NCBI RefSeq assembly: GCF_900104955.1
Contig: NZ_FNSI01000001.1
Span: 5,242,001 to 5,306,000 of the forward strand
DNA: 64,000 bases
Reading direction: 5' to 3'
From: Beijerinckia sp. 28-YEA-48
Lineage (GTDB): Bacteria; Pseudomonadota; Alphaproteobacteria; Rhizobiales; Beijerinckiaceae
Shown here: positions 1 to 64,000 of the stretch, one piece after another
Layout: each line of letters starts with the position of its first letter
How positions within the stretch are numbered: the first letter of the stretch is position 1
Made by a program: the position numbers and the translations under genes
Notes under the pieces: generated by a model
Databases searched by the model: none
What the model was told of the DNA's origin: nothing
The model's input: the letters and a program-made list of their open reading frames with translations, nothing else

Positions 1-1
1 G

Positions 2-1018
2 CAGAGGCAAGGGCCCGCGTCCGAAACGGAGAAACCGCGTGGCGAGGTGAAGGATCCCAAGAGTGCGCCCGATGTGAAAGAGCAGGCGGCTGCCCGGCCA
101 GGGGGTGGGGCAGCCAGTGCTGCTCAGAGCGCCTTGAAACCGGGAGCTATCAACGAAAGCGCTCTCTTCCGCGATCCCTATGCCGTCCTGTCCGAAATCG
201 CAGCATCGAGCGAAGAAGGCGGATTGAAAAAGGAAACACGGGAGCGGCCGCCCGAGGCGAACACCGGGCGACTGGGGCTCAATGCTGCCGATAAGTTCCG
301 CGATCCGTTCGAGCCGGTGGTTCCGGTTCTGCGCAGTCAGGCGCTGGATACGTCCAGCGCCAATCAGATTGCGAATACGCTGGATACGTCGGCTCAGCCG
401 CCGCGGTCGATCGCAGGCGTGGGGAGCGTTCCAGTCAATGCGGGCAGCCCTCCCCAAGATAGGGCCCAAGATCGGCCGCAAGATAAGCCGCAAGACAGAT
501 CATTAGACAAAGCTGCATCGGGCGCGTCGGACGAGGCGACAGGGGTGAGTGGTGACCAAGCCGCTAAACTGAAGGTGCTGCTCGATCAGGCGCTCAGGGA
601 TGAGGTGGGTGTCAAAAAATCACCGCGTATCGAACTCAAGACAACGCAGGAAGGGACTTTGATCAGCCTGACCGACGATCTTGAGTTCGGCATGTTCAAG
701 ATCGGATCGGCGGAACCGGATCCAAAGACCATTCGCGTGATGGCCAAGATCGGCAATATCTTGAAGTCTGTTCCAGGCTCCGTGGTTGTGCGCGGTCATA
801 CGGATTCACGCTCGTATCGAACCGCGTCCGGCGATAATTGGCGCCTGTCGTCTTCCCGGGCGCAAATGGCGTTCTACATGCTGGTGCGGGGTGGGTTTGA
901 CGAGAAGCGCTTCGACCGAGTCGAAGGACATGCTGATCGGCATCTGAAGAATGTCGCTTCGCCCTTTGCGGCGGAGAACCGGCGGATTGAAATTCTAGTC
1001 AGGAACGACAAGTCGTGA
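2..1018 (+). CDS. motB: Flagellar motor protein MotB, C-terminal part (5' end outside window)
   Basis: This is the stator protein that anchors the proton channel to peptidoglycan. The reading frame is open to the left edge, so the N-terminal membrane helix and plug lie outside the window. A GTG at 47 is an internal codon, not a convincing start. The visible part is a long low-complexity periplasmic linker with DKPQD-like repeats around 460-510, followed by an OmpA-like domain at about 640-1010. That domain carries the peptidoglycan-binding pattern GHTDS and the ending NRRIEILV. The stop overlaps the motC start by four bases, so the two are translationally coupled. In rhizobia motB is separate from motA, and motA is found here at 20403. 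Identity rests on the OmpA domain plus the motC-fliK context. Confidence 0.9.
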   Translation, partial: QRQGPASETEKPRGEVKDPKSAPDVKEQAAARPGGGAASAAQSALKPGAINESALFRDPYAVLSEIAASSEEGGLKKETRERPPEANTGRLGLNAADKFRDPFEPVVPVLRSQALDTSSANQIANTLDTSAQPPRSIAGVGSVPVNAGSPPQDRAQDRPQDKPQDRSLDKAASGASDEATGVSGDQAAKLKVLLDQALRDEVGVKKSPRIELKTTQEGTLISLTDDLEFGMFKIGSAEPDPKTIRVMAKIGNILKSVPGSVVVRGHTDSRSYRTASGDNWRLSSSRAQMAFYMLVRGGFDEKRFDRVEGHADRHLKNVASPFAAENRRIEILVRNDKS

Positions 1019-2175
1019 GAGCCGCCGCGCTAGGGTTTGCCATATCGGTCTTCGCCCTGACGAGCGCCTCGGCGCAGGCGCCGCAGGGCCCGGAGCCGTT
1101 CCAGCTGATCCGATCACTGCAAATGATCCAGTCGCAGATCGCCGCCGGTAGTCAGGCGGCCTATCTGGCGCAACCCAGACTCATGACCCAGATTGCCGAC
1201 GACTTTTCGCGGGCGCCCGAGAGCGTCTGGCGGGAGGCGCGCAATGCACAGGCGGCGGCGACCTATCTTTTTAGTGGCGGATTGGCCCGCGTCATCAGGC
1301 CGCTCGTACAATCCAATGCGATCCAGGAGCCTGACCGGCCGCTGGTGATGGGCGCGCTCGCCTATGTCGAGGGGCGCGAACAGGAAGCGCTCTCGCTCTT
1401 GATGGGCATCGACGCCCGATCTGTCCGGCCAAGCCTTGGCGGGCAGCTCGCCCTGGTGCAAGCGGCTTTGATCGGGGCGAAAGATCCAGCTGCCGCAAGC
1501 GCGTTTCTGGATACGGCCCGCCTGTTGATGCCGGGGTCGCTCGTCGAGGAAGCAGCATTGCGCCGGCAGATCTTTATGACGGACGCCAATGTCGATCTCG
1601 ACAAATTCTTTCTGATGGCGCGGCAATATTTTCAGCGCTATCGCAATTCCGTCTATGCCTCCAACTACTGGCCACGTTTCAACAGCCTGCTGTCGCATTC
1701 GGCGCTGTCCACCAAAGCGGGGGATTTCGAGAAGATCGAAACCTTCCTCACGGGCTTCAAACCGAACGAGCAGAGCGATCTCTATCTGAACATGGCCCGT
1801 TCCGCGATCCAGCGTGGAAACGCCAGAATTGCGCAACGCGCCGCGCATAATGCGAGGAAATTGTCCGAGACCGGAAGCGTTGAGGCGATCAGGGCCGATC
1901 TTTATGAGGGTGCGGCGATGATCGCGGGCAATCATATTGCGGCGGGCTTGGAAAAACTGGAGTCGTTGCCGGAGAAGACTCTCTCCAATGAAGAGAGAGA
2001 GCTTGGGATGGCGGCGAAGTCGCTGGCGATGAAGTTGCGCGCGCCTCCCACGCCGGTGTCGGCATCGGCGGAAAGCCTTGCGCAGACGCCCGTTTCGCTA
2101 CCGCCCAGCATCCTGGTCGCGCAACAAGCGATGGCCGAGACAGACAAGTTTTTAAGCAGGAATGCGCAGCAATGA
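1015..2175 (+). CDS. motC: Periplasmic motility protein MotC
   Basis: This 386-residue protein has an N-terminal signal peptide (hydrophobic stretch at residues 2-16 ending SASAQA). The rest is alanine-rich and helical, with TPR-like character. In Sinorhizobium meliloti MotC is a periplasmic partner of MotB needed for motor rotation; that role is transferred by family and position. The GTG start lies in a GTGA overlap with motB, and the stop overlaps the ATG of fliK, giving a tightly coupled motB-motC-fliK trio typical of Hyphomicrobiales. Confidence 0.88.
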   Translation: MRAAALGFAISVFALTSASAQAPQGPEPFQLIRSLQMIQSQIAAGSQAAYLAQPRLMTQIADDFSRAPESVWREARNAQAAATYLFSGGLARVIRPLVQSNAIQEPDRPLVMGALAYVEGREQEALSLLMGIDARSVRPSLGGQLALVQAALIGAKDPAAASAFLDTARLLMPGSLVEEAALRRQIFMTDANVDLDKFFLMARQYFQRYRNSVYASNYWPRFNSLLSHSALSTKAGDFEKIETFLTGFKPNEQSDLYLNMARSAIQRGNARIAQRAAHNARKLSETGSVEAIRADLYEGAAMIAGNHIAAGLEKLESLPEKTLSNEERELGMAAKSLAMKLRAPPTPVSASAESLAQTPVSLPPSILVAQQAMAETDKFLSRNAQQ

Positions 2176-3767
2176 AGGATCTGTCCATCGCCTCCTTTGC
2201 TCCGCAAGCGCCCTATGCGCAGCGCGATCGAGCTGCCGACACGCCGGCGGCGGGCGGCGAGAGCGGCTCTTTCGCCGAGATGGCGGAGCGACCGGAAAAG
2301 GGAAAAAGTGCCGGCCCGGATCAGAAGGCTGGGCGCATGGCTCTTTCGGCCCGGGACATTGCGATCGCTGGATTGGGCGGACGGCGCGATCAGCGTGAGG
2401 CGGCCTCTCCAGAAAATGATGCGCCGCTCGCCGCTGGCGAGGATGCGGCGCCCGTCATCGCAACCAAGAGCGATCCCGTCGCTCTGCTCATGGATTTTGC
2501 CGCCGCACCAGTTCCAGCGGTCGTAACGTCTCATTCCACGTCAGGCAATCAACGAAGCGGGCAAGCTTCGGGACAGGAAAGCGCCGCCATGACGGATCTG
2601 CCCATCGTCTCCGTTGCCGTGCCCTACGTGCAGCGCGATCGAACGACCGATGCGCCAACGATAGTTCAGGAGGGGCGCGAGATCGGCTCCTATGCCGAGT
2701 TGGATCTGAAGGCCGAGCGCTCGGCGCTTTCGGCCCAGGAGATCGTCAACGCCGGACGGCGAGATCTGCGTGACGCGGGTGCCACGGAGCCGGAGGGGGC
2801 ACCGAAAGTGGCTGGTCAGGATGCTGTGCCCGTCGTTGAAGCGCAGAGTGATCCGGTTGCTCTGCTCCTGGGTCTCGCCATCGCGCCACTTCCCGTTGCC
2901 GCGCCACCCCGTGTCTCGTCGGCACCAGCCTCGTCATCGCGAGCCCCTTCGTTCCAAGCCTCATCGTCCCAAGCGCTGCCATCGCAAGCCGCATCGCTCC
3001 AAGCTTTGTCATCTCAAATCGTGTCACCCTCCAACGCTGTGCCGCCGCCGGATGCTCAAACCGTGGCGACGCTCAACCCGGTGGACCAGGGGGCGCGTGA
3101 ACGGCAGCGTCCGGAGCGTGATGTTTTCGCACGTGATGCTTTTGCGACTGTCGGTGCGCAAGGGCTGGGGGCGGGATTGAAGGCCAGCGAGATCGTCGAG
3201 GTGGACAGCACGTCGCATTTCGCGCCGCCTGGATCTCCGTTGCAGCAGGTGGCCGCGGCCGTGCGCGACAGTCTTGGCGCGGCGCCGGGCGCGCCTGTCA
3301 GGGCGGGACCAGATGCAGTTATCGCGCGAGAATTCGCGCCGACGTTGCAGGTGTTGAATCTGAAGTTGCAGCCGGAATCCCTTGGCAATGTGGCGGTTCA
3401 CATGCGTCTGTCGGGCGAGACGCTGACCATGCACATCAAGGTCTCCGACGCCGCAACGCTGGCGTCTTTCCAGTCAGGTTCGAACAAGTTGGAAGACCTG
3501 CTGAAATCGTCTGGATACCAAGTGGATAAAGTGACGATCGTGGCGGCCCCGGCCCCCGCCGACTCTGCGTCGTCAGCTGATGCCGGCGCGCGACGCGATG
3601 GGAATCCTTCGACCATGACGCCGTCGGGTGATCAATCACATGACCGCAACGGGCAGGCGCGGGAAGGACATAGAGGCGGGGGACGGCAGGACGAGTTTAA
3701 GGGAAATGGTGGTCAATCGCATGAAACTTCGGGCCCTCGCACCACTCGCGCTGGCGTTTATCTGTAG
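2172..3767 (+). CDS. fliK: Flagellar hook-length control protein FliK (formerly MotD)
   Basis: This 531-residue protein is secreted through the flagellar export gate, measures hook length and switches substrate class. The conserved C-terminal Flg_hook domain lies at about residues 385-460 (LQPESLGNV, VHMRLSGETL), followed by a low-complexity hydrophilic tail. The N-terminal half is unusual. Residues about 1-120 and 140-245 are diverged copies of one another, each starting with M-x-D-L-x-I-x-S and passing through QRD, LSA and SDPVALL. They are followed by a Ser/Ala/Gln-rich stretch at about 2920-3030. Rhizobial MotD was reassigned as FliK because of this domain. The start overlaps the motC stop (ATGA). 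Confidence 0.9.
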   Translation: MKDLSIASFAPQAPYAQRDRAADTPAAGGESGSFAEMAERPEKGKSAGPDQKAGRMALSARDIAIAGLGGRRDQREAASPENDAPLAAGEDAAPVIATKSDPVALLMDFAAAPVPAVVTSHSTSGNQRSGQASGQESAAMTDLPIVSVAVPYVQRDRTTDAPTIVQEGREIGSYAELDLKAERSALSAQEIVNAGRRDLRDAGATEPEGAPKVAGQDAVPVVEAQSDPVALLLGLAIAPLPVAAPPRVSSAPASSSRAPSFQASSSQALPSQAASLQALSSQIVSPSNAVPPPDAQTVATLNPVDQGARERQRPERDVFARDAFATVGAQGLGAGLKASEIVEVDSTSHFAPPGSPLQQVAAAVRDSLGAAPGAPVRAGPDAVIAREFAPTLQVLNLKLQPESLGNVAVHMRLSGETLTMHIKVSDAATLASFQSGSNKLEDLLKSSGYQVDKVTIVAAPAPADSASSADAGARRDGNPSTMTPSGDQSHDRNGQAREGHRGGGRQDEFKGNGGQSHETSGPRTTRAGVYL

Positions 3768-4299
3768 TTCGGCTGTGGCTGCACCTATGCAAACAAGCGC
3801 GCCGGCGACCGCCGCGACCTGCGAACGAGAAATGCTGCGCGCCTCGCAAAAGTACAAGGTGCCGCTGGCTGTTCTCTATGCCGTCGGGCTGACGGAGACG
3901 GGCAAGAAAGGTTCCATGCAACCCTATGCGATGAATGTCGACGGCAAGGCGGTGTTCTCGCGGGATATGGCGGAAGCGCAACGCAAGTTCGAAAGCTTCC
4001 GGACCAGCGGCGCGAAATTCATCGACGTCGGCTGCATGCAGATCAACCACCGCTTTCACGGCAAACAGTTCCGATCCTTGGCGCATATGTTCAACCCGTC
4101 GGACAATGTGGAGTACGCGGCGCGCTTTCTCGTTGAACTGAAGTCGCGCGAACAAACCTGGACGATGGCGGTGGCGCGTTACAATGCCGGGCCGAATAAC
4201 AATCCGGCGCAGAAGCGTTATGTGTGCGCGGTCATCGCCAACATGGTCGTCAGCGGTTTTGGCACGTGGACGCCGGCCGCGAAAAACTTTTGCGCCTAA
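3721..4299 (+). CDS. Lytic transglycosylase (SLT domain), flagellar-locus type
   Basis: This secreted muramidase-like protein probably opens peptidoglycan for rod or hook assembly. It has a signal peptide (MKLRALAPLALAF, cleavage near SAVAA). The SLT fold follows, with the likely catalytic Glu in LTETG, the conserved MQINH box and the RYNAGP motif near the C terminus. The chosen ATG gives a clean signal peptide; an ATG at 3706 or GTG at 3709 are alternatives closer to the AAGGGA at 3699. The gene begins inside the 3' end of fliK in another frame. A transglycosylase at this position is common in rhizobial flagellar loci. Confidence 0.85.
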   Translation: MKLRALAPLALAFICSSAVAAPMQTSAPATAATCEREMLRASQKYKVPLAVLYAVGLTETGKKGSMQPYAMNVDGKAVFSRDMAEAQRKFESFRTSGAKFIDVGCMQINHRFHGKQFRSLAHMFNPSDNVEYAARFLVELKSREQTWTMAVARYNAGPNNNPAQKRYVCAVIANMVVSGFGTWTPAAKNFCA

Positions 4300-4435
4300 G
4301 CGAGGCGCTATTGTCGAGAAGCATAAACGGTTGCGGATGAAAAAGGCTTCAAAATTGAACGCCCTAGCGAGTCTGGGTCAGCCTCGCGCAAGCCGAAACC
4401 GGTCCAATAACACAGCTTGATCAGGAGCCTGCGAC

Positions 4436-5686
4436 ATGAGCCTATTTGGAACAATGCGGACCAGCATCTCTGGTATGGACGCGCAATCGACCCGCATGAG
4501 CACGGTTGCCGACAACATCGCCAATGTCAGTACGACTGGTTACAAGCGGGCGTCGACCGAATTTGAAACGGTCATGGGCAGCAACAACGTCAAAAGCTAT
4601 ACGTCGGGCGGCGTGTCCAGTCTTGTTCGCTACAACATAACCGAACAAGGGACATTGCAAGGCACGACGAGCACGACCGATCTTGCCATCCGTGGCGAAG
4701 GGTTCTTCCTTGTGTCCAAGGACGGTGGTCCGCCCTATCTCACCCGCGCCGGATCCTTCGTGCCGAACGCCGCTGGCAATCTGGTCAATACCGCCGGCTA
4801 TTCCCTGATGGGCTACGATCTTTCCACCCCGGGCGCCTCTGGCTCGAACGGGCTTTCCGGCCTGACTAAGATCTCCCTCAATCAGAACGCGCTCGTCGCC
4901 AGCCCGACGACCGCTGGCAACATCTCGGCCAATCTTCCCTCCACCGCCACGGCGGTAGACCCCACTAAGCTGCCGTCGGAGAATGCGGCGAACTCGACAT
5001 TCACCAGCAAGACCTCGCGGGTTGTCTATGACAATCTCGGCGGCAAGGTGGAGCTGGACGTCTATTTCTCCAAGACAGCTGACAACACCTGGGAAGTGTC
5101 CGTCTTCAACAAGGCCGATGCGGCGCCGGGCGGTGGTTTCCCCTATTCGTCGGCGGCGCTGGCGACGGACACGCTGGATTTCAGTCCCACCAATGGTTCT
5201 GTGGTGAGCGGTTCTCCCGTGTCGATTGCCATCCCCGGGGGGCAAACGATGTCGCTGGATCTGAGCAAGTCGACGCAGCTGGCTTCAGCGTTTGCCATCA
5301 GCAACGCGACGGAGAACGGCAACGCGCCGAGCGCTCTCGATCATATCGAGATCGATAGCGATGGGATTCTGTCCTGCGTCTATCAGGACGGTACGCGCGT
5401 GCCGAAATTCCTTATTCCTCTGGCCAATGTCGCAAGCCCCGACAATCTGCGGCCGGTCGACGGCAATGCCTTCGCGGATACCTCTGCGTCCGGATCGATC
5501 CTGATCGGCAATGCCCGGCAGGGATCACTCGGCTCCATCAACTCGTCCACACTCGAAAATTCGCGGGTCGATCTGGGCTCCGAACTGACGACGATGATCG
5601 AGGCGCAGCGGTCCTACGCGGCGAATTCGAAAGTCTTTCAGGGTGCGTCCGAGATGATGGACGTGCTGATGAATCTGAAGGCGTGA
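4436..5686 (+). CDS. flgE: Flagellar hook protein FlgE
   Basis: This is the 416-residue structural subunit of the hook. The N-terminal rod-type motif (ISGMDAQ, DNIANVSTTGYKR) and C-terminal segment (SELTTMIEAQRSYAANSKV) are diagnostic of the rod/hook axial family. The central region is the variable hook body. A ribosome site (AGGAG) lies about 12 bases before the ATG. It is the first gene of flgE-flgK-flgL-flaF-flbT-flgD-fliQ. The 136 bases upstream may carry its promoter, but I see no clear hexamers. Confidence 0.96.
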   Translation: MSLFGTMRTSISGMDAQSTRMSTVADNIANVSTTGYKRASTEFETVMGSNNVKSYTSGGVSSLVRYNITEQGTLQGTTSTTDLAIRGEGFFLVSKDGGPPYLTRAGSFVPNAAGNLVNTAGYSLMGYDLSTPGASGSNGLSGLTKISLNQNALVASPTTAGNISANLPSTATAVDPTKLPSENAANSTFTSKTSRVVYDNLGGKVELDVYFSKTADNTWEVSVFNKADAAPGGGFPYSSAALATDTLDFSPTNGSVVSGSPVSIAIPGGQTMSLDLSKSTQLASAFAISNATENGNAPSALDHIEIDSDGILSCVYQDGTRVPKFLIPLANVASPDNLRPVDGNAFADTSASGSILIGNARQGSLGSINSSTLENSRVDLGSELTTMIEAQRSYAANSKVFQGASEMMDVLMNLKA

Positions 5687-5715
5687 TCTCTTACTTAGTG
5701 AATTGAGGATATGAG

Positions 5716-7185
5716 ATGACGCTCACCGGTGCGCTCAACACCGCTAAATCATCGCTGGCCAACGCCAGCACCCAGATGAACGTGACCTCGCGAAACATCG
5801 CGGGAGCCAACGATTCATCCTATTCGCGAAAGACGGTTGGGATCGTCGGCAATCTCGACGGGGGCTATCTCACGTCGATCACGCGCGCGACGAATTTGGC
5901 CTTGCAGACCAAGGCGCTGGGGGCGACCTCCGGCGCTGCGGCCAGTGCTGCCTTGTCCGCCGGGCTTGATCAGATTTCGCAAACGATCGGAACGTCCTCG
6001 GACGGTACGTCCGTGTCGTCTCGAATCGCCAGTCTGAATTCGGCGCTGCTGACCGCCGCAGGGAGCCCGAACAATCCAAGTTCCCTGCAGGATGCGGTGC
6101 GTGCGGCGCAGGATCTGGCGGCCGCTCTGAACGACGCCACCACCACCGTTCAAGGAATCCGCAAGCAGGCGGATTCCGAAATGGCGACTTCGGTGTCGTC
6201 GATCAACGATCTGCTGGCGCAGTTCAAGAACGTCAACGATGCGATCGTCAGGGGCAGCTCATCCAATGCGGATATCACTGACCAGCTCGATGCGCGCGAC
6301 CGAATTCTAACGTCGCTTTCGAAGGAAATCGGCATATCCGTCGTGTCGGCGCCAGACAACGGAATGGCGATCTATACGGATAGCGGGGTGACCTTGTTCG
6401 ACAAGGAGCCGCGCCAGGTCACGTTTCAGCCGACGGCCGCATTCTCGGCGGGGACGACTGGCGCCGCCGTGATGATCGATGGTGTCGATGTCACGTCGAA
6501 ATCCTCCAATATGGGCATCAAGTCCGGCAATCTGTTCGGTCTTGCGCAGTTGCGTGATGACGTCAGTGTCCAATACCAGAAGCAATTGGACGAGACGGCG
6601 CGTGGGCTGATCAATGCCTTTGCCGAAAGCAACCAGTCGTCGGCGGGTGGTCCGGACAAGCCAGGTTTGTTCACCTGGTCCGGCGCGCCCGGAATGCCGC
6701 CGGGCTCGGTCACCGATGGTCTGGCTGCAAACATCAGCATCTCCGCCAGTGTCGATCCCGCGCGAGGTGGCAATCTGAATCTGCTTCGCGATGGCGGCAT
6801 TTCGGATCCGGGCAATCCTGCTTATGTTTACAACAGCTCTGGCGGGGCGAGCTATTCCGGGCGTCTGCAGGGGCTTGTCGATAAGCTGTCGGCCAACCAG
6901 AATTTCGATCCTGCCTCGGGCATAGGGACTTCCGCCAGCGTATCGACCTTTGCAACATCGTCGGCGGCATGGCTCGCGGGCACCCGAAAGGCAGCGTCCG
7001 ACAGGTCCGATCAGCAGAGCACGATTCGCGATAGCGCTACGCAAGCCCTGACGAGCGCCAACGGCGTCGATATGAACGATGAGCTGTCACGCATGCTCGA
7101 TATCGAACATTCCTACCAGGCTTCGTCGAAGCTGATATCGGCGATCGACCAAATGTTTGGCGTCTTATTTCAGGCGATAGGCTGA
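5716..7185 (+). CDS. flgK: Hook-associated protein 1 FlgK
   Basis: This 489-residue hook-filament junction protein has an N terminus of rod type (SLANASTQMNVTSRNIAGAN). Its C terminus ends in the coiled segment DELSRMLDIEHSYQASSKL, typical of FlgK. It is preceded by GAGGAT and followed at four bases by flgL, consistent with co-translation of the two junction proteins. Length is normal for alphaproteobacterial FlgK. Confidence 0.93.
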   Translation: MTLTGALNTAKSSLANASTQMNVTSRNIAGANDSSYSRKTVGIVGNLDGGYLTSITRATNLALQTKALGATSGAAASAALSAGLDQISQTIGTSSDGTSVSSRIASLNSALLTAAGSPNNPSSLQDAVRAAQDLAAALNDATTTVQGIRKQADSEMATSVSSINDLLAQFKNVNDAIVRGSSSNADITDQLDARDRILTSLSKEIGISVVSAPDNGMAIYTDSGVTLFDKEPRQVTFQPTAAFSAGTTGAAVMIDGVDVTSKSSNMGIKSGNLFGLAQLRDDVSVQYQKQLDETARGLINAFAESNQSSAGGPDKPGLFTWSGAPGMPPGSVTDGLAANISISASVDPARGGNLNLLRDGGISDPGNPAYVYNSSGGASYSGRLQGLVDKLSANQNFDPASGIGTSASVSTFATSSAAWLAGTRKAASDRSDQQSTIRDSATQALTSANGVDMNDELSRMLDIEHSYQASSKLISAIDQMFGVLFQAIG

Positions 7186-7189
7186 CATC

Positions 7190-8236
7190 ATGACTAACGG
7201 GATATCCGCTCTGGCCACCTCCGATGCCATGCGCATCGCGCTTCAGAAAATCCAGTTGCAATTGGCCAAGGGACAGAAGGAACTCGCTTCTGGGACCGTG
7301 GCGGATGAGGGACTGACGCTTGGCTCGCGTGTGGGGCAGGCGTTCTCACTGAACAACCAGCAGAGCCAGCTCAGCGCCATACAAGATACGAACAAGCTGG
7401 CTGCGACGCGAATGACTGCTCTGCAGACGTCGATGACGGCGCTTATGAAGAGCGCTCAGGATTTCAGCGGCCAGCTCATGGGAGCGCGCAGCAGCCCAGG
7501 GAATGCTTCGAACATCGCCGATCAGGCGAAGTCTATGTTGCAGAACCTTGAGGGGATCCTGAATACAAACATCAGTGGAGATTATATCTTCGCTGGCGAG
7601 AACACGGGCGTGAAGCCGATTGCGAGCTATTTCTCGAATCCTGCATCAACGGCTCAGCAGGCGATCGATGCCAGCTTTCAGGCGACGTTTGGGTTTCCGC
7701 AAAGCGATCCGCGCGTGCAGTCGATATCGCAAAGCGACATGCAGAACTTTCTCGACAATCAGTTCCAGTCGGCGTTCAGCGCTCAGAACTGGTCGGCGAC
7801 AACAAGTTCGGCATCCGACACAGCGATCAAAAGCCGCATATCGCCGAATGAAAGCGTCGATACGTCGGTGACGGCGAATGAGCCAGCCATGCGCAAGCTT
7901 GCGATGGCATACACCATGGTTGCCGGTCTTAACGTGGATAAGATGGGCAGCGGTGCCTATCAGGCGACCATGGATAAGGCGATCGCGATGATTGGTGAGG
8001 CCGTAACTGGGTTGACGGGGGCTCAAGCCAAAGTCGGGTACGCGCAACAGAGAGTGACCGCCGCAGACGATCGGATGACACTCCAGAGCAATATGTTTGA
8101 GAGCTCGTTGGGTGATCTGGTTGGCGTCGATTACAACGAAGTCTCGCTGAGAATTCAAAGTCTGACCACGCAGATGGAGATGGCGTATTCGATAACAGCG
8201 CGTGTTCAACAACTGTCGCTGCTGAAATATCTGTAG
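7190..8236 (+). CDS. flgL: Hook-associated protein 3 FlgL
   Basis: This 348-residue flagellin-like junction protein has a flagellin-type N-terminal helix (residues about 1-140) and a C-terminal helix ending QMEMAYSITARVQQLSLLKYL. The middle contains the GDYIFAGENT motif common to FlgL and flagellins. Its position directly after flgK and before flaF/flbT distinguishes it from a flagellin gene. Confidence 0.92.
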   Translation: MTNGISALATSDAMRIALQKIQLQLAKGQKELASGTVADEGLTLGSRVGQAFSLNNQQSQLSAIQDTNKLAATRMTALQTSMTALMKSAQDFSGQLMGARSSPGNASNIADQAKSMLQNLEGILNTNISGDYIFAGENTGVKPIASYFSNPASTAQQAIDASFQATFGFPQSDPRVQSISQSDMQNFLDNQFQSAFSAQNWSATTSSASDTAIKSRISPNESVDTSVTANEPAMRKLAMAYTMVAGLNVDKMGSGAYQATMDKAIAMIGEAVTGLTGAQAKVGYAQQRVTAADDRMTLQSNMFESSLGDLVGVDYNEVSLRIQSLTTQMEMAYSITARVQQLSLLKYL

Positions 8237-8266
8237 TGGAATGTCTGTAGCGATCCGGGAGCGGGC

Positions 8267-8614
8267 ATGTATCAGTTTCTCTATTCCGAAGTTCTTGACG
8301 ATGGCCAAGATGAGGCCAGACGTCGCGAGCGTGAGGCTTTTGATCATGCGTTGAAGCTGCTTCGTGCTGCGGAAGAAAATGGCGTCGGCTCCATCGAGAC
8401 GGTGCACGCTCTGCATTTTCTGCAGATGTTCTGGTCCATTTTGATCAAGGATCTTTGTGGCTCCGAGAACGATCTGCCCAAGGATCTGCGCGCGGGTATT
8501 GTCTCGATCGGTCTTTGGATCGCGAAGGAAGTGGACGCGATCAGAAGCGGAAGCTCGACATCCCTCGCCGATCTGATCGAGATCAATCAGATCGTGCGCG
8601 ATGGGTTGAAATGA
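8267..8614 (+). CDS. flaF: Flagellar biosynthesis regulator FlaF
   Basis: This is a 115-residue cytoplasmic protein. In Caulobacter FlaF works with FlbT to coordinate flagellin production with hook assembly and is needed for flagellin secretion; the role here is by homology. Visible family features are the helical layout with LRAAE, the central FLQMFWSILIKDL and the SIGLWIAKEVD motif. A GGGAGCGGGC stretch sits before the ATG. The next gene is flbT, the usual partner. Confidence 0.92.
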   Translation: MYQFLYSEVLDDGQDEARRREREAFDHALKLLRAAEENGVGSIETVHALHFLQMFWSILIKDLCGSENDLPKDLRAGIVSIGLWIAKEVDAIRSGSSTSLADLIEINQIVRDGLK

Positions 8615-8621
8615 GGTCGTC

Positions 8622-9047
8622 ATGATCATTTCGTTGAAGCCGAACTCCAAGTTTTATCTCAATGGCGCGGTCGTTCAGGTCGATCGAAAGGTCAATGTTC
8701 AACTTATGAACGACGCGGTTTTCCTTCTCGACATTCATGTCTTGCAGGAAGCCGATGCGCGCACGCCGCTTCGTCAGCTCTATTTCGTGCTCCAGGCGGC
8801 CCTCATGGATCCGAAGACTGCACCGGTGGTCCACGGTCTACTGGCCTCCATGCTTCCCGCCCTGAACAATTCGTTCGAGAATGGTGAAGTTCTCGCCGGT
8901 CTCAAGACGGCAACGGCGCAGATCACGGCGGAGCGATATTTCGATGCGATGAAGACGATCCGCGGTTTGTTTCCGATCGAGGACGTCATTCTTCACCCGA
9001 AACCCATCGAGCCCATGGAACGCGTCGAAACGGTCAGCGCCGCGTAA
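8622..9047 (+). CDS. flbT: Flagellar biosynthesis repressor FlbT
   Basis: This 141-residue protein is the post-transcriptional regulator that in Caulobacter binds the flagellin mRNA leader and promotes its decay before hook completion. Characteristic elements are the start MIISLKPNSKFYLNGAV, the LLDIHVLQE segment and the central RQLYFVLQAALMDP. It is seven bases after flaF, so the two are co-translated. No flagellin target gene lies in this window. Confidence 0.94.
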   Translation: MIISLKPNSKFYLNGAVVQVDRKVNVQLMNDAVFLLDIHVLQEADARTPLRQLYFVLQAALMDPKTAPVVHGLLASMLPALNNSFENGEVLAGLKTATAQITAERYFDAMKTIRGLFPIEDVILHPKPIEPMERVETVSAA

Positions 9048-9072
9048 GAGCGCTTCAATCGGAGAAAGTCGA

Positions 9073-9471
9073 ATGCAGGTCAATTCCGCCACTCAGACGT
9101 CGGACACATCGACGACATCCACTGCGAAGGCGCAGCCGCCGACCGTGGACTACAACGCCTTTCTCACGCTTCTTGTGGCGCAGATGAAGAATCAGGATCC
9201 GACGAAGCCGACGGATTCGACCGAATTTCTGTCGCAGCTGGCGTCTTTCTCCAATGTCGAACAGACCGTGCAGATGAACTCGAAGCTGGGCGCTCTGCTG
9301 ACGAACTCGGCGCTTTCGCAGGCGGATGGAATCATCGGGCGAAAGCTGACGTCGGCCGATGGCGCCATCACCGGAACGGTGAGTTCGGTGACGCTGCAGT
9401 CCGGAGGACTGGTGGCGATCCTCGACAATGGTAACAAGCTGGCCGTCACCGACGGTGTGACGGTTAGTTAA
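9073..9471 (+). CDS. flgD: Flagellar hook cap protein FlgD (short rhizobial form)
   Basis: This is the scaffold for hook assembly. The conserved N-terminal FlgD domain is clear (FLTLLVAQMKNQDPTKP at about residues 24-40, then FLSQLASFSNVEQ). At 132 residues it is much shorter than enterobacterial FlgD (about 230) and lacks most of the C-terminal Ig/Tudor-like region. Short forms are usual in rhizobia, so this is not read as truncation. Its TAA is immediately followed by the fliQ ATG. Confidence 0.92.
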   Translation: MQVNSATQTSDTSTTSTAKAQPPTVDYNAFLTLLVAQMKNQDPTKPTDSTEFLSQLASFSNVEQTVQMNSKLGALLTNSALSQADGIIGRKLTSADGAITGTVSSVTLQSGGLVAILDNGNKLAVTDGVTVS

Positions 9472-9744
9472 ATGAACGAGGCTGACGCGCTCGATCTTGT
9501 CGACGCGGCGATGTGGACCGTCCTGCTCGGCGCGGGTCCGGCGGTCGCGGCGGCGATGATCATTGGCGTGGTGATTGCTCTGTTCCAAGCTTTGACGCAA
9601 GTGCAGGAAGCGACGCTGACCTTCGTGCCGAAAATCGTCGTCATGGCGGTCGTGATCGCTTTCTCGGCGCCGTTCGTGGGTGCGAAGCTCTATGTCTTTA
9701 GCGAATTCGCTTACTCCCGCATCGAATCCGGATTTGTTCACTGA
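9472..9744 (+). CDS. fliQ: Flagellar export gate protein FliQ
   Basis: This is a 90-residue inner-membrane component of the flagellar type III export gate, with two hydrophobic helices (about residues 17-40 and 52-75). Family signatures are GPAVAAAMIIGVVIALFQALTQ and QEATLTFVPKI. The start codon abuts the flgD stop codon with no spacer. FliP is not in the window, so the gate genes are split between loci. Confidence 0.95.
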   Translation: MNEADALDLVDAAMWTVLLGAGPAVAAAMIIGVVIALFQALTQVQEATLTFVPKIVVMAVVIAFSAPFVGAKLYVFSEFAYSRIESGFVH

Positions 9745-9919
9745 ACGCACCGGGCAAATTGCGCTTGGATAGAACGCAGTTCTGCCTGGGATCTTTGTTT
9801 AGGCGCGTCTTTGCTCCGTTTGACTGAATCAAACCGCAAAACGCGATAGCTGGCGGACCCGGCGATGTAGCCGGGCGGGGCATCCCGCGCCATGTCGTTT
9901 ATATGAGGCAGGAGCAGAC
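9745..9919 (+). other. Intergenic region before flhA with two small dyads
   Basis: These 175 bases hold two inverted repeats: GTTTGA-N5-TCAAAC at 9818-9834 and CCCGGC-N6-GCCGGG at 9858-9875. Neither is followed by a T-run. The first may be an operator and the second a weak terminator or leader hairpin. A good ribosome site (AGGCAGGAG, 9906-9914) belongs to flhA. Confidence 0.4.
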
Positions 9920-12016
9920 GTGAAGATGGCCGGGACTATCGCCGCAAAGCCGGCCAATGCTGCTCCGACCAATGTCCGAGACTTAGCGTTCGCGGCCTGT
10001 ATCGTCTTTATTCTATGCATCTTCTTTCTGCCGATTCCGCCGATCCTGATCGACATCGGACTGGCCTTCTCGATCGCCCTTTCCGTTTTGATCCTGATGG
10101 TCTCGCTGTGGATTCAGAAGCCGCTCGAATTTTCAGCCTTTCCGACCATTCTGCTGGTCGCGACCTTGCTGCGTTTGGCCTTGAACATCGCCACCACGCG
10201 TCTGATCCTGTCGCATGGGTCGGAAGGCGTCACGGCGGCCGGCTATATCATCGGCGGGTTCTCGAAACTCGTCATGAGCGGCGATTTCGTCATCGGGATC
10301 ATCGTCTTTATCATCATCATCACCGTCAATTTTCTCGTCATCACCAAGGGCGCGACGCGTATCGCCGAAGTCGGCGCTCGTTTCGCGCTGGATTCGATCC
10401 CCGGCAAGCAGATGGCCATCGATGCGGATCTATCCGCCGGGTTGATTGACGAGAAAGACGCGCAGCTGCGGCGCCGCGAACTGGAGGAGGAGAGTTCCTT
10501 CTTCGGCTCCATGGACGGTGCTTCCAAGTTCGTCCGTGGCGACGCCATCGCGGGCATCATCATTCTCATCGTCAATATTTTCGGCGGCATCATTCTTGGC
10601 GTCACGCGCCACAACATGGCGATCGGCGATGCTGCCGACGTGTTTGTGAAGCTCTCGGTCGGCGACGGTCTTGTGTCGCAAATTCCGGCGCTGATCGTCT
10701 CGCTTGCCGCCGGTCTCCTCGTCTCCAAGGGCGGCACGCGCGGTTCGGCCGAACAGGCGATCGTCGGGCAGCTCGGAAAATATCCGCGGGCTCTGTTTGT
10801 CGCGTCGAGCCTGATGATGCTTCTGGCGTTGGTGCCCGGCCTGCCGTTCATGCCGTTTGCCTTCCTCAGCCTGCTCCTGGCTTTTGTCAGCTATTCCATT
10901 CCCCGTCGGTTGAACGCGGCGAAAGCCATGGCCGATCGGGACCAGGCGGAAGCGGACCAGCGAGCGGAAACCGAGTCCAAGGAATCGGTGAAGGAGTATT
11001 TGAAAACCGCGGAAATAGAACTTTGCCTTGGCAAACAGCTGAGCGCGAAGATGGCGACCGCGCATGACGAGATCGGGCACAGGGTCGCTAAAATGCGCCG
11101 CAGATTTGCCCAGCAGTATGGATTCGTCGTGCCGGAGATCAAGCTGTCGAGCAGTTTGAGTGTTGGGCCGAAGAGTTATCAGATCAAGATTCACGGCACG
11201 GTTGTCGCCTCGCATGAATTGCGGCTCAACGAAGTACTCGTGGTGATGGGCGATGGTCGCAAGCCGGAGTATCCGGGCGACGAAGTGCGCGAACCGTCGT
11301 TCGGCATGAAGGCGGTCTGGGTTCCGGAAACCTTCTCGAGCGATTTGAAGCAGGATGGCTTCACGCCCGTCGATAATATTTCCATGATGCTGACCCATGT
11401 CAGCGAAGTCGTGCGCAACAATTTTTCGCAACTGCTGTCCTATAAGGACATGCGAAAGCTTCTGGATCGCCTGGATCCCGAATATAAGCGGCTGATCGAC
11501 GACGTTTGCCCGGCTCATATTTCCTACTCCGGGCTTCAAGCGGTCTTGAAGCTGCTGCTGGCGGAACGCGTTTCCATTCGCAATCTCCATCTCATTCTCG
11601 AAGCTGTCGCCGAAATCGCGCCGCATGCGCGTCGGGCCGAACAGGTGGTTGAGCATGTCCGGATGAGAATGGCTCAGCAGATCTGCGGCGATATGAGCGA
11701 GGGCGGCGTTCTAAAAGTCCTGCGGCTTGGAAACCGTTGGGACCTGGCCTTCCATCAGAGCCTCAAGCGCGACGGCAAGGGCGATATTCAGGATTTCGAC
11801 CTTGACCCCCGCATGCTCGAGGAGTTTGGCGCGGATGCCACCACGGCCATCCAGGCGCGTATGGACGAAGGCCATCACTTCGTTCTCGTCTCCACCGCGG
11901 AATCGCGCCCCTATGTCAGGATGATCACCGAGCGACTCTTCGCTTCTCTTCCGGTGCTTTCGCATCTGGAAATCGCACGCGGCATCGAGATCAAAAGCCT
12001 GGGTACGATTTCGTGA
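9920..12016 (+). CDS. flhA: Flagellar export gate protein FlhA
   Basis: This is the 698-residue large export-gate subunit. The N-terminal half has eight predicted membrane helices. The FHIPEP signature region lies at about residues 145-180 ([22 protein letters not shown]). The C-terminal half is the cytoplasmic domain that docks chaperone-substrate complexes. The GTG start is chosen because it is six bases from AGGCAGGAG; an ATG six bases further is possible. A GTGA overlap couples it to fliR. Confidence 0.97.
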
Positions 12017-12768
12017 CAGCTCTTGGGGCGGACATCGTCCTTGTGGCGATGGTCGTCTTCTGCCGCATCGGCGCCTGTCTTATGATCATGCCGGGGTTCT
12101 CCAGTCCGCGAGTGCCGATACGCGTTCGTCTCTTCATCGCCTTGGGCGTGACGCTGGCGCTCACGCCGATGCTCATGGATACGATTCGGCCCGCTGTGCC
12201 AGCGGACGCAGACTATCGTTTTGTCGGCCTCCTCGTGTCCGAAACCCTGATAGGCGGGATGATCGGCGTTCTGGGGCGCTGCTTCTTCGGGGCGCTCGAG
12301 ACGATGGGGGCCGCGGCAGGCATGGCGATCGGCATCAGCAACAATGTCGGTGCGCCTATCAACGAGGATGAGCCTTTGTCACCGTTGGCGGCTCTGATGA
12401 TGTTCGCGGCCACCATGCTGATGTTCGCGACCGATCTGCATCTGGAACTGTTCCGCGCGCTGGTGTCGTCTTACGCGACCATGCCGGTTTCGGAGGGATT
12501 CCATCCGCGATCCGGTCTGGTGCAGGTGACGAGCATTCTGGCCCGCGCTTTTGTGATCGCGCTGCAATTGTGCAGCCCGTTCATCATCTTTGGCATCATC
12601 ATCAATTTGGCGTTTGGATTGCTGAACAAGCTGACGCCACAAGTTCCGGTCTATTTCTTGGCATTGCCGTTCACCTTGGCGGGCGGGCTCATCCTGTTCC
12701 TTTTTACAGGCAAATACATTCTGAGCGGTTTCATCCAGGCCTTTGGCTCCTGGCTCAGCGCGGGGTAG
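12013..12768 (+). CDS. fliR: Flagellar export gate protein FliR
   Basis: This 251-residue inner-membrane gate component has about six hydrophobic segments. Family motifs include the N-terminal [19 protein letters not shown] and the central [21 protein letters not shown]. The start is GTG within the flhA stop, and the next small gene follows after six bases. Confidence 0.95.
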
Positions 12769-12774
12769 TTCGAC

Positions 12775-13173
12775 GTGTCTCGTCGTTTGGAAAGTCTTGA
12801 ACGAATCGAGCAGGCGCAGTCGTGGCGTCATCGCATGCTGGAAGCGCAGATTTTTGAGCTTCAGCGTCGCGAAACGGAGCTGGAGCGGCAAAAGCGCGAG
12901 CTGATGTCGGTCGCCAATGAGTATATCGGCGGCTATGGCAAATTCGTCGAACTGTTGGCCTCGAAAAGCCGACGTTTGGAGGAGGAGCTGGCGCTTGTCC
13001 GGCAAAACCGGCTCAAGCTTGCCGTCCGCTTATTGGACGAAGCCCGCCGTCTGAAGCTGTTCGGCCGATTGCGGGAGCGGGTTGAGGTCGTGGTCCGACG
13101 ACAAGAAGAGGCAAAGGACCTCAATCGGCTGATCGATTTGCTGGGCGCGAAGCAGGCCGCAAGGCTCCCATAA
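12775..13173 (+). CDS. Small coiled-coil flagellar-locus protein, FliJ-like
   Basis: This 132-residue protein is almost entirely charged helix (ERRETELERQKREL, SRRLEEELALVRQNRLKL), the look of FliJ-type export chaperones that stimulate the FliI ATPase. No FliJ is otherwise visible, and fliI is at 17434. The GTG start is six bases after fliR. Assignment rests on length, coiled-coil composition and location; sequence similarity to FliJ is not certain. Confidence 0.6.
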   Translation: MSRRLESLERIEQAQSWRHRMLEAQIFELQRRETELERQKRELMSVANEYIGGYGKFVELLASKSRRLEEELALVRQNRLKLAVRLLDEARRLKLFGRLRERVEVVVRRQEEAKDLNRLIDLLGAKQAARLP

Positions 13174-13219
13174 GCTTCAGCAGAGAGAGTCCGCACGAGC
13201 AGTCATCAGGACCTATTTT

Positions 13220-13699
13220 ATGGCGATCAAGCCACCTTCCGACATCGTTCTGGACGTTGCCCGGTCGGCAGATCCCGCGCGGTTGAATGTCGCCGTCAGG
13301 AAATTGGCGGAAGGCGCCTCACAAGCGGGTTCTGCCGATTTTGCGGCCGATCTTGCTCGTCTTCAGGGCCCGGGCTTTGGAGATATCCGCGCGCGGCTGG
13401 CCGGCTTGACTCAAAGCTCCGGCGCGGCGGCTGCAAGCGCGCAAAAGACGGCGAAGGAATTTGAAGCCGTTCTGTTGCAAAAGAGCATTGAGGCCATGCT
13501 GCCCAACAGCGAGAAAATATACGGCAAAGGAAATGCGGGCAGCATTTGGAAATCAATGTTGTCGAAGGAATTGGCCACCCAGCTGGTCAACCGTGGCGGC
13601 ATCGGACTGGCCCAGCATATCGCGATCTATATCGAGAAGAAGGCGGAGGCGGCTAGCGCCGCCGCGGCTGGCGTCGGTGAGAAAACCGAACGCATTTAA
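13220..13699 (+). CDS. Rod-binding domain protein (FlgJ N-terminal-like / CheL-like)
   Basis: This 159-residue protein carries the FlgJ-N rod-binding domain at about residues 75-140: KTAKEFEAVLLQKSIEAMLP, then a Gly-rich turn and WKSMLSKELATQLV. It lacks the muramidase half of enterobacterial FlgJ. In this locus the separate transglycosylase at 3721 could supply that activity. Caulobacter CheL has the same single-domain layout. Confidence 0.85.
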   Translation: MAIKPPSDIVLDVARSADPARLNVAVRKLAEGASQAGSADFAADLARLQGPGFGDIRARLAGLTQSSGAAAASAQKTAKEFEAVLLQKSIEAMLPNSEKIYGKGNAGSIWKSMLSKELATQLVNRGGIGLAQHIAIYIEKKAEAASAAAAGVGEKTERI

Positions 13700-13722
13700 T
13701 CCAAGGCAACGAGAGGCATCAC

Positions 13723-14235
13723 ATGGATTTGCAGAGCTTGGATTCACAGGGCTTGGATTTGCAAGGCGCGTCCTTGCAGGACACGTCCATACAAGACACG
13801 TCCATACAGGATTTAGATTTGCAGGACTTGGATTTACCGGGCGTGGAGCTGCAGAGCTCGCGCCTTGCAGCCGATCCGTCATCGCTGGCGGCATTTCGCA
13901 ATGCGGTCGCGCGCCTGGAGCAAACGGTTGCCCAGGAGATCCTCAGTCTTTCGGAAAACAATCTTTCGCAATTGCGGGAGTTCAACGATCGCAAGAGCCG
14001 GGGGCTTCTGGATCTGATCCGCGCGACGCGGTCCGTCGCCATTTCGGATCTGGACGATGACAGTCTCGGCCGTTTGAAAAGCCTGCGCGCCATTCTGGAC
14101 GAGAATCAGCGGGTCATTGCAAATCATCTGGCAGCCGCCCGAGAGATTTCCGACGTTCTCGCGCATGCGATGGAATCGGTTGACTCCGACGGGACCTATT
14201 CGGCGCGGATAGGGAGCCGCGAGCGCATCGGATGA
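13723..14235 (+). CDS. FlgN-like flagellar protein with N-terminal DLQ repeats
   Basis: This 170-residue protein has an oddly repetitive start. Residues 1-45 contain about nine imperfect units built on D-L-Q / S-I-Q, resembling pentapeptide-repeat periodicity. The remaining about 120 residues are helical (FRNAVARLEQTVAQEILSL, LRAILDENQRVIANHL) and resemble FlgN-type chaperones for hook-associated proteins. The FlgN assignment is by context and helix pattern, not by a strong motif. Its stop overlaps the next ATG. Confidence 0.55.
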   Translation: MDLQSLDSQGLDLQGASLQDTSIQDTSIQDLDLQDLDLPGVELQSSRLAADPSSLAAFRNAVARLEQTVAQEILSLSENNLSQLREFNDRKSRGLLDLIRATRSVAISDLDDDSLGRLKSLRAILDENQRVIANHLAAAREISDVLAHAMESVDSDGTYSARIGSRERIG

Positions 14236-14681
14236 TCAAGATCGTTCTTGCGGGTATCTGGGGCTGTGCCGTGATGATGATGTCGAGTTATGGCATCACC
14301 TATTGGCAAACCCACGGCAAAGTGCCCGCGGGCGAAGAGGCGGTCAGCGGAATCGAGTATCGAAAGGTGCGTCCCCTCAGCGTTCCGCTGCTGAGTGAGG
14401 GCGTTATTCAGGGCTATATCGTTGTGCAGTTCGTCTTCACAGCCGATGCCAGGGTCTTGAAGGAATCACCTGTTCCGCTCGAAATCTATCTTCTCGATGA
14501 AGCGTTCCGTCTTATCTATTCGGACGAGGCGCTCAGTTTCAAACAGACCGAGCGCTATGATCTCGCCGGCCTGGCCAAGGCGCTGACCGAAAAGCTGCGT
14601 GTGAGATTGAAGGGGGATCTGGTGAAAGAGGTCCTCGTCGATCAATTCAACTATGTGGCGAAGGCGGACGTGCGCAGATGA
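14232..14681 (+). CDS. Conserved flagellar-locus membrane-anchored protein, function unknown
   Basis: This 149-residue protein has one N-terminal hydrophobic segment (MIKIVLAGIWGCAVMMM), then a soluble region likely in the periplasm (GYIVVQFVFTADA, EIYLLDEAFRLIYSDE). It resembles small FliL-like stalk proteins in layout, but I cannot claim FliL identity. It is coupled to the gene before by an ATGA overlap and is followed by another small membrane protein. Confidence 0.5.
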   Translation: MIKIVLAGIWGCAVMMMSSYGITYWQTHGKVPAGEEAVSGIEYRKVRPLSVPLLSEGVIQGYIVVQFVFTADARVLKESPVPLEIYLLDEAFRLIYSDEALSFKQTERYDLAGLAKALTEKLRVRLKGDLVKEVLVDQFNYVAKADVRR

Positions 14682-14709
14682 TCTGTCGCCGCATCAAGGG
14701 TTCCTGCCA

Positions 14710-15159
14710 ATGAGAAGAGCTTGGCTGGGCGTTACGGGAACGGTTCTGATCTCAGCGGGCTGGGCCATCCTGCTCGTCGCGATGGTGGATCTGCGCCCGT
14801 CCGCGGGCCTGCTTCAGACGGGGCTGGCCTGGTTGAACGGATATAACCTTGGCACCCTTGGTCAAAGCCTTATCCTGACCGGGTTCGGTTGCATCATTGT
14901 CGGAACGCTCAGGGAAGGGTTTGGCGCGCTTCAACGCTTCTTCGACGCCATTCTCATCCGGACGGCCAAGCAGCCGGCGGCACCGCAAGCGGCGGAGGCA
15001 TCCGCCGCCGAGGAGGCGCCAGATATGATCGTCGATCGGGGTTGGATCAAGGATCGGGCCTATGTTGTCTATGCCGATGGCAGCACGGAGATCGAGACCC
15101 GCATTGGCATGCGTCGGTTCAAGTCGCATCAGGATGCGCGGGCCTTCGTCGGCGGGTGA
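14710..15159 (+). CDS. Small membrane protein of the flagellar locus, unknown function
   Basis: This 149-residue protein has two N-terminal hydrophobic segments (TGTVLISAGWAILLVAMV and LGQSLILTGFGCIIVGTL). An Ala/Pro/Glu-rich linker follows, then a compact C-terminal domain (VVYADGSTEIETRIGMRRF). The ATG is set by an AAGGG about nine bases upstream. Co-transcribed position suggests a flagellar role; no family is recognised. Confidence 0.5.
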   Translation: MRRAWLGVTGTVLISAGWAILLVAMVDLRPSAGLLQTGLAWLNGYNLGTLGQSLILTGFGCIIVGTLREGFGALQRFFDAILIRTAKQPAAPQAAEASAAEEAPDMIVDRGWIKDRAYVVYADGSTEIETRIGMRRFKSHQDARAFVGG

Positions 15160-15181
15160 GGGGCCGCACATGCGGTTTCGG

Positions 15182-15724
15182 TCAGTCGTTGACCGCGTAG
15201 TATTTCCCGCCCAGCGTGGCGCAGGGATGCTTGGCCGTCTGCGCGCTTTCCCAGACGTCGCGCAGGACAACGCCGATATCGCCATTGTCCGACCAGACCC
15301 GGCAAACATCGACGATCTTCTTGTCGAGGTCGTCGTAGAGGCGAAAAAATTGCGGCAACGCGACCTTGCGCATCGGGCGCACGCGGATGCCGCGCGCCGA
15401 TCGGTCGACGATCACGCATTCGGACAGGAACTGATTGTTGGAGTCGACGATCTTCCCAGCCCGCAGCCTGGTGCGACGGCGGGGCGTCCGGCGCTTCTCG
15501 TTGCTGGTGGTGACCCAGTAGGTCACGGCAGGCTGCTGATCGGCGCTATCCGCATCCGGCGTTTTGGCGGTTCGGGACTCTTGGGGAGAGCGGATGCGCG
15601 AGAACCAGCCGGAGCGCGCCCGGTTGCTATGGGAGCCTTGGGGATCGGGTCCGGAGATCTTGCCGGCTTCCAGAAGGGGAGCTGCTTTTCCCGATGGAGG
15701 CCTTTCAAAGGAGCGGTCTGCCAT
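15182..15724 (-). CDS. PilZ domain protein (predicted c-di-GMP receptor)
   Basis: This 180-residue cytoplasmic protein has a PilZ fold in the C-terminal half. An Arg-rich motif (RRRTRLR) stands where the RxxxR ligand-binding segment is expected, followed about 25 residues later by DRSARG, matching D/N-x-S-x-x-G. The N-terminal 75 residues are polar and low complexity. The frame is open further upstream to 15811; the ATG at 15724 is preferred but not proven. It faces rem across a short divergent region, suggesting c-di-GMP input to motility control. Confidence 0.8.
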   Translation of the reverse strand: MADRSFERPPSGKAAPLLEAGKISGPDPQGSHSNRARSGWFSRIRSPQESRTAKTPDADSADQQPAVTYWVTTSNEKRRTPRRRTRLRAGKIVDSNNQFLSECVIVDRSARGIRVRPMRKVALPQFFRLYDDLDKKIVDVCRVWSDNGDIGVVLRDVWESAQTAKHPCATLGGKYYAVND

Positions 15725-15996
15725 TCTCGTTATTCCGGAGTCATGTCTTGGACTTAGTTCTAACGAGAGTGTGGAAGACCCACCACGATTAGCTCGAAAC
15801 ATGATGAACAAGCGCGGATCGTATTGTACAGCGTGAGGCGACTGGGTGCTTGCAGCGGAAATTGTGGCAAGAGAGTCACTGGTGCATGCAATCTTTCAAA
15901 ACCTTCAATTCGCTAACTTTATGTTAAAGATTTCAGTTGGCGTTGCCACGACTTTGACCGAGAATCGCCACAATGTGATTCGGATTCAGGTGGCCA
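15725..15996. promoter_or_regulatory. Divergent control region between PilZ gene and rem
   Basis: About 270 bases separate the two genes. The stretch is more AT-rich than its surroundings around 15890-15935 (CTAACTTTATGTTAAAG), where promoter elements for rem are most likely. AGGTGG at 15988-15993 is the rem ribosome site. No clear VisNR-type palindrome was seen. Confidence 0.4.
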
Positions 15997-16689
15997 ATGT
16001 TGGTGATCATCGACGAGCGGCAAGTTGTCCTCAGCGCCTATGCCTCAGGTTTTGGCGAGGCGGGGGTTTGTACAACTAAGTTTTCGCCGTCCGATTTCGG
16101 TGAATGGGTTGGCGCGGCAACGGGCGATGATTTTGAGGCCGTTGAAGGCTTCGTCATCGGCAATTGCAGCGAGCAGAACAACTTCCCAACGATGATCCGG
16201 AAGCGCTCGCGGGCGCCGGTCATCGCGCTGAGCGAGTATCAATCCCTGGAGCACACGCTGGCGCTCTTTGATGCCGGCATGGACGATGTCGTTAGAAAGC
16301 CGGTTCATGTTCGAGAGATCCTGGCCCGCATCGAAGCGATCCGGCGACGGGTTGCCGTCGAGCGACGCGTGACCACGACCAGAGGCAATCTGCGGGTGTT
16401 TTTCGACGGGCGGGATCCGCTGATCGACGACACACCGTTCATTTTGCCGCGTCGCGAACGCCGCATCCTTGAGTTTTTTGTCGCAAAGGCTGGCAAACGA
16501 GTCACGAAAACGCAGATTTTCAACGCGGTGTACGGGCTCTTTGATGAATGCGTCGACGAATGCGTCGTCGAAAGCCACGTCAGCAAGTTGCGCAAGAAGC
16601 TGCGTCAGCGCCTGGGATATGACCCGATCGATTCAAAGCGCTATCTCGGATATTCATTCGAGTTCAACGATCAGATCTCGACGGGCTAG
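15997..16689 (+). CDS. rem: OmpR-like motility activator Rem
   Basis: This is a 230-residue response-regulator-like transcription factor. In S. meliloti Rem activates late flagellar and motility genes, itself under VisNR; the role here is by homology. It has an N-terminal receiver fold (starting MLVIIDERQVV) and a C-terminal OmpR winged helix (LPRRERRILEFFVAKAG, VVESHVSKLRKKL). The receiver is atypical. Asn56 stands where the phospho-acceptor Asp is expected, although the Lys of VRKPV is kept, so phosphorylation-independent control is likely. The chosen ATG is close to AGGTGG; a GTG two codons later is possible. Confidence 0.88.
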   Translation: MLVIIDERQVVLSAYASGFGEAGVCTTKFSPSDFGEWVGAATGDDFEAVEGFVIGNCSEQNNFPTMIRKRSRAPVIALSEYQSLEHTLALFDAGMDDVVRKPVHVREILARIEAIRRRVAVERRVTTTRGNLRVFFDGRDPLIDDTPFILPRRERRILEFFVAKAGKRVTKTQIFNAVYGLFDECVDECVVESHVSKLRKKLRQRLGYDPIDSKRYLGYSFEFNDQISTG

Positions 16690-16816
16690 ATTGCTCGTCG
16701 GCAAGGAGCGAGCAGCTTCCTGACGTCAGAGATCCTCTTCAAATGATGATGCATGTGCGGCGGGCTGAGGTCCGCCGTCAAACGTTGCGGGTTGTGCAGC
16801 CGCGCCGATAGACCGG

Positions 16817-17413
16817 CTATTTTCCGCTTGTCAGATTGCCAACCGGGGTCCGCACGATCCAGTTTTCGCCCTGGCTTTGAATCGACTGGACCCGGCCGAT
16901 GCCCGGAATTGTGTCTCCCGAGGACACGAGCAGATAGCCAGAGGGCCCCTGCAGAAGCGCCTTTCCGTCGAACACGCCCTGCAAGGCATAAGCATTCAGA
17001 GGCGCGGTCTGGCGCGTTGGGCTGTCTGCTGACCGGGCGGCGGATGCGCGACCGGCTGCGTTCGCCATGGGCGCGCCAGCCGTCGTCCTGATCGATCCGG
17101 TGACGATGGGGTCGAACGCGGTCTCATTGGCAAGTGGAGACTGGCCAAGCGGTGTTTGACCAAGCGGTGTTTGGCCGCCGGCGACCTGGTCGAGCGGCGT
17201 CTGGCCGGAGGCCGTCTGTTCGCCGGTCTTTCCTGGAAGCCGGCCACCGGTCGAAGGCATCGCGAATATGCGGAAATGCTCGATGCCGGTAAGGCCCGGA
17301 GCGGTGGTGTCGGAGATTTTGGTTATCGCGAACTTGAGGGAGAGCGCCGCGCAGACGACGCCCACGACACAAAGCGCCGCGTCACTTTTCCATCCTGTTT
17401 TCCGTTTGCGCAT
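16817..17413 (-). CDS. Unknown flagellar-locus membrane protein with GspC-like C-terminal domain
   Basis: This 198-residue protein has an N-terminal membrane anchor (AALCVVGVVCAALSLKFA). A low-complexity linker contains tandem G-Q-T-P-L units (17150-17215). The C-terminal domain (ALQGVFDGKALLQGP, VSSGDTIPGIGRVQSI) resembles the homology region of type II secretion protein GspC. It directly follows fliI, as an unnamed gene does in rhizobial flagellar loci. An upstream TTG start at 17428 is possible. Confidence 0.55.
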   Translation of the reverse strand: MRKRKTGWKSDAALCVVGVVCAALSLKFAITKISDTTAPGLTGIEHFRIFAMPSTGGRLPGKTGEQTASGQTPLDQVAGGQTPLGQTPLGQSPLANETAFDPIVTGSIRTTAGAPMANAAGRASAARSADSPTRQTAPLNAYALQGVFDGKALLQGPSGYLLVSSGDTIPGIGRVQSIQSQGENWIVRTPVGNLTSGK

Positions 17414-17433
17414 GAGGTGGTTTTCCAACTCCG

Positions 17434-18801
17434 TCAGCCAGGCTCGCGCAGTTTTTCAGCAAGGTCGCGGAAGGCCTCGCTGCTGAGCGGTTGCCCCGGT
17501 GATTGCCGCAAGGCGTCATAGAGCTTGGGCACCATCTTGACGGCCTGATCGAGTTCCGCATCGCTGCCGGGCGTATACCCACCCATGGATCTCAGGTCGC
17601 GGGTGTCCTCGTAGCGCGCCACGATCGCGCGCAGCTTCCGCACCAGTTCCCGCTGTTCTTGGGTCCAGACCTGCTGCGACAGGCGTGAGATAGACGCGAG
17701 AATGTTGATGGCCGGATAGCGTCCCTCGTCCGCGATGGACCGGTCCAGAACGATATGTCCGTCGAGCGTGCCGCGAATGCTGTCGGCGACAGGGTCGTTG
17801 TGATCGTCGCCGTCGACCAGGACGGAGAATATTCCGGTGATCGAGCCCTTGCCGGAGGGGCCGGGCCCAGCGCGTTCGAGCAATTTCGGCAGGTCGCTGA
17901 AGACGCTTGGCGCATAGCCGCGGGCCACGGGCGGTTCGCCCGCCGCGAGCGCGATGTCGCGCGATGCATGGGCAAAACGGGTGACGGAATCGACAATCAG
18001 CAGAACAGAGGCGCCGTCGTTCCTGAAATATTCGGCGATGGTCATCGCCGTCAGCGGCGCCTGCTTGCGCATCATCGGGCTCTCGTCACCGGTCGCGACA
18101 ACGATGATTGCGCGCTCGGCGCCCAGGGCCAGAGAGTCTTCCAGAAACTCGCGTACCTCGCGGCCGCGCTCTCCAACGAGAGCAATGACGACAATGTCAA
18201 AGCCCTTGGCCTGCGCCAACATGCCCAGCAAGGTCGATTTACCGACGCCGGAGCCGGCGAAAATTCCGATGCGCTGTCCCGCGCACAGGGGCGTGAAAAC
18301 GTCGATCGCCAATACGCCGGTTTTGATCGCTTCGCTGACGCGCTCCCGGCTCATCGCGGGAGGCGGGTCGGTATCGGTCGCGATCAGCACGCCGCCGCCC
18401 GGCAGCTTGCCCTTGCCGTCCAGCGGCTGCGCCAGTGAATTGATGACGCGCCCCTGCCAGGCCTTGTCTGGCGCAATGCGCAGCGGCCCGGCGAGCCAGG
18501 CCCTGGTGCCGAGGCCGACATCCATTCTGGTCTGAAAGGATTTGACGAGAACAAGCTCGTCGATGCGAATGACTTCGCCGAAAGCTGTCTGCTCACCCGT
18601 ATCGAAGAAAACCTGATCGCCAAGGCGTGCGAATTTCGAAAGGCCGGACACGGAATAGGTGCCGGCGGCAACACTCTGGACGAGGCCGCCGGTGCGGATC
18701 GTCGGACCGTCGACCGCTGCCGATGCAACCGCGCCGGCCAGTCGATCAAGGGCGGACATGTTGGAATGATCTCGGCGCGCTTCGGAAAACGCCGATGTCA
18801 T
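17434..18801 (-). CDS. fliI: Flagellum-specific ATPase FliI
   Basis: This is the 455-residue hexameric ATPase that energises loading of export substrates. Walker A is at about residues 182-190 (AGSGVGKST). Walker B is in LLIVDSVTRFAH, and the ATP-synthase-beta-like signature is PSVFSDLPKLLERAG. The start ATG overlaps the flgF stop by four bases (ATGA), which decides it over a later in-frame Met at residue 15. It is encoded in the unit DUF1217-flgF-fliI-orf. Confidence 0.96.
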   Translation of the reverse strand: MTSAFSEARRDHSNMSALDRLAGAVASAAVDGPTIRTGGLVQSVAAGTYSVSGLSKFARLGDQVFFDTGEQTAFGEVIRIDELVLVKSFQTRMDVGLGTRAWLAGPLRIAPDKAWQGRVINSLAQPLDGKGKLPGGGVLIATDTDPPPAMSRERVSEAIKTGVLAIDVFTPLCAGQRIGIFAGSGVGKSTLLGMLAQAKGFDIVVIALVGERGREVREFLEDSLALGAERAIIVVATGDESPMMRKQAPLTAMTIAEYFRNDGASVLLIVDSVTRFAHASRDIALAAGEPPVARGYAPSVFSDLPKLLERAGPGPSGKGSITGIFSVLVDGDDHNDPVADSIRGTLDGHIVLDRSIADEGRYPAINILASISRLSQQVWTQEQRELVRKLRAIVARYEDTRDLRSMGGYTPGSDAELDQAVKMVPKLYDALRQSPGQPLSSEAFRDLAEKLREPG

Positions 18802-19517
18802 GTCGTGGCGCCGAGCGTCTTAATCGCATCGTTGAACGAGTTCTCGGAGCTTTCCATGGAGCTCGTCATGCTCTCAAACGCGCGCTGGATCATGACGAGG
18901 CGGCTCATCTCCATGATCGGATTCACATTGGAGTTCTCAGTAAAGCCCTGAACCAGCCCGCTGGCCCGGAAATCGAGAATCGGAATCGCGGGGCGGTCGG
19001 GGATAACGCCAGAATTTTCGGCCCGGGTCAATTTGGCGCTCTCGTCGATGGAAAACAGGCCGATGGCGCCGACCTGAATGCCGGCTTGGGTGAGCATGCC
19101 GTCGCGCGAGATGCTGACGGGGCCGTCTGCCGGATTGAGTCGGATCTGTGAGCCGCCAGCGTCGAGAATAGGGTTGCCCGCGATCGATTGCAGTACTCCG
19201 GTCTCCGCCATCATCATGCGCCCGTCGCGCGTATAGACGGTTCCATTCGGGGTTTGCAGACTGAGCCAACCCTCGCCGGAAATAGCCACGTCCAGAGGAT
19301 TGTCCGACTTGACCATCGCGCCCGGGCGCCGCTGAATATAGGTGCTGCCGGTCGAGGCAAAGGCGACATCCTTATCGCCCGTAACCAATTTCTCGAACTT
19401 GATCTCTTCGCCGCGAAATCCCGTCGTATTGGCGTTGGCCACATTGTTGGCGATCGCATCGAGCTGCCGACGCAATGTCATTTGCGCGGAAATTCCAACA
19501 TACAGGCTTGATTGCAT
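18798..19517 (-). CDS. flgF: Flagellar basal-body rod protein FlgF
   Basis: This is a 239-residue proximal rod subunit. The N-terminal axial motif is QLDAIANNVANANTTGFRGEEIKFE; the C-terminal axial segment is MEMSRLVMIQRAFESMTSSME. The second-position rod motif GEGWLSLQTPNGTVYTRDGR confirms the FlgF/FlgG group, and its shorter length than FlgG and its linkage to fliI support FlgF. It overlaps fliI and lies two bases after the DUF1217 gene. Confidence 0.93.
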   Translation of the reverse strand: MQSSLYVGISAQMTLRRQLDAIANNVANANTTGFRGEEIKFEKLVTGDKDVAFASTGSTYIQRRPGAMVKSDNPLDVAISGEGWLSLQTPNGTVYTRDGRMMMAETGVLQSIAGNPILDAGGSQIRLNPADGPVSISRDGMLTQAGIQVGAIGLFSIDESAKLTRAENSGVIPDRPAIPILDFRASGLVQGFTENSNVNPIMEMSRLVMIQRAFESMTSSMESSENSFNDAIKTLGATT

Positions 19518-19519
19518 TC

Positions 19520-20299
19520 CTATCGCCCCAACTTGAGGTTCTGCAGGCTCATCAGCAGGTCGGCGCCGATGCCGATTTGCGACGTCTGGCCGGTGAAGGC
19601 TGGCACAATGCTTGAGGTGCCGGTTGAGTTCGCGAGGTCGTACATGCTGGTGAAACGCTGCAGGAATTTGTCGAGTTTTTTGGGGTCCTGCAGGTCGGCC
19701 ACCTTCAGCCGCTTGTCGATATCCTTGGCTTGGGCGTCGATATCTGCCGCCGAGGTATAGGGCGAAATGTTGAGGGCGGTCTGCACCACTTTCAAAAGGG
19801 CTGCATCGGCAAGAATATTGTACGACGACTTGATGGTGCCGACATTGCGCTTGAAATAGAGCGCTAACCTGACGCCCGCGTTGTCCTGGCCGGCCGTTTC
19901 TTCAAGCGTCTGCTGATTGAACTTGCTGACCGTTTCCGCATTCGTCGAGGCGAATGTGGTGGTCAGTTGTCCGTAGCGCGCGAAATTGAACGCCGTTGCA
20001 AAGGCCTTGTATCTGGGATCCGCCAGCCTATTGGCAAGGCTTTTGGAATTCTCCACGCCTTCCTGCAGCAGCTTGCGGATCATGCCCTTCGCATAGGTCA
20101 TGTCCGACAAGCCATAGGCCTTCATGGCATAGGAGAAGAGTTTGTCGTCCTTCAGGAAGTCGTCGATCGACTTCACTTTTTCGATGTTCGCTTGATAGTA
20201 GTCCGTCGCTCGCTTGTTGATCGGGTCGGTGGCGACGCGATTCAGCGAGCGCGTCATATCGGCGTTGATGATCTTAAAGCTCTGATAGGTCGATAGCAT
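19520..20299 (-). CDS. DUF1217 flagellar protein
   Basis: This 259-residue helical protein belongs to the DUF1217 family seen next to flgF in rhizobia (YYQANIEKVKSIDDFLKDDKLF, MYDLANSTG at the end). It contains repeated short helices typical of axial or secreted flagellar proteins. The ATG at 20299 has AAGG seven bases upstream; a GTG two codons earlier is less likely. It is transcribed divergently from motA. Confidence 0.85.
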   Translation of the reverse strand: MLSTYQSFKIINADMTRSLNRVATDPINKRATDYYQANIEKVKSIDDFLKDDKLFSYAMKAYGLSDMTYAKGMIRKLLQEGVENSKSLANRLADPRYKAFATAFNFARYGQLTTTFASTNAETVSKFNQQTLEETAGQDNAGVRLALYFKRNVGTIKSSYNILADAALLKVVQTALNISPYTSAADIDAQAKDIDKRLKVADLQDPKKLDKFLQRFTSMYDLANSTGTSSIVPAFTGQTSQIGIGADLLMSLQNLKLGR

Positions 20300-20402
20300 G
20301 ATCACACCTTAAAATATCTGTCGATCTCTAAGGTATCAGCCTTGCGCCAGACTGGCGCTGGCGGCGAAAGCCTCGCGCAAGGTTGACGTCAGCAAAACAG
20401 AC
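20300..20402. promoter_or_regulatory. Divergent promoter region DUF1217-flgF-fliI / motA
   Basis: About 100 bases lie between oppositely oriented flagellar units, so both promoters must lie here or within gene ends. AAGG (minus strand) serves the DUF1217 start. I see no convincing sigma-factor hexamers. Confidence 0.4.
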
Positions 20403-21299
20403 ATGGACGCAGCAGTGAAAGGCCATGAATTGAGCTTTGCCATCGGTCTTACAATAACTCTGGGTTGCATGTTGGGCGGCTTTGCCGCGCTCGGCGGCCA
20501 TCTCATCGTCCTGTGGCAACCATGGGAATTCGTCATCATTTGCGGGGCGGCCTTTGGCACGTTCATCATCGCCAACCCGGTTTCCACCATTAAGGACACC
20601 GGGCGCGCCATCCTCGAAGTCCTTATGGGCAAGAGCACGAAGGCTGCGGATCACCTTGATGTTCTTGGCCTCATTCACGCGCTGATGCGTGAGCTGCGCG
20701 CCAAGGGCCGCAACGAGGTCGAGACGCATGTCGACAATCCGGAAGAGTCGCCGATCTTCCAGCAATATCCAAAAGTCCTAGCCAATACGGGGCTGCTCAC
20801 ATTCATCTGCGACTATCTGCGCCTGATCATTATCGGCAATGCGCGGACCCATGAAATCGAAGCGCTGATGGACGAAGAGCTGCACACCGTGCGTCACGAC
20901 AATCTCAAGCCCTATACGGCGTTGACGACCGTGGCGGATTCTCTGCCGGCTCTGGGCATTGTCGCTGCCGTGCTTGGCGTGATCAAGGCGATGGGCGCGC
21001 TCGACCAATCGCCGGAACTGTTGGGCGGCCTGATCGGTGCCGCCCTCGTCGGCACGTTCCTTGGAATTTTCATTTCCTATGGCATCGTCACGCCGATCGC
21101 GAACAAGATCAAGATTTCCCGCGAGAAGCGGAGCAGGGCCTATATTGTCGTGAAGCAGTCGCTTCTTGCCTTTATGAACGGGGCCATGCCGCAGATCGCC
21201 GTTGAACACGGTCGAAAGACAATCTCTTCCCACGAACGGCCGACCATTGATGAAGTCGAGAACGCGACCGTCGCGGGCGGCACAAAAGAGGCTGCATAA
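20403..21299 (+). CDS. motA: Flagellar motor stator protein MotA
   Basis: This 298-residue inner-membrane proton-channel subunit has four membrane helices: about residues 10-50 (two helices) and about 175-230 (ADSLPALGIVAAVLGVIKAM and LIGAALVGTFLGIFISYG). A cytoplasmic loop carries the charged residues that contact FliG. It starts the motA-fliM-fliN-fliG-flhB unit. It has an ATG start and seven bases to fliM. Confidence 0.96.
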   Translation: MDAAVKGHELSFAIGLTITLGCMLGGFAALGGHLIVLWQPWEFVIICGAAFGTFIIANPVSTIKDTGRAILEVLMGKSTKAADHLDVLGLIHALMRELRAKGRNEVETHVDNPEESPIFQQYPKVLANTGLLTFICDYLRLIIIGNARTHEIEALMDEELHTVRHDNLKPYTALTTVADSLPALGIVAAVLGVIKAMGALDQSPELLGGLIGAALVGTFLGIFISYGIVTPIANKIKISREKRSRAYIVVKQSLLAFMNGAMPQIAVEHGRKTISSHERPTIDEVENATVAGGTKEAA

Positions 21300-21305
21300 C
21301 AGGAC

Positions 21306-22304
21306 ATGACCATCGCCCGGGCCGATTCTAGCGAAAGTTCGCCCACCACGTATAATCTGTTGTCCGGGGGCCCCAATCTCGCGCGGTTGCCGATGGTGCC
21401 GATCGTCTTTGATCGAATCGCGGCGCAACTCGCGGTCGAGCTTCGGCAGTTGGATGAAACAGTGGCCGTCAGCGTGGCGGACATTTCATGCGTGGCCGCC
21501 GAGAAAATACTGGCGCGTTCAGAGCCGAAATTCCTCGCCGGTGTTTTTAATGTCGGCGAGTGGGATGAACGTGTCGTCGTGTTGATGGACGTTCCCTTTA
21601 TTCTGACCATGCTGGAACGGATGTTTGGCGGGGCCGGCGGCGAGGCGGTATCGGGCACGGAACGGCCGCTCTCCAACCTCGAAATCCGTGTCGCCAACAG
21701 TCTGTTCCAAACGCTGTCGGGCGTTATGCAAACCGGCTTTTCGACGTTGCGACCTTCCTCCTTGCTTTTCGAGGGCGCCGAGCGGCGCATCGAACGGATT
21801 GAAATTGGGCGGCGGTCCAATCCGTGCGTCAGCGCCAAAATCAGGATCGTGGCGGGATCGACGTCTGTCTACGTGACGATTGTTGTGCCGTTTGGCGCGC
21901 TGTCCGTGTTGCGCCACGACCTCGCGCAGTCGCCGCAAGATCCGAATGTCAGGACGGACCAGGACTGGAGCCATCAGTTCGGGGAGGAATTGGTGAAGAC
22001 GGAAGTCGTGCTGCGCGCCGTCATTAGCGATAGCAGTCTGACGCTTGGTGAAATCTCCCGTCTGAAAGTGAATCAGACCCTTTACCTGGAAACGACGATC
22101 GATGCGGGCGTTGTGCTCGAGTCCAATGGAAAGCCGCTCTACGCGTGCCAATTGGGGCAGTCGAACGGAGCCTATACCGCGCGCATCAAAGACTTCATTG
22201 GTGCCGCGCAGAATGAGACGTTGCGCTCGGTCCCGATTAAAGGCGATCTTTTGCGCGGCAAGAAAAATTTGGATTCATGCGTCGGGCAACAGTCGACGAA
22301 TTGA
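21306..22304 (+). CDS. fliM: Flagellar switch protein FliM (divergent)
   Basis: This is the 332-residue C-ring subunit. The middle domain (RLPMVPIVFDRIAAQLAVELRQL, then VLMDVPFILTMLERMFGG) and the C-terminal SpoA-like domain (ISRLKVNQTLYLE) are recognisable. The N terminus has no clear LSQxEIDALL-type CheY-binding peptide. This matches the divergent FliM of rhizobia, where CheY2 contacts differ. It is followed by fliN. Confidence 0.9.
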   Translation: MTIARADSSESSPTTYNLLSGGPNLARLPMVPIVFDRIAAQLAVELRQLDETVAVSVADISCVAAEKILARSEPKFLAGVFNVGEWDERVVVLMDVPFILTMLERMFGGAGGEAVSGTERPLSNLEIRVANSLFQTLSGVMQTGFSTLRPSSLLFEGAERRIERIEIGRRSNPCVSAKIRIVAGSTSVYVTIVVPFGALSVLRHDLAQSPQDPNVRTDQDWSHQFGEELVKTEVVLRAVISDSSLTLGEISRLKVNQTLYLETTIDAGVVLESNGKPLYACQLGQSNGAYTARIKDFIGAAQNETLRSVPIKGDLLRGKKNLDSCVGQQSTN

Positions 22305-22316
22305 AGCGAGAGAAGA

Positions 22317-22637
22317 ATGTCCGAAATACGCGAAACATCTGGTGTCGAGATTCGGCCGCCGAACGGAGAAAATCCGGAGCCGGGCAGCATCGATCATATC
22401 CTGCAGATCCCTGTCAGGGTTGATATCGTCCTGGGATCGACAACGATGCCAGTCACGAGTTTGATGAAGCTCGGGCGCGGCGCCGTGGTTCTCCTCGATC
22501 AGCGGGTTGGCGATCCCGTCGACGTCGTTGTGAACGGTCGCATCGTCGCCCGCGGCGAACTGGTCGTGGCCGAGGAAAATGGTTCGCGCATCGGAATTTC
22601 CCTGACAGAGATTGTTGGTTCTTCCAGCTCCGTCTGA
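22317..22637 (+). CDS. fliN: Flagellar switch protein FliN
   Basis: This 106-residue C-ring protein has a SpoA domain: IPVRVDIVLGSTTMPVTSLM, LGRGAVVLLDQRVGDPVDV and VNGRIVARGELVV. The first about 30 residues are a short variable extension. It lies 12 bases after fliM and before fliG, a standard switch-complex trio. Confidence 0.96.
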   Translation: MSEIRETSGVEIRPPNGENPEPGSIDHILQIPVRVDIVLGSTTMPVTSLMKLGRGAVVLLDQRVGDPVDVVVNGRIVARGELVVAEENGSRIGISLTEIVGSSSSV

Positions 22638-22655
22638 TTCCCGTAAGGCAAGAGA

Positions 22656-23666
22656 ATGGCTGTCAGAGAAGGCATGAGTATGGGGACGCCAGTTTCATGG
22701 CTGCGCGGCGTTGACAAAGTCGCCGCGCTGTTGCTGACGATGAATAAGTCGGATGCCGGCCGTCTGCTGAAGCACTTCAATCCGCAGGAATTGAAGGACA
22801 TCACGCGATCCATCGCCACGCTCCGTGAGATCCAGCCGGACGTCGTTCAGCGTCTTGTCGATGAATTCGCCGCCGATTTCTCGTCGGGCACCAGTCTTGT
22901 TGGCTCTACCGACGATGCTGAAAAGCTGTTGGCCGAGGCATTGCCGGCGGACCAAGTCTCCGCCCTCATGTCCGACGTTCTGGGCAGTTCGAGCCAAGGC
23001 TTGTGGGACCAGATTTCCAGGGCGCCGGAAGGTGACTTGGCGAATTATCTTGCGGGCGAGCATTCGCAAACCTCGGCACTCGTGCTGTCGAAGATCAGTC
23101 CTGTCGCGGCCGCCGCCGTGCTGCGTCTCCTGCCAGACGGTCAGCGCAATGACGTGTCATTCCGGATGCTTGAACTGCAGCCCGTTTCCGAAGCCGCGCT
23201 GCGCCTGATCGGGCTGGGGTTGCAACAGGAATTGCTGTCCGGCAATGCCGGAAAAAGCGCGGGAAAATCGCATACACAATTCGCCGACATTATGAACCGT
23301 CTGGAGCGCGACCAGATGGAAGGCATTCTGCAGAATATCGCGGAATCGCGGCCCGAGGCAGCGGAAGCGGTTCGCAGTCAGTTGTTCACCTTCGAGGATG
23401 TGGTGAAGTTGTCGACCAAAGCGCGCCTGATCTTGTTCGAGAAGGTTCCGGTCGAAACGGTTATCCTTGCCTTGAACGGTACGGAGGCTTCGTTCAAGGA
23501 TCTGGTCTTGTCGTCCTTGTCGTCGCGCGCCAAGCGCATGGTCGAGCAGGAGTTGGCGAGCAGTCAGGGCGTTTCCAAGAAGGATGTCGGTCAGGCCCGG
23601 CGCAAGGTGGCCGATACGGTGCTGGCCATGGCGGAACGCAATGAGCTGGAAATTCACGACGAATAG
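22656..23666 (+). CDS. fliG: Flagellar switch protein FliG
   Basis: This 336-residue protein couples stator force to rotor. It has the N-terminal FliF-binding domain (GVDKVAALLLTMNKSDAGRLLKHF), an ARM-like middle domain, and a C-terminal MotA-contact domain. The last contains FEDVVKLSTKARLILFEKVP and SSRAKRMVEQEL. AAGG lies before the ATG. Confidence 0.96.
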   Translation: MAVREGMSMGTPVSWLRGVDKVAALLLTMNKSDAGRLLKHFNPQELKDITRSIATLREIQPDVVQRLVDEFAADFSSGTSLVGSTDDAEKLLAEALPADQVSALMSDVLGSSSQGLWDQISRAPEGDLANYLAGEHSQTSALVLSKISPVAAAAVLRLLPDGQRNDVSFRMLELQPVSEAALRLIGLGLQQELLSGNAGKSAGKSHTQFADIMNRLERDQMEGILQNIAESRPEAAEAVRSQLFTFEDVVKLSTKARLILFEKVPVETVILALNGTEASFKDLVLSSLSSRAKRMVEQELASSQGVSKKDVGQARRKVADTVLAMAERNELEIHDE

Positions 23667-23719
23667 TCGTGGCTTCCTGCCGGACATGAGTTTGAACCGA
23701 GATTTAGGAACGGGTCGTC

Positions 23720-24835
23720 ATGTCCGAACAGCCGGATCCTGATTCAAAAACCGAAGACGCTACCGAAAAGAAGATTTTCGATACGATCGAGAAAGGCCAA
23801 ACGGCGTTCTCGAGGGAGGCGGCGGTCTTTGCATCGCTGTGCGGTATTCTCGTCGTCAGCGGTTTCTTGGTTGTGCCGAATGCAATAGGGCTTGTGCAGA
23901 TGCTCGCCCAGATAATGGATACTCCGGGCGAATGGAACATAGTCCATGGCCCCGATGTCTTTCAGATTCTCGGGCCAATCGGGCTGCAATCGGCGATCTT
24001 CATTCTGCCCGTTGTCGGCGTATTTATGTTGTTTGGCATCGCCTCTTCGGTGGCGCAGAATCTGCCACAAATCTCCTTGGAGAGGATCTCGCCGGATCTG
24101 TCTCGGATTTCACCCAAGGCGGGTTTCAAGCGCATCTTCGGACTCTCGGGACAGGTCGAATTTGCCAAATCGATTGCCAAGCTCCTAGCGGTCGGCTGTG
24201 TCGCGGCGATCGTGCTGCGATCTGAAAGCCAGGCGCTTATCGATTCAGTCTTTGTCGATCCTGGCTCCATACCGGCGCGCACGCTGGCAATTTCCATCAA
24301 GCTGATCTCCGCATTGACAATCGGCGTGGGGATCATTGTCGCTGCGGACATCGTGTGGGTCAGAATCAAATGGTATCGCGATCTGCGTATGACCCGGCAG
24401 GAAATAAAAGATGAAATGAAGGAGTCCGAGGGCGATCCGATCGTGAAGTCGCGCCTGCGCTCGCTTGCGATCTCGCGAGCGCGCAAGCGCATGATGGCCT
24501 CGGTTCCGCGCGCCACACTCGTGATCGCCAACCCGACGCATTATGCGATCGCGCTGCGTTACGTCAGTGGCGAGAGCGGCGCGCCTGTTGTCCTGGCCAA
24601 GGGAAAGGACCTTATCGCGCTTAAAATCAGAGAGCTGGCGGAAAAGAATGGCATTCCGGTCGTGGAAGACAAGGCTCTGGCAAGGTCCATGTTCGACGCT
24701 GTCGCTGTTGATCAATTGATTCCTGCAGCGTTTTACAAAGCAGTGGCTGGGTTGATCCATATTTTACGAACTGAAGGCCAGGAAGGTCTCAGAAGGCGAA
24801 AGGCGAACGACATTGCTTCCTTCTCAGCGGACTGA
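23720..24835 (+). CDS. flhB: Flagellar export switch protein FlhB
   Basis: This 371-residue export-gate protein self-cleaves at NPTH (residues 271-274) to switch from hook to filament substrates. It has four membrane helices in residues about 35-215, then a charged linker (RQEIKDEMKESEGDP) and the cytoplasmic domain. The 3' end overlaps the next reading frame by 23 bases. It is the last recognised flagellar gene of the cluster. Confidence 0.96.
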   Translation: MSEQPDPDSKTEDATEKKIFDTIEKGQTAFSREAAVFASLCGILVVSGFLVVPNAIGLVQMLAQIMDTPGEWNIVHGPDVFQILGPIGLQSAIFILPVVGVFMLFGIASSVAQNLPQISLERISPDLSRISPKAGFKRIFGLSGQVEFAKSIAKLLAVGCVAAIVLRSESQALIDSVFVDPGSIPARTLAISIKLISALTIGVGIIVAADIVWVRIKWYRDLRMTRQEIKDEMKESEGDPIVKSRLRSLAISRARKRMMASVPRATLVIANPTHYAIALRYVSGESGAPVVLAKGKDLIALKIRELAEKNGIPVVEDKALARSMFDAVAVDQLIPAAFYKAVAGLIHILRTEGQEGLRRRKANDIASFSAD

Positions 24836-25241
24836 GCTCTCGTATTTCCATGAAAAAATTCTTGCGGACGGTATTGTCGATGTTGCATCCGAGCTGCGCA
24901 TGGTCGATATCAGCGACTTCATTTTTCATATCAAATCCGAGAACTTCGCGAACGTCGGCGATCTGATTAATTCGTCAGCGGAGCTGTATTTCAAGCCAGG
25001 GACGATCACATTCAACTGGGGCGCAACCCTTCGTGTCGACTGGAAAGCGCGGCCGGCGGTCGCCTTTGATCTCGAATTCAAGAATGCCGGTGTGAGGGCG
25101 CTCTTCAGTCTCGAACTGGAGGACGATCGCGCCAGCGTCGACATTCGCAGCCTTACATTCGAGAATCAGGCGAGCGGGGCGCAGCAGAATACCGAAATGT
25201 TCTACGACGCGATTCTCAACGCCAAGCAGGTCTCTGGATAG
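24813..25241 (+). CDS. Unrecognised small protein downstream of flhB
   Basis: This 142-residue protein has no membrane segment and no family that I recognise. It has alternating beta-like segments (TITFNWGATLRVDWKAR, AVAFDLEFKNAGVRALFSLEL). The TTG start is supported by AAAGGCG about seven bases upstream inside flhB; an ATG at 24900 would give a shorter product. Overlap with flhB and the terminator hairpin just after it suggest it is the last gene of the motA-flhB operon. Confidence 0.6.
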   Translation: MLPSQRTELSYFHEKILADGIVDVASELRMVDISDFIFHIKSENFANVGDLINSSAELYFKPGTITFNWGATLRVDWKARPAVAFDLEFKNAGVRALFSLELEDDRASVDIRSLTFENQASGAQQNTEMFYDAILNAKQVSG

Positions 25242-25667
25242 ATCTCGGAAATCAGCCGTGTGGCCTGCGCGGTCCAGCGCAGGTCGCTTCAGGCCGATGG
25301 AGGGGCCGGCAACGCCACGCGTTGACCGGCCTTATCGCGTTCCTTCGTTCAGGAAGGGGCAAGGCGATGGTATTTCGGCGCCTTTCACCCGCGACTGCCT
25401 TTAAGACGTTTGAAACCTTCCTGGCTTACCTTGTTGGCACGACTTGCTGTTTCCAGGCGTGGCCTGGGCAACGCAGAGGCATGATGCCGCCAGGTCGTGC
25501 CGGTCTCAGTCCGGAATTCCCTTCCCTACATTGCGCTATTTAGAGCCTTTTGCGCTTCAAGGCTGGCCCTCGCGGGTTTGCCATGAAGTTCGGATTGGCT
25601 GGTCATGCTTTGCCGGGCTGTGTGCATGCCGATTGCTTCGCCAATAGGTCTGTGGGCTCGGAGAGAT
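25242..25667. other. Non-coding stretch with terminator hairpins
   Basis: No convincing gene lies here. There is a 7-bp perfect hairpin at 25264-25283 and the much stronger 25304-25331 hairpin (separate entry). Between 25340 and 25600 only short unsupported frames are seen. The promoter for the next gene may lie here. Confidence 0.6.
25304..25331 (+). terminator. Strong hairpin ending the flagellar cluster
   Basis: Arms GGCCGGCAACGC (25304-25315) and GCGTTG-A-CCGGCC (25319-25331) pair over 12 bp with a single bulged A and a 3-base loop (CAC). It is followed by CTTATC rather than a long U-tract. It sits 60 bases after the last flagellar-operon gene. Confidence 0.7.
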
Positions 25668-26612
25668 ATGGCTTGGCCTATAGCTTGGAGCATGAGCGGT
25701 AGCATGTCGATCAGCTGCAGGAACGTTCTCATCGGAGAGGTACTGCTTGGCGCGGGCTATCTGATTGGAACGGCAACCAGTCATACGACGGTCGTGGCGA
25801 TCTCGGCGTCGAGCCAGATCCAGGAAGCGGCCGCGGATATGACGGCTAAGAGTGCTCCCATGGGGCTTTGGCTTCTCGTCGCCTGTTCCGTATTGTTTCT
25901 TGGCTTGTGTGTGATCGGCAGCAGGAAATGGAAGTATCAGGGCCTGATTTCTGACGAACACCTGGGCGTCGGGGGCTCTCGCCAGGCAAAATGGATGCGG
26001 ACATTCACGGCCTGGGCGAGGATCGTGACGAGAAGGGCCGGCAGTCGGTGCGAAAGCCAAAAGAATCCGTTTGGCAGTGACTATGCCCATTTGAAATTCG
26101 AAGATCGCGTGCAGATGGCTGGCGATCAATCTCTGGAAGATAATCAGATCATGGGCGTGGTCTGCCTGTCGCTGCATTCGTCGAGCAGTGATGAGGTGGC
26201 GGCACAGCCCGAACTTAGAAGCCGGATCCTCGATCTTGCGGATGAGGTGAGGCGCGCGCTTCGGGTAACCGACTGCGTTCAGGTTACGGAGGCGAACGAA
26301 ATCGCGGTCTTCGTGTCAAGGCTTCGTAGCAGAAGCGATCTGCTGGAGACCGCCCGTCGCCTGTCCGTGCTCCTGGCTGAAAAAGGCGATAATCTGCGCT
26401 TCGCGGCTCCGGGCTTCGCGCTCTATCCGCTGCACGGATATACAAGCGCGGAACTGATCGACGCCGCGCGCAGGAATATCGTGTTCATCGGCCGGAGCCT
26501 GCGACAGCCGGCGGCCTCACAGGAAAACAGCAGCAATGGCGAGCCCGAGACGGCGGCGGCTGGGCTGGGTTCACCGCCCATGAAACTTTTTCCGCAGTTT
26601 TCCGACAAATAG
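25668..26612 (+). CDS. Membrane protein with degenerate GGDEF-like domain
   Basis: This protein is about 314 residues. Two membrane segments lie at about 20-38 and 64-84 (MGLWLLVACSVLFLGLCVIG), flanking a short periplasmic loop. Residues about 160-280 follow the diguanylate-cyclase layout: a helix with RILDLADEVRRALRVTD, then a strand turn EANEI (208-212) exactly where GGDEF belongs, then FALYPLHGYTSAELIDAARR, equivalent to the usual ALYP-x-x-G...L-x-x-ADxALY. The catalytic GGDEF residues and the early metal Asp are absent, so it should be catalytically dead. Start choice among several Met codons (25605, 25668, 25692, 25704) is uncertain. Confidence 0.6.
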   Translation: MAWPIAWSMSGSMSISCRNVLIGEVLLGAGYLIGTATSHTTVVAISASSQIQEAAADMTAKSAPMGLWLLVACSVLFLGLCVIGSRKWKYQGLISDEHLGVGGSRQAKWMRTFTAWARIVTRRAGSRCESQKNPFGSDYAHLKFEDRVQMAGDQSLEDNQIMGVVCLSLHSSSSDEVAAQPELRSRILDLADEVRRALRVTDCVQVTEANEIAVFVSRLRSRSDLLETARRLSVLLAEKGDNLRFAAPGFALYPLHGYTSAELIDAARRNIVFIGRSLRQPAASQENSSNGEPETAAAGLGSPPMKLFPQFSDK

Positions 26613-26696
26613 TCCTTCCTACAGTCTGGCAACCTTCCTCGACTTCGCGGACTATGCGCTTCCCCGCGTAAGCGCTCGTCCTGAAGGCTCTGAGGC

Positions 26697-27101
26697 GTGA
26701 CAACCTCTCCAAGCTCCATCATCCGCATTGCCTCGGCGATCATCAACGATCCGAGCGGCCAAACCCTCTTGGTTCGGAAGAAAGGGGCGCTGGCCTTCAT
26801 GCAGGCTGGCGGGAAGATCGATAGCGGAGAAACATCGCTTGAAGCGCTGCGGCGCGAGCTGCGTGAAGAGCTCAGTCTGGACATTGGCCAGTGCGATATC
26901 GCGTTTGTCGGTCAATTCGAAGCTGTTGCCGCGAATGAGCCGGGGCATATCGTCATTGCGGATATTTTCAGGCTTTCGGTGGCGAGTGCCGCGATTCAGC
27001 CCAGTGCCGAAATTGAAGAAGTTGTGTGGGTTGATCCCAAATCACCGCCCCCGATCACGCTTGCGCCCCTCACCAGGGACCACATTCTCCCGATCGCTTA
27101 G
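26697..27101 (+). CDS. Nudix hydrolase
   Basis: This 134-residue enzyme of the Nudix superfamily hydrolyses nucleoside-diphosphate-linked substrates. The full Nudix box is at residues 39-61: G-K-I-D-S-G-E45 ... R53-E-L-R-E-E58, all metal-binding Glu residues present. The exact substrate cannot be told. It has a GTG start with AAGG upstream. It is convergent with the next gene across a good hairpin. Confidence 0.88.
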   Translation: MTTSPSSIIRIASAIINDPSGQTLLVRKKGALAFMQAGGKIDSGETSLEALRRELREELSLDIGQCDIAFVGQFEAVAANEPGHIVIADIFRLSVASAAIQPSAEIEEVVWVDPKSPPPITLAPLTRDHILPIA

Positions 27102-27140
27102 GCACGGCTGTAGCAACCGTGAATAGTACGGCGATATGCA

Positions 27141-27183
27141 ATGGGCCGCCCAGTGTCTGCGCGGCCCATCGGTAAGCGTTTTT
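27141..27183. terminator. Bidirectional terminator between Nudix and DLH genes
   Basis: ATGGGCCGC (27141-27149) pairs perfectly with GCGGCCCAT (27161-27169), with an 11-base loop. A T-run follows at 27179-27183 on the plus strand. It lies between convergent genes. Confidence 0.75.
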
Positions 27184-27199
27184 ACTTTCGCGTGTCTGG

Positions 27200-28096
<897 letters not shown>

Positions 28097-28160
28097 ACCC
28101 CTCTCCAGTTTCAAGCGACCGCTTTTGCGGTTCACTTCTGCTTCGCTTCTGTTTCCACCC

Positions 28161-28181
28161 ACTGACAGACGGTCCGTCAGT
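28161..28181. promoter_or_regulatory. 21-bp palindromic operator upstream of the DLH gene
   Basis: ACTGACAGACGGTCCGTCAGT is a dyad with a single mismatched pair, of the form ACTGACnGACnGTCnGTCAGT. That is the style of TetR-family operators. No TetR gene lies nearby in the window. Confidence 0.55.
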
Positions 28182-28321
28182 TGCTTGGACTGTAGCAGCA
28201 ATTGTGCGCTGGTCTCGGTAAAAAAGGCGCGATAAACGGCGAGGCCCATGTCGGGCGTACGATGGCGTCGCCACGGCCACGGCCACGGATCAAGAGAGCC
28301 GTATTGGCAAACGTGATTTAC

Positions 28322-29008
28322 TCAGGCGCGATGAGGCTGCCGCTGTCTGGCGGTGGCGAGTTTGGTCGCCTCTGCGATCAGGATGGCGAGAAAATCGCTC
28401 ATCACTTCGGCCGCCTCGTCGGGGTTGCGGGTGGTGATGGCGCGCACCAGCCGGCGTTCATGCCGAATGGTCTGGGCGCGCGAACTGGCATCCTCATGGA
28501 TTTTCGAGCGCGAAACGCGGAACTGCTCGTCGACGAGCGAGGCGCAGCGCGACAAGATGGCATTGCGGCACATGGCGTTGAGCAACTGCCGGAAGGCTTG
28601 GTTGGCTTCGACGAAGGCTTTGTGATCGTCCGCCTTATGCGCGGCGATCTGCGCCTGCAGGGCTTGCTGCAAGGATTTGATCTGGGCGTCGTCGCCATCG
28701 AGAGCGGCACGGTGCGCCACCTGAGGATCGAGCAGACGGCGCACGAACAGCCGATCGAGGAGTTCCTCGCTGGTCGTTTCCAAGACGACATAGCCTCGAC
28801 CGGCGGCCTCGACCAGGCCTTCCCGTTGTAGTTTGATCAGCGCTTCGCGCACGGGGGTGCGCGACACGCCATAGCGTTCGGCCAGCACCAGTTCCGGCAC
28901 GCGTTGGCCGGGCACCAGAAACGACGATTTCATATCGTCGGTGATCAGGTCGTAGACCTGATCGCGAAGGAGGCCGCCGCGCGTAACCATCGGTGTTTTC
29001 GACATCAT
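28322..29008 (-). CDS. GntR-family regulator (FCD/FadR type)
   Basis: This 228-residue repressor-type protein has an N-terminal winged helix (LVLAERYGVSRTPVREALIKLQREG, about residues 38-62). An all-helical FCD effector domain follows (LFVRRLLDPQVAHRAAL, EANQAFRQLLNAMC, HERRLVRAIT). FCD proteins sense small carboxylates with a bound metal. The open frame extends upstream to 29281, but the ATG pair at 29005-29008 matches family length. A perfect palindrome lies 50 bases upstream, which suggests autoregulation. It lies downstream of the TauD-family gene. Confidence 0.88.
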   Translation of the reverse strand: MMSKTPMVTRGGLLRDQVYDLITDDMKSSFLVPGQRVPELVLAERYGVSRTPVREALIKLQREGLVEAAGRGYVVLETTSEELLDRLFVRRLLDPQVAHRAALDGDDAQIKSLQQALQAQIAAHKADDHKAFVEANQAFRQLLNAMCRNAILSRCASLVDEQFRVSRSKIHEDASSRAQTIRHERRLVRAITTRNPDEAAEVMSDFLAILIAEATKLATARQRQPHRA

Positions 29009-29056
29009 GATACTGGGCGCGTTTCCAAAGACACTTAGCGATTGCCGGTCAAAAGC

Positions 29057-29069
29057 TTTGTCCGACAAA
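29057..29069. promoter_or_regulatory. GntR operator candidate, site 1
   Basis: TTTGTCCGACAAA is a perfect 13-bp odd-centre palindrome 50 bases upstream of the GntR start. The extended form GCTTTGTCyGACAA recurs at 30142-30155 before the MFS gene. Confidence 0.65.
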
Positions 29070-29136
29070 ATTTTAAGAGAGATTAAAGGGCGGCCGGCAG
29101 CCGCGCAATAGCGCCGCCAGCCGCCTCGCTCGAAGA

Positions 29137-29928
29137 TCACTGTTCGATTTGTACGCGGATGCCGGAACGCTTGTTTGGGAAGTAATCCCAGACCGCGAGA
29201 TGTTGCGTGCATCGGTTGTCCCAGAACGCCACCGAATTCTTCTCCCAGTGAAAGCGCGTCGAATAATCTGGCTTTTCGCAATGGTTGAACAGGAAGGTGA
29301 GCAGGTTGTCGCTTTCCGCCGGCGGCAGTTCATTGATGTGGGACGTGAAGCCGCGATTGACATAGATCAGTTTGCGTCCGTTTTCCGGATGGCTCTTGAT
29401 CACCGGATGGGTGGCGATGGGAAATTTGCCGTTCGGGTCGAAACGCCGGAAGGCCTTGGCGCCATCATGGGTGGCGGTGAGGCCTTCGAGATAGGCTTTC
29501 ATGCGATCGCTCAATGCTTCATAGGCGGCATACATGCTGGAGAAGATCGTATCGCCGCCGATATCGGGCAGGATCTGGATGCATAGAATACTGCCCAACG
29601 GCGGCGTTTCGTTGCAGGACATGTCGGTGTGCCAGTCCTCGCCGGAGACGTGTTTGGACTTTTCATCGGCATAGATATTTCGCACTTCCGGATGACCCGG
29701 CATGCCTTTCAGGGCGTGGGTGGTGAGATCGCCGAATTGCGCGCCCAATCGCTTCAGAGTGTCTGGCGTGAGCTGCTGGTCGCGAAAGAACAGAACGCCA
29801 TGTTCGGCCAAGACGTGGCGCAGCTTCGAAGATGCGGCGTCGGACAGTGGCTGGGTCAGATCAAGGCCCGAAATTTCAGCTCCGACATGCGGGCTGGTTT
29901 GCTTTACCGAGAATAGATTGTCAGACAT
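29137..29928 (-). CDS. TauD/TfdA-family 2-oxoglutarate dioxygenase
   Basis: This 263-residue non-heme iron oxygenase has the facial triad H100-x-D102 (WHTDMS) and a distal His near 243 (TQHLAVWD). An Arg at 254-258 suits 2-oxoglutarate binding. Members hydroxylate taurine, alkyl sulfates, phenoxyacetates or related acids; the substrate here is unknown. A strong site (GGAGG) precedes the ATG. It is divergent from the MFS/tannase pair and upstream of the GntR regulator, which suggests a shared catabolic island. Confidence 0.9.
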   Translation of the reverse strand: MSDNLFSVKQTSPHVGAEISGLDLTQPLSDAASSKLRHVLAEHGVLFFRDQQLTPDTLKRLGAQFGDLTTHALKGMPGHPEVRNIYADEKSKHVSGEDWHTDMSCNETPPLGSILCIQILPDIGGDTIFSSMYAAYEALSDRMKAYLEGLTATHDGAKAFRRFDPNGKFPIATHPVIKSHPENGRKLIYVNRGFTSHINELPPAESDNLLTFLFNHCEKPDYSTRFHWEKNSVAFWDNRCTQHLAVWDYFPNKRSGIRVQIEQ

Positions 29929-30276
29929 TTTTTCCTCCGAATAGGCATTGCCTATTTTCGCATCGATACCATTTGTCTTCGTTATTGTATACCGTGTTCA
30001 GTATGCAAATTTATTTCAGAATCATATCTTGCTGATATTGTTGATTTTAATTGATTCCGAACGAGAGCTGGAGCGGCTAGAATTTGAAAAATCGTCAAAT
30101 TCGTCGTGAAAGCCTATTTCCAAATTTTGTCTGCCAGGATAGCTTTGTCTGACAATATTGAACGGCAGCACGATCTCTAAGACGAAGCTTCTCGCAGCGC
30201 CGCCAGCCGGGACATGGCAAAATAAGGCGCGAGGGGCGTGCTGATCTGGGGCCTATTTGTCAGGGGAGATCGGTTG
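29929..30276. promoter_or_regulatory. AT-rich divergent control region TauD / MFS
   Basis: This 348-base stretch is markedly AT-rich compared with its neighbours. It holds the GntR-like palindrome TTGTCTGACAA (30145-30155) and a degenerate half site TTGTCTGCCA at 30127-30136, 18 bases away. GGGGAGA before 30277 serves the MFS start. No gene is seen. Confidence 0.6.
30145..30155. promoter_or_regulatory. GntR operator candidate, site 2
   Basis: TTGTCTGACAA is a perfect 11-bp odd-centre palindrome, 122 bases before the MFS start and identical in both half sites to the site before the GntR gene. Confidence 0.65.
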
Positions 30277-31545
30277 ATGAGCGTTTCAACGTCCAGCGCG
30301 CCTGTCCACGCTTACGAGCGGATCTCTGGCAGAGGATGGCTCCTTGTCGCCGTCTGCCTCATCGGCATATCGGCCGGGCCAGCGGCTTTTGGCATCGCGT
30401 CCCTGGGCCTCTTCATCGAGGTGTTTGAAAAACAATTCGGCTGGAGCCGCACGGAAGTCAGCTCGGCGGCCTCGGTGATGATGATCTGCACGGCGATCTC
30501 GATGCCCTTCGTCGGCCGTCTGGTGGATCGGATCGGGCCGCGTCGGGTGTTGATCCCGTCTATCGTCCTTCTCGGCCTCTGCATGCTGGCGATCCCGTTT
30601 CTGGTCACGCAGTTCTGGCAGTTCATGCTGATCTACGTGCTGATGGGAACGATCGCCGCTGGCACCAATAGCGTGCCTTACATGCGGGTGCTGGCGTCCT
30701 GGTTCGATCGCTCGCGCGGCTTGGCGATTGGCATCGCTGGCAGCGGCACCGGCCTTGGCTTTGCCTATGTGCCGCTGGTCGGCCATGCGGCGATCAGCCA
30801 GTTCGGCTGGCAGGCGGGTTATGTCGTCCTCGGTCTAATCATGTTCTGCATCGTCCTGCCGCTGGTGTTTTTCTTTCTCAAGGAAACGCCGGACGGCGGC
30901 CAGGTTGAAGATAATAGCGCAGCGAAAAAAGATCTCGCGGGCATGAGCCTGTCGGAAGCGATGCGGCAGCGGAATTTCTGGTTACTGGCGGCGATCTTCA
31001 TCACACTGGCTTTCGTGCTCTATGGTCTGATCCCGCATCTGACGCCAATGCTGACGGATCGCGGGCTGACGGCGGCGGCCGCGGCTGGCATTGCCTCGCT
31101 CTTTGGCTTCGCGACGTTCGGCGGGCGCGTTTTCATCGGCTTTCTCATCGACAAGTTCGACGCACGGCTTGTCGCGGTGACGTTCTTCTCCATCTCGGCG
31201 CTCGGTCTGCTGTTGCTGGCGGTGCCGCTGCCGGATTGGGCGATCGTGGTGGCAGCGGTGCTCTTGGGCGGCAGCCTTGGCGCCGAGGTCGACATGCTCG
31301 CCTATATGACCAGCCGCTATTTCGGTCTGAAATGTTTCGCCGAAATCTTTGGCGTCATCTTCGGCGCGGTTCTGGTGGCCATGGGCTTGGGGCCGATGGC
31401 GTTCGGTCTCGTTTTCGATAAGACCGGATCTTACCAGGCCATTCTGCTCATCGGCGCGCCGGCCTGCCTGCTGGCTGCGGCGCTGATGTTCCTCTTGCCG
31501 CCGATCGCCCAGGCGCGGCGGGGCGCTGCGATTTCTGTCACCTGA
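30277..31545 (+). CDS. MFS transporter, monocarboxylate/OFA-like
   Basis: This is a 422-residue, twelve-helix major facilitator. The first loop carries GWSRTEVSSAAS and GRLVDRIGPRRVL, the pattern seen in monocarboxylate/oxalate-formate-type porters. The second half starts after a charged central loop at about residue 215. It likely imports a carboxylate used by the neighbouring enzymes. The ATG at 30277 is set by GGGGAGA; the frame is open 13 codons further upstream. The tannase-like gene follows by 80 bases on the same strand. Confidence 0.88.
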   Translation: MSVSTSSAPVHAYERISGRGWLLVAVCLIGISAGPAAFGIASLGLFIEVFEKQFGWSRTEVSSAASVMMICTAISMPFVGRLVDRIGPRRVLIPSIVLLGLCMLAIPFLVTQFWQFMLIYVLMGTIAAGTNSVPYMRVLASWFDRSRGLAIGIAGSGTGLGFAYVPLVGHAAISQFGWQAGYVVLGLIMFCIVLPLVFFFLKETPDGGQVEDNSAAKKDLAGMSLSEAMRQRNFWLLAAIFITLAFVLYGLIPHLTPMLTDRGLTAAAAAGIASLFGFATFGGRVFIGFLIDKFDARLVAVTFFSISALGLLLLAVPLPDWAIVVAAVLLGGSLGAEVDMLAYMTSRYFGLKCFAEIFGVIFGAVLVAMGLGPMAFGLVFDKTGSYQAILLIGAPACLLAAALMFLLPPIAQARRGAAISVT

Positions 31546-31625
31546 TTCGTCGCAGCGGTTGGCTCGATCGAGTAGGCGCTCGACATTTTCAAAACACTTC
31601 GATGAGGCGCGGAGGGAGAGAACCC

Positions 31626-33245
31626 ATGCGTATAAAAGCTTTGATATTTCTTCTGTTGCTGGGCGCTGGTGTAGCGCAGATGGCCCCAGCCTGGGCTCAA
31701 TCGGCATCGACCGTTTCAGTGGCGAGGATTGATGCGCAGACGCGCGGCGCGATCGAATGCGCATCTTTGCTGCAAGCTGATTTCAAGACTATTTCGGAAG
31801 CGTCGACATCGATCACGTCGGCTACGGTCGTTGCCGCATCCGGGGGCAACAAAGAATATTGCAAGGTCGAAGGCACGATTGCCCCGCAGATCGGTTTCGA
31901 GCTTCGTTTGCCGACCCAAAGCTGGAATGGTCGCTACTTTCAGGCCGGTTGTTTCGGCATGTGCGGGGCAATCCAAACCGATCGTTTTTGTGCCGATGCC
32001 CAAGCCCAGGACTTGGTCGTCTCCTCTAACGACATGGGACATAAGGGCACGATGTGGCAGGCCGATCCGTGGGGTGGTGTCGCGGAGCAGCGAGAGAATT
32101 TTGGCAAACGCTCGGCGCATGTGGTTGCCGTCGTCTCCAAAGCGGTCATCAACGCCTACTACGGGCAACGGGCGGCGCGCTCCTATTTCCGCGGATGCTC
32201 GACTGGCGGCCGCGAAGGACTAAGCGAAGCGCAGTTCTATCCCGGGGATTTTGACGGCATCATCGCGGGCGATTTTGCGATGCCGACCCGGCAGGGGATT
32301 GCGGCGGCTTGGGACGCGCAGTATCTGCTCGACACCAGTGACAATGATGTCTTCACCCTGGCCAAGGTCGAACTCCTGCATCGCGCGGTGATGAAGGCCT
32401 GCGACAAGCTCGATGGCCTGGAAGATGGAATCCTGACTGATCCGCGCCAATGTCGCTTTGATCCAAAAACATTGCTGTGCGCAGCCGGCATCGATCGGGA
32501 TGATTGTTTGACCAAAGCGCAAATCGATGCGGCCGTCGCGCTTTATGACGGTCCGCGCAACAGCAAAGGCCAACGACTGACGCCTGGCGGTCGCGCCTTC
32601 GGCAGCGAACTCGGTTGGGGTGCCGGTGTCTATAGCGGCAGCAAAAACCGGCTTGAAATCGCCAATTCGGCGCTGAGAAACTTGGCCTTCGCCGAAGTGC
32701 GCCCGACTTTCAGTTATCGCGATTTCACCTGGGACAAGGATGTCGCGGCGATGGAGTCGCAGGTCGCGTTGTTCGATGTCATGCCGCCACGGACCGCGCC
32801 TGACTTGGCCAACTTCCAGAAGGCTGGCGGCAAGCTGATCGTCTATCATGGCTGGGCTGACGCAGGCGTGCCGGCGGTGGGGACACTCGACTACTATGCG
32901 CAGGTCCATACGCGCCAAGGCGGACTCGAGGCGACGCGCGATTGGTTCCGTGTTTTCCTCGTGCCCGGCATGTTTCATTGTAGCGGTGGTGATGCGCCTA
33001 ACGAGTTCGACTTGCTTTCGGCGATGGTCGCATGGGTTGAAAAAGGTATCGCGCCTGATGGCATTCTTGCCACGCAGCTCAATGCGGATAAGAGCGTCAA
33101 GCGCACACGGCCGCTTTATGCCTATCCCGCCGTCGCTGAATATTCCGGCAAGGGCGATGTCAACGATGCAGCCAACTGGCATCGCGCTCTGCCCAAGACG
33201 GTGACCGATGATCGCGTCGATTGGATTTGGGCGCCGTCGCGCTGA
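31626..33245 (+). CDS. Secreted tannase / feruloyl-esterase-family hydrolase
   Basis: This 539-residue enzyme has a signal peptide (ALIFLLLLGAGVAQMAPAWAQ). It shows the tannase-family CS-D-HC arrangement: Cys191-Ser192 in RGCSTGGREG, Asp412 in HGWADAG, and His451-Cys452 in GMFHCSGG, where the two Cys form the family disulfide beside the triad. Members cleave galloyl, feruloyl or related esters; the substrate here is unknown. A GGAGGGAGAG site precedes the ATG. It probably shares an operon with the MFS transporter. Confidence 0.9.
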   Translation: MRIKALIFLLLLGAGVAQMAPAWAQSASTVSVARIDAQTRGAIECASLLQADFKTISEASTSITSATVVAASGGNKEYCKVEGTIAPQIGFELRLPTQSWNGRYFQAGCFGMCGAIQTDRFCADAQAQDLVVSSNDMGHKGTMWQADPWGGVAEQRENFGKRSAHVVAVVSKAVINAYYGQRAARSYFRGCSTGGREGLSEAQFYPGDFDGIIAGDFAMPTRQGIAAAWDAQYLLDTSDNDVFTLAKVELLHRAVMKACDKLDGLEDGILTDPRQCRFDPKTLLCAAGIDRDDCLTKAQIDAAVALYDGPRNSKGQRLTPGGRAFGSELGWGAGVYSGSKNRLEIANSALRNLAFAEVRPTFSYRDFTWDKDVAAMESQVALFDVMPPRTAPDLANFQKAGGKLIVYHGWADAGVPAVGTLDYYAQVHTRQGGLEATRDWFRVFLVPGMFHCSGGDAPNEFDLLSAMVAWVEKGIAPDGILATQLNADKSVKRTRPLYAYPAVAEYSGKGDVNDAANWHRALPKTVTDDRVDWIWAPSR

Positions 33246-34889
<1,644 letters not shown>

Positions 34890-34901
34890 CGTCAGCTAAC
34901 G

Positions 34902-34940
34902 CGTCGCGCTCGCGAAGCCCAAGGCAAAGCGAGCGCGACG
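34902..34940. terminator. Bidirectional terminator between gdhA and cytochrome c gene
   Basis: CGTCGCGCTCGC (34902-34913) and GCGAGCGCGACG (34929-34940) form a perfect 12-bp stem with a 15-base loop, between convergent genes. No T-run is present. Confidence 0.7.
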
Positions 34941-34950
34941 TCTGTCGTGA

Positions 34951-35343
34951 TTACGGTGTTTTGCCGTCCGGCGCGAACTTCTTCAGATAGGCGATCAGAT
35001 TGTCGATCTGCGTTTCGCTCTTCAGTCCGGCGAAGGCCATCTTGGTGCCGGGGATCTTCGCGCGCGGGTTGGCGATATATTCCTTGAACGTCGCTTCGTC
35101 CCAGGTGATGCCGGAATTCTTGTTGGCGTCCGAATAGCTATAGCCCTCGACCGAGCCGGCCTTGCGGCTGAACAGGCCGTTGAGTTCGGGGCCGACCAGA
35201 TTACGGGCGTTCTCGCCGACCTGATGGCAGGGGCGGCACTGGTTATAGACGGTCTGGCCGGCGGCGGCGTCCTGGGCCTGAACGGCGGCGGGCGCGAGCG
35301 CGAACAGCATCGATGCGGCGACGGGCAACAGGTTCAGCTTCAT
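34951..35343 (-). CDS. Periplasmic class I cytochrome c
   Basis: This 130-residue monoheme cytochrome has a signal peptide (LLPVAASMLFALAPAAVQAQ), heme site CRPCH at 36-40 and axial Met in PGTKMAFAG. It resembles cytochrome c2/c550. It lies downstream of fccB on the same strand after 138 bases and may carry electrons from Sox or flavocytochrome c to the terminal oxidase. The ATG at 35343 gives a proper leader; the open frame extends upstream without a leader. Confidence 0.9.
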   Translation of the reverse strand: MKLNLLPVAASMLFALAPAAVQAQDAAAGQTVYNQCRPCHQVGENARNLVGPELNGLFSRKAGSVEGYSYSDANKNSGITWDEATFKEYIANPRAKIPGTKMAFAGLKSETQIDNLIAYLKKFAPDGKTP

Positions 35344-35481
35344 GTCGTGATTTCCGTTAGCAAGGCGGCACGGGGAGCGCCGCCAATTTCCTCGGTCTCT
35401 TATTATGAGACTAATTAGAGCAGGATTCTTGCAAAAAAGCGGCATCCACTTTGTCGCATCCTGCTCACAAACATCTTACTT

Positions 35482-36753
35482 TCAAGCGAAAACGTCGGTC
35501 ACGAAGGCCGAATACCAGGCCATATTCTCGGCCTGGGTCTGCTTGCGCAGGTCCGCCGACTCGCTGGTTTGCGAGATGAATGTGCTGGCGGCGGCGATCT
35601 TGCCGTCCTTTGGCTCATAAGCGCCGCCGACTTTCACCGCATCGTCGGTCTCGATCAGGCTCCAACAGGTGTTGGCATAGCGGGCCGGGAAGGTGCGGGC
35701 GCCGGTGAGATCGCCGCGCACCATCATCGCCGCCACTTTGGCCTGGCTGTTGGCCGAGAAGGCCGATTTCGGCATGTCGCCGGCAATGCAGGAATCGCCG
35801 AGAATGAAGATGTTGGGATCTTGCGCCGACTTCATATTCTCGGGGTTGATCGGGCAGAAGCCGGTCTGGTTGGCGAGGCCGGCGTTGAGGGCGATCTTGC
35901 CAGCGGTCTGCGCCGGAATGACGTTGACCAGCGCCGCGTCCTTATAGGTTTCGAAGCCGGTGACGACCGTGTTGGTTTTCGGGTCGACCGATTTGATGCC
36001 GTCGTGAATCTTCGGGCCGATCCATTCGATCATGCCGGGGTAATATTTTTCCCAGCCCTCCTGGAAGAGCGCCTGCTTGGAATAGTTTTCCTTGGGGTCG
36101 ACGATGATGATCTTGGCCTTGGTGCGGCCAGTTGATTTCAACACGTGCAGCATCATCGATGCCCGCTCATAGGGGCCGGGTGGGCAGCGATAGGGATTGG
36201 GCGGCGCGACGATGACGATCAGGCCGCCATCGGGCACGGCGTCGAGGCGGCGCTTCAGCAGTTGCGTCTGCGGGCCAGCCTTCCAAGCGTGCGGCATGGT
36301 CTCTTCATGCTCCTGGCCCCAGCCGGGAACGGAGTCATATTTCAGATCGATGCCGGGCGAGACGACCAACCGGTCATAGGGCAGGCGCGAGCCATCGGCG
36401 AGCACGACCTCTTTCTTGTCGCGGTCGATGGTGTTGGCGAGCTGATGGTTGAGGCGCACGCCATAGGGCACGAGCTTGTCATAGCCATGGGTGATCGAAG
36501 CGAAATCGCGATAGCCGCCGAGGTACAGATTGGAATGAAAGCAGGTGGTGAACTGGCGGGTCGGCTCGACCAGAACCACGTCGATCGCGCCTTGCGAATC
36601 CTTGGCGATGTATTTGGCGGCGGTGGCGCCGCCGGGACCGCCACCGATGATCACGGCGCGCGGTTTGGCCTGGCCGATCACGGCCGGTGCGGCCAATGCA
36701 AAGGCGCCAAGGCCGACGCCGCCACGAACGATCTGCCTGCGGTTCATGTTCAT
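35482..36753 (-). CDS. fccB: Flavocytochrome c sulfide dehydrogenase, flavin subunit
   Basis: This 423-residue periplasmic enzyme oxidises sulfide to sulfur or polysulfide. It has a Tat leader (NRRQIVRGGVG) and an FAD-binding VIIGGGPGGATAA. Cys71 in TTCFHSN corresponds to the residue that holds FAD covalently. Cys190 (PYRCPPGP) and Cys363 (ANTCWS) match the redox disulfide pair of characterised FccB. It sits 20 bases after the small cytochrome, its likely heme partner, and ends the soxYZBCD transcription unit. SoxF is an alternative name. Confidence 0.92.
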   Translation of the reverse strand: MNMNRRQIVRGGVGLGAFALAAPAVIGQAKPRAVIIGGGPGGATAAKYIAKDSQGAIDVVLVEPTRQFTTCFHSNLYLGGYRDFASITHGYDKLVPYGVRLNHQLANTIDRDKKEVVLADGSRLPYDRLVVSPGIDLKYDSVPGWGQEHEETMPHAWKAGPQTQLLKRRLDAVPDGGLIVIVAPPNPYRCPPGPYERASMMLHVLKSTGRTKAKIIIVDPKENYSKQALFQEGWEKYYPGMIEWIGPKIHDGIKSVDPKTNTVVTGFETYKDAALVNVIPAQTAGKIALNAGLANQTGFCPINPENMKSAQDPNIFILGDSCIAGDMPKSAFSANSQAKVAAMMVRGDLTGARTFPARYANTCWSLIETDDAVKVGGAYEPKDGKIAAASTFISQTSESADLRKQTQAENMAWYSAFVTDVFA

Positions 36754-36773
36754 GTTTGGACCCTCCGGTGATT

Positions 36774-37091
36774 TTATTTCCGACTAAGGCTACCAAAATA
36801 CTCGGCTAATGCTTCCATGTCAGCATCCGAAAGGCCTGACGTGAGCGAATTCATAATCTGATGTTCGCGCACCTTGCTGCGATAGGCTTGTAGCACGGCG
36901 ACGAACTGGTCGTTCGGCCAGTTGGTGATCGAGGGAATGCCCTCTTGTGATGTTCCATCCAGCCGATGACACGTGACGCAGGTGTTCGACAGATATTCGC
37001 CCAGCGCTCGATCGCCAGCCGCCTGTGCCGCAGGCATAACTGAAGCGCTGGCGCTGATCAGAGACAGGCCAACGACAAGGTTTTTCAGCAT
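36774..37091 (-). CDS. fccA: Small monoheme cytochrome c, FccA-like
   Basis: This 105-residue cytochrome has a signal peptide (LVVGLSLISASASVMPAAQA), heme site CVTCH at 38-42 and an axial Met in IMNSLTSGLSD. It is the probable electron acceptor of FccB. Allochromatium FccA is diheme; this one has a single heme, as in several Sox-linked versions. The start ATG at 37091 gives a clean leader; the longer frame overlaps soxD. Confidence 0.82.
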   Translation of the reverse strand: MLKNLVVGLSLISASASVMPAAQAAGDRALGEYLSNTCVTCHRLDGTSQEGIPSITNWPNDQFVAVLQAYRSKVREHQIMNSLTSGLSDADMEALAEYFGSLSRK

Positions 37092-37105
37092 CGAGGCAGC
37101 CGCCG

Positions 37106-37783
37106 TTATTCGACCTTGGGACCGGATTTGGATTCCGGCGTCACGTCGATCATGCGGGCGCGGTTGAGCACCGAGACCTCGGGCTTGCAGTCCTTCATGC
37201 AGGGATTCTTGTTCCAAAAGACCTTCTCGGAGGTTTCCCGATCGTCATCATAGAAGCCGCCGACGTTGGGCATTTTCAACGAGGAAAAGTTCTCCCGTGA
37301 AAGTACGAAGTCATCTTTGACGATATCGTTCATGGAAAGCAGGAAGGCGGTGAGAGCATAGACTTCATCTGGTGTCAGCGATTGCGCGTTGCCGAAGGGC
37401 ATGGCGCGGCGGATGTAGTCGAATGTGGTCGAGGCGTAGGGCCAGTAGGAGCCGATCGTCTTGTCGGGATTGTCCTTGTCGAGCGTGCCGCGTCCTCCGG
37501 CAAGGGCCGGCCAGCGGCCGGCGCCTTCGCCGAACTCGCCGTGGCAGGCGGCGCATTGATTGAGGAAAACCTCTTCGCCTTCTTTGACGCTGCCCTTGCC
37601 CGGCGGCAGGCCCTGGCCATCGGGGCGGATATCGATATCCCAGGCGGCGATCTCTTCCGGCAGGGCGACGCGGCCCAGACCATGCGATGTCTTCGCTGAT
37701 TCTGCTTGCAGCGGCGCGGCCGTGAGAGCGAGCAGCGCGCCCAGCATGAGGCCTGAGAGGAGACTGTTACGAAATCTCGACAT
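37106..37783 (-). CDS. soxD: Sulfur dehydrogenase cytochrome subunit SoxD (short, monoheme)
   Basis: This 225-residue c-type cytochrome is the partner of SoxC. It has a signal peptide (SGLMLGALLALTAAPLQA) and one heme site, CAACH at 77-81, with a Met in RRAMPFGNAQ. Paracoccus SoxD is about 380 residues and diheme, so this is a reduced form lacking the second heme domain. The C-terminal tail has two Cys (PCMKDC) of unknown role. The start overlaps the soxC 3' end by 17 bases, with GGAGAG upstream. Confidence 0.82.
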   Translation of the reverse strand: MSRFRNSLLSGLMLGALLALTAAPLQAESAKTSHGLGRVALPEEIAAWDIDIRPDGQGLPPGKGSVKEGEEVFLNQCAACHGEFGEGAGRWPALAGGRGTLDKDNPDKTIGSYWPYASTTFDYIRRAMPFGNAQSLTPDEVYALTAFLLSMNDIVKDDFVLSRENFSSLKMPNVGGFYDDDRETSEKVFWNKNPCMKDCKPEVSVLNRARMIDVTPESKSGPKVE

Positions 37784-39047
37784 TCTCGGTCTCTCCATTG
37801 CTGCGCACGAGCCAAGTCTGAATGCCGTTGTTGTGGTAGATGGAATTGACGCCGCGTACCTTGCGCAATTCTTCCTTGGTCGGCTGCACATAGCCGGTCT
37901 CGTCCATGGCGCGAGATTGGATCAGCATTTCGCGGCCGTCCCAGTCGAAGTCGAGATAGAAGCGCACCATCGACATCGGCATGTTGGGGCCATCAAGCCG
38001 GGCCGTCGTCCAATTCTTGCCGCCATCAAGGGTAACGTCGATGCGCTGCATACGGCCGCGTCCAGACCAGGCGATGCCGGAGATGACGTTAGGGCCTTTG
38101 TACAAGAGCGGCGCCTGCGGCGAGGGCGACGTGACGATGGATTTGGCGTCCATGATAAAGGTGTAGCGGCGGGCGCGGCCATCGGCGAGGAGATCGGTGT
38201 ATTTCGATGTCTCTTCGCGCTGTTCCCAAGGCTCGTCGCCGACTTCGAGGCGGCGCAGCCATTTCACCCACATGTTGCCTTCCCAGCCGGGCACGACGAG
38301 GCGCAGTGGATAGCCCTGTTCGGGCCGTAGCGCTTCGCCGTTCATGCCCCAGGCGACCATGCAATCCTTCAGCGCTTTTTCCATCGGGATCGAGCGTGTC
38401 ATGGCGGCAGCGTCTGCGCCTTCCGCCAGAACCCATTTGCCCTTCGGCTTGAGGCCGGCTTCGTCGAGCAGCGTCTTCAAGGGAATGCCGTGGTACCAGA
38501 CATTGTGGATCATGCCGTGGGTGAACTGGCAGCCGTTGAGCTGGGCGCCGCGCCATTCCATGCCGGAATTGGCGGCGCATTCGAGAAAATAGGCGCGGTT
38601 GAGGCGGCCGGGAAAGCGCTTGATGTCGTCCATGGTGAAGACCAGCGACTTGTCGACCAGGCCGTTGATCATCAGCCGATGTTTGGCGGGATCGACTTCG
38701 GCGACGCCGGAATGATGGCGCTCGAAGCACAGGCCCGAAGGCGTGATGACGCCGTCGATCGCATGCAGTGGCGTGAAGTTGACCGAGGATTCACGGCTCG
38801 CCGTCAGCCATTCGACATCTTGCCGGATGATGTGCTTTTCGAATTTCGACGGACTGCCATAGGGGGCGTTCTGCACGCCGGGACCGAGATAGCGCGTCCA
38901 GTCGGGCACTTCGGTGATCGCAGGGTCGGGCTTTGGTGCAATGGCTGGGGTTTGCGCCTGGGCCGCGCCCGTGGCGAGGCCGGCGCTCGCGACGGCTGCC
39001 GTTCGCAGAAACGCGCGCCGGCTTGCCCATGAGGAATGATTAGTCAC
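37767..39047 (-). CDS. soxC: Sulfane dehydrogenase molybdopterin subunit SoxC
   Basis: This is a 426-residue periplasmic Mo enzyme of the sulfite-oxidase fold. With SoxD it oxidises the SoxY-bound sulfane sulfur. It has a Tat leader (SRRAFLRTAAVASAG) and Mo-coordinating Cys157 in FLECAANSG, with downstream GWEGNMWVKWLRRLE typical of SoxC. The GTG start follows GGAGGAAA by three bases. Presence of SoxCD predicts thiosulfate oxidation to sulfate without sulfur globules. Confidence 0.94.
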   Translation of the reverse strand: MTNHSSWASRRAFLRTAAVASAGLATGAAQAQTPAIAPKPDPAITEVPDWTRYLGPGVQNAPYGSPSKFEKHIIRQDVEWLTASRESSVNFTPLHAIDGVITPSGLCFERHHSGVAEVDPAKHRLMINGLVDKSLVFTMDDIKRFPGRLNRAYFLECAANSGMEWRGAQLNGCQFTHGMIHNVWYHGIPLKTLLDEAGLKPKGKWVLAEGADAAAMTRSIPMEKALKDCMVAWGMNGEALRPEQGYPLRLVVPGWEGNMWVKWLRRLEVGDEPWEQREETSKYTDLLADGRARRYTFIMDAKSIVTSPSPQAPLLYKGPNVISGIAWSGRGRMQRIDVTLDGGKNWTTARLDGPNMPMSMVRFYLDFDWDGREMLIQSRAMDETGYVQPTKEELRKVRGVNSIYHNNGIQTWLVRSNGETENVEIS

Positions 39048-39074
39048 AGCTTTCCTCCGTCGATCCGATATGTG

Positions 39075-40772
39075 CTAGGCGCCTCGCACGATCACCGATG
39101 TGTTGGGCTCGATCCGCACGGTTTTCACGTTGCTGAGATGTTTTTCGACCACGTCCCAGATCGGTGGTCCCTCCGTCGCCTGGTTGATGCTGGCCCAACC
39201 GGCGACTTTGTAGTTGCGCGAGGGGTCGATCGGCTGGCCTGTCTTGAGAAAGGTCATGTCCGAGATGCGGTTGTTGATTGGCTGGGAAACGTCGATCGTA
39301 TAGCCCATGCCGCCGATGCGCACCATGTCGCCGCCGCCCTGGAAGTAAGGATCGGGGTGGAAGATGTTGTCGGCGACATCCTCAAGGATAGCCTTGAGCT
39401 GCGCGCCGCTCATGTCCATGCGGTAACAGGCCGGATAGGTCATGGCCGTGGCATTGGACAGAGCCTCGAAGGTGATGGCATCGCCTGGCACCAGCGAGCC
39501 GCCCCAGCGGAAGCCGGGCGAGAGCGAGATTTCCGCGTCGCGTTCGCTCAGCATGGCGTTGCAGATGAGATCGTCGAAGGTGCCGTTGAAATTGCCGCGC
39601 CGGTAGAGCAGGGAATCGGTGCGGCCCAGTTCGCGCTGCAGATCTTTCTCATGCGGGGCGCGCAGCTTCTGCACCAAGGCCTGCATATCGGTGTCGGCGG
39701 TGATGGCATCGGAGAAGATCGGCATCAGCTTGAAGCGATAGCCGTTGACCTTGCCGCCTTGCACGTCGAGATCGAGGCGCGACAGGAATTTGCCGTGCGA
39801 GCCCGAGGCGATCAGCACGGTTTTGTCGACGGTGATGGCGCCGGGCATGGCGTCGTGGGTGTGGGCTGTCAGAATGACATCGATGCCCTTCACCCGGCTG
39901 GCGAGCTTGCGGTCGACATCGAAGCCGTTGTGCGACAGGAGCACGACGACTTGCGCGCCTTCCGTGCGGGCTTCGTCCACCTGCTTCTGGATGTCTTCCT
40001 CGCGCAGGCCGAACTCCCAATCGGGCATCATCCAGGCGGGATTGGCGATCGGCGTGCGCGGAAAGGCCTGGCCGATGACGGCGATTTTGACGCCGCCCTT
40101 TTCGAACATGCGGCGGGCGTCGAAAACCGGCTCCTGCCATTCCTTGTCGCGGATGTTCTGGGCGAGGAAGGCGAAGGGCGCCTTGGCGATGATCTCCTTC
40201 ACCCGCTCGGCGCCATAGGTGAATTCCCAGTGGGAGACCATGGCCTCGATGCCAAGCGCCACCTGGACATCGACCATGTCCTGGCCCTTGCTCTGCAGTG
40301 ACGTCCAGCTGCCCTGCCAGGTATCGCCGCCATCGAGCAGCAGCACTTTATCGGCGCCGCGCTCGGCCCGCACGGCCTTGATAAGGGTGGCCAGCCGGTC
40401 GACGCCGCCCATGCGGCCATAGCTGCGCGCCAGCGCGACGAAATCGTCGCTGGTCAAAGCATAGTGGTTCGGCGAACCGGTGGCGATTTTGAAATATTCG
40501 CGGAACGCTGCTTCGGTGAGATGCGGCGGCAGGCCCTTGTCCGCGCCGACGCCGATGTTGACCGACGGTTCGCGGAAATACAGCGGCATAAGCTGGGCAT
40601 GCAGATCGGTGACGTGGAGGATTGTCACCGTGCCGAGCGGGTCGAAGCGCAGAATGTCGCTTTGGCTCAGGCGCTGCTGGGCGGCGACACGGCTGAGCGG
40701 CCCGATACCTGAGGCCGCGACGATGGCCGAGGCCGAGGCGCTTGCTTGTAGAAAATGCCGACGCGAAATCAT
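39075..40772 (-). CDS. soxB: Thiosulfohydrolase SoxB
   Basis: This 565-residue dimanganese enzyme hydrolyses sulfonate from SoxY-bound intermediates. It has a Tat leader (SRRHFLQASASAS). Metal and active-site motifs are in order: HVTDLHAQ, GGDTWQGS, SHWEFTYG, LLSHNGFD and TAHTHD. The start is placed at the Met before SRRHF; a Met four codons upstream (40784) is possible but sits directly against its AAGGA. It is the most diagnostic gene of the Sox cluster. Confidence 0.96.
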   Translation of the reverse strand: MISRRHFLQASASASAIVAASGIGPLSRVAAQQRLSQSDILRFDPLGTVTILHVTDLHAQLMPLYFREPSVNIGVGADKGLPPHLTEAAFREYFKIATGSPNHYALTSDDFVALARSYGRMGGVDRLATLIKAVRAERGADKVLLLDGGDTWQGSWTSLQSKGQDMVDVQVALGIEAMVSHWEFTYGAERVKEIIAKAPFAFLAQNIRDKEWQEPVFDARRMFEKGGVKIAVIGQAFPRTPIANPAWMMPDWEFGLREEDIQKQVDEARTEGAQVVVLLSHNGFDVDRKLASRVKGIDVILTAHTHDAMPGAITVDKTVLIASGSHGKFLSRLDLDVQGGKVNGYRFKLMPIFSDAITADTDMQALVQKLRAPHEKDLQRELGRTDSLLYRRGNFNGTFDDLICNAMLSERDAEISLSPGFRWGGSLVPGDAITFEALSNATAMTYPACYRMDMSGAQLKAILEDVADNIFHPDPYFQGGGDMVRIGGMGYTIDVSQPINNRISDMTFLKTGQPIDPSRNYKVAGWASINQATEGPPIWDVVEKHLSNVKTVRIEPNTSVIVRGA

Positions 40773-40858
40773 GCGATCATCCATTCCTTCGGTCAGCCGC
40801 CCGCATTCGGCGGCTCGCCGTTGTCACTCCACGCTGCACGTGATGCTAGAGCGGTGGT

Positions 40859-41185
40859 TTAGCTGACCGTCAGCTTGTTCTTTGCCTCATAGGTCGAGCC
40901 GTCGTCGTCTTTCCAGGCGAAGACAAACTCGCCGCTCTCCTTGGCCTTGTAGAAGAACGACTGGTACGGATTGGCCGAAATGGCCGGGTTCCAGTCCGCC
41001 TCGAACACAAGCTTGCCGTTGAACGTGGCCGTGAACTTATTGATGATCTTGCGCGGGATCACTTCGCCCTTGGCATCGCGGCGCTGGCCGCTTTCCATCT
41101 CGTGCGAGATGAGGGTTTTGATCTCGATCATTTCGCCGGGCTTGGCCTGGGCCGGGACGCGGACGCGCGGTGTGGGGTTTGCCAT
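40859..41185 (-). CDS. soxZ: Sulfur-carrier partner SoxZ
   Basis: This 108-residue Ig-like protein forms the SoxYZ carrier. Family features are the start ANPTPRVRVPAQAKPGEMIEIKTLISH, METGQRRD-like ESGQRRD, and the C-terminal FVFAWKDDDGSTYEA. It has no leader and is co-exported with Tat-borne SoxY. A GGAAGGAAG site lies in the 18-base gap after soxY. Confidence 0.95.
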   Translation of the reverse strand: MANPTPRVRVPAQAKPGEMIEIKTLISHEMESGQRRDAKGEVIPRKIINKFTATFNGKLVFEADWNPAISANPYQSFFYKAKESGEFVFAWKDDDGSTYEAKNKLTVS

Positions 41186-41203
41186 TGTGCTTCCTTCCCG
41201 AAT

Positions 41204-41668
41204 CTAGCCGCCGCAGCCGCCGATGGTCACCTTGATCTCCGACTTGGCGGAGTAGAGCGAGCCATTCGACATTTCTGCGATGCAGATGATGTTCTGGGTC
41301 TGGGCCAGGCGCATGCGCGCGGAGGCATTGGCCTTGCCGCATTCGGGGGTGAACCGATAGGTCAGCACGTTAGGCAGAGGGTTGCCGTCGGCGAAGACAT
41401 GCACGGTCTTGACGTAGTCGGCGTCCGTCATCGGGCTATCGACCTCGACGGTGATCGGCACGACCAGGCCATTCTCGGCGATCTGCGGCACGTCGAGCTT
41501 GATCTTGCCCGATTGCATCGTCTTGTCGCCATAAAGCTTTTTGATTTCGGCTTCGACGGCCTTGGTATCGGCCAGCGCCATGGAAGGTGCCAGGATGGCC
41601 ACAACGGCCGCGATAGATCCTGCTTGCAACAAATCCCGCCGCGATGGCGCAGCGATTGCGGTCGCCAT
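41204..41668 (-). CDS. soxY: Sulfur-carrier protein SoxY
   Basis: This 154-residue periplasmic carrier ends in the signature GGCGG. The Cys at residue 152 is the attachment point for thiosulfate. It has a Tat leader (SRRDLLQAGSIAAVV). It is the first gene of the minus-strand Sox operon, divergent from soxA. Confidence 0.96.
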   Translation of the reverse strand: MATAIAAPSRRDLLQAGSIAAVVAILAPSMALADTKAVEAEIKKLYGDKTMQSGKIKLDVPQIAENGLVVPITVEVDSPMTDADYVKTVHVFADGNPLPNVLTYRFTPECGKANASARMRLAQTQNIICIAEMSNGSLYSAKSEIKVTIGGCGG

Positions 41669-41879
41669 TCCTCACTCCTTGCTCTTCTCCCAGGGCATGT
41701 CCCTTGGTGATAACCTTATCTGGTTGTGCAAACTTATTCCCGCGATTTTTGCGCAATGCAAATTCCCAATGTACTCCTAAAAAATGTAATTTTTACATTG
41801 TAAATGCGCTGGTATTGAAACGGGAATCAAGCTGCCAGAGCGTTGCATTGAAGACGTTGCATTGGACACCGGGGGGAAC
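41669..41879. promoter_or_regulatory. Divergent sox control region
   Basis: This is a 211-base AT-rich region. Two overlapping palindromes are AATGTAA-TTT-TTACATT (41783-41799) and TTACA-T-TGTAA (41793-41803). A 10-base direct repeat, CGTTGCATTG, occurs at 41841-41850 and 41855-41864, just before soxA. These are candidate binding sites for an ArsR/SoxR-type or other sulfur-responsive regulator; none is encoded in the window. Confidence 0.6.
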
Positions 41880-42716
41880 ATGAGGAACGTCCGTTTCAGA
41901 AGGCTCTTTGTCGCCACGTTCGGGTTGATCATGCTGGGTTCGGGCCTGGCGATGGCACAAGCACAGCAGGACGACGCGGAGAAGGAGATCGAGCGCTATC
42001 GCGCGATGATCAGCGATCCGATGTCCAATCCCGGCTTCCTGGCGGTTGATCGCGGCGAAGCGCTGTGGGCGACCAAGCGCGGTAAGAAAGATGTCTCGCT
42101 CGAGACCTGCAATCTGGGCGAGGGACCGGGCAAGCTCGAGGGCGCCTACGCCAAGTTGCCGCGTTATTTCCAAGACTCCGATCGGGTGATGGATATCGAG
42201 CAGCGCCTGTTGTGGTGCATGGAAAAAATCCAGGACCTCGACACGGCCGACGTGCGCCGCCGTCGTTTCGGTGGGCCGGATTATACGTCCGACATGCAGG
42301 ACCTCGTGGCTTTCATCGCCAATAAATCGTCGGGCATGAAATACCAGCCGCAAGAGAGCCATCCGAAGGAAAAGGAAATGCTGGCGGCCGGTGAGGCGCT
42401 GTTCTTCCGCCGCGCCGGAGCGATGGATTTTTCCTGCGCCACTTGCCATGGCGAGGATGGCAAGCGCATTCGCCTGCAAGGCCTGCCGAACTTCTCGAAG
42501 GCGGGCAAGGATGCGCAGGAGACCATGGGCGGCTGGCCGACTTATCGCGTGTCGCAGAGCCAGTTGCGCACCATGCAGCACCGGCTGTGGGACTGCTATC
42601 GGCAGATGCGCATGCCGGCGCCCGAATATGCCTCTGACGGCGTTACCGCTTTGACCGCCTATATGGTGAAAATGGCCGAAGGCGGCGAAATCACTGTCCC
42701 CTCGATCAAGCGCTGA
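41880..42716 (+). CDS. soxA: L-cysteine S-thiosulfotransferase catalytic subunit SoxA
   Basis: This 278-residue periplasmic cytochrome conjugates thiosulfate to SoxY with SoxX. It has a signal peptide ending near LAMAQAQ and one heme site, CATCH at 186-190. The catalytic Cys239 is in [11 protein letters not shown]. The N-terminal heme of diheme SoxA is lost; Cys77 and Cys113 remain where a disulfide is found in monoheme forms. The start ATG follows GGGGGGAAC; the open frame begins six codons earlier. Confidence 0.94.
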
Positions 42717-42729
42717 ACGGAGAGAGCCC

Positions 42730-43347
42730 ATGAAAACCCTGTTCATCGCCGCCAGCTTTGTCGCATTCGCCGGCGCTGCCCATGCGCAGCAGACGGCACC
42801 GACCAAGATCGATCCCGCTGTCGTCAATAAATATGTCGAGTCGATGTGGGCCAAGGTGCCGGAGCCATGGAAGACCGTGCCGGTTCAAGACGAGACGCAA
42901 CGCGTCTGCACCGAAACGCGCAACAGCCCGTCTCAGGCCGAATTCAACAAGATCATGGAGCGGGAAAAGGCCAGCGTTGTCTTCCCCGCCGACGGCAAGG
43001 TTATCGGCGACTGGAAGGCCGGCGAGAAGGTGGCCAATACCGGCACCGGTGGCCAGTTCACCGATGGGCCGAACACGCCGCGCGGTGGCAATTGCTATGC
43101 CTGCCATCAGATGGCGCCGACGGAGTTGAGCTATGGCACCTTGGGGCCGAGCCTGCAGAACTACGGCAAGGACCGCAAATTCGATCCGGCCGAGGCGCGT
43201 AACGCCTATGCCAAGATCTATGACGCACAGGCGGTGTTTCCGTGCTCGCAGATGCCGCGCTTCGGCCTGCATAAATTCTTGAGCGAACAGCAGATGAAGG
43301 ATGCGGTGGCGTTTTTGTTTGACCCGGAGTCGCCGGTCAACAAGTAA
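42730..43347 (+). CDS. soxX: L-cysteine S-thiosulfotransferase subunit SoxX
   Basis: This is a 205-residue monoheme cytochrome partner of SoxA. It has a signal peptide (LFIAASFVAFAGAAHA), heme site CYACH at 122-126 and an axial Met in CSQMPRFG. A GGAGAG site precedes the ATG. The order soxA-soxX, split from soxYZ, differs from the common soxXYZAB order. Confidence 0.93.
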   Translation: MKTLFIAASFVAFAGAAHAQQTAPTKIDPAVVNKYVESMWAKVPEPWKTVPVQDETQRVCTETRNSPSQAEFNKIMEREKASVVFPADGKVIGDWKAGEKVANTGTGGQFTDGPNTPRGGNCYACHQMAPTELSYGTLGPSLQNYGKDRKFDPAEARNAYAKIYDAQAVFPCSQMPRFGLHKFLSEQQMKDAVAFLFDPESPVNK

Positions 43348-43398
43348 GCGGCGCATCGTCCGAATGCTTGGTTCAAGTGCTTGGTTGAAGTCTTCGTG

Positions 43399-43432
43399 AT
43401 CCGGCCTGGGCCACCAGGCCGGATTCCTTTTT
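43399..43432 (+). terminator. Intrinsic terminator after soxAX
   Basis: ATCCGGCCTGG (43399-43409) pairs perfectly with CCAGGCCGGAT (43414-43424), with a 4-base loop. TCC and TTTTT follow at 43428-43432. This is a textbook rho-independent terminator and also abuts the convergent gene. Confidence 0.9.
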
Positions 43433-44147
43433 AAGCGGGGAAGAAACCGGCGCGCCGATAGATCTCGTCGCTGTGGCCATCGACAAGAGCGGTGAAGAAA
43501 GCGCCTGGGGCTGAAGGCGAAAGTGCTGGCGCCACCGCGTAGATCGTCGTCATCTGCACCTCTTCGGGCAGCCAGGCGGCGATATGGACGCCATCGACGG
43601 CGACGATCTCGGTCGACTGGGTGAGGCCGAAATCGGCGCGATCCTCGGCCACTTCCTGCATCACCTTATAGCCGCCGACTTTGAGAAGGGTCTTGGCGCG
43701 GGTCGGCTCCAGCAGGTCGATCCGTTCAAGTGCGCGCTGCAGGTGATTGCCGGCGGTGCCGCCGCCGGCGGGATCGCCCCGGGCGATGCTCCTGGCGGCG
43801 AGCATTACGGCGCGGAATTTCTCCAGGGTCGAGACGTCAGGCGCTGGCACGCCGTCCTTGAGGCCGAGCGCGATGCGTGAGGCGCCGACGGCGACGGGCG
43901 CGCCGATCCGGTCGGCCTTATGCAGAGCTTGCAGCGCGGCCAGCGAAGCGGCGACCACGTCAAAACTCTCGCCCGCATTGATCCGCTGTTCGACCGCGCC
44001 CGATGTGCCGAAGTGCAGATGCAGGCTGGCGCCGGTGCGGATGTGAAAATCCTGCGCCGCCGCCGTCATCGCTTGTCGCACGGCACTGGCGCTGAGAATG
44101 CGGATCGTCTGCGGGCTCATCGTCCCGATGATGGCTTCATCCGTCAT
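43431..44147 (-). CDS. ModA-like substrate-binding domain protein without clear leader
   Basis: This 238-residue periplasmic-binding-protein-like fold resembles the molybdate-binding ModA group (LHFGTSGAVEQRINAGESFDVVAAS, then GGYKVMQEVAEDRADFGLTQ). No convincing signal peptide is visible from any start, so it may be cytoplasmic. Such lone ModA-like proteins often lack a transporter, as here. The start is uncertain (44147 or 44159). It is divergent from the repeat protein. Confidence 0.65.
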   Translation of the reverse strand: MTDEAIIGTMSPQTIRILSASAVRQAMTAAAQDFHIRTGASLHLHFGTSGAVEQRINAGESFDVVAASLAALQALHKADRIGAPVAVGASRIALGLKDGVPAPDVSTLEKFRAVMLAARSIARGDPAGGGTAGNHLQRALERIDLLEPTRAKTLLKVGGYKVMQEVAEDRADFGLTQSTEIVAVDGVHIAAWLPEEVQMTTIYAVAPALSPSAPGAFFTALVDGHSDEIYRRAGFFPA

Positions 44148-44274
44148 GCTGCGTCTCATCTCCCTGCCGGCGTTTAGGTTAACAAACGAATAACGTTGCG
44201 CAATCAGCGGATCGGCGTTGTTTAGCAGGGCGGTATTGATTTTTGGGACATTCGAGGCCTGAGAGGGCGCACCT

Positions 44275-44889
44275 ATGAAAACGTATTTTATCCCGCTTCC
44301 GGTGTTCGTGGCAGCTGCCACCGTGGCCGGTTCGGCTTGGGCTGGTGGCTGTGTGGGCGGGAATTGCTATCAGCGGGTCACAACGCCGCCCGTCTACGGC
44401 ACTGTGCAGGAACAGGTGATGGTCTCGCCGCCGCGTGCCGTCGCCTATCGGACACCGGCCGAATATGGCGAAGTGGTTGAACAGGTCGTCACCCGGCCGG
44501 CGCGCACCTATGCGCGCGAGATCCCGGCGGTCACGCAAACCGTTGCCGAACAGGTGATGGTGCAGCCGGCCCGTAAGGTCTGGTCCGTTACGCGCGATGT
44601 TTATGGCCGTGAGATCGGCTGTTGGGTGGTGCAACCGGCGACTTATACGACGCAATATCGTCAGGTCGTGGTGCAGCCCGGTCGCGTCATCTATGAAACC
44701 GAGCCGGCGGAATATGCGACGGTGCGGCGTCCGGTGCAGATCCGCGCGGCGCAGACCTATTATCAGTCGATTCCGGCAACCTATGCGACGCAGACGCGTG
44801 AGGTGATGGTGCAGCCGGGCACTGACGGGTGGCAGCCGATTGGCGGCGGCGGTGGCTATCCTCGTCCCCGCCAATATCTCAACTGGTAG
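44275..44889 (+). CDS. Secreted Tyr/Val/Pro-rich repeat protein, unknown function
   Basis: This 204-residue protein has a signal peptide (MKTYFIPLPVFVAAATVAGSAWA). The mature part is built from about six imperfect units of 20-24 residues with the pattern P-A-x-Y-x-T-V-x-E-Q-V-M-V-x-P-x-R-x-V. Two early Cys (GGCVGGNCY) may form a disulfide, and the end is Gly/Pro-rich. No catalytic motif is seen. A surface or envelope structural role is plausible but not shown. Confidence 0.7.
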   Translation: MKTYFIPLPVFVAAATVAGSAWAGGCVGGNCYQRVTTPPVYGTVQEQVMVSPPRAVAYRTPAEYGEVVEQVVTRPARTYAREIPAVTQTVAEQVMVQPARKVWSVTRDVYGREIGCWVVQPATYTTQYRQVVVQPGRVIYETEPAEYATVRRPVQIRAAQTYYQSIPATYATQTREVMVQPGTDGWQPIGGGGGYPRPRQYLNW

Positions 44890-44891
44890 GT

Positions 44892-45602
44892 TCAGGCCAA
44901 TTCGATAACAGGCGTCTCGCGATCAGCGATCGCGAGGCGGCTCTTCATGCCGAGCTCCGTTTGCGCCAGCGCCATCAGCGCGTGAGCCGCATTCTCGACC
45001 GATCCCTCACCATTCGACTGCAAGGTCAGCACGATCCGGCGCGTCTGCGGCGTGACGATCGAGCGTGCATCCTGACGCCAGTTCCAACGCCGGCACAGAA
45101 CGGTGGCGCCTGAGGCATAGACCACTTCGCCTGATTTCGGCGGCTGCTCCGCCGGCAGGCCCTCGCCGGGCGCCATGTCGATGAAGGTGTCGTCGTCGCG
45201 GGCGAAGCGGAAGGCGAGATCCGGCGTGATTTTGTCGAGATCATCGGCGCCAAGACACAGCACATGGGCCAATGACACCGCATTGTAGAGATCGACGAAA
45301 CCGTTGATGGCTGGCACGCTGTCGCCGGCCAGCACGCGTTTCACCAATCGTTCGACCGATGAACGATAGCTCGTGCTCTTGATGCCGAAGCCCTTATAGG
45401 CACGTCGCCAGGCGGCAATGCCAGGAATAGCGGACAATTCCTGGCCAGCCCAGCGGGTGCGGCATGAGGCTTTCGCCTCGGCGATATAGGCGGCAATGCC
45501 TGGCGTGCGCTGCGTCGCGATGCCATCGGCTTCGATCAGCAGGACCGCGGTGCGGAAATCGGGAAATGTCGGCAGAAGATCGGTGATCGAGAGGTGGAGC
45601 AT
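44892..45602 (-). CDS. B3/B4 domain protein
   Basis: This 236-residue protein has the phenylalanyl-tRNA-synthetase-like B3/B4 fold found in stand-alone proteins (AYKGFGIKSTSYRSSVERL, INGFVDLYNAVSLAH, GEVVYASGATVLCRRWNWRQ). Stand-alone copies are thought to edit or bind amino-acid-like ligands, but the function is unsettled. The start Met at 45602 gives family length; the open frame runs further upstream without similarity. It is convergent with the repeat protein gene. Confidence 0.75.
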   Translation of the reverse strand: MLHLSITDLLPTFPDFRTAVLLIEADGIATQRTPGIAAYIAEAKASCRTRWAGQELSAIPGIAAWRRAYKGFGIKSTSYRSSVERLVKRVLAGDSVPAINGFVDLYNAVSLAHVLCLGADDLDKITPDLAFRFARDDDTFIDMAPGEGLPAEQPPKSGEVVYASGATVLCRRWNWRQDARSIVTPQTRRIVLTLQSNGEGSVENAAHALMALAQTELGMKSRLAIADRETPVIELA

Positions 45603-45807
45603 GCAAGTATGATCTTGGAAGCCGGAGCAGGATTTGGCGCGGGCGTTGACGGGCCGAACCGCTAAGCTCAATATGGCCGGAAAGCAAGCGTGGAGGAAAC
45701 GCGGCCGCTGCCCCTCAGGCAGTTCTTTGCATCGTGACCGCCGACAGGCGCGGTCCCAGCCAGACGCTCTCTTTTTGTTTTGTTTTGATCTTGCGCGGGA
45801 AACACCG

Positions 45808-46740
45808 ATGAAAATTCTGTTTTTCAATGACTGGCGTTTGGGTGTGCTGAAAGATGCCGAGACCGTTGTCGATGTGGGCGCCTATGTGACCGGGCTTGCC
45901 CCGGCTGGCCCGCATGAGCTGATCAACCAGGTGATCGCCCGTTTCGCCGAGTTTCGGCCGCAGTTCGAAAAGGCTATCGCCCAGGATGTCGGCTTTCCGC
46001 TGGCGTCGGTGAAATTGCTGCCGCCGCTGCCGCGCCCGATCAACATCGATTGCATGGCCGTCAACTATATGGAGGACGGCACGCGCGCTGAGCCGGCGGC
46101 GATCAATGCCTTTCACAAATCGCCTTTCGCCATCATCGGCCCTGGCGGGACAATGGTGCTGCCGGATATTCCAGCGACGGTTTTCGAAGGCGAAGCGGAG
46201 ATCGCTTTGGTGATCGGCAAGCGGGCTGTCAATGTGCCGGCGTCCGAAGCCATGTCCTATATCTTTGGCTATGTGAATTTCATCGACGGGTCGGCACGCG
46301 GCGTGCAGCCGGCCAATCAGTCTTTCTATCAGATGAAATCGCGCGACACCTTCGCGCCGATCGGCCCCTGGCTGGTCACCGCCGATGAAATTTCTGATCC
46401 GCAGAACCTACAGGTGAAGCTGTGGAACAACGGCGTGTTGAAGCAGGACTACAACACCAGCGATATGGCCCATAAGATTCCACGCTGTATTGAATTTGTC
46501 AGTTCCATCCACACGCTGGAGCCGGGAGACATCTTGGCGCTCGGGACCAACCACCGTGGCCTGCATGCCTTCCAGGACAGCGACAAGGTGGAGATGGAGG
46601 TCGCGGGCCTCGGCCGTCTTTCGATCGTCGTAAAAGACGCTCTGAAGCGCACCTGGCCGCGCGAAACCCGCCTGCAACGCCAGACCAATGGGCTCGATCC
46701 GATGGCGCCGCAGCTCTCCGGCAAATACCTTAAGGCTTGA
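45808..46740 (+). CDS. Fumarylacetoacetate hydrolase family protein
   Basis: This 310-residue enzyme is of the FAH fold. Metal-binding acids are in FEGEAEIALVIGK (E-x-E pattern) and the FIDGSARG Asp; the C-terminal GDILALGTNHRG is family-typical. Members act as acylpyruvase, 2-keto-4-pentenoate hydratase or decarboxylase in aromatic or sugar-acid breakdown; which one applies here is unknown. It has GCGGGAAA before the ATG, and a permease gene follows four bases after its stop. Confidence 0.85.
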   Translation: MKILFFNDWRLGVLKDAETVVDVGAYVTGLAPAGPHELINQVIARFAEFRPQFEKAIAQDVGFPLASVKLLPPLPRPINIDCMAVNYMEDGTRAEPAAINAFHKSPFAIIGPGGTMVLPDIPATVFEGEAEIALVIGKRAVNVPASEAMSYIFGYVNFIDGSARGVQPANQSFYQMKSRDTFAPIGPWLVTADEISDPQNLQVKLWNNGVLKQDYNTSDMAHKIPRCIEFVSSIHTLEPGDILALGTNHRGLHAFQDSDKVEMEVAGLGRLSIVVKDALKRTWPRETRLQRQTNGLDPMAPQLSGKYLKA

Positions 46741-46744
46741 ACAG

Positions 46745-47524
46745 ATGGTTGATTTTCTTGGCGTGCCTGACACAGGCGCGCTGCTGTTTTTCGGTTTGAG
46801 CTTTGCCTCCTTCGCCACCGCTTTCATTGGTGTCTTCACCGGCACCGCCGGTGGTCTCATCCTGCTGGCTTTGATGGCGATGGTGATGCCACCGGCGGCG
46901 CTGGTTCCCGTTCACACGGTGGTGCAACTGGGCGCCGGCGTGACGCGAACCATGATCATGTGGCGTTGGGTGATGCGGGCGACCCTGCTGCCCTTCATCG
47001 TCGGTGCTGCGATCGGCGCCGGGCTTGGTGCTAAGGCCTTTGTCGCCATGCCGACCTCGGCGACCATGGGCATTCTCGGTATCTTCATCCTGATCGTGAC
47101 CTGGCTGCCGAAGCTTGGGCGCATGGGGGCGCTCGGCGGTCGTTTCGCCGTGGTCGGTTTCGTCGCCACTTTCGTTGGCGTCTTCGTCAGCGCTACGGGC
47201 ACGTTGGTGGCGCCCTTTGTCGCCAGCGCCGCCGCCGATCGGCGCAACCATGCCGCTACGCTTGGCGCGCTGATGAGCTTTGTGCACATTCTGAAAATGG
47301 CGGCCTTCGCGGTCATCGGCTTCGCCATCACCGCCTATATCCCGTTGATGGCGGCAATGATTCTCACCGGCGCGGCCGGCAACTGGCTGGGGGAAGTAGC
47401 GCTCAACCGCACTAGCGAGCAGCGCTTCCGCCTGATCCTTCAGGTGGGGCTCACCGTGCTGGCGGTGAAACTGCTTTACGATGCGGTGGTCCAGGCGGGT
47501 TGGCTGCACGCCATCGGTCTTTAG
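46745..47524 (+). CDS. TauE/SafE-family anion permease
   Basis: This 259-residue membrane protein has about eight hydrophobic segments. The family repeat is visible in ASFATAFIGVFTGTAGGLILLALM and VATFVGVFVSATGTLVAPFVAS. TauE/SafE proteins export or import sulfite, sulfoacetate or other small anions. Close spacing to the FAH-family gene suggests one operon. Confidence 0.85.
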   Translation: MVDFLGVPDTGALLFFGLSFASFATAFIGVFTGTAGGLILLALMAMVMPPAALVPVHTVVQLGAGVTRTMIMWRWVMRATLLPFIVGAAIGAGLGAKAFVAMPTSATMGILGIFILIVTWLPKLGRMGALGGRFAVVGFVATFVGVFVSATGTLVAPFVASAAADRRNHAATLGALMSFVHILKMAAFAVIGFAITAYIPLMAAMILTGAAGNWLGEVALNRTSEQRFRLILQVGLTVLAVKLLYDAVVQAGWLHAIGL

Positions 47525-47535
47525 CGCGACGGCGC

Positions 47536-48432
47536 TCAGATATCGACTTCGTTGAGAAAGTCGCGAAAGCTTGCGGCCGCGGGTGAGAGCTCATGGCCGC
47601 GCGGGAAGAACAACGAGAGCTGACGATCGACCACGGGCGCCACCAGCGGTCGCGCGACCAGGCCGAAGGCGCCGATGAGCGACAGAGCGCGGCCAGGCTG
47701 GGCAGTGACGCCAAAGCCGCTCTGCACCAGGCCGAGAGCCGTGGTGATGAACGAGACCTCGTGGGCTGGGTTCATCACCAGCGCGTCGGAATGTTTGAAC
47801 AGATCAGCTTGCAGACGTTTGGTGAAATCGAGCGTCAGGTTGATCATCGGCTCCTTCAGGGCTTGCGCCCATGTCACGCGGCTGCGCGCGGCCAAGGGAT
47901 GATCGGGCCGGCAGATCAACCAAATCCTGTCGGCGAGCAGGCTTTGCTGCTGCAATTCCAGCGGCGTTTCCCGTTGCGGCACGATGCCGAGATCGGCCTC
48001 GCCGCTCTGCACGCGCGCGAGCGCTTGCTGATTGAGGGAGTCCAGAACATAGACGGTGATCGCGGGGTATCTCTGTTTATAGCGCAGAAATAGCTGCGGC
48101 AGTGTTGTTGCCGCGTAAAGCGGTGTACAGGCGATGCGCAGCGTGCCGCGTTTTTTACGTTGTAGATCCTGCGTGCTTTCCAGCGCGCGGCCCAGGTCTT
48201 CCAGCAGTTTGCGAGCCAGTGGATAGAACTCGCTGCCAGCCAGCGACAAAACCGTGGAGCGCGTGCTGCGATCGAACAGTCGCACTTCGATGCCGCGCTC
48301 CAGCTCCTTGATGAGCAGGCTCAGCGCGGAAGGCGTGAGATGCAGTTTGCGCGCGGCGGCGGCGAAGCCACCGGCTTCTGCGATGGCCACAAAAGCGCGC
48401 AGCTGGCGCAGGGAGACGTTGCTGACATTCAT
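47536..48432 (-). CDS. LysR-family transcriptional regulator
   Basis: This 298-residue regulator has an N-terminal helix-turn-helix (LRQLRAFVAIAEAGGFAAAARKLHLTPSALSLLIKELE) and a C-terminal two-lobed effector domain (GTLRIACTPLYA, HEVSFITTALGLVQSGFGVTA). It is divergent from the isomerase/Rieske/Bug operon, which it most likely controls together with itself through the 48452-48476 region. Confidence 0.9.
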   Translation of the reverse strand: MNVSNVSLRQLRAFVAIAEAGGFAAAARKLHLTPSALSLLIKELERGIEVRLFDRSTRSTVLSLAGSEFYPLARKLLEDLGRALESTQDLQRKKRGTLRIACTPLYAATTLPQLFLRYKQRYPAITVYVLDSLNQQALARVQSGEADLGIVPQRETPLELQQQSLLADRIWLICRPDHPLAARSRVTWAQALKEPMINLTLDFTKRLQADLFKHSDALVMNPAHEVSFITTALGLVQSGFGVTAQPGRALSLIGAFGLVARPLVAPVVDRQLSLFFPRGHELSPAAASFRDFLNEVDI

Positions 48433-48451
48433 AAATAAAACTCACCAGATG

Positions 48452-48476
48452 CTAAATATTATTAGTTTGTTTAAAC
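48452..48476. promoter_or_regulatory. LysR operator candidate
   Basis: CTAA-N6-TTAG (48452-48465), overlapping the T-N11-A style, and the palindrome GTTTAAAC (48469-48476) lie in the 90-base divergent gap, 20-44 bases upstream of the LysR start. Confidence 0.5.
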
Positions 48477-48522
48477 GCTGAGGCAAGTCTTACCCTTCGC
48501 GGTATCAAGGGGTTTCCAAACG

Positions 48523-49326
48523 ATGCTGCGATTTGATGCCAACCTGCGTTGGCTGTTTACCGAACTGCCGATGCTGCAACGCTATGAGGCCGCCGCTAAG
48601 GCTGGCTTTCAGGGCGTCGAGGTCGCTTTCCCTTACGACTATCCCGCCAGGGAAGTTGCCGCGCGGCTGCGCGACAATGGTCTGACGCTGGTGCAGATTC
48701 TCTCGCCGTTCGATTGGAATGCCGGCGAACGCGGCTTGGCCGCACTGCCCGGTCGCGCTGATGATTTCAAGGCGGGTTTCCGAAACGCGCACGAATATGC
48801 CGGCGAACTCGGCGATCCCTTCATCCATGTCATGCCGGGCAATATCGGGCCGCAGCTCGATCGCGCACGCTGCATGGATCAATTCCTGGAAAATCTGGCC
48901 TGGGCCGCCGATCAAGCGCCGCAGCTGACGCTGATCCTTGAGCCGTGCTGCCGGGCGCGCTTCCCGGAGTTTCTCTATCACCGTCTCGACGAAGGTATCG
49001 CGGTGCTGCAACAGCTGGGCCGCAGCAATGTGAAGCTCTGCTACGACACGTTCCATGTGCAGATGGAAGAGGGCGATCTGGCCGACAGGCTGCGCGCCGC
49101 CTGGCCGTACATCGGTCATATCCAGGTCGGCAATGTGCCGGGACGGCATGAACCGGGCACGGGCGAGATCCACTTTCCTTTTCTGTTCAAGCTCATGGAG
49201 GAGCTTGGCTGGCAGGGTTGGGTCGGCTGCGAATACACGCCTTCAGCCCATACGCTCGACACACTGACATGGGGCGCGCCCTTTGGTTTGGGCATGGCCG
49301 CTGCAAAGGAGGCTGCCACATGCTGA
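48523..49326 (+). CDS. Hydroxypyruvate-isomerase-like TIM barrel (Hyi/OtnI family)
   Basis: This 267-residue AP-endonuclease-2-type sugar isomerase fold starts with FDANLRWLFTELPMLQRYEAA. Metal ligands are Glu in LILEPC, Asp in CYDTFHVQ, then HIQVGNVPGRHEPG and the final Glu in GCEYTPS. Hyi family members isomerise hydroxypyruvate or 2-keto sugar acids. Its stop overlaps the Rieske gene start by seven bases, so the two work in one pathway. Confidence 0.85.
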   Translation: MLRFDANLRWLFTELPMLQRYEAAAKAGFQGVEVAFPYDYPAREVAARLRDNGLTLVQILSPFDWNAGERGLAALPGRADDFKAGFRNAHEYAGELGDPFIHVMPGNIGPQLDRARCMDQFLENLAWAADQAPQLTLILEPCCRARFPEFLYHRLDEGIAVLQQLGRSNVKLCYDTFHVQMEEGDLADRLRAAWPYIGHIQVGNVPGRHEPGTGEIHFPFLFKLMEELGWQGWVGCEYTPSAHTLDTLTWGAPFGLGMAAAKEAATC

Positions 49327-50633
49327 GCGCCGCCGACAATGAACTGCTCACCCGCACCGATGCGGAAACCCCGATGGGGCAGTATTTTCGCCGCTTCTGG
49401 CAGCCCGTGGCCTTGTCGCGCGAATTGCCCGAGCCCGATGGCGCACCGTTACGCGTGACGGTCATGGGCGAAGATCTGGTTGCCTTTCGCAACAGTAAGG
49501 GCGTGGTCGGCCTGGTCGAGGCGCGTTGTCCGCATCGCGGCGCCGATCTCTATTTCGGCCGCAATGAAAACTGCGCCATCCGTTGCGTGTTTCATGGCTG
49601 GCAGTTCGATCTGCAAGGACGGCCGCTCGAACTGCCGAATGTGCCGCCGGATGCGAGCTATCATCAAACCATACGGCTCAAGGCTTATCCGACGCGCGAA
49701 TATGGCGATGTGGTGTGGGCCTATATGGGCCCCGATCCGTGGAACGGTGCCCTGCCGGACGTTCCGCAATTGGAATTCGGCGCCTTGCCGGCGACGCACC
49801 GCTACGTCACCAAGAAGCTACAGGAATGTAATTGGGCGCAGTCCATCGAAGGGGCGCTCGACACCTCGCATTTCTCCTTCTTGCACATGCCGGCGCCGCA
49901 TGTGCCCTCGAATGCCAATCCAGATGCACCGGCCGATGAGAAGCGCCTGCGCTGGATTCGTGAAGACCCTCTGCCGCAATTCCTGATCCTGGATCATGAG
50001 GTCGGCTTCGTTGTCGGCGGCGCGCGGCGCGCCGATCATGGCATGCGCTATTGGCGCAGCGCGCAGTTCGCGCTGCCTTCGCATAGCACCACGCCATCGA
50101 CGCTGCCGGGCGAAACCCATTTCGGCTATACGTGGGTGCCGATCGACGATGAAAATTGCTGGATCTACACCTATGCGTGGAATCCCGATCGACCATTGTT
50201 GGAAGACGAAATCGAAAAGTTCAGCAATGGCCATGGGGTGATCGCCGAGGTCGACGCGAACTTCATTCCGATCCGCAATCGCTCCAATAATTACCTGATC
50301 GATCGCCAGAACCAGAAGCACATCACCTATACGGGCGTGCGCGGTGTTGCCGAGCAGGATGCAATGATCCAGGAAAGCCAGGGGCGCGTCGCTGATCGCA
50401 CGCGCGAGCATCTGTCGGCTTCCGATGCGGCGATCGTCCGGTTTCGCCGGGTGATGTTGAGCCAGGCCAAAGCATTGGCCGGGGGTGTCGAGCCGCAAGC
50501 GCCGTTCAAACATGCGGCCTATAGATTACGTTCGGGCAGTTGGATGGCCTCGGAGGGGGTGCCGTTCGAACAGGTGATGATCGAACGGTTCGGTGATCCG
50601 GTCGGGCATGTTACGGCCGAAACGGCGGCCTGA
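49320..50633 (+). CDS. Rieske non-heme iron oxygenase, phthalate-4,5-dioxygenase-like
   Basis: This 437-residue oxygenase component has Rieske ligands C70-x-H72 and C89-x2-H92 (RCPHRGADLYFG, CVFHGW). The mononuclear iron site follows in EGALDTSHFSFLH. Aromatic-ring hydroxylating or O-demethylating members have this layout. No reductase or ferredoxin gene is adjacent, so electron donors must be encoded elsewhere. The ATG at 49320 lies inside the isomerase stop region; an in-frame extension upstream is rejected. Confidence 0.88.
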   Translation: MLSAADNELLTRTDAETPMGQYFRRFWQPVALSRELPEPDGAPLRVTVMGEDLVAFRNSKGVVGLVEARCPHRGADLYFGRNENCAIRCVFHGWQFDLQGRPLELPNVPPDASYHQTIRLKAYPTREYGDVVWAYMGPDPWNGALPDVPQLEFGALPATHRYVTKKLQECNWAQSIEGALDTSHFSFLHMPAPHVPSNANPDAPADEKRLRWIREDPLPQFLILDHEVGFVVGGARRADHGMRYWRSAQFALPSHSTTPSTLPGETHFGYTWVPIDDENCWIYTYAWNPDRPLLEDEIEKFSNGHGVIAEVDANFIPIRNRSNNYLIDRQNQKHITYTGVRGVAEQDAMIQESQGRVADRTREHLSASDAAIVRFRRVMLSQAKALAGGVEPQAPFKHAAYRLRSGSWMASEGVPFEQVMIERFGDPVGHVTAETAA

Positions 50634-50661
50634 TTGAGTTTATAACAAAAGGGGAGGGAAC

Positions 50662-51645
50662 ATGATCAGCAACTTGCTGCGGCGCGCCCGCGTCGTCGTG
50701 CCTTTGGCTTTGACGCTGGCAGGTGGCATCGCTGCCAACGCCCAGACCTATCCGGACAAGCCGATCAAGCTTGTGATTCCCTATGCGGTCGGTGGATCGA
50801 CGGACCTCACCGGCCGCATGCTGGCGCGTTCGCTCTCCGATCGTCTTGGTCAACCGCTGGTGGTGGAAAGCCGTCCTGGCGCTGGCGGTTCAGTCGGCCA
50901 TGAGTTCGTCGCCAAGTCGCCGGCCGATGGCTATACGCTGCTCTTCAGCGCCGCAGGCCCGCTCACCGTCACGCCGCACATTTACAGCAAGCTCGGTTAC
51001 GATCCGATCAAAGCGTTCGAGCCGGTCACGCTCGTTGCCACGCAGCCGTTGTTGCTGGTGCTCAAACCCTCTCTGAATGCGCCCAGTCTCGCCGATCTGG
51101 TGAGGATGGCCAAAGCGCAGCCCGGCAAGCTTTCTTATGGCTCGTTCGGCTATGGCAGCGCCGCCCATCTCGCCGGCGAGTATTTCAAGATGCTGGCGGG
51201 TGTCGATATCGTCCATGTGCCCTATAAAGGCAGCGCGCCAGCGCTGACCGATCTGATGGCCGGACAGTTCGATCTGATGTTCGATGTGTTCAGCACCTCC
51301 GCACCTTTGGTCGAAGGCGGCAAGCTGCGCGCCATCGCCATCACGTCCAATGAACGGTCGCCGCAGTTTCCCGACGTGCCCACCATGCAACAGGCGGGGC
51401 TCGAGGGCTTTGAAGCAGGAACCTGGTTTGGTCTGCTGGTGCCAACGGGCACGCCCCGGCCGATCATCGACATGCTCTCGGCGGCGACCAACAAGTCGTT
51501 GGCAGAAAAGGAAGTGCGTGAGAACCTGGCGTCTCAGGGTGCGAGCGTTCGCGGCGGCACGCCCGAACAATTCGGCCAGTTCTTCCAGGCCGAATATGAG
51601 AAGTGGCAGAAGATCGTGAAGCTGGCCGGTATCACGCCCAATTAG
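50662..51645 (+). CDS. Tripartite tricarboxylate (Bug/TctC) substrate-binding protein
   Basis: This 327-residue periplasmic binding protein has a signal peptide ending GIAANAQTYP. Family motifs are PIKLVIPYAVGGSTD, RPGAGGSVG and VHVPYKGSAPALTDL. Bug proteins bind carboxylates or aromatic acids. No TctA/TctB membrane partners are near, which is usual for orphan Bug genes. It is probably the substrate receptor for the Rieske/isomerase pathway. Confidence 0.92.
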   Translation: MISNLLRRARVVVPLALTLAGGIAANAQTYPDKPIKLVIPYAVGGSTDLTGRMLARSLSDRLGQPLVVESRPGAGGSVGHEFVAKSPADGYTLLFSAAGPLTVTPHIYSKLGYDPIKAFEPVTLVATQPLLLVLKPSLNAPSLADLVRMAKAQPGKLSYGSFGYGSAAHLAGEYFKMLAGVDIVHVPYKGSAPALTDLMAGQFDLMFDVFSTSAPLVEGGKLRAIAITSNERSPQFPDVPTMQQAGLEGFEAGTWFGLLVPTGTPRPIIDMLSAATNKSLAEKEVRENLASQGASVRGGTPEQFGQFFQAEYEKWQKIVKLAGITPN

Positions 51646-51665
51646 AGCTGAAGAGGCGGAGCGGG

Positions 51666-51680
51666 GGAGATCGCTTCTCC
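51666..51680. terminator. Short hairpin between Bug and prpB genes
   Basis: GGAGA-TCGCT-TCTCC is a 5-bp stem between convergent genes, with no T-run. It is weak evidence. Confidence 0.35.
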
Positions 51681-51714
51681 GTCTCGTGACTTCTATTCGT
51701 CTCCCGCCGCAGCG

Positions 51715-52629
51715 CTATTCCGCCGCGCGCGGGAGGATCGTCTGGACGATCGTCGCGTCGAGAGCTTCGTAATCATGCAGGCCGATCGTGTCGTAAAGCT
51801 CGGCGCGCGTCTGCATGTCGCCCAGCATCGCCTCCGTGCTGCCATCGCGCGCGATCGTGGCGTAGAGTTTTTCCTGAGCCTTGCTGGCGACACGTAGGGA
51901 CGAGACCGGCCAGATCACCATCCGATAGCCCATGGCCTCGAACTCCGTGGCTGTAAAAAACGGTGTTCGGCCGAACTCCGTCATATTGGCCAGCAGGGAC
52001 ACGCCGGCCATGCGTTGGGCGAATTCGCGGAACATCTCGGCCGTGGTCAAAGCTTCCGGAAAGATCGCATCGGCGCCGGCCTCGACATAGAGCTTGGCGC
52101 GGGCGACGGCGCCATCGATTCCTTCGCTGGCCGCCGCATCGGTTCGGGCAATGAGATAGAGGTGCCGGCGCGCCTTGGCGGCGGCGGCCACCTTCGCCGC
52201 CATGTCATGCGCATCGGCCAATTTCTTGTCGTTGAGATGGCCGCATTTCTTCGGCAGCAGTTGATCCTCGATATGGACGGCGCCAGCACCTGCCTCCTCG
52301 AAGGTGCGCACCATATGCATGACGTTGAGCGCTTCGCCATAGCCCGTGTCGCCATCGACGAGTACCGGCAGACCGCTGGCGCGCGCGACCTGGCGAATGA
52401 AGAAGGCGACCTCGTCGACCGTGATGATGCCGAGATCGGGCAGGCCCATGGAGGCCGTCATCGCCGCGCCGGACAGATAGAGGGCGTCGAAGCCGGCGGC
52501 TTTGGCTTGAAGCGCCGCCATACCGTTATGGGCGCCCGGAAGGCGGGCGATGCCGCCGCGTTCGATCAGGGCGCGAAAGCGCTGGCCTGCGGGCTCAGAA
52601 GGGAGATCGGAAGCTAAAAGATAAGGCAT
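51715..52629 (-). CDS. prpB: Isocitrate lyase/PEP mutase family, probable 2-methylisocitrate lyase
   Basis: This 304-residue TIM-barrel lyase has motifs LVDGDTGYGEALNV (Mg site) and LPKKCGHLNDK, equivalent to the active-site Cys loop K-x-C-G-H. In this operon it would cleave 2-methylisocitrate to pyruvate and succinate. By sequence alone, oxaloacetate decarboxylase or another PEP-mutase relative remains possible. Confidence 0.82.
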   Translation of the reverse strand: MPYLLASDLPSEPAGQRFRALIERGGIARLPGAHNGMAALQAKAAGFDALYLSGAAMTASMGLPDLGIITVDEVAFFIRQVARASGLPVLVDGDTGYGEALNVMHMVRTFEEAGAGAVHIEDQLLPKKCGHLNDKKLADAHDMAAKVAAAAKARRHLYLIARTDAAASEGIDGAVARAKLYVEAGADAIFPEALTTAEMFREFAQRMAGVSLLANMTEFGRTPFFTATEFEAMGYRMVIWPVSSLRVASKAQEKLYATIARDGSTEAMLGDMQTRAELYDTIGLHDYEALDATIVQTILPRAAE

Positions 52630-52638
52630 GATTGTTCC

Positions 52639-53847
52639 TCAAGCGGCCCGAATGGCGGATGCCGCGTGTCCGCGTCTCTCGATCGGCACGAAGACCTGGT
52701 TCTCCGGGCCGACATAATTGGCCGAGGGGCGAATGATCTTGTTGTCCTGACGTTGCTCGATCACGTGCGCGCTCCAACCGGAAGTGCGCGCGATGACGAA
52801 CAATGGGGTGAACATGGCGGTCGGCACGCCTATCTGGTGGTAGGAAACGGCGCTGAACCAATCGAGATTGGCGAACATTTTCTTGCTGTTTGCCATCACG
52901 GCCTCGATGCGATCGGCGATCTCGAACATTTTCAGGGCGCCGGCATCGGCCGACAGGCGCCGCGCGACTTCCTTGATGATGCGGTTGCGTGGGTCGGCGA
53001 TGGTATAGACGGGATGACCGAAGCCGATGACGACCTCTTTGGCGTCGATACGTCGCTGGATATCCGCTTCCGCTTCATCGGCATCACTATAGCGCTTCTG
53101 AATTTCGAAGGCGACTTCATTGGCGCCACCGTGCTTGGGCCCTCTCAGGGCGCTAATGGCGCCGGTGATGGCTGAATACATGTCAGCGCCGGTGCCAGCG
53201 ATCGAGCGCGCCGTGAATGTCGAGGCGTTGAACTCGTGCTCGGCATAGAGATTGAGCGAGGTGTGCATCGCCCGAACATGGGCGTCGCTGGGTCGAACGC
53301 CATGCAGAAGGTGCAGGAAGTGACCGCCGATCGTGTCGTCATCGGTCTCGACATCTATCCTTCGGCCGTTATGGGCGAAATGATGCCAGTAAAGCAGCAT
53401 GGAGCCGAGCGCGGCCATCAGCCGGTCAGCGATGTCGCGGGCGCCAGGATGATTGTGATCGGGCGCTTCCGGCAGCACGCAGCCCAATGTCGAAACGCCT
53501 GAGCGCATCACATCCATGGGGTGAGCTGCGGCGGGCAGGGCCTCCAGTGTCGTGCGCACAGCGGCCGGCAGTCCGCGCAACGCCTTGAGTTTGGTCTTAT
53601 AAGCCACAAGCTCCGTGGGCGTCGGCAAGCTTCCGTGGACGAGGAGGTGGGCGATTTCTTCAAAGGCGCAGGTCTCGGCAATGTCGAGAATGTCGAAGCC
53701 GCGATAGTGCAGGTCGTTGCCCGAGCGCCCGACGGTGCAGAGCGCCGTATTGCCGGCGACGACACCGGACAAGGCCACCGACTTCTTGGGAGCGGCGTTG
53801 CGCAAAGGCGCCGCGCTGTTTGTCGCTTGAGCAGTTGCTTGCGTCAT
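52639..53847 (-). CDS. prpC: Citrate synthase family, probable 2-methylcitrate synthase
   Basis: This 402-residue enzyme condenses propionyl-CoA (or acetyl-CoA) with oxaloacetate. Catalytic residues are visible: His in GPKHGGANE, His in GFGHPVY and Asp in [10 protein letters not shown]. Its short length and the [22 protein letters not shown] start match the methylcitrate-synthase group rather than the large TCA enzyme. The Met at 53847 is preferred; the frame is open to 53904 into prpD. Confidence 0.88.
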
Positions 53848-53860
53848 CGTTGTCTCCCCT

Positions 53861-55426
53861 TTAGCTGGCGACGGCGGATAGGTCGTGAACTCTCTCTTCC
53901 GCACCGCTCCAATCGAAGATGCCGGTCGCCTGTCCTGCGCCGAGCCACGCGGGATCGACCGCGAAGGTGAGGCCGGCGAGGTCGGCGGGCTTCAGCCGTG
54001 TCAGCTGTTCAACCGTCCCGAGGAAACGCTCCTGCTCAGCGGGTGCGATAATGCCTTCCGCCAGCGTGCGGAATTTTTGGACATATTGCGCCCGGGCGAA
54101 AGGACGCGCGCCAAGCGGATGGGCATCGGCGACGGCGATCTCATCTTCGAGTGTCGAGCCGTCGCTGAGGGTGACCACGACGCGGCCGCCGAACGCTTTC
54201 TCCTTCGGATCGTGGCTGTGATAGCGCCGCGTCCATGCGGCATCCTCGATCGTTGAAATCTTGTGCCAGAGCCCGATCGTTTCAGGACGATTGGCACGCT
54301 CGGCCGCATAGGAGCGCTCGTGGTGCCAGCCGCCGTCTTCCAGCGCGACAGCGAAGATATACATGATGGAGTGATCGAGCGTTTCGCGGCTCGCCTTCGG
54401 GTCCATCTTCTGGGGATCATTGGCGCCCGTGCCGATCACGTAGTGGGTGTGATGGCTGGTGTGGATGACGATGCTGGCGATTTTCGATAGGTCGCCAGCT
54501 TTCTCACGAATCTTCGGACCCATGCGCCGGGCGAGATCGATCAGCGCCTGGCTTTGATATTCGGCCGAGTGCTCCTTGGTATAGGTGTCGAGGATGGCGC
54601 GCTTTGGCTCGCCCTTCTCGGGCAGGGGCACTTGGTATTCGACCTTGGGGCCGCCGAGCAGCCAGGCGATGAAGCCGTCTTCGCCCTCCCAAGCGGGAGA
54701 CGGCGCGCCCTCGCCGCGCATGACGCGATCGACCGCCTCAACGGCCATCTTGCCGGCGAAAGCGGGCGCATAGGCCTTCCAGCTCGAAATCTCGCCCTTG
54801 CGCGATTGGCGCGTGGTGGTGGTGACATGCAGCGCCTGCTGCACCGCCTGATAGATCGTGTCGACGGGCAGGCCGAGCGCCGCGCCTATGCCGGCAGCAG
54901 CCGAGGGGCCGAGATGGGCGATGTGATCGATCTTGTGCTCATGCAGGCAGATGCCCTTCACGAGGTCGACCTGAATCTCGTAGCCGGCGGCAAGACCGCG
55001 CACGAGCGCCGCGCCGTCCAGCCCGCAATGCTGGGCGACGGCGAGGACGGGGGGAATGTTATCGCCAGGGTGCGAATAGTCAGCCGCCAGGAATGTGTCG
55101 TGGAAGTCGAGCTCGCGCACGGCAACGCCATTCGCCCAGGCCGCCCATTCGGGTGAGACGCGGCGATGCGATGACAGGCCGAAGATTGTTGCGCCGGGCT
55201 TGAACGGATGCGCCGCGGCTTGCGCCCTGGCGCTTGCCACCGGGCGTCGCTTGAGCGAGGCCGCCGCCACCGCCGCATTGTCGATGATGCGATTGCCGAT
55301 CATCTCGACGACCGCAGGCTCAACCGGAACGGGATCGGTCGCCACCTCGGCGATTTTCCAGGCGAGTTGCGCGGCGCGCGGGAGATTCTCAGCGGACTTA
55401 TGGGTGCGAACCGTATTGAGCTTCAC
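53861..55426 (-). CDS. prpD: MmgE/PrpD-family 2-methylcitrate dehydratase
   Basis: This 521-residue enzyme is longer than most PrpD. Motifs are [54 protein letters not shown] and [16 protein letters not shown], all PrpD-typical. It dehydrates 2-methylcitrate to 2-methyl-cis-aconitate; an aconitase elsewhere would rehydrate it. The GTG start overlaps the thioesterase stop by four bases. Confidence 0.9.
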
Positions 55427-55851
55427 GAGAAAACATCCTCCTGCGGGGAAAAGGGATCGGGGGTGATGGCGGTGGGTCTGCCCGCTGCGTCGACGGCGAC
55501 CATTTCGAAGGAACCGCGCACGGCGAGGCAGCGGCGACCGGTGACGAGCGCTTCGGCGATGACATCGACAACGACCGTCATCGACGAACGGCCGACGCGT
55601 TCAACGGTCGCGGTCAGTTCGACCAGTTCACCAACGCGGACCGGCTCATGGAATTCAATCTTGTCGGAGGTTGCCATCACGACGGCGCAGCGCGCCCGTC
55701 GCGTCGCGGCGATAAAGGCGGCCTTGCCCATCAGGCTCAGCGCATGTCCGCCAAACAGGGTGCCGTAATGGTTGGCCTGTTCGGGGAAGATCATTTCGAC
55801 GAAGCGGGTGGGGATTCCCACGCCGATGTCTTGATCCTTGGATGTCGGCAT
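55423..55851 (-). CDS. Hotdog-fold acyl-CoA thioesterase
   Basis: This is a 142-residue thioesterase of the YciA/Acot type: [30 protein letters not shown], where the Asn-His-x-G-x-x-F-G-G box is characteristic, then [17 protein letters not shown]. It probably removes or balances short acyl-CoA in propionate metabolism. It is the first gene of the prp operon. An upstream Met at 55902 lacks a ribosome site, so 55851 is used. Confidence 0.85.
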
Positions 55852-55886
55852 TCTGGCGCTGCCTGTTCGCTGCCTCTCGACTGTTC

Positions 55887-55977
55887 TTTGCAATATCTGC
55901 ATACTGTTGTCAGAATAAAGGGCTGAAATTGCATAGATTCGTGGAGCGTCGCAGCGCGTTTTGCAAAGTTTGCGAAG
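55887..55977. promoter_or_regulatory. RamB/PrpR-type operator sites between prp operon and regulator
   Basis: TTTGCAA at 55887-55893 faces the thioesterase side. On the regulator side a 9-bp tandem repeat TTTGCAAAG-TTTGCGAAG (55960-55977) includes the palindrome TTTGCAAA. RamB of Corynebacterium and PrpR of Mycobacterium bind TTTGCAAA-like motifs. The site is 14-30 bases before the regulator ATG. Confidence 0.75.
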
Positions 55978-55990
55978 GCAAGGTGTAGCG

Positions 55991-57415
55991 ATGAAAAAGG
56001 CCTTCATGGGCATCCGGCTGAAACGGCTGCGGGAAGAGCGCCAGTTGACGCAACAGGCGCTGGCCTCGGCCATCGGTCTTTCGCTGAGCTATCTCAATCA
56101 GCTCGAAAACAATCAGCGGCCGCTGACCGTGCCCGTGCTACTCAAACTCAATGCGGCTTTTGGCGTCGACGTTCAGCTCTTCTCTGAAGATGATGAAGCG
56201 CGGTTGATCGCGGATCTGCGAGAGGCGCTGGCCGATCCTATTCTCGGCGAAACGATTGCCTCCGCCGAGGTGCGGGAGCTTGCCAGCAACATGCCGGCGG
56301 TGGGGCGCGCGTTCGTTGCCTTGCATCGCCACACGCGGCGTGCGCTCGAACAATCAGCGATGCTCGCGGTCCGTCTCGGCGACGATCGCCAGGGTCAGGC
56401 GCCCGTCATGGCGTCCACTGCCTTCGAAGAGGTGCGGGATTTCTTCTATGCCCGGCACAATCATATCGCCGAACTCGATGTCGCTGCCGAACGGATTGCG
56501 CTCGAAGCCAACTTTCCGCTTGGCGCCATGGCCACGGCGATCGCCGATCGTTTGCGCGATCGTCATGGTGTGCGTGTGGTGATGCAGGTGGGTGAAGAAA
56601 CCTCGAAAGAGGCGAAACGCAGTTTTGACGCGGCGAGCGGTGTTCTCAGGCTGTCGCCGCATCTTGGGGCTGGGCAGCAGGCCTTTCAGATGGCGACGCA
56701 ACTGGCCTTTCTCGAACAGCGCGAGACGATCGACGCGATTGTCGCGAGCGGTCCTTTTGCCGATGCTGAATCGCGCCGCCTGGCGCGCATAGGACTGGCC
56801 AATTATTTCGCCGGCGCTTTGGTCCTGCCGTACACGGCGTTTCGCGAGGCGGCTGAAGCTTGCCGCTATGACATCGATCTTCTCAGCCAGCGTTTCGGCG
56901 TTGGCTTCGAAACCATCTGCCATCGCCTCAGCACGTTGCAGCGGGCCGGGGCGCGCGGCGTGCCGTTCTTCTTCATTCGGGTCGATCGCGCTGGCAACAT
57001 TTCCAAGCGACAATCGGCAACCGATTTTCATTTCTCGCGTGTCGGTGGCACCTGCCCGCTGTGGAATGTCTATGAAGCCTTCTCGCAGCCCGCGCGGGTG
57101 TTGACGCAGATCGCGCGTATGCCTGACGAGCGCACCTATCTGTGGATCGCCCGGTCGGTGTCGCGCGGGCGCGGCGGCTATCATGCACCGCGCAAAACCT
57201 TCGCCATCGCGCTCGGCTGCGATCTGCAGCATGCCGAGCGGCTCGTCTATTCAGATGGACTGGATCTGCGCAATCCGGCGGCGGCGACGCCGATCGGCGC
57301 TGGGTGCAAGATCTGCGAGCGTCCCGCTTGCCCACAACGGGCCTTCCCGCCGGTCGGGCGGCCTCTGAATGTCGATGAGGCGCGCAGTTCCTTCGTGCCC
57401 TATGCCGCCAATTGA
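55991..57415 (+). CDS. Short-chain fatty-acyl regulator (XRE + IrrE-like, RamB/PrpR/ScfR family)
   Basis: This 474-residue regulator has an N-terminal XRE helix-turn-helix (IRLKRLREERQLTQQALASAIGLSLSYLNQLE). The central ImmA/IrrE-like segment contains a degenerate zinc-helix region. The C-terminal Cys-containing ScfR domain (GAGCKICERPACPQRAFPP) binds an Fe-S cluster in mycobacterial PrpR. It is expected to activate the prp operon in response to propionyl-CoA or related signals. The ATG at 55991 is preferred because the upstream extension would place the operator inside the gene. Confidence 0.9.
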   Translation: MKKAFMGIRLKRLREERQLTQQALASAIGLSLSYLNQLENNQRPLTVPVLLKLNAAFGVDVQLFSEDDEARLIADLREALADPILGETIASAEVRELASNMPAVGRAFVALHRHTRRALEQSAMLAVRLGDDRQGQAPVMASTAFEEVRDFFYARHNHIAELDVAAERIALEANFPLGAMATAIADRLRDRHGVRVVMQVGEETSKEAKRSFDAASGVLRLSPHLGAGQQAFQMATQLAFLEQRETIDAIVASGPFADAESRRLARIGLANYFAGALVLPYTAFREAAEACRYDIDLLSQRFGVGFETICHRLSTLQRAGARGVPFFFIRVDRAGNISKRQSATDFHFSRVGGTCPLWNVYEAFSQPARVLTQIARMPDERTYLWIARSVSRGRGGYHAPRKTFAIALGCDLQHAERLVYSDGLDLRNPAAATPIGAGCKICERPACPQRAFPPVGRPLNVDEARSSFVPYAAN

Positions 57416-57497
57416 ACGTGAGGGCGCGGTCGCGCGCGGGGCATCACCCCTGAGGGGAGCCATTCGATTCGAGGTCTATAAGTGACTGAAAGAATGG

Positions 57498-57571
57498 TCG
57501 GAGTGAGAGGATTCGAACCTCCGACCCCCTGCTCCCGAAGCAGGTGCGCTACCAGGCTGCGCTACACTCCG
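57498..57571 (-). tRNA. tRNA-Pro (CGG)
   Basis: The minus-strand cloverleaf has acceptor arms CGGAGTG/CACTCCG, anticodon stem CCTGC/GCAGG with a 7-base loop TTCGGGA giving anticodon CGG, and T-loop TTCGAAT. The discriminator is A, and CCA is not encoded. Length is 74. Confidence 0.96.
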
Positions 57572-57830
57572 ATCGAGATGCCCTGGATTGCGTCGCGCCG
57601 AAGCACGAAGCAGCGGTCTTATAGCCACGAGGGGCGGCGGCGACAAGCGCCTGTTGAGAAAATCGAACCGCTAATTGTGAAAATCGCATCAAACCGTCGC
57701 CGGTGCCGCTAAAGCGCGGAATCTGTTGGAAACGGGCGGTCTTCAAAGGGTCTGGGGACTGGATAATCCACTGTCCTGGCGCAAAGACGATTCCCCTTTC
57801 TGCGGAAATGCGCTATTGCCCCGGCGCCGG

Positions 57831-57905
57831 TGGGGCGTAGCCAAGTGGTAAGGCAGCGGATTTTGATTCCGCCATTCGGAGGTTCGATCCCTCCCGCCCC
57901 AGCCA
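57831..57905 (+). tRNA. tRNA-Gln (TTG)
   Basis: The acceptor is TGGGGCG/CGCCCCA, anticodon stem GCGGA/TCCGC with loop TTTTGAT giving anticodon TTG, and T-loop TTCGATC. The discriminator is G and CCA is encoded (57903-57905). Confidence 0.96.
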
Positions 57906-57957
57906 GGCATCGTGCTTCGGCGCGAAAACGCTCCAGCGCCACTCATGCAAGATTTGA

Positions 57958-57975
57958 AAAACGGCTACGCCGTTT
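57958..57975 (+). terminator. Hairpin after tRNA-Gln
   Basis: AAACGGC-TAC-GCCGTTT (57959-57975) is a perfect 7-bp stem with a 3-base loop, about 55 bases after the tRNA. An A-run before and TTT after are typical of an intrinsic terminator. Confidence 0.65.
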
Positions 57976-58165
57976 GCGTTGACGTTGGCTGCGATCTGCC
58001 TGGATTTTTTCTATTAAAATCAGAAGCTTAATTTTGATTACGCGGGAAGCTGGCGATCTTCGCCTCGGCTACAAGACAGCATCGCCGCGACAGGATAGGC
58101 GGGTGCAATTGTCGCGAGTATGAGACGATGCGCCCTCCCGTAGCCCCCGACTCTGGAAGGCGAAG

Positions 58166-58543
58166 ATGAGCGCACAATCCGTCGATTATAACGGCCTGAT
58201 GCAGGCCAATCTCGTTCGTGTGTTTGGTGAGCGCGATCCGGCGCGGCGCATCGCTGCAATCCGCGAACTCTATGCCGAAGATGCCGTGTTGAATGAGCCG
58301 GATCATTCCGCCACTGGCCATGCCGCGATTTCCGCCGCCGTGACCGCGCTGCTGGCCAGCTTGCCGCCGGACTTCGCCTTCACGGCGATCGGTACCGCGA
58401 TTGGCCATCACGGCCTTGGACGGCTGCGCTGGCAGGCCGGCCCACCCAACGGTCCAGTCGCCGTCACCGGAATGGACATCGCCCATTTCGACAAGGGCCG
58501 CATCCACTCTCTCTTCGTTTTTCTCGATCCCCCCGGCGCTTGA
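58166..58543 (+). CDS. SnoaL/NTF2-like small protein
   Basis: This 125-residue cone-shaped NTF2-like fold has RIAAIRELYAEDAVLNEPDHSATGHAAI (ligand pocket His/Asp region) and GMDIAHFDKGRIHSLFVFLDPP. Family members bind or isomerise small molecules; the function here is unknown. GGAAGGCGAAG lies before the ATG. Confidence 0.75.
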   Translation: MSAQSVDYNGLMQANLVRVFGERDPARRIAAIRELYAEDAVLNEPDHSATGHAAISAAVTALLASLPPDFAFTAIGTAIGHHGLGRLRWQAGPPNGPVAVTGMDIAHFDKGRIHSLFVFLDPPGA

Positions 58544-58834
58544 ACCGCCACCTGCATCTTTAAAGGAGTTTGCGACTGGCGAGCCGGATCTAACCAACTC
58601 AAATAGAATGTGAATTTCTAGGCGAGGGCCGTGGAAATGGTGCTTGGTGCACGAAGCGTCATCATGTTTTGTTCAAGCTTGGCGCCGCCCGAGCCGGAGG
58701 GCTTCCCGCCTTGTTCTGTGCGCGGAAGGCTGGAAAAGATCGAAAAAGCCGACCCTTTACACTATATAAGGCTGATCGGCTTTGTGGCTCAGACGGTGCG
58801 TCTGGCGCGCGGGCCTGCATCCGGAGTGGCTTGG
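58544..58834. promoter_or_regulatory. Rrf2 gene promoter/operator region
   Basis: This is 291 bases without a gene, despite an open extension of the next frame. An inverted repeat has arms AAAGCCGA (58745-58752) and TCGGCTTT (58776-58783) around TATATAAGG, a likely -10. Further pairing of CCTT with AAGG makes a dyad centred on about 58764, a probable Rrf2 autoregulatory site. Confidence 0.6.
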
Positions 58835-59281
58835 TTGCTGACAAACAAGGGAAAATACGGGCTCAAAGCCATGGTTCACCTGGCTGGTTTCGAACCGGGC
58901 CAGCCGTCGCTTGTGTCGGACATCGCCACCACCAATAACATTCCCAAGAAGTTCCTGGACGCCATTTTGGGCGAATTGCGCAACGTCGGCCTGGTCCAGT
59001 CGAAGAAGGGCAAGGGCGGCGGCTATACGTTGGCCAAGCCAGCCCATGACATTCGCGTGGGGCAGATCGTGCGGGCTCTCGATGGGCCGCTGGCGCCGAT
59101 CCGCTGCGCCAGCCACAATTATTATCGCTCCTGCGACGATTGCGACGAGAAGAACTGTCCGGTGCGGCTGATGATGTACGAGGTGCGCAACGCCATTTCG
59201 CGCGTCCTCGATGATCGGACATTGGCGGAAATGCGCGCGCTCACCGACGATGAGCGCAGCGACCTGATGTATCATATCTAA
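58835..59281 (+). CDS. Rrf2-family regulator (TTG start)
   Basis: This is a 148-residue winged-helix regulator: LLTNKGKYGLKAMVHLA, then ATTNNIPKKFLDAILGELRNVGLVQSKKGKGGGYTLAKP. A Cys group (RCASHNYYRSCDDCDEKNCP) resembles Fe-S or metal-sensing Rrf2 proteins. The start is placed at TTG, with GGAG eight bases upstream and family-typical length; the frame is open to 58631, but that part has no Rrf2 counterpart. It may control the convergent sulfur-acquisition operon, by location only. Confidence 0.85.
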   Translation: MLTNKGKYGLKAMVHLAGFEPGQPSLVSDIATTNNIPKKFLDAILGELRNVGLVQSKKGKGGGYTLAKPAHDIRVGQIVRALDGPLAPIRCASHNYYRSCDDCDEKNCPVRLMMYEVRNAISRVLDDRTLAEMRALTDDERSDLMYHI

Positions 59282-59284
59282 GGC

Positions 59285-59308
59285 CGGTTCTGACTTTCGT
59301 CAGAACCG
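59285..59308. terminator. Terminator between Rrf2 and CmcJ-like genes
   Basis: CGGTTCTGAC (59285-59294) pairs perfectly with GTCAGAACCG (59299-59308) over 10 bp with a TTTC loop, between convergent genes. Confidence 0.8.
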
Positions 59309-59336
59309 TGCCAGGTCCGCACATATGTACGTCATC

Positions 59337-60176
59337 TTAGAAGAAGACGAAGGCTCTGAGCTCGATGCTCTCGCGTGGTTGGGCGTCAGGTGGGGCCAGC
59401 GGATTCTCAAAGGCTGTATGCGGCGCGAAACGCGCCACGGTTGAGCGCGAATCGTAGCATTTGAGGAACAGCACTTCGTCCGTCCGCATGTGCGGATAGA
59501 AGTACCAGCGATGTTGCGGCGAATAGGCCACCGAATAGGTTTCGCCCGTGCGCTGGGTATAGATCAGGTCGGTGCCGATCAGATCATCCGGCGCGATCGT
59601 GCGCGCATCGGCGACAGCGAGCGGTGAATCCTCGACCGGTCCTCGCGTCGGACGCCAGACATTGACGATGGCGAAGGGGCGTTGCGCCAGCTGGTCCGCT
59701 TCATCGCCGAGAAGTTCGCGCAACCGCTTGGGGCCTGATGTGTCGGTGTGGTCGACATGCACGCGTCCGACAGGGCCACGGCCGCTTGTCGCCCGGCCAG
59801 AGCCGAGGACTTCGCCGATCTGCCGGCGCCGGGTGGTGTGATCGAAAATATGCACCCGCGCGGCGCCCGTGCGCAGTTCGAGCAGGCGGGCAGCCTCCGG
59901 ATAATATTTGGACTTCACCTCGTCCTCGTTGAAGAAATCGGTGACATTGCTGTGATGCGGGAAAAGCGCGAAGCCTTCGCGGTCGATGGAGGCGTCGATG
60001 GTGCGGCCATCATAGATGCCGACTGTTTCGGGATCGGGCACCACATTGGTGCGCGGCGTGCCCGGCGGCGGTTCGACCGCGTAATTGAAGCCCCGTTCCG
60101 CCAGCCGATGGCTGTAATTCAGGGCGGCGTGGAGGAGGGGCTGTTGGGCGGTTTTGGCATCGGCATGAATATTCAT
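59337..60176 (-). CDS. CmcJ/NvfI-like iron-dependent oxygenase
   Basis: This 279-residue protein resembles the CmcJ/NvfI/AsaB group of non-heme iron enzymes: VHVDHTDTSG (H-x-D type), NVWRPTRGPVEDSPLAVADA, YFYPHMRTDEVLFLKCYDS and ARFAPHTAFENP. Known members hydroxylate or desaturate secondary metabolites. Here it is the last gene of an ABC-importer operon, so a role in oxidising an imported organosulfur or aromatic compound is inferred. The Met four codons after the first is used. Confidence 0.82.
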   Translation of the reverse strand: MNIHADAKTAQQPLLHAALNYSHRLAERGFNYAVEPPPGTPRTNVVPDPETVGIYDGRTIDASIDREGFALFPHHSNVTDFFNEDEVKSKYYPEAARLLELRTGAARVHIFDHTTRRRQIGEVLGSGRATSGRGPVGRVHVDHTDTSGPKRLRELLGDEADQLAQRPFAIVNVWRPTRGPVEDSPLAVADARTIAPDDLIGTDLIYTQRTGETYSVAYSPQHRWYFYPHMRTDEVLFLKCYDSRSTVARFAPHTAFENPLAPPDAQPRESIELRAFVFF

Positions 60177-60210
60177 GAAGGCCTCCATTCAGCGGCGGGC
60201 GGAGAAAGGG

Positions 60211-60945
60211 TCAGCCGCCGTCTTGCTCGTCAACGCCGAGCGAAAGCAGAATTTGCTTTCGCAACAAAGCGAAGTCCGCGTCGTCTCGTTTGCGTGGGCG
60301 ATCGAGATCGATGCGAAATTCCCGTGTGATGGAGCCTGCTTCCATCAGCAGAATTCTGTCCGCCAGAAGCAGGGCTTCATCGACATCATGGGTGACGAAC
60401 AGGGTCGCGATCCGGTGATGACGCCATAGACGTAATATCTGTTGCTGCATCTTCAACCGTGTCAAGGCATCGAGCGCCGCGAAAGGTTCGTCGAGCAATA
60501 GCAGCCGGGGCGTGCGCACCAAGGCGCGGGCGAGCGCAACGCGCTGTGCTTCGCCACCCGACAAAGTGAGCGGCCAGGCATCGGCGCGTTCGCGCAAGCC
60601 GACCTCGGCCAAGGCGCCGAGCGCCCGCGTGCGCAGATGCCGGCCGGGGCCGGACAGGCCGAGCGTCACATTGCGCCAGACCGATTTCCACGGCAGCAAT
60701 CTTGGATCCTGGAAGCAGATGGCATGTTCTGGGGCGACATCCACATGTCCTTCAGCGCCGCTGTCGAGACCGCCGACGATGCGCAGCAGGGTGGACTTGC
60801 CGCAGCCGCTCTTGCCGACCAGGACGACGAATTCGCCATCCTCGATGACAAGATTGATATCGCGCAGAATCTGCCGGCCGTCGAAAGCGCGTTCGACATT
60901 GTGCAGGATGATTGGGTCGCGAGTGGTATCGAGCGGCATGTTCAA
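60211..60945 (-). CDS. ABC transporter ATPase, sulfonate/nitrate type (SsuB-like)
   Basis: This 244-residue ATPase has Walker A VGKSGCGKST, Q-loop ICFQDPRLLPW, signature LSGGEAQR, Walker B LLLLDEPF and H-loop THDVDEA. The short length and DPRLLPW form match SsuB/TauB. It overlaps the permease by four bases. Confidence 0.93.
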   Translation of the reverse strand: MNMPLDTTRDPIILHNVERAFDGRQILRDINLVIEDGEFVVLVGKSGCGKSTLLRIVGGLDSGAEGHVDVAPEHAICFQDPRLLPWKSVWRNVTLGLSGPGRHLRTRALGALAEVGLRERADAWPLTLSGGEAQRVALARALVRTPRLLLLDEPFAALDALTRLKMQQQILRLWRHHRIATLFVTHDVDEALLLADRILLMEAGSITREFRIDLDRPRKRDDADFALLRKQILLSLGVDEQDGG

Positions 60946-61709
60946 GCGCCTTTGAAAGAGCGTTGCCAGCGCAGCGCCCGTTGTTCGATCAACCGGACCA
61001 GGGCGTCGGCGAGAACGCCGATCACCGCATAGATGGCGAGCGCGGTCATGATCACCGAGGTTTGCGCCAGTTCATTGGCCTGGACGATCAGCCAGCCAAG
61101 TCCTGACGACGAATTGATCTGCTCGGCGACGACGAGGCTGAGCCAGGAGATGCCGATGGCATAGCGCAGGCCGACGAGCGCCGAGGGCAAGGCGGCGGGA
61201 AAGATGATGTCGCGCACCAAGCGCCATTGCGATAGCTTGTAGCTGCGGCCCAATTCGATCAGCCGCTCATCGACGCTGCGGATGCCTTTGAAGACATTCA
61301 GATAGACCGGAAAGAAGGAGCCGAGCGCGACAAGCAGGATGCGCGGCGTCTCGCCCAGGCCGAACCAGAGAATGAACAGCGGCACGAGGCCAAGGAAGGG
61401 CAGGGTGCGGATCGCCTGAATGGTCGAATCCACCGCATCCTCGCCGACCTTCGACAGGCCGGCGAAAATGCCTGCCGCGAGCGCCGCCGTGGTGCCAACG
61501 AACAGGCCGAAGGCGGCACGCCACAAGGATATGCCGAGATGGGTGGTCAACTGGCCATTGCTGGCGAGCGTCCCCAAGGACACGCCAATGTCATAGGGCG
61601 AGGAACTGAAGCGGCGGTTGATCACGCCATAGCTCGCCAGCACTTGCCAGATCACGAGAATGGCCAGGGGCACGATGGCGCGGCGCAAAGGGCGGCTGAG
61701 AGCGTTCAT
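60942..61709 (-). CDS. ABC transporter permease, SsuC-like
   Basis: This 255-residue inner-membrane protein has about six helices and the EAA-like loop ELGRSYKLSQWRLVRDIIFPAALP. It matches the sulfonate/nitrate/taurine permease family. The Met at 61709 overlaps the binding-protein stop (ATGA). The long open frame upstream lies inside the binding-protein gene and is rejected. Confidence 0.92.
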   Translation of the reverse strand: MNALSRPLRRAIVPLAILVIWQVLASYGVINRRFSSSPYDIGVSLGTLASNGQLTTHLGISLWRAAFGLFVGTTAALAAGIFAGLSKVGEDAVDSTIQAIRTLPFLGLVPLFILWFGLGETPRILLVALGSFFPVYLNVFKGIRSVDERLIELGRSYKLSQWRLVRDIIFPAALPSALVGLRYAIGISWLSLVVAEQINSSSGLGWLIVQANELAQTSVIMTALAIYAVIGVLADALVRLIEQRALRWQRSFKGA

Positions 61710-62686
61710 GGCGCGATGGAACCGTTGAACTGATCGGTGAAGGACAGCGACGCGTCGAGGCGTTTGCCGATCAGGCCTTGCTCGAAGAAGACATCGGAGA
61801 TTTTCTGGTTGTTGGCGCGCAACCGGTCGCCAATCAGTGCCAGCCGAGCGGGGCGCTTGCGTTCGGCGATGAGGGCAATCTCGGGATCGATCCGCAGCAG
61901 CTCCGCCACCGCTTTGGCGCGTTCTTCCGGTTTCGCATGGCCCCAAGCGACATGTTTCGCCAGGGCCGCGACGAAAGCGGCGATGGCTGCGTTCTTATTG
62001 GTGATCGCCGCATCGCTGGCGATGTAATAGAGCGGGTTTTCCGCGCCGACCTCGGCGCCGCTGGCGAGCCGCCGGCTGCCGGAGCGCTCGAACGCGGTGA
62101 GCAAAGTGTCGATGGCGATGGCGGCATCGATGCCGCCGGTTTCGAGTACAGCCTGCACATTGGTGCCTGGCGGCAGGAAGATGTGCTGGACCTGATCGGG
62201 TTTGAGCCCAGCTTTCTCCAAGGTCTTCAGCAACACCCAATGGGAATTGGTGCTGCGCGTATAGGAAATTTTCTTGCCCTTCAGGTCGGCGAGGTTGGCG
62301 ATGGTCGATTTGTTATCGACCAGAATGCCTTGGCCTTCGCCCCAAGGCTCGGTCGCGGCGATGATCTTGAACGGAATGTCGGCCGATTGAGCGACAACGG
62401 GGCCGACTTCGCCCAGCTCGCCGATATCGAGTTCGCCGGCATTCAGCGCCGAAATGATCTGCGGCGAGCCGCCGTTGAACGGCACGATCTCAAACGAGAA
62501 ACCGTTGAACGTGTCGTCGCCATTGGCTTTGAACGTGGCGGCAAAACCGAAGGTGTTGCTGGTGCCGATGCGCAACCGTTTGGGATCGGCCCGCCCTGTC
62601 TGTCCGCGCGCGGCAGGGGCAGCCGAAACGGCGAGCGTGGCAAGCGACGCCAGCAGCGCCGTCCTGCGAGACACAAACATCATCAA
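61706..62686 (-). CDS. ABC substrate-binding protein, aliphatic-sulfonate type (copy 1)
   Basis: This 326-residue SsuA-like protein has a Tat-like leader (SRRTALLASLATLAVSAAPAARG). Binding-fold motifs are GTSNTFGFAATFKANGDD, ELDIGELGEVGPVVAQSADIP and LPPGTNVQAVLETGGIDAAI. It is the first gene of the SBP-permease-ATPase-CmcJ operon. It is clearly paralogous to the divergent gene at 62777. Confidence 0.92.
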   Translation of the reverse strand: MMMFVSRRTALLASLATLAVSAAPAARGQTGRADPKRLRIGTSNTFGFAATFKANGDDTFNGFSFEIVPFNGGSPQIISALNAGELDIGELGEVGPVVAQSADIPFKIIAATEPWGEGQGILVDNKSTIANLADLKGKKISYTRSTNSHWVLLKTLEKAGLKPDQVQHIFLPPGTNVQAVLETGGIDAAIAIDTLLTAFERSGSRRLASGAEVGAENPLYYIASDAAITNKNAAIAAFVAALAKHVAWGHAKPEERAKAVAELLRIDPEIALIAERKRPARLALIGDRLRANNQKISDVFFEQGLIGKRLDASLSFTDQFNGSIAP

Positions 62687-62721
62687 ACCTCCACGCTTTC
62701 AACAAGGCGAGCATTGCAGGT

Positions 62722-62750
62722 TTGACACTAAAGTCAAGTTAGTCTATCAA
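62722..62750 (+). promoter_or_regulatory. Sigma-70-like promoter for the second binding protein
   Basis: TTGACA (62722-62727), a 17-base spacer and TATCAA (62745-62750) fit a housekeeping promoter reading into 62777. The -35 overlaps TTGAC-N6-GTCAA, a possible operator. The minus-strand gene starts only 36 bases away. Confidence 0.6.
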
Positions 62751-62776
62751 AATTATATATTAATTAGGAGGCTCGT

Positions 62777-63733
62777 TTGTCCGCAGATATTACCCGTCGG
62801 TCTCTTACCGCCGCGATGGCTTTGGGTCCGTTCCTGTCCATCGCGCGGGCGCAGGGTCAGCGGCCTGTAAAAGTCGGTACCAATAATATCTACGGGGTGG
62901 CGGCGACCTTCCCGGCCAATGGCGATGACAAGCCGGCTGATGGCGCGATCGAGATCATCCGCTTCAACAGCGTGCCGGCGATGCTGCAGGCGTTGGACGC
63001 GGGCGAGCTCGATGTGGCCGAAGTCGGCGAGGTTGGTCCGGTCGTTGCCCAGGCTGCCGGCATTCCCATCAAGATCGTCGCCGCCACGCAGCCCTGGCCC
63101 GAGGGTGAGGCGATCATCGTCTACAAAACCTCGTCGATCCGCAGCGTGAAGGAACTCGTCGGCAAGAAGGTGTCTTATCCGCGCGCCACCAATGCGCAAT
63201 GGCTGCTGACGAAAGCGCTGCGCGCCGAAGGGCTGAAGATCACCGATGTGGTTTCGGTCACTCTGCCGGCGGGCACCAATATTCTGGCGGTGCTTGAGAC
63301 GGGTGGTGTCGATGCCTCGGTCTTCATCGATGCGTCGTTGTCGCAATATGAGGCGGAAGGCGCACGACGCATTCTCAATGCGGGCGAGGCCGGATGTGAC
63401 AATTCGCTGTTCTATATCGCGACGGAAAAAGCCGTGGCGCAGCAGCGCGCCGGTGTCGGCCTCTTCGTGCGGCAATTGCACCGTCATCTGGCCTGGGCAC
63501 GTAACAATCAGGAGACGCGGGCCCGCGCGGTGGCCGAGCTGCTGCGCATTCCCTATGACGTCGCTTTGGCCTCCGAGCGCAAGCGACCGGCAGGCCTGCG
63601 CCCGATCGATCGGGCGCTGATCGTCAACGGGCAGGACATCGCCGACACGTTCCTGGCTCAGGCGGTCATTCCGCAGCCGATCAAAGTCGATTCAACTTTC
63701 ACCGAAGAGTTCAACGCCTTCATCGGCGCGTGA
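62777..63733 (+). CDS. ABC substrate-binding protein, aliphatic-sulfonate type (copy 2, TTG start)
   Basis: This 318-residue SsuA-like protein has a Tat-like leader (TRRSLTAAMALGPFLSIARAQG). It shares block after block with the protein at 61706: GTNNIYGVAATFPANGDD, GELDVAEVGEVGPVVAQAAGIP, LPAGTNILAVLETGGVDASV. The TTG start is fixed by AGGAGG five bases upstream (62766-62771). It has no own permease or ATPase here, so it may share those of the divergent operon. Confidence 0.9.
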   Translation: MSADITRRSLTAAMALGPFLSIARAQGQRPVKVGTNNIYGVAATFPANGDDKPADGAIEIIRFNSVPAMLQALDAGELDVAEVGEVGPVVAQAAGIPIKIVAATQPWPEGEAIIVYKTSSIRSVKELVGKKVSYPRATNAQWLLTKALRAEGLKITDVVSVTLPAGTNILAVLETGGVDASVFIDASLSQYEAEGARRILNAGEAGCDNSLFYIATEKAVAQQRAGVGLFVRQLHRHLAWARNNQETRARAVAELLRIPYDVALASERKRPAGLRPIDRALIVNGQDIADTFLAQAVIPQPIKVDSTFTEEFNAFIGA

Positions 63734-63746
63734 TCGGAGCTATCCC

Positions 63747-64000
63747 ATGGCCAGTCATCTGAAAGTGGTTCAAAGCGTTCCCGCTGAGCCGGGCGTGCAT
63801 GTCATTCGTTCCGACGCGGAAGCGCTCGACGTCGTGGGGCGGCTTGCGGCGAGCTTCCGCACGGGCGCCATTGCCCGCGACCAGAAGCGTATTCTGCCTC
63901 GTGAAGAGATCGAAGCGCTGACGCAGGCTGGCTTCTTCGGTATTGCCGTGCCGAAAGAGCATGGTGGCGCCGATGTGTCCGCCGTGACCGTCTCCAAAGT
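63747..64000 (+). CDS. SfnB-like sulfur-acquisition flavin monooxygenase (3' end outside window)
   Basis: The first 84 codons read HVIRSDAEALDVVGRLAASF, then RDQKRILPREEIEALTQAGFFGIAVPKEHGGADVSAVT. This is the start of the acyl-CoA-dehydrogenase-like SfnB/DszC group, which desulfurises sulfones or aromatic thioethers with reduced flavin. GGAG precedes the ATG. The frame runs off the right edge. With the binding protein before it, it supports an organosulfur function. Confidence 0.8.
   Translation, partial: MASHLKVVQSVPAEPGVHVIRSDAEALDVVGRLAASFRTGAIARDQKRILPREEIEALTQAGFFGIAVPKEHGGADVSAVTVSK

What the first reader, a model, noticed from the sequence alone, without database searches (positions are those of the whole stretch)
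59337..64000. Unusual organosulfur-type island: ABC importer with CmcJ-like oxygenase, divergent paralogous receptor and SfnB-like monooxygenase
Two clearly duplicated sulfonate-type binding proteins diverge from one promoter region. One heads a permease-ATPase-CmcJ/NvfI-like operon; the other precedes a flavin monooxygenase of the sulfone-desulfurising group. A secondary-metabolism-type oxygenase within a sulfur importer operon is not a layout I know. It may be a system taking two related substrates through one channel and oxidising them by two chemistries.
Basis: partly seen in the sequence, partly recalled or inferred. Interest (0 to 1): 0.7.

Follow-up and report, generated by a model that had tools for sequence, protein, structure and literature searches.

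The report
Sulfur-scavenging island with unexpected iron oxygenase
A bacterium related to rhizobia carries two back-to-back operons that look built to scavenge sulfur from organic compounds, and one of them ends with an iron-dependent oxygenase of a family better known from antibiotic and fungal natural-product pathways, a pairing that recurs in one part of that family in other bacteria.

Summary
Four tightly packed minus-strand genes encode a sulfonate-type receptor, permease, ATPase and a CmcJ/NvfI-family Fe/2-oxoglutarate oxygenase. A paralogous receptor (48% identical) diverges 90 bp away and heads SBP2-sfnB-sfnG-like-amidohydrolase, most of it beyond the window. The ssu/sfn part is an ordinary organosulfur island: six of six opened plasmid relatives of the SfnG-like enzyme lie in such islands. 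The oxygenase is the interesting part. Its link to sulfur is neither unique nor general. Its nearest relative (82%) lacks the ssu/sfn genes, apparently by loss, yet keeps the oxygenase, and the family as a whole is not enriched near sulfur genes (9/111 loci versus 2/40 random windows). The link is confined to a subset marked by His/Gln after the HxD iron ligands: 21/50 loci versus 3/106 others. An importer gene plus a desulfurising-type oxygenase was found in 14/50, 0/106 and 0/40 controls. The mark was chosen post hoc; a small out-of-sample test gave 3/8, below my stated >50%. Best reading: an unrecognised sulfur-scavenging dioxygenase that works like TauD but belongs to another family. Substrate and C-S cleavage are inferred, not shown.

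The parts
59337..60188 (-). CmcJ/NvfI-family Fe(II)/2-oxoglutarate oxygenase (P0001, 283 aa); Fe ligands H144, D146, H257; invariant R272 and R278
   Evidence: NF041278 303 bits, cut-off 80; NvfI E about 2e-33; AF2 pLDDT 83.6; Foldseek NvfI TM 0.79-0.84; the five residues invariant in 156/156 rows
60211..60945 (-). SsuB-type ATPase (P0005)
   Evidence: NF008420 255.9 bits, below the cut-off of 395
60942..61709 (-). SsuC-type permease (ATG at 61709, overlapping the SBP1 stop)
   Evidence: NF008470 228.9 bits, below the cut-off of 347; start inferred from the overlap
61706..62686 (-). SBP1, sulfonate-type binding protein (P0002)
   Evidence: TIGR01728 161.8 bits, cut-off 163.5; PDB 2x26 E 1.4e-27
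62687..62776 (.). 90-bp divergent intergenic region; an 11-nt imperfect inverted repeat (62683-62693 / 62715-62725) overlaps its SBP1 end
   Evidence: no sigma-70-like match; the repeat may be chance
62777..63733 (+). SBP2, paralogous sulfonate-type binding protein (P0003), TTG start with AGGAGG
   Evidence: 48% identity to SBP1; TIGR01728 139.5 bits, below the cut-off; PDB 2x26 E 3.5e-27
63747..64000 (+). SfnB-family flavin monooxygenase; the gene runs to 64976 (L009:5747-6976)
   Evidence: TIGR04022 449.6 bits, cut-off 430.9; DszC-type structures. In L009 an SfnG-like LLM (65010-66137) and an amidohydrolase (66149-67090) follow
58631..59281 (+). Rrf2-family regulator, convergent with the oxygenase gene; also near it in L021 and L022
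   Evidence: PF02082 and TIGR00738 above cut-off; synteny

Best explanation
This is an organosulfur acquisition island. A sulfonate-type ABC importer, probably served by two paralogous receptors, brings in anionic organosulfur compounds. The flavin enzymes SfnB and the SfnG-like LLM oxidise and desulfurise one class of substrate. The CmcJ/NvfI-family Fe(II)/2OG oxygenase at the end of the importer operon works like TauD or AtsK: it hydroxylates carbon next to sulfur in another imported compound so that sulfite (or a sulfinate) is released. Shown: gene content, operon packing, receptor paralogy, intact Fe/2OG residues, predicted NvfI fold, and recurrence of this oxygenase subset beside sulfur genes in other lineages. 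Inferred: co-transcription, sharing of the permease by both receptors, substrate, C-S cleavage, and induction by sulfur limitation.
For: SfnB above cut-off and an SfnG/SsuD-like LLM. 6 of 6 opened plasmid relatives of the SfnG-like enzyme (13 records matched) lie in organosulfur islands. Oxygenase 22 bp behind ssuB. 6 of 6 opened plasmid relatives of the oxygenase at 42-46% identity (12 of the 23 matched records are in that range) score as sulfur-linked (L132-L137). Same order receptor-permease-ATPase-(CHRD gene)-oxygenase in L184. Oxygenase with SsuC, SsuB, SfnG-like (50%), SfnB-like and serine acetyltransferase in L057 and L186; L185 alike without the transferase within 8.5 kb. Caballeronia plasmid L134: LLM, SfnB-like, CmcJ, TauD, receptor, two permeases, ATPase. 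Variovorax L133: LLM, CysB regulator, TauD, rhodanese, serine acetyltransferase, family 2A encapsulin with cysteine desulfurase. L191 beside cysH, cysD and cysN/C; L193 beside soxA, soxZ and a SoxY paralogue; L254 two genes from a DszB-like desulfinase. Counts: residue-147 H/Q rows 21/50 with at least 2 sulfur families (14/43 without seven panel-source loci, p 0.0013 versus 2/40), other rows 3/106; strict importer gene plus LLM/SfnB/TauD 14/50, 0/106, 0/40, 10/43 without panel sources (p 0.0008 versus 0/40); collapsed at 80% identity 14/21 versus 3/93 clusters, strict 9/21 versus 0/93. The label is clustered on the tree (10 changes versus 19 shuffled, 0/500). Catalytic residues invariant in 156/156 rows. 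A 44-bp collinear ssuB-like remnant in L021 (41/44 identical; alignment score 38 versus at most 14 in 30 shuffles) shows that an ssuB-like gene lay there before.
Against: The family as a whole is not enriched near sulfur genes: 9/111 non-panel loci versus 2/40 (Fisher p 0.40); 9/78 if only loci with 5 kb on both sides count. L021 (82% identical oxygenase) lacks importer and sfn genes yet keeps an intact oxygenase (pairwise dN/dS 0.165; distance to L022 not raised, dN 0.246 versus 0.256), next to the amidohydrolase and near a VanA-type Rieske gene. L022 (67%) scored one family only, an NtaA/DmoA-type LLM. All 15 rows of the Reyranella-type cluster of the H/Q subset are negative, as are five of the rows closest to L052 and L055. 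The residue-147 split was chosen after seeing the data, seven loci supplied panel queries, the cys/sox queries were added post hoc, and a cluster counted if any member scored. The out-of-sample test gave 3/8 H/Q loci (p 0.027 versus 2/40) and 0/2 others, below my stated >50%. SfnG, SsuA-family, SsuB and SsuC cut-offs are not met.
Confidence: 0.55

Rival explanations
1. The oxygenase is a passenger. It belongs with the Rrf2 regulator and the amidohydrolase in a different, perhaps aromatic or secondary-metabolite, pathway, and the ssu/sfn block merely sits between them.
For: L021 keeps Rrf2, oxygenase and amidohydrolase without the block, near a VanA-type Rieske oxygenase; family-wide no enrichment; the six opened distant plasmid relatives (30-35%) show no sulfonate importer or sfn genes.
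Against: The ssuB-like remnant points to loss rather than original absence; tight operon packing; the same pairing recurs in unrelated lineages within the H/Q subset. The high identity of the remnant (93% against about 80% for the flanking genes) suggests a recent loss, so retention in L021 says little.
Confidence: 0.25
2. The oxygenase belongs to the sulfur-starvation regulon but does not cleave C-S bonds: it modifies a thiol or sulfur-bearing metabolite (as CmcJ is thought to hydroxylate a cephem), for storage, signalling or sparing of sulfur.
For: Partners vary widely (importers, cysHDN, sox, encapsulin with cysteine desulfurase, serine acetyltransferase, GST), more as in a shared regulon than a shared substrate.
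Against: Importer gene plus desulfurising-type oxygenase is frequent (14/50); TauD-type genes lie alongside in L133, L134 and L135, which fits one more scavenging enzyme.
Confidence: 0.15
3. The importer does not serve sulfur nutrition but carries another anion or aromatic compound, and the SfnB/SfnG-like enzymes are carbon-catabolic.
For: Genes beyond the island (MmgE/PrpD, ScfR regulator, FAD_binding_3 monooxygenase; aldehyde dehydrogenase by eye) are not sulfur genes; no flavin reductase recognised nearby; importer parts fall below the Ssu cut-offs.
Against: SfnB passes its sulfur-acquisition equivalog cut-off; 6 of 6 opened SfnG-like relatives lie in organosulfur islands.
Confidence: 0.05

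Closest known systems
sfn/msu dimethylsulfone and methanesulfonate loci of Pseudomonas (SfnG, MsuC, MsuD, MsuE; sfnAB with ABC transporters in P. putida; passages of PMC8234197 seen)
   Same: SfnB-type and LLM monooxygenases, with ABC importer genes nearby
   Different: the SfnG-like enzyme scores below the SfnG cut-off; no MsuE over its cut-off in the genome; a receptor and an amidohydrolase in the operon; a CmcJ-family oxygenase added
TauABCD and SsuEADCB sulfonate systems (recalled)
   Same: receptor, permease and ATPase followed by an Fe/2OG oxygenase, as in tauABCD
   Different: the oxygenase is of the CmcJ/NvfI family, not TauD: no Pfam match at E 0.001
CmcJ (cephamycin), NvfI (novofumigatonin), CTB9 (cercosporin)
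   Same: sequence family (CmcJ and NvfI by the name of NF041278), fold, iron and 2OG residues
   Different: those act in natural product pathways; this one ends a sulfonate-type importer operon; the residue matching NvfI His138 is His or Gln in its subset (His here) and mostly Tyr in the rest of the bacterial rows
Caballeronia zhejiangensis p2 locus (L134) and locus L184 of an unnamed relative
   Same: CmcJ-family gene beside a sulfonate-type importer; L134 also has LLM and SfnB-like genes
   Different: more distant receptors; L134 also has TauD; L184 has FrdA-like flavoproteins

Membership tests
CmcJ/NvfI family oxidoreductase (NF041278) | score over the curated cut-off | tested here: met
   303 versus 80 bits
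CmcJ/NvfI family oxidoreductase (NF041278) | HxD...H iron site and conserved C-terminal Arg | tested here: met
   H144, D146, H257, R272, R278 invariant in 156/156 rows; the passage of PMC8292354 gives residues 135, 137 and 250 of NvfI; that 137 is Asp and 250 His I assigned from the alignment
CmcJ/NvfI family oxidoreductase (NF041278) | Fe(II)/2OG-dependent oxygenation | not testable with these tools
   needs enzymology
TauD/AtsK sulfonate and sulfate-ester dioxygenases | TauD-type sequence family | tested here: not met
   no Pfam family for P0001 at E 0.001; only NF041278 in NCBIfam
SfnB | TIGR04022 equivalog cut-off | tested here: met
   449.6 versus 430.9 bits
SfnG dimethylsulfone monooxygenase | TIGR04021 equivalog cut-off | tested here: not met
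   204.5 versus 382.95 bits
SsuABC aliphatic sulfonate importer | SsuA family, SsuB and SsuC model cut-offs | tested here: not met
   161.8 and 139.5 versus 163.5; 255.9 versus 395; 228.9 versus 347 bits
SsuABC aliphatic sulfonate importer | sulfonate binding and transport | not testable with these tools
   needs ligand and growth assays
two-component flavin monooxygenase system | flavin reductase encoded alongside | tested here: inconclusive
   none recognised by eye among listed ORFs (ORFs under 170 aa beyond the window not listed); MsuE model below cut-off in the genome; other reductase families not searched

The most novel reading that the evidence does not exclude
A subset of the CmcJ/NvfI family (His/Gln after the HxD motif) is a new class of bacterial sulfur-scavenging Fe/2OG dioxygenase, separate from TauD/AtsK, that frees sulfur from imported organosulfur compounds in several lineages of Alpha- and Betaproteobacteria.
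Probability: 0.4. Interest if true: 0.7.

Novelty: new variant of a known kind. Interest (0 to 1): 0.5.

Why it matters
If true, it gives a physiological role to a part of an oxygenase family that is common in bacteria (84 of 385 genomes sampled from the class have a match) but known from natural product pathways. It would add a further oxygenase type to organosulfur scavenging besides the flavin enzymes and TauD, and offers a concrete candidate for sulfur sources whose desulfurising enzyme is unknown. The test is simple: sulfite release by one soluble enzyme.

Tried and rejected
Rejected: that this layout is unique to the window (it recurs); that the whole CmcJ/NvfI family is sulfur-linked (9/111 versus 2/40, p 0.40); that the ssu/sfn block was simply inserted into the window's genome (the L021 remnant points to loss); SfnG or SsuABC membership proper (cut-offs not met). 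Rfam on L009: 0 matches. P0002 in plasmids at E 1e-50: no match. Promoter scan: nothing. Distant plasmid relatives of the oxygenase (30-35%): six opened (L138-L143), none with sulfonate importer or sfn genes annotated, though L139 has an LLM-class gene beside it; eleven of the 23 plasmid records were not opened. Two opened plasmid records carry no annotation (L135, L137) and were scored with the panel instead. The relative-rate test of the oxygenase has little power because the loss looks recent. The prediction (more than half of H/Q loci would score) failed: 3 of 8 did, although 3/8 exceeds 2/40 (p 0.027). Before the second tree 23 long-branch rows were dropped (133 of 156 kept). The first ORF calls followed antisense frames in GC-rich loci, so neighbour scoring was redone with tblastn.
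Full report
What is there. The window is G000:C1:5242001-5306000 of a 6.4-Mb genome. Two relatives in its genus could be matched to named records by contig coordinates: Rhizobiales bacterium 62-17 (L021, G002) and Roseiarcaceae bacterium H3SJ34-1 (L022, G001). On the minus strand lie a sulfonate-type receptor (SBP1, 62686-61706), a permease, an ATPase and, 22 bp after the ATPase stop, a 283-aa oxygenase (60188-59337). On the plus strand a second receptor (SBP2, 62777-63733) is followed by sfnB (63747-64976), an SfnG-like LLM monooxygenase (65010-66137) and an amidohydrolase (66149-67090), with gaps of 13, 33 and 11 bp. SBP1 and SBP2 are 48% identical over 294 aa. SfnB and the CmcJ/NvfI assignment pass curated cut-offs; SfnG and the SsuA-family, SsuB and SsuC models do not. 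An Rrf2-type regulator (58631-59281) converges on the oxygenase gene.

The oxygenase. Sequence and fold place it with NvfI (E about 2e-33; AF2 model from a 13-row alignment, mean pLDDT 83.6; Foldseek NvfI TM 0.79-0.84, then CTB9, then PtlH only at E 4.8e-5). The residues matching the iron ligands (H144, D146, H257), and R272 and R278, are invariant in 156 of 156 family rows. NvfI residues come from passages of PMC8292354: the passage names positions 135, 137 and 250; my alignment makes 137 Asp and 250 His, the reverse of its wording. A passage of the 2018 review PMC6097109 says that no biochemical study of recombinant CmcJ had been reported.

Does the oxygenase belong to the importer? Two near relatives argue against a fixed link. 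L021 has Rrf2, oxygenase (82%) and amidohydrolase (87%) with no ssu or sfn gene between them. But between oxygenase and amidohydrolase it carries a 44-bp piece 41/44 identical to the window's ssuB, in register (alignment score 38; 30 shuffles of the 186-bp spacer reached at most 14). So an ssuB-like gene once lay there; that the whole block did, and was lost, is inference. The window's SfnG-like enzyme has no ortholog in either relative (best 36%). The oxygenases of window and L021 are mutually constrained (pairwise dN/dS 0.165). In L022 an NtaA/DmoA-type LLM monooxygenase diverges from the oxygenase.

Wider survey. NF041278 matches were found in 28/297 genomes sampled from the order, 84/385 from the class and 25/398 from the phylum (26, 83 and 24 over the cut-off; the samples overlap). 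Two or more sulfur families were found in 14/116 loci (9/111 without five loci that had supplied panel queries; 9/78 with 5 kb on both sides) and in 2/40 controls: no enrichment overall (p 0.40 for 9/111). The hits were clustered on the protein tree, 7 changes against a shuffled mean of 13.4 (0/500). Forty further loci gave 7/40, of which 6 fell among the ten closest relatives in the family of G085; ten Burkholderiales-order loci fetched in the same call gave 0/10. On a 133-row tree (23 long-branch rows dropped) the label needs 10 changes against 19 (0/500).

A sequence mark. Position 147, next to the iron ligand D146 and equivalent to NvfI His138 that contacts substrate, is His or Gln in 50 of 156 rows and Tyr in 98 of the other 106. 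The panel was extended by cysN/D/H and soxA/Y/Z after these were seen beside L191 and L193. H/Q rows then scored 21/50 (14/43 without seven panel-source loci, p 0.0013 versus 2/40), other rows 3/106. A stricter test, receptor or permease plus LLM, SfnB or TauD, gave 14/50, 0/106 and 0/40; 10/43 without panel sources (p 0.0008 versus 0/40). Collapsed at 80% identity, with a cluster counted if any member scores, 14/21 H/Q clusters and 3/93 others score; strict 9/21 and 0/93. The largest H/Q cluster, 15 Reyranella-type rows, is wholly negative. The mark is confounded with ancestry and was chosen after the fact.

Out-of-sample check. Before fetching I predicted that more than half of new H/Q loci and under 15% of others would score. 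Ten of the twenty chosen loci could be fetched, with about 6 kb per side. H/Q: 3/8; Tyr: 0/2. The prediction failed as stated; 3/8 still exceeds 2/40 (p 0.027). Two of the five that missed have sulfur links outside the scoring rule: L250 has receptor, ATPase and permease hits with the receptor under the score threshold, and L254 a DszB-like desulfinase two genes away (PDB 2de2, E 6e-19). L253 has a GST and a disulfide reductase beside the oxygenase. L249 showed nothing of the kind; L256 was not resolved.

Telling neighbourhoods. L184: receptor, permease, ATPase, FrdA-like flavoprotein, ferredoxin, receptor, permease, ATPase, CHRD protein, oxygenase, all on one strand (first receptor and ferredoxin named by eye). 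L057 and L186: oxygenase with LLM, SfnG-like (50%), SsuC, SsuB, SfnB-like and serine acetyltransferase; L185 alike but without the transferase within 8.5 kb. L134 (Caballeronia): LLM, SfnB-like, TauD and a sulfonate-type importer. L131: importer, TauD, LLM, and the family 2A encapsulin, cysteine desulfurase, rhodanese and serine acetyltransferase set; L133 (Variovorax) has that set with TauD and LLM but no sulfonate-type importer in view. L136 (Geminicoccaceae): receptors, permease, ATPase and LLM, with a GST beside the oxygenase.

The sfn side. Thirteen plasmid records carry an SfnG-like relative at E 1e-60. The six I opened all lie in organosulfur islands with a sulfonate-type or unspecified ABC receptor gene; four show permease and ATPase genes, four show SfnB or acyl-CoA dehydrogenase-type genes, one msuE. 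In one (L224) a CmcJ gene lies about 13 kb away; none is annotated in the other five stretches. L229 shows two receptors with one permease/ATPase set, as here. So this half is an ordinary sfn/ssu variant.

Literature. In the library searched, only 2 papers hold both CmcJ and sulfonate, neither on sulfur acquisition by title; cephem-methoxylase with sulfur gave 0, and alone 7. Wider searches were seen only as capped listings (30 of 3,086, many on the thumb joint of the same abbreviation; 57: 20 of 779; 61: 20 of 27; 104: 15 of 36, none of the 15 holding CmcJ or NvfI; 105: 14 of 14). No listed paper links this family to sulfur acquisition; most subscription papers are not in that library. The comparator is the Pseudomonas sfn/msu system (PMC8234197, passages).

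Verdict. Observation confirmed; importer plus SfnB plus SfnG-like is known in kind; the oxygenase link is real in a subset of the family but loose, and its chemistry is inferred. My estimate is 0.55 for a sulfur-scavenging role with TauD-like chemistry.

Noticed in passing
L021:9397-9440: 44-bp ssuB-like remnant between oxygenase and amidohydrolase, pointing to loss of the ssu/sfn block in a close relative.
   Followed up: yes
window 58631-59281: Rrf2 regulator with four clustered cysteines (by eye), conserved near the oxygenase in L021 and L022, and 52% identical beside it in L187; possibly an Fe-S or thiol sensor.
   Followed up: partly
L133:11758-14542; L131; L257: CmcJ-family genes near family 2A encapsulin genes (with cysteine desulfurase in L133 and L131), a sulfur-storage compartment (role recalled).
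   Followed up: partly
L193:9548-11141: soxA, soxZ and a SoxY paralogue directly beside a CmcJ-family gene.
   Followed up: partly
L184:2867-4824 and 11440-13107: FrdA-like flavoproteins (the second by eye) and a ferredoxin within a double sulfonate-type importer island; possibly another desulfonation route.
   Followed up: no
L069-L072, L139: A distant CmcJ branch sits directly before an LLM-class oxidoreductase (59-66% to that of L139 in the four fetched loci); L070 and L072 have SsuC-type hits only about 7 kb off.
   Followed up: no
L103 (second CmcJ hit about 1 kb away): Tandem CmcJ-family paralogues on one strand; one search lists a like pair in G725.
   Followed up: no
L254:8591-9631: DszB-like desulfinase two genes from a CmcJ-family gene.
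   Followed up: partly
window 62683-62725: 11-nt imperfect inverted repeat at the start of SBP1, a possible operator or chance.
   Followed up: no
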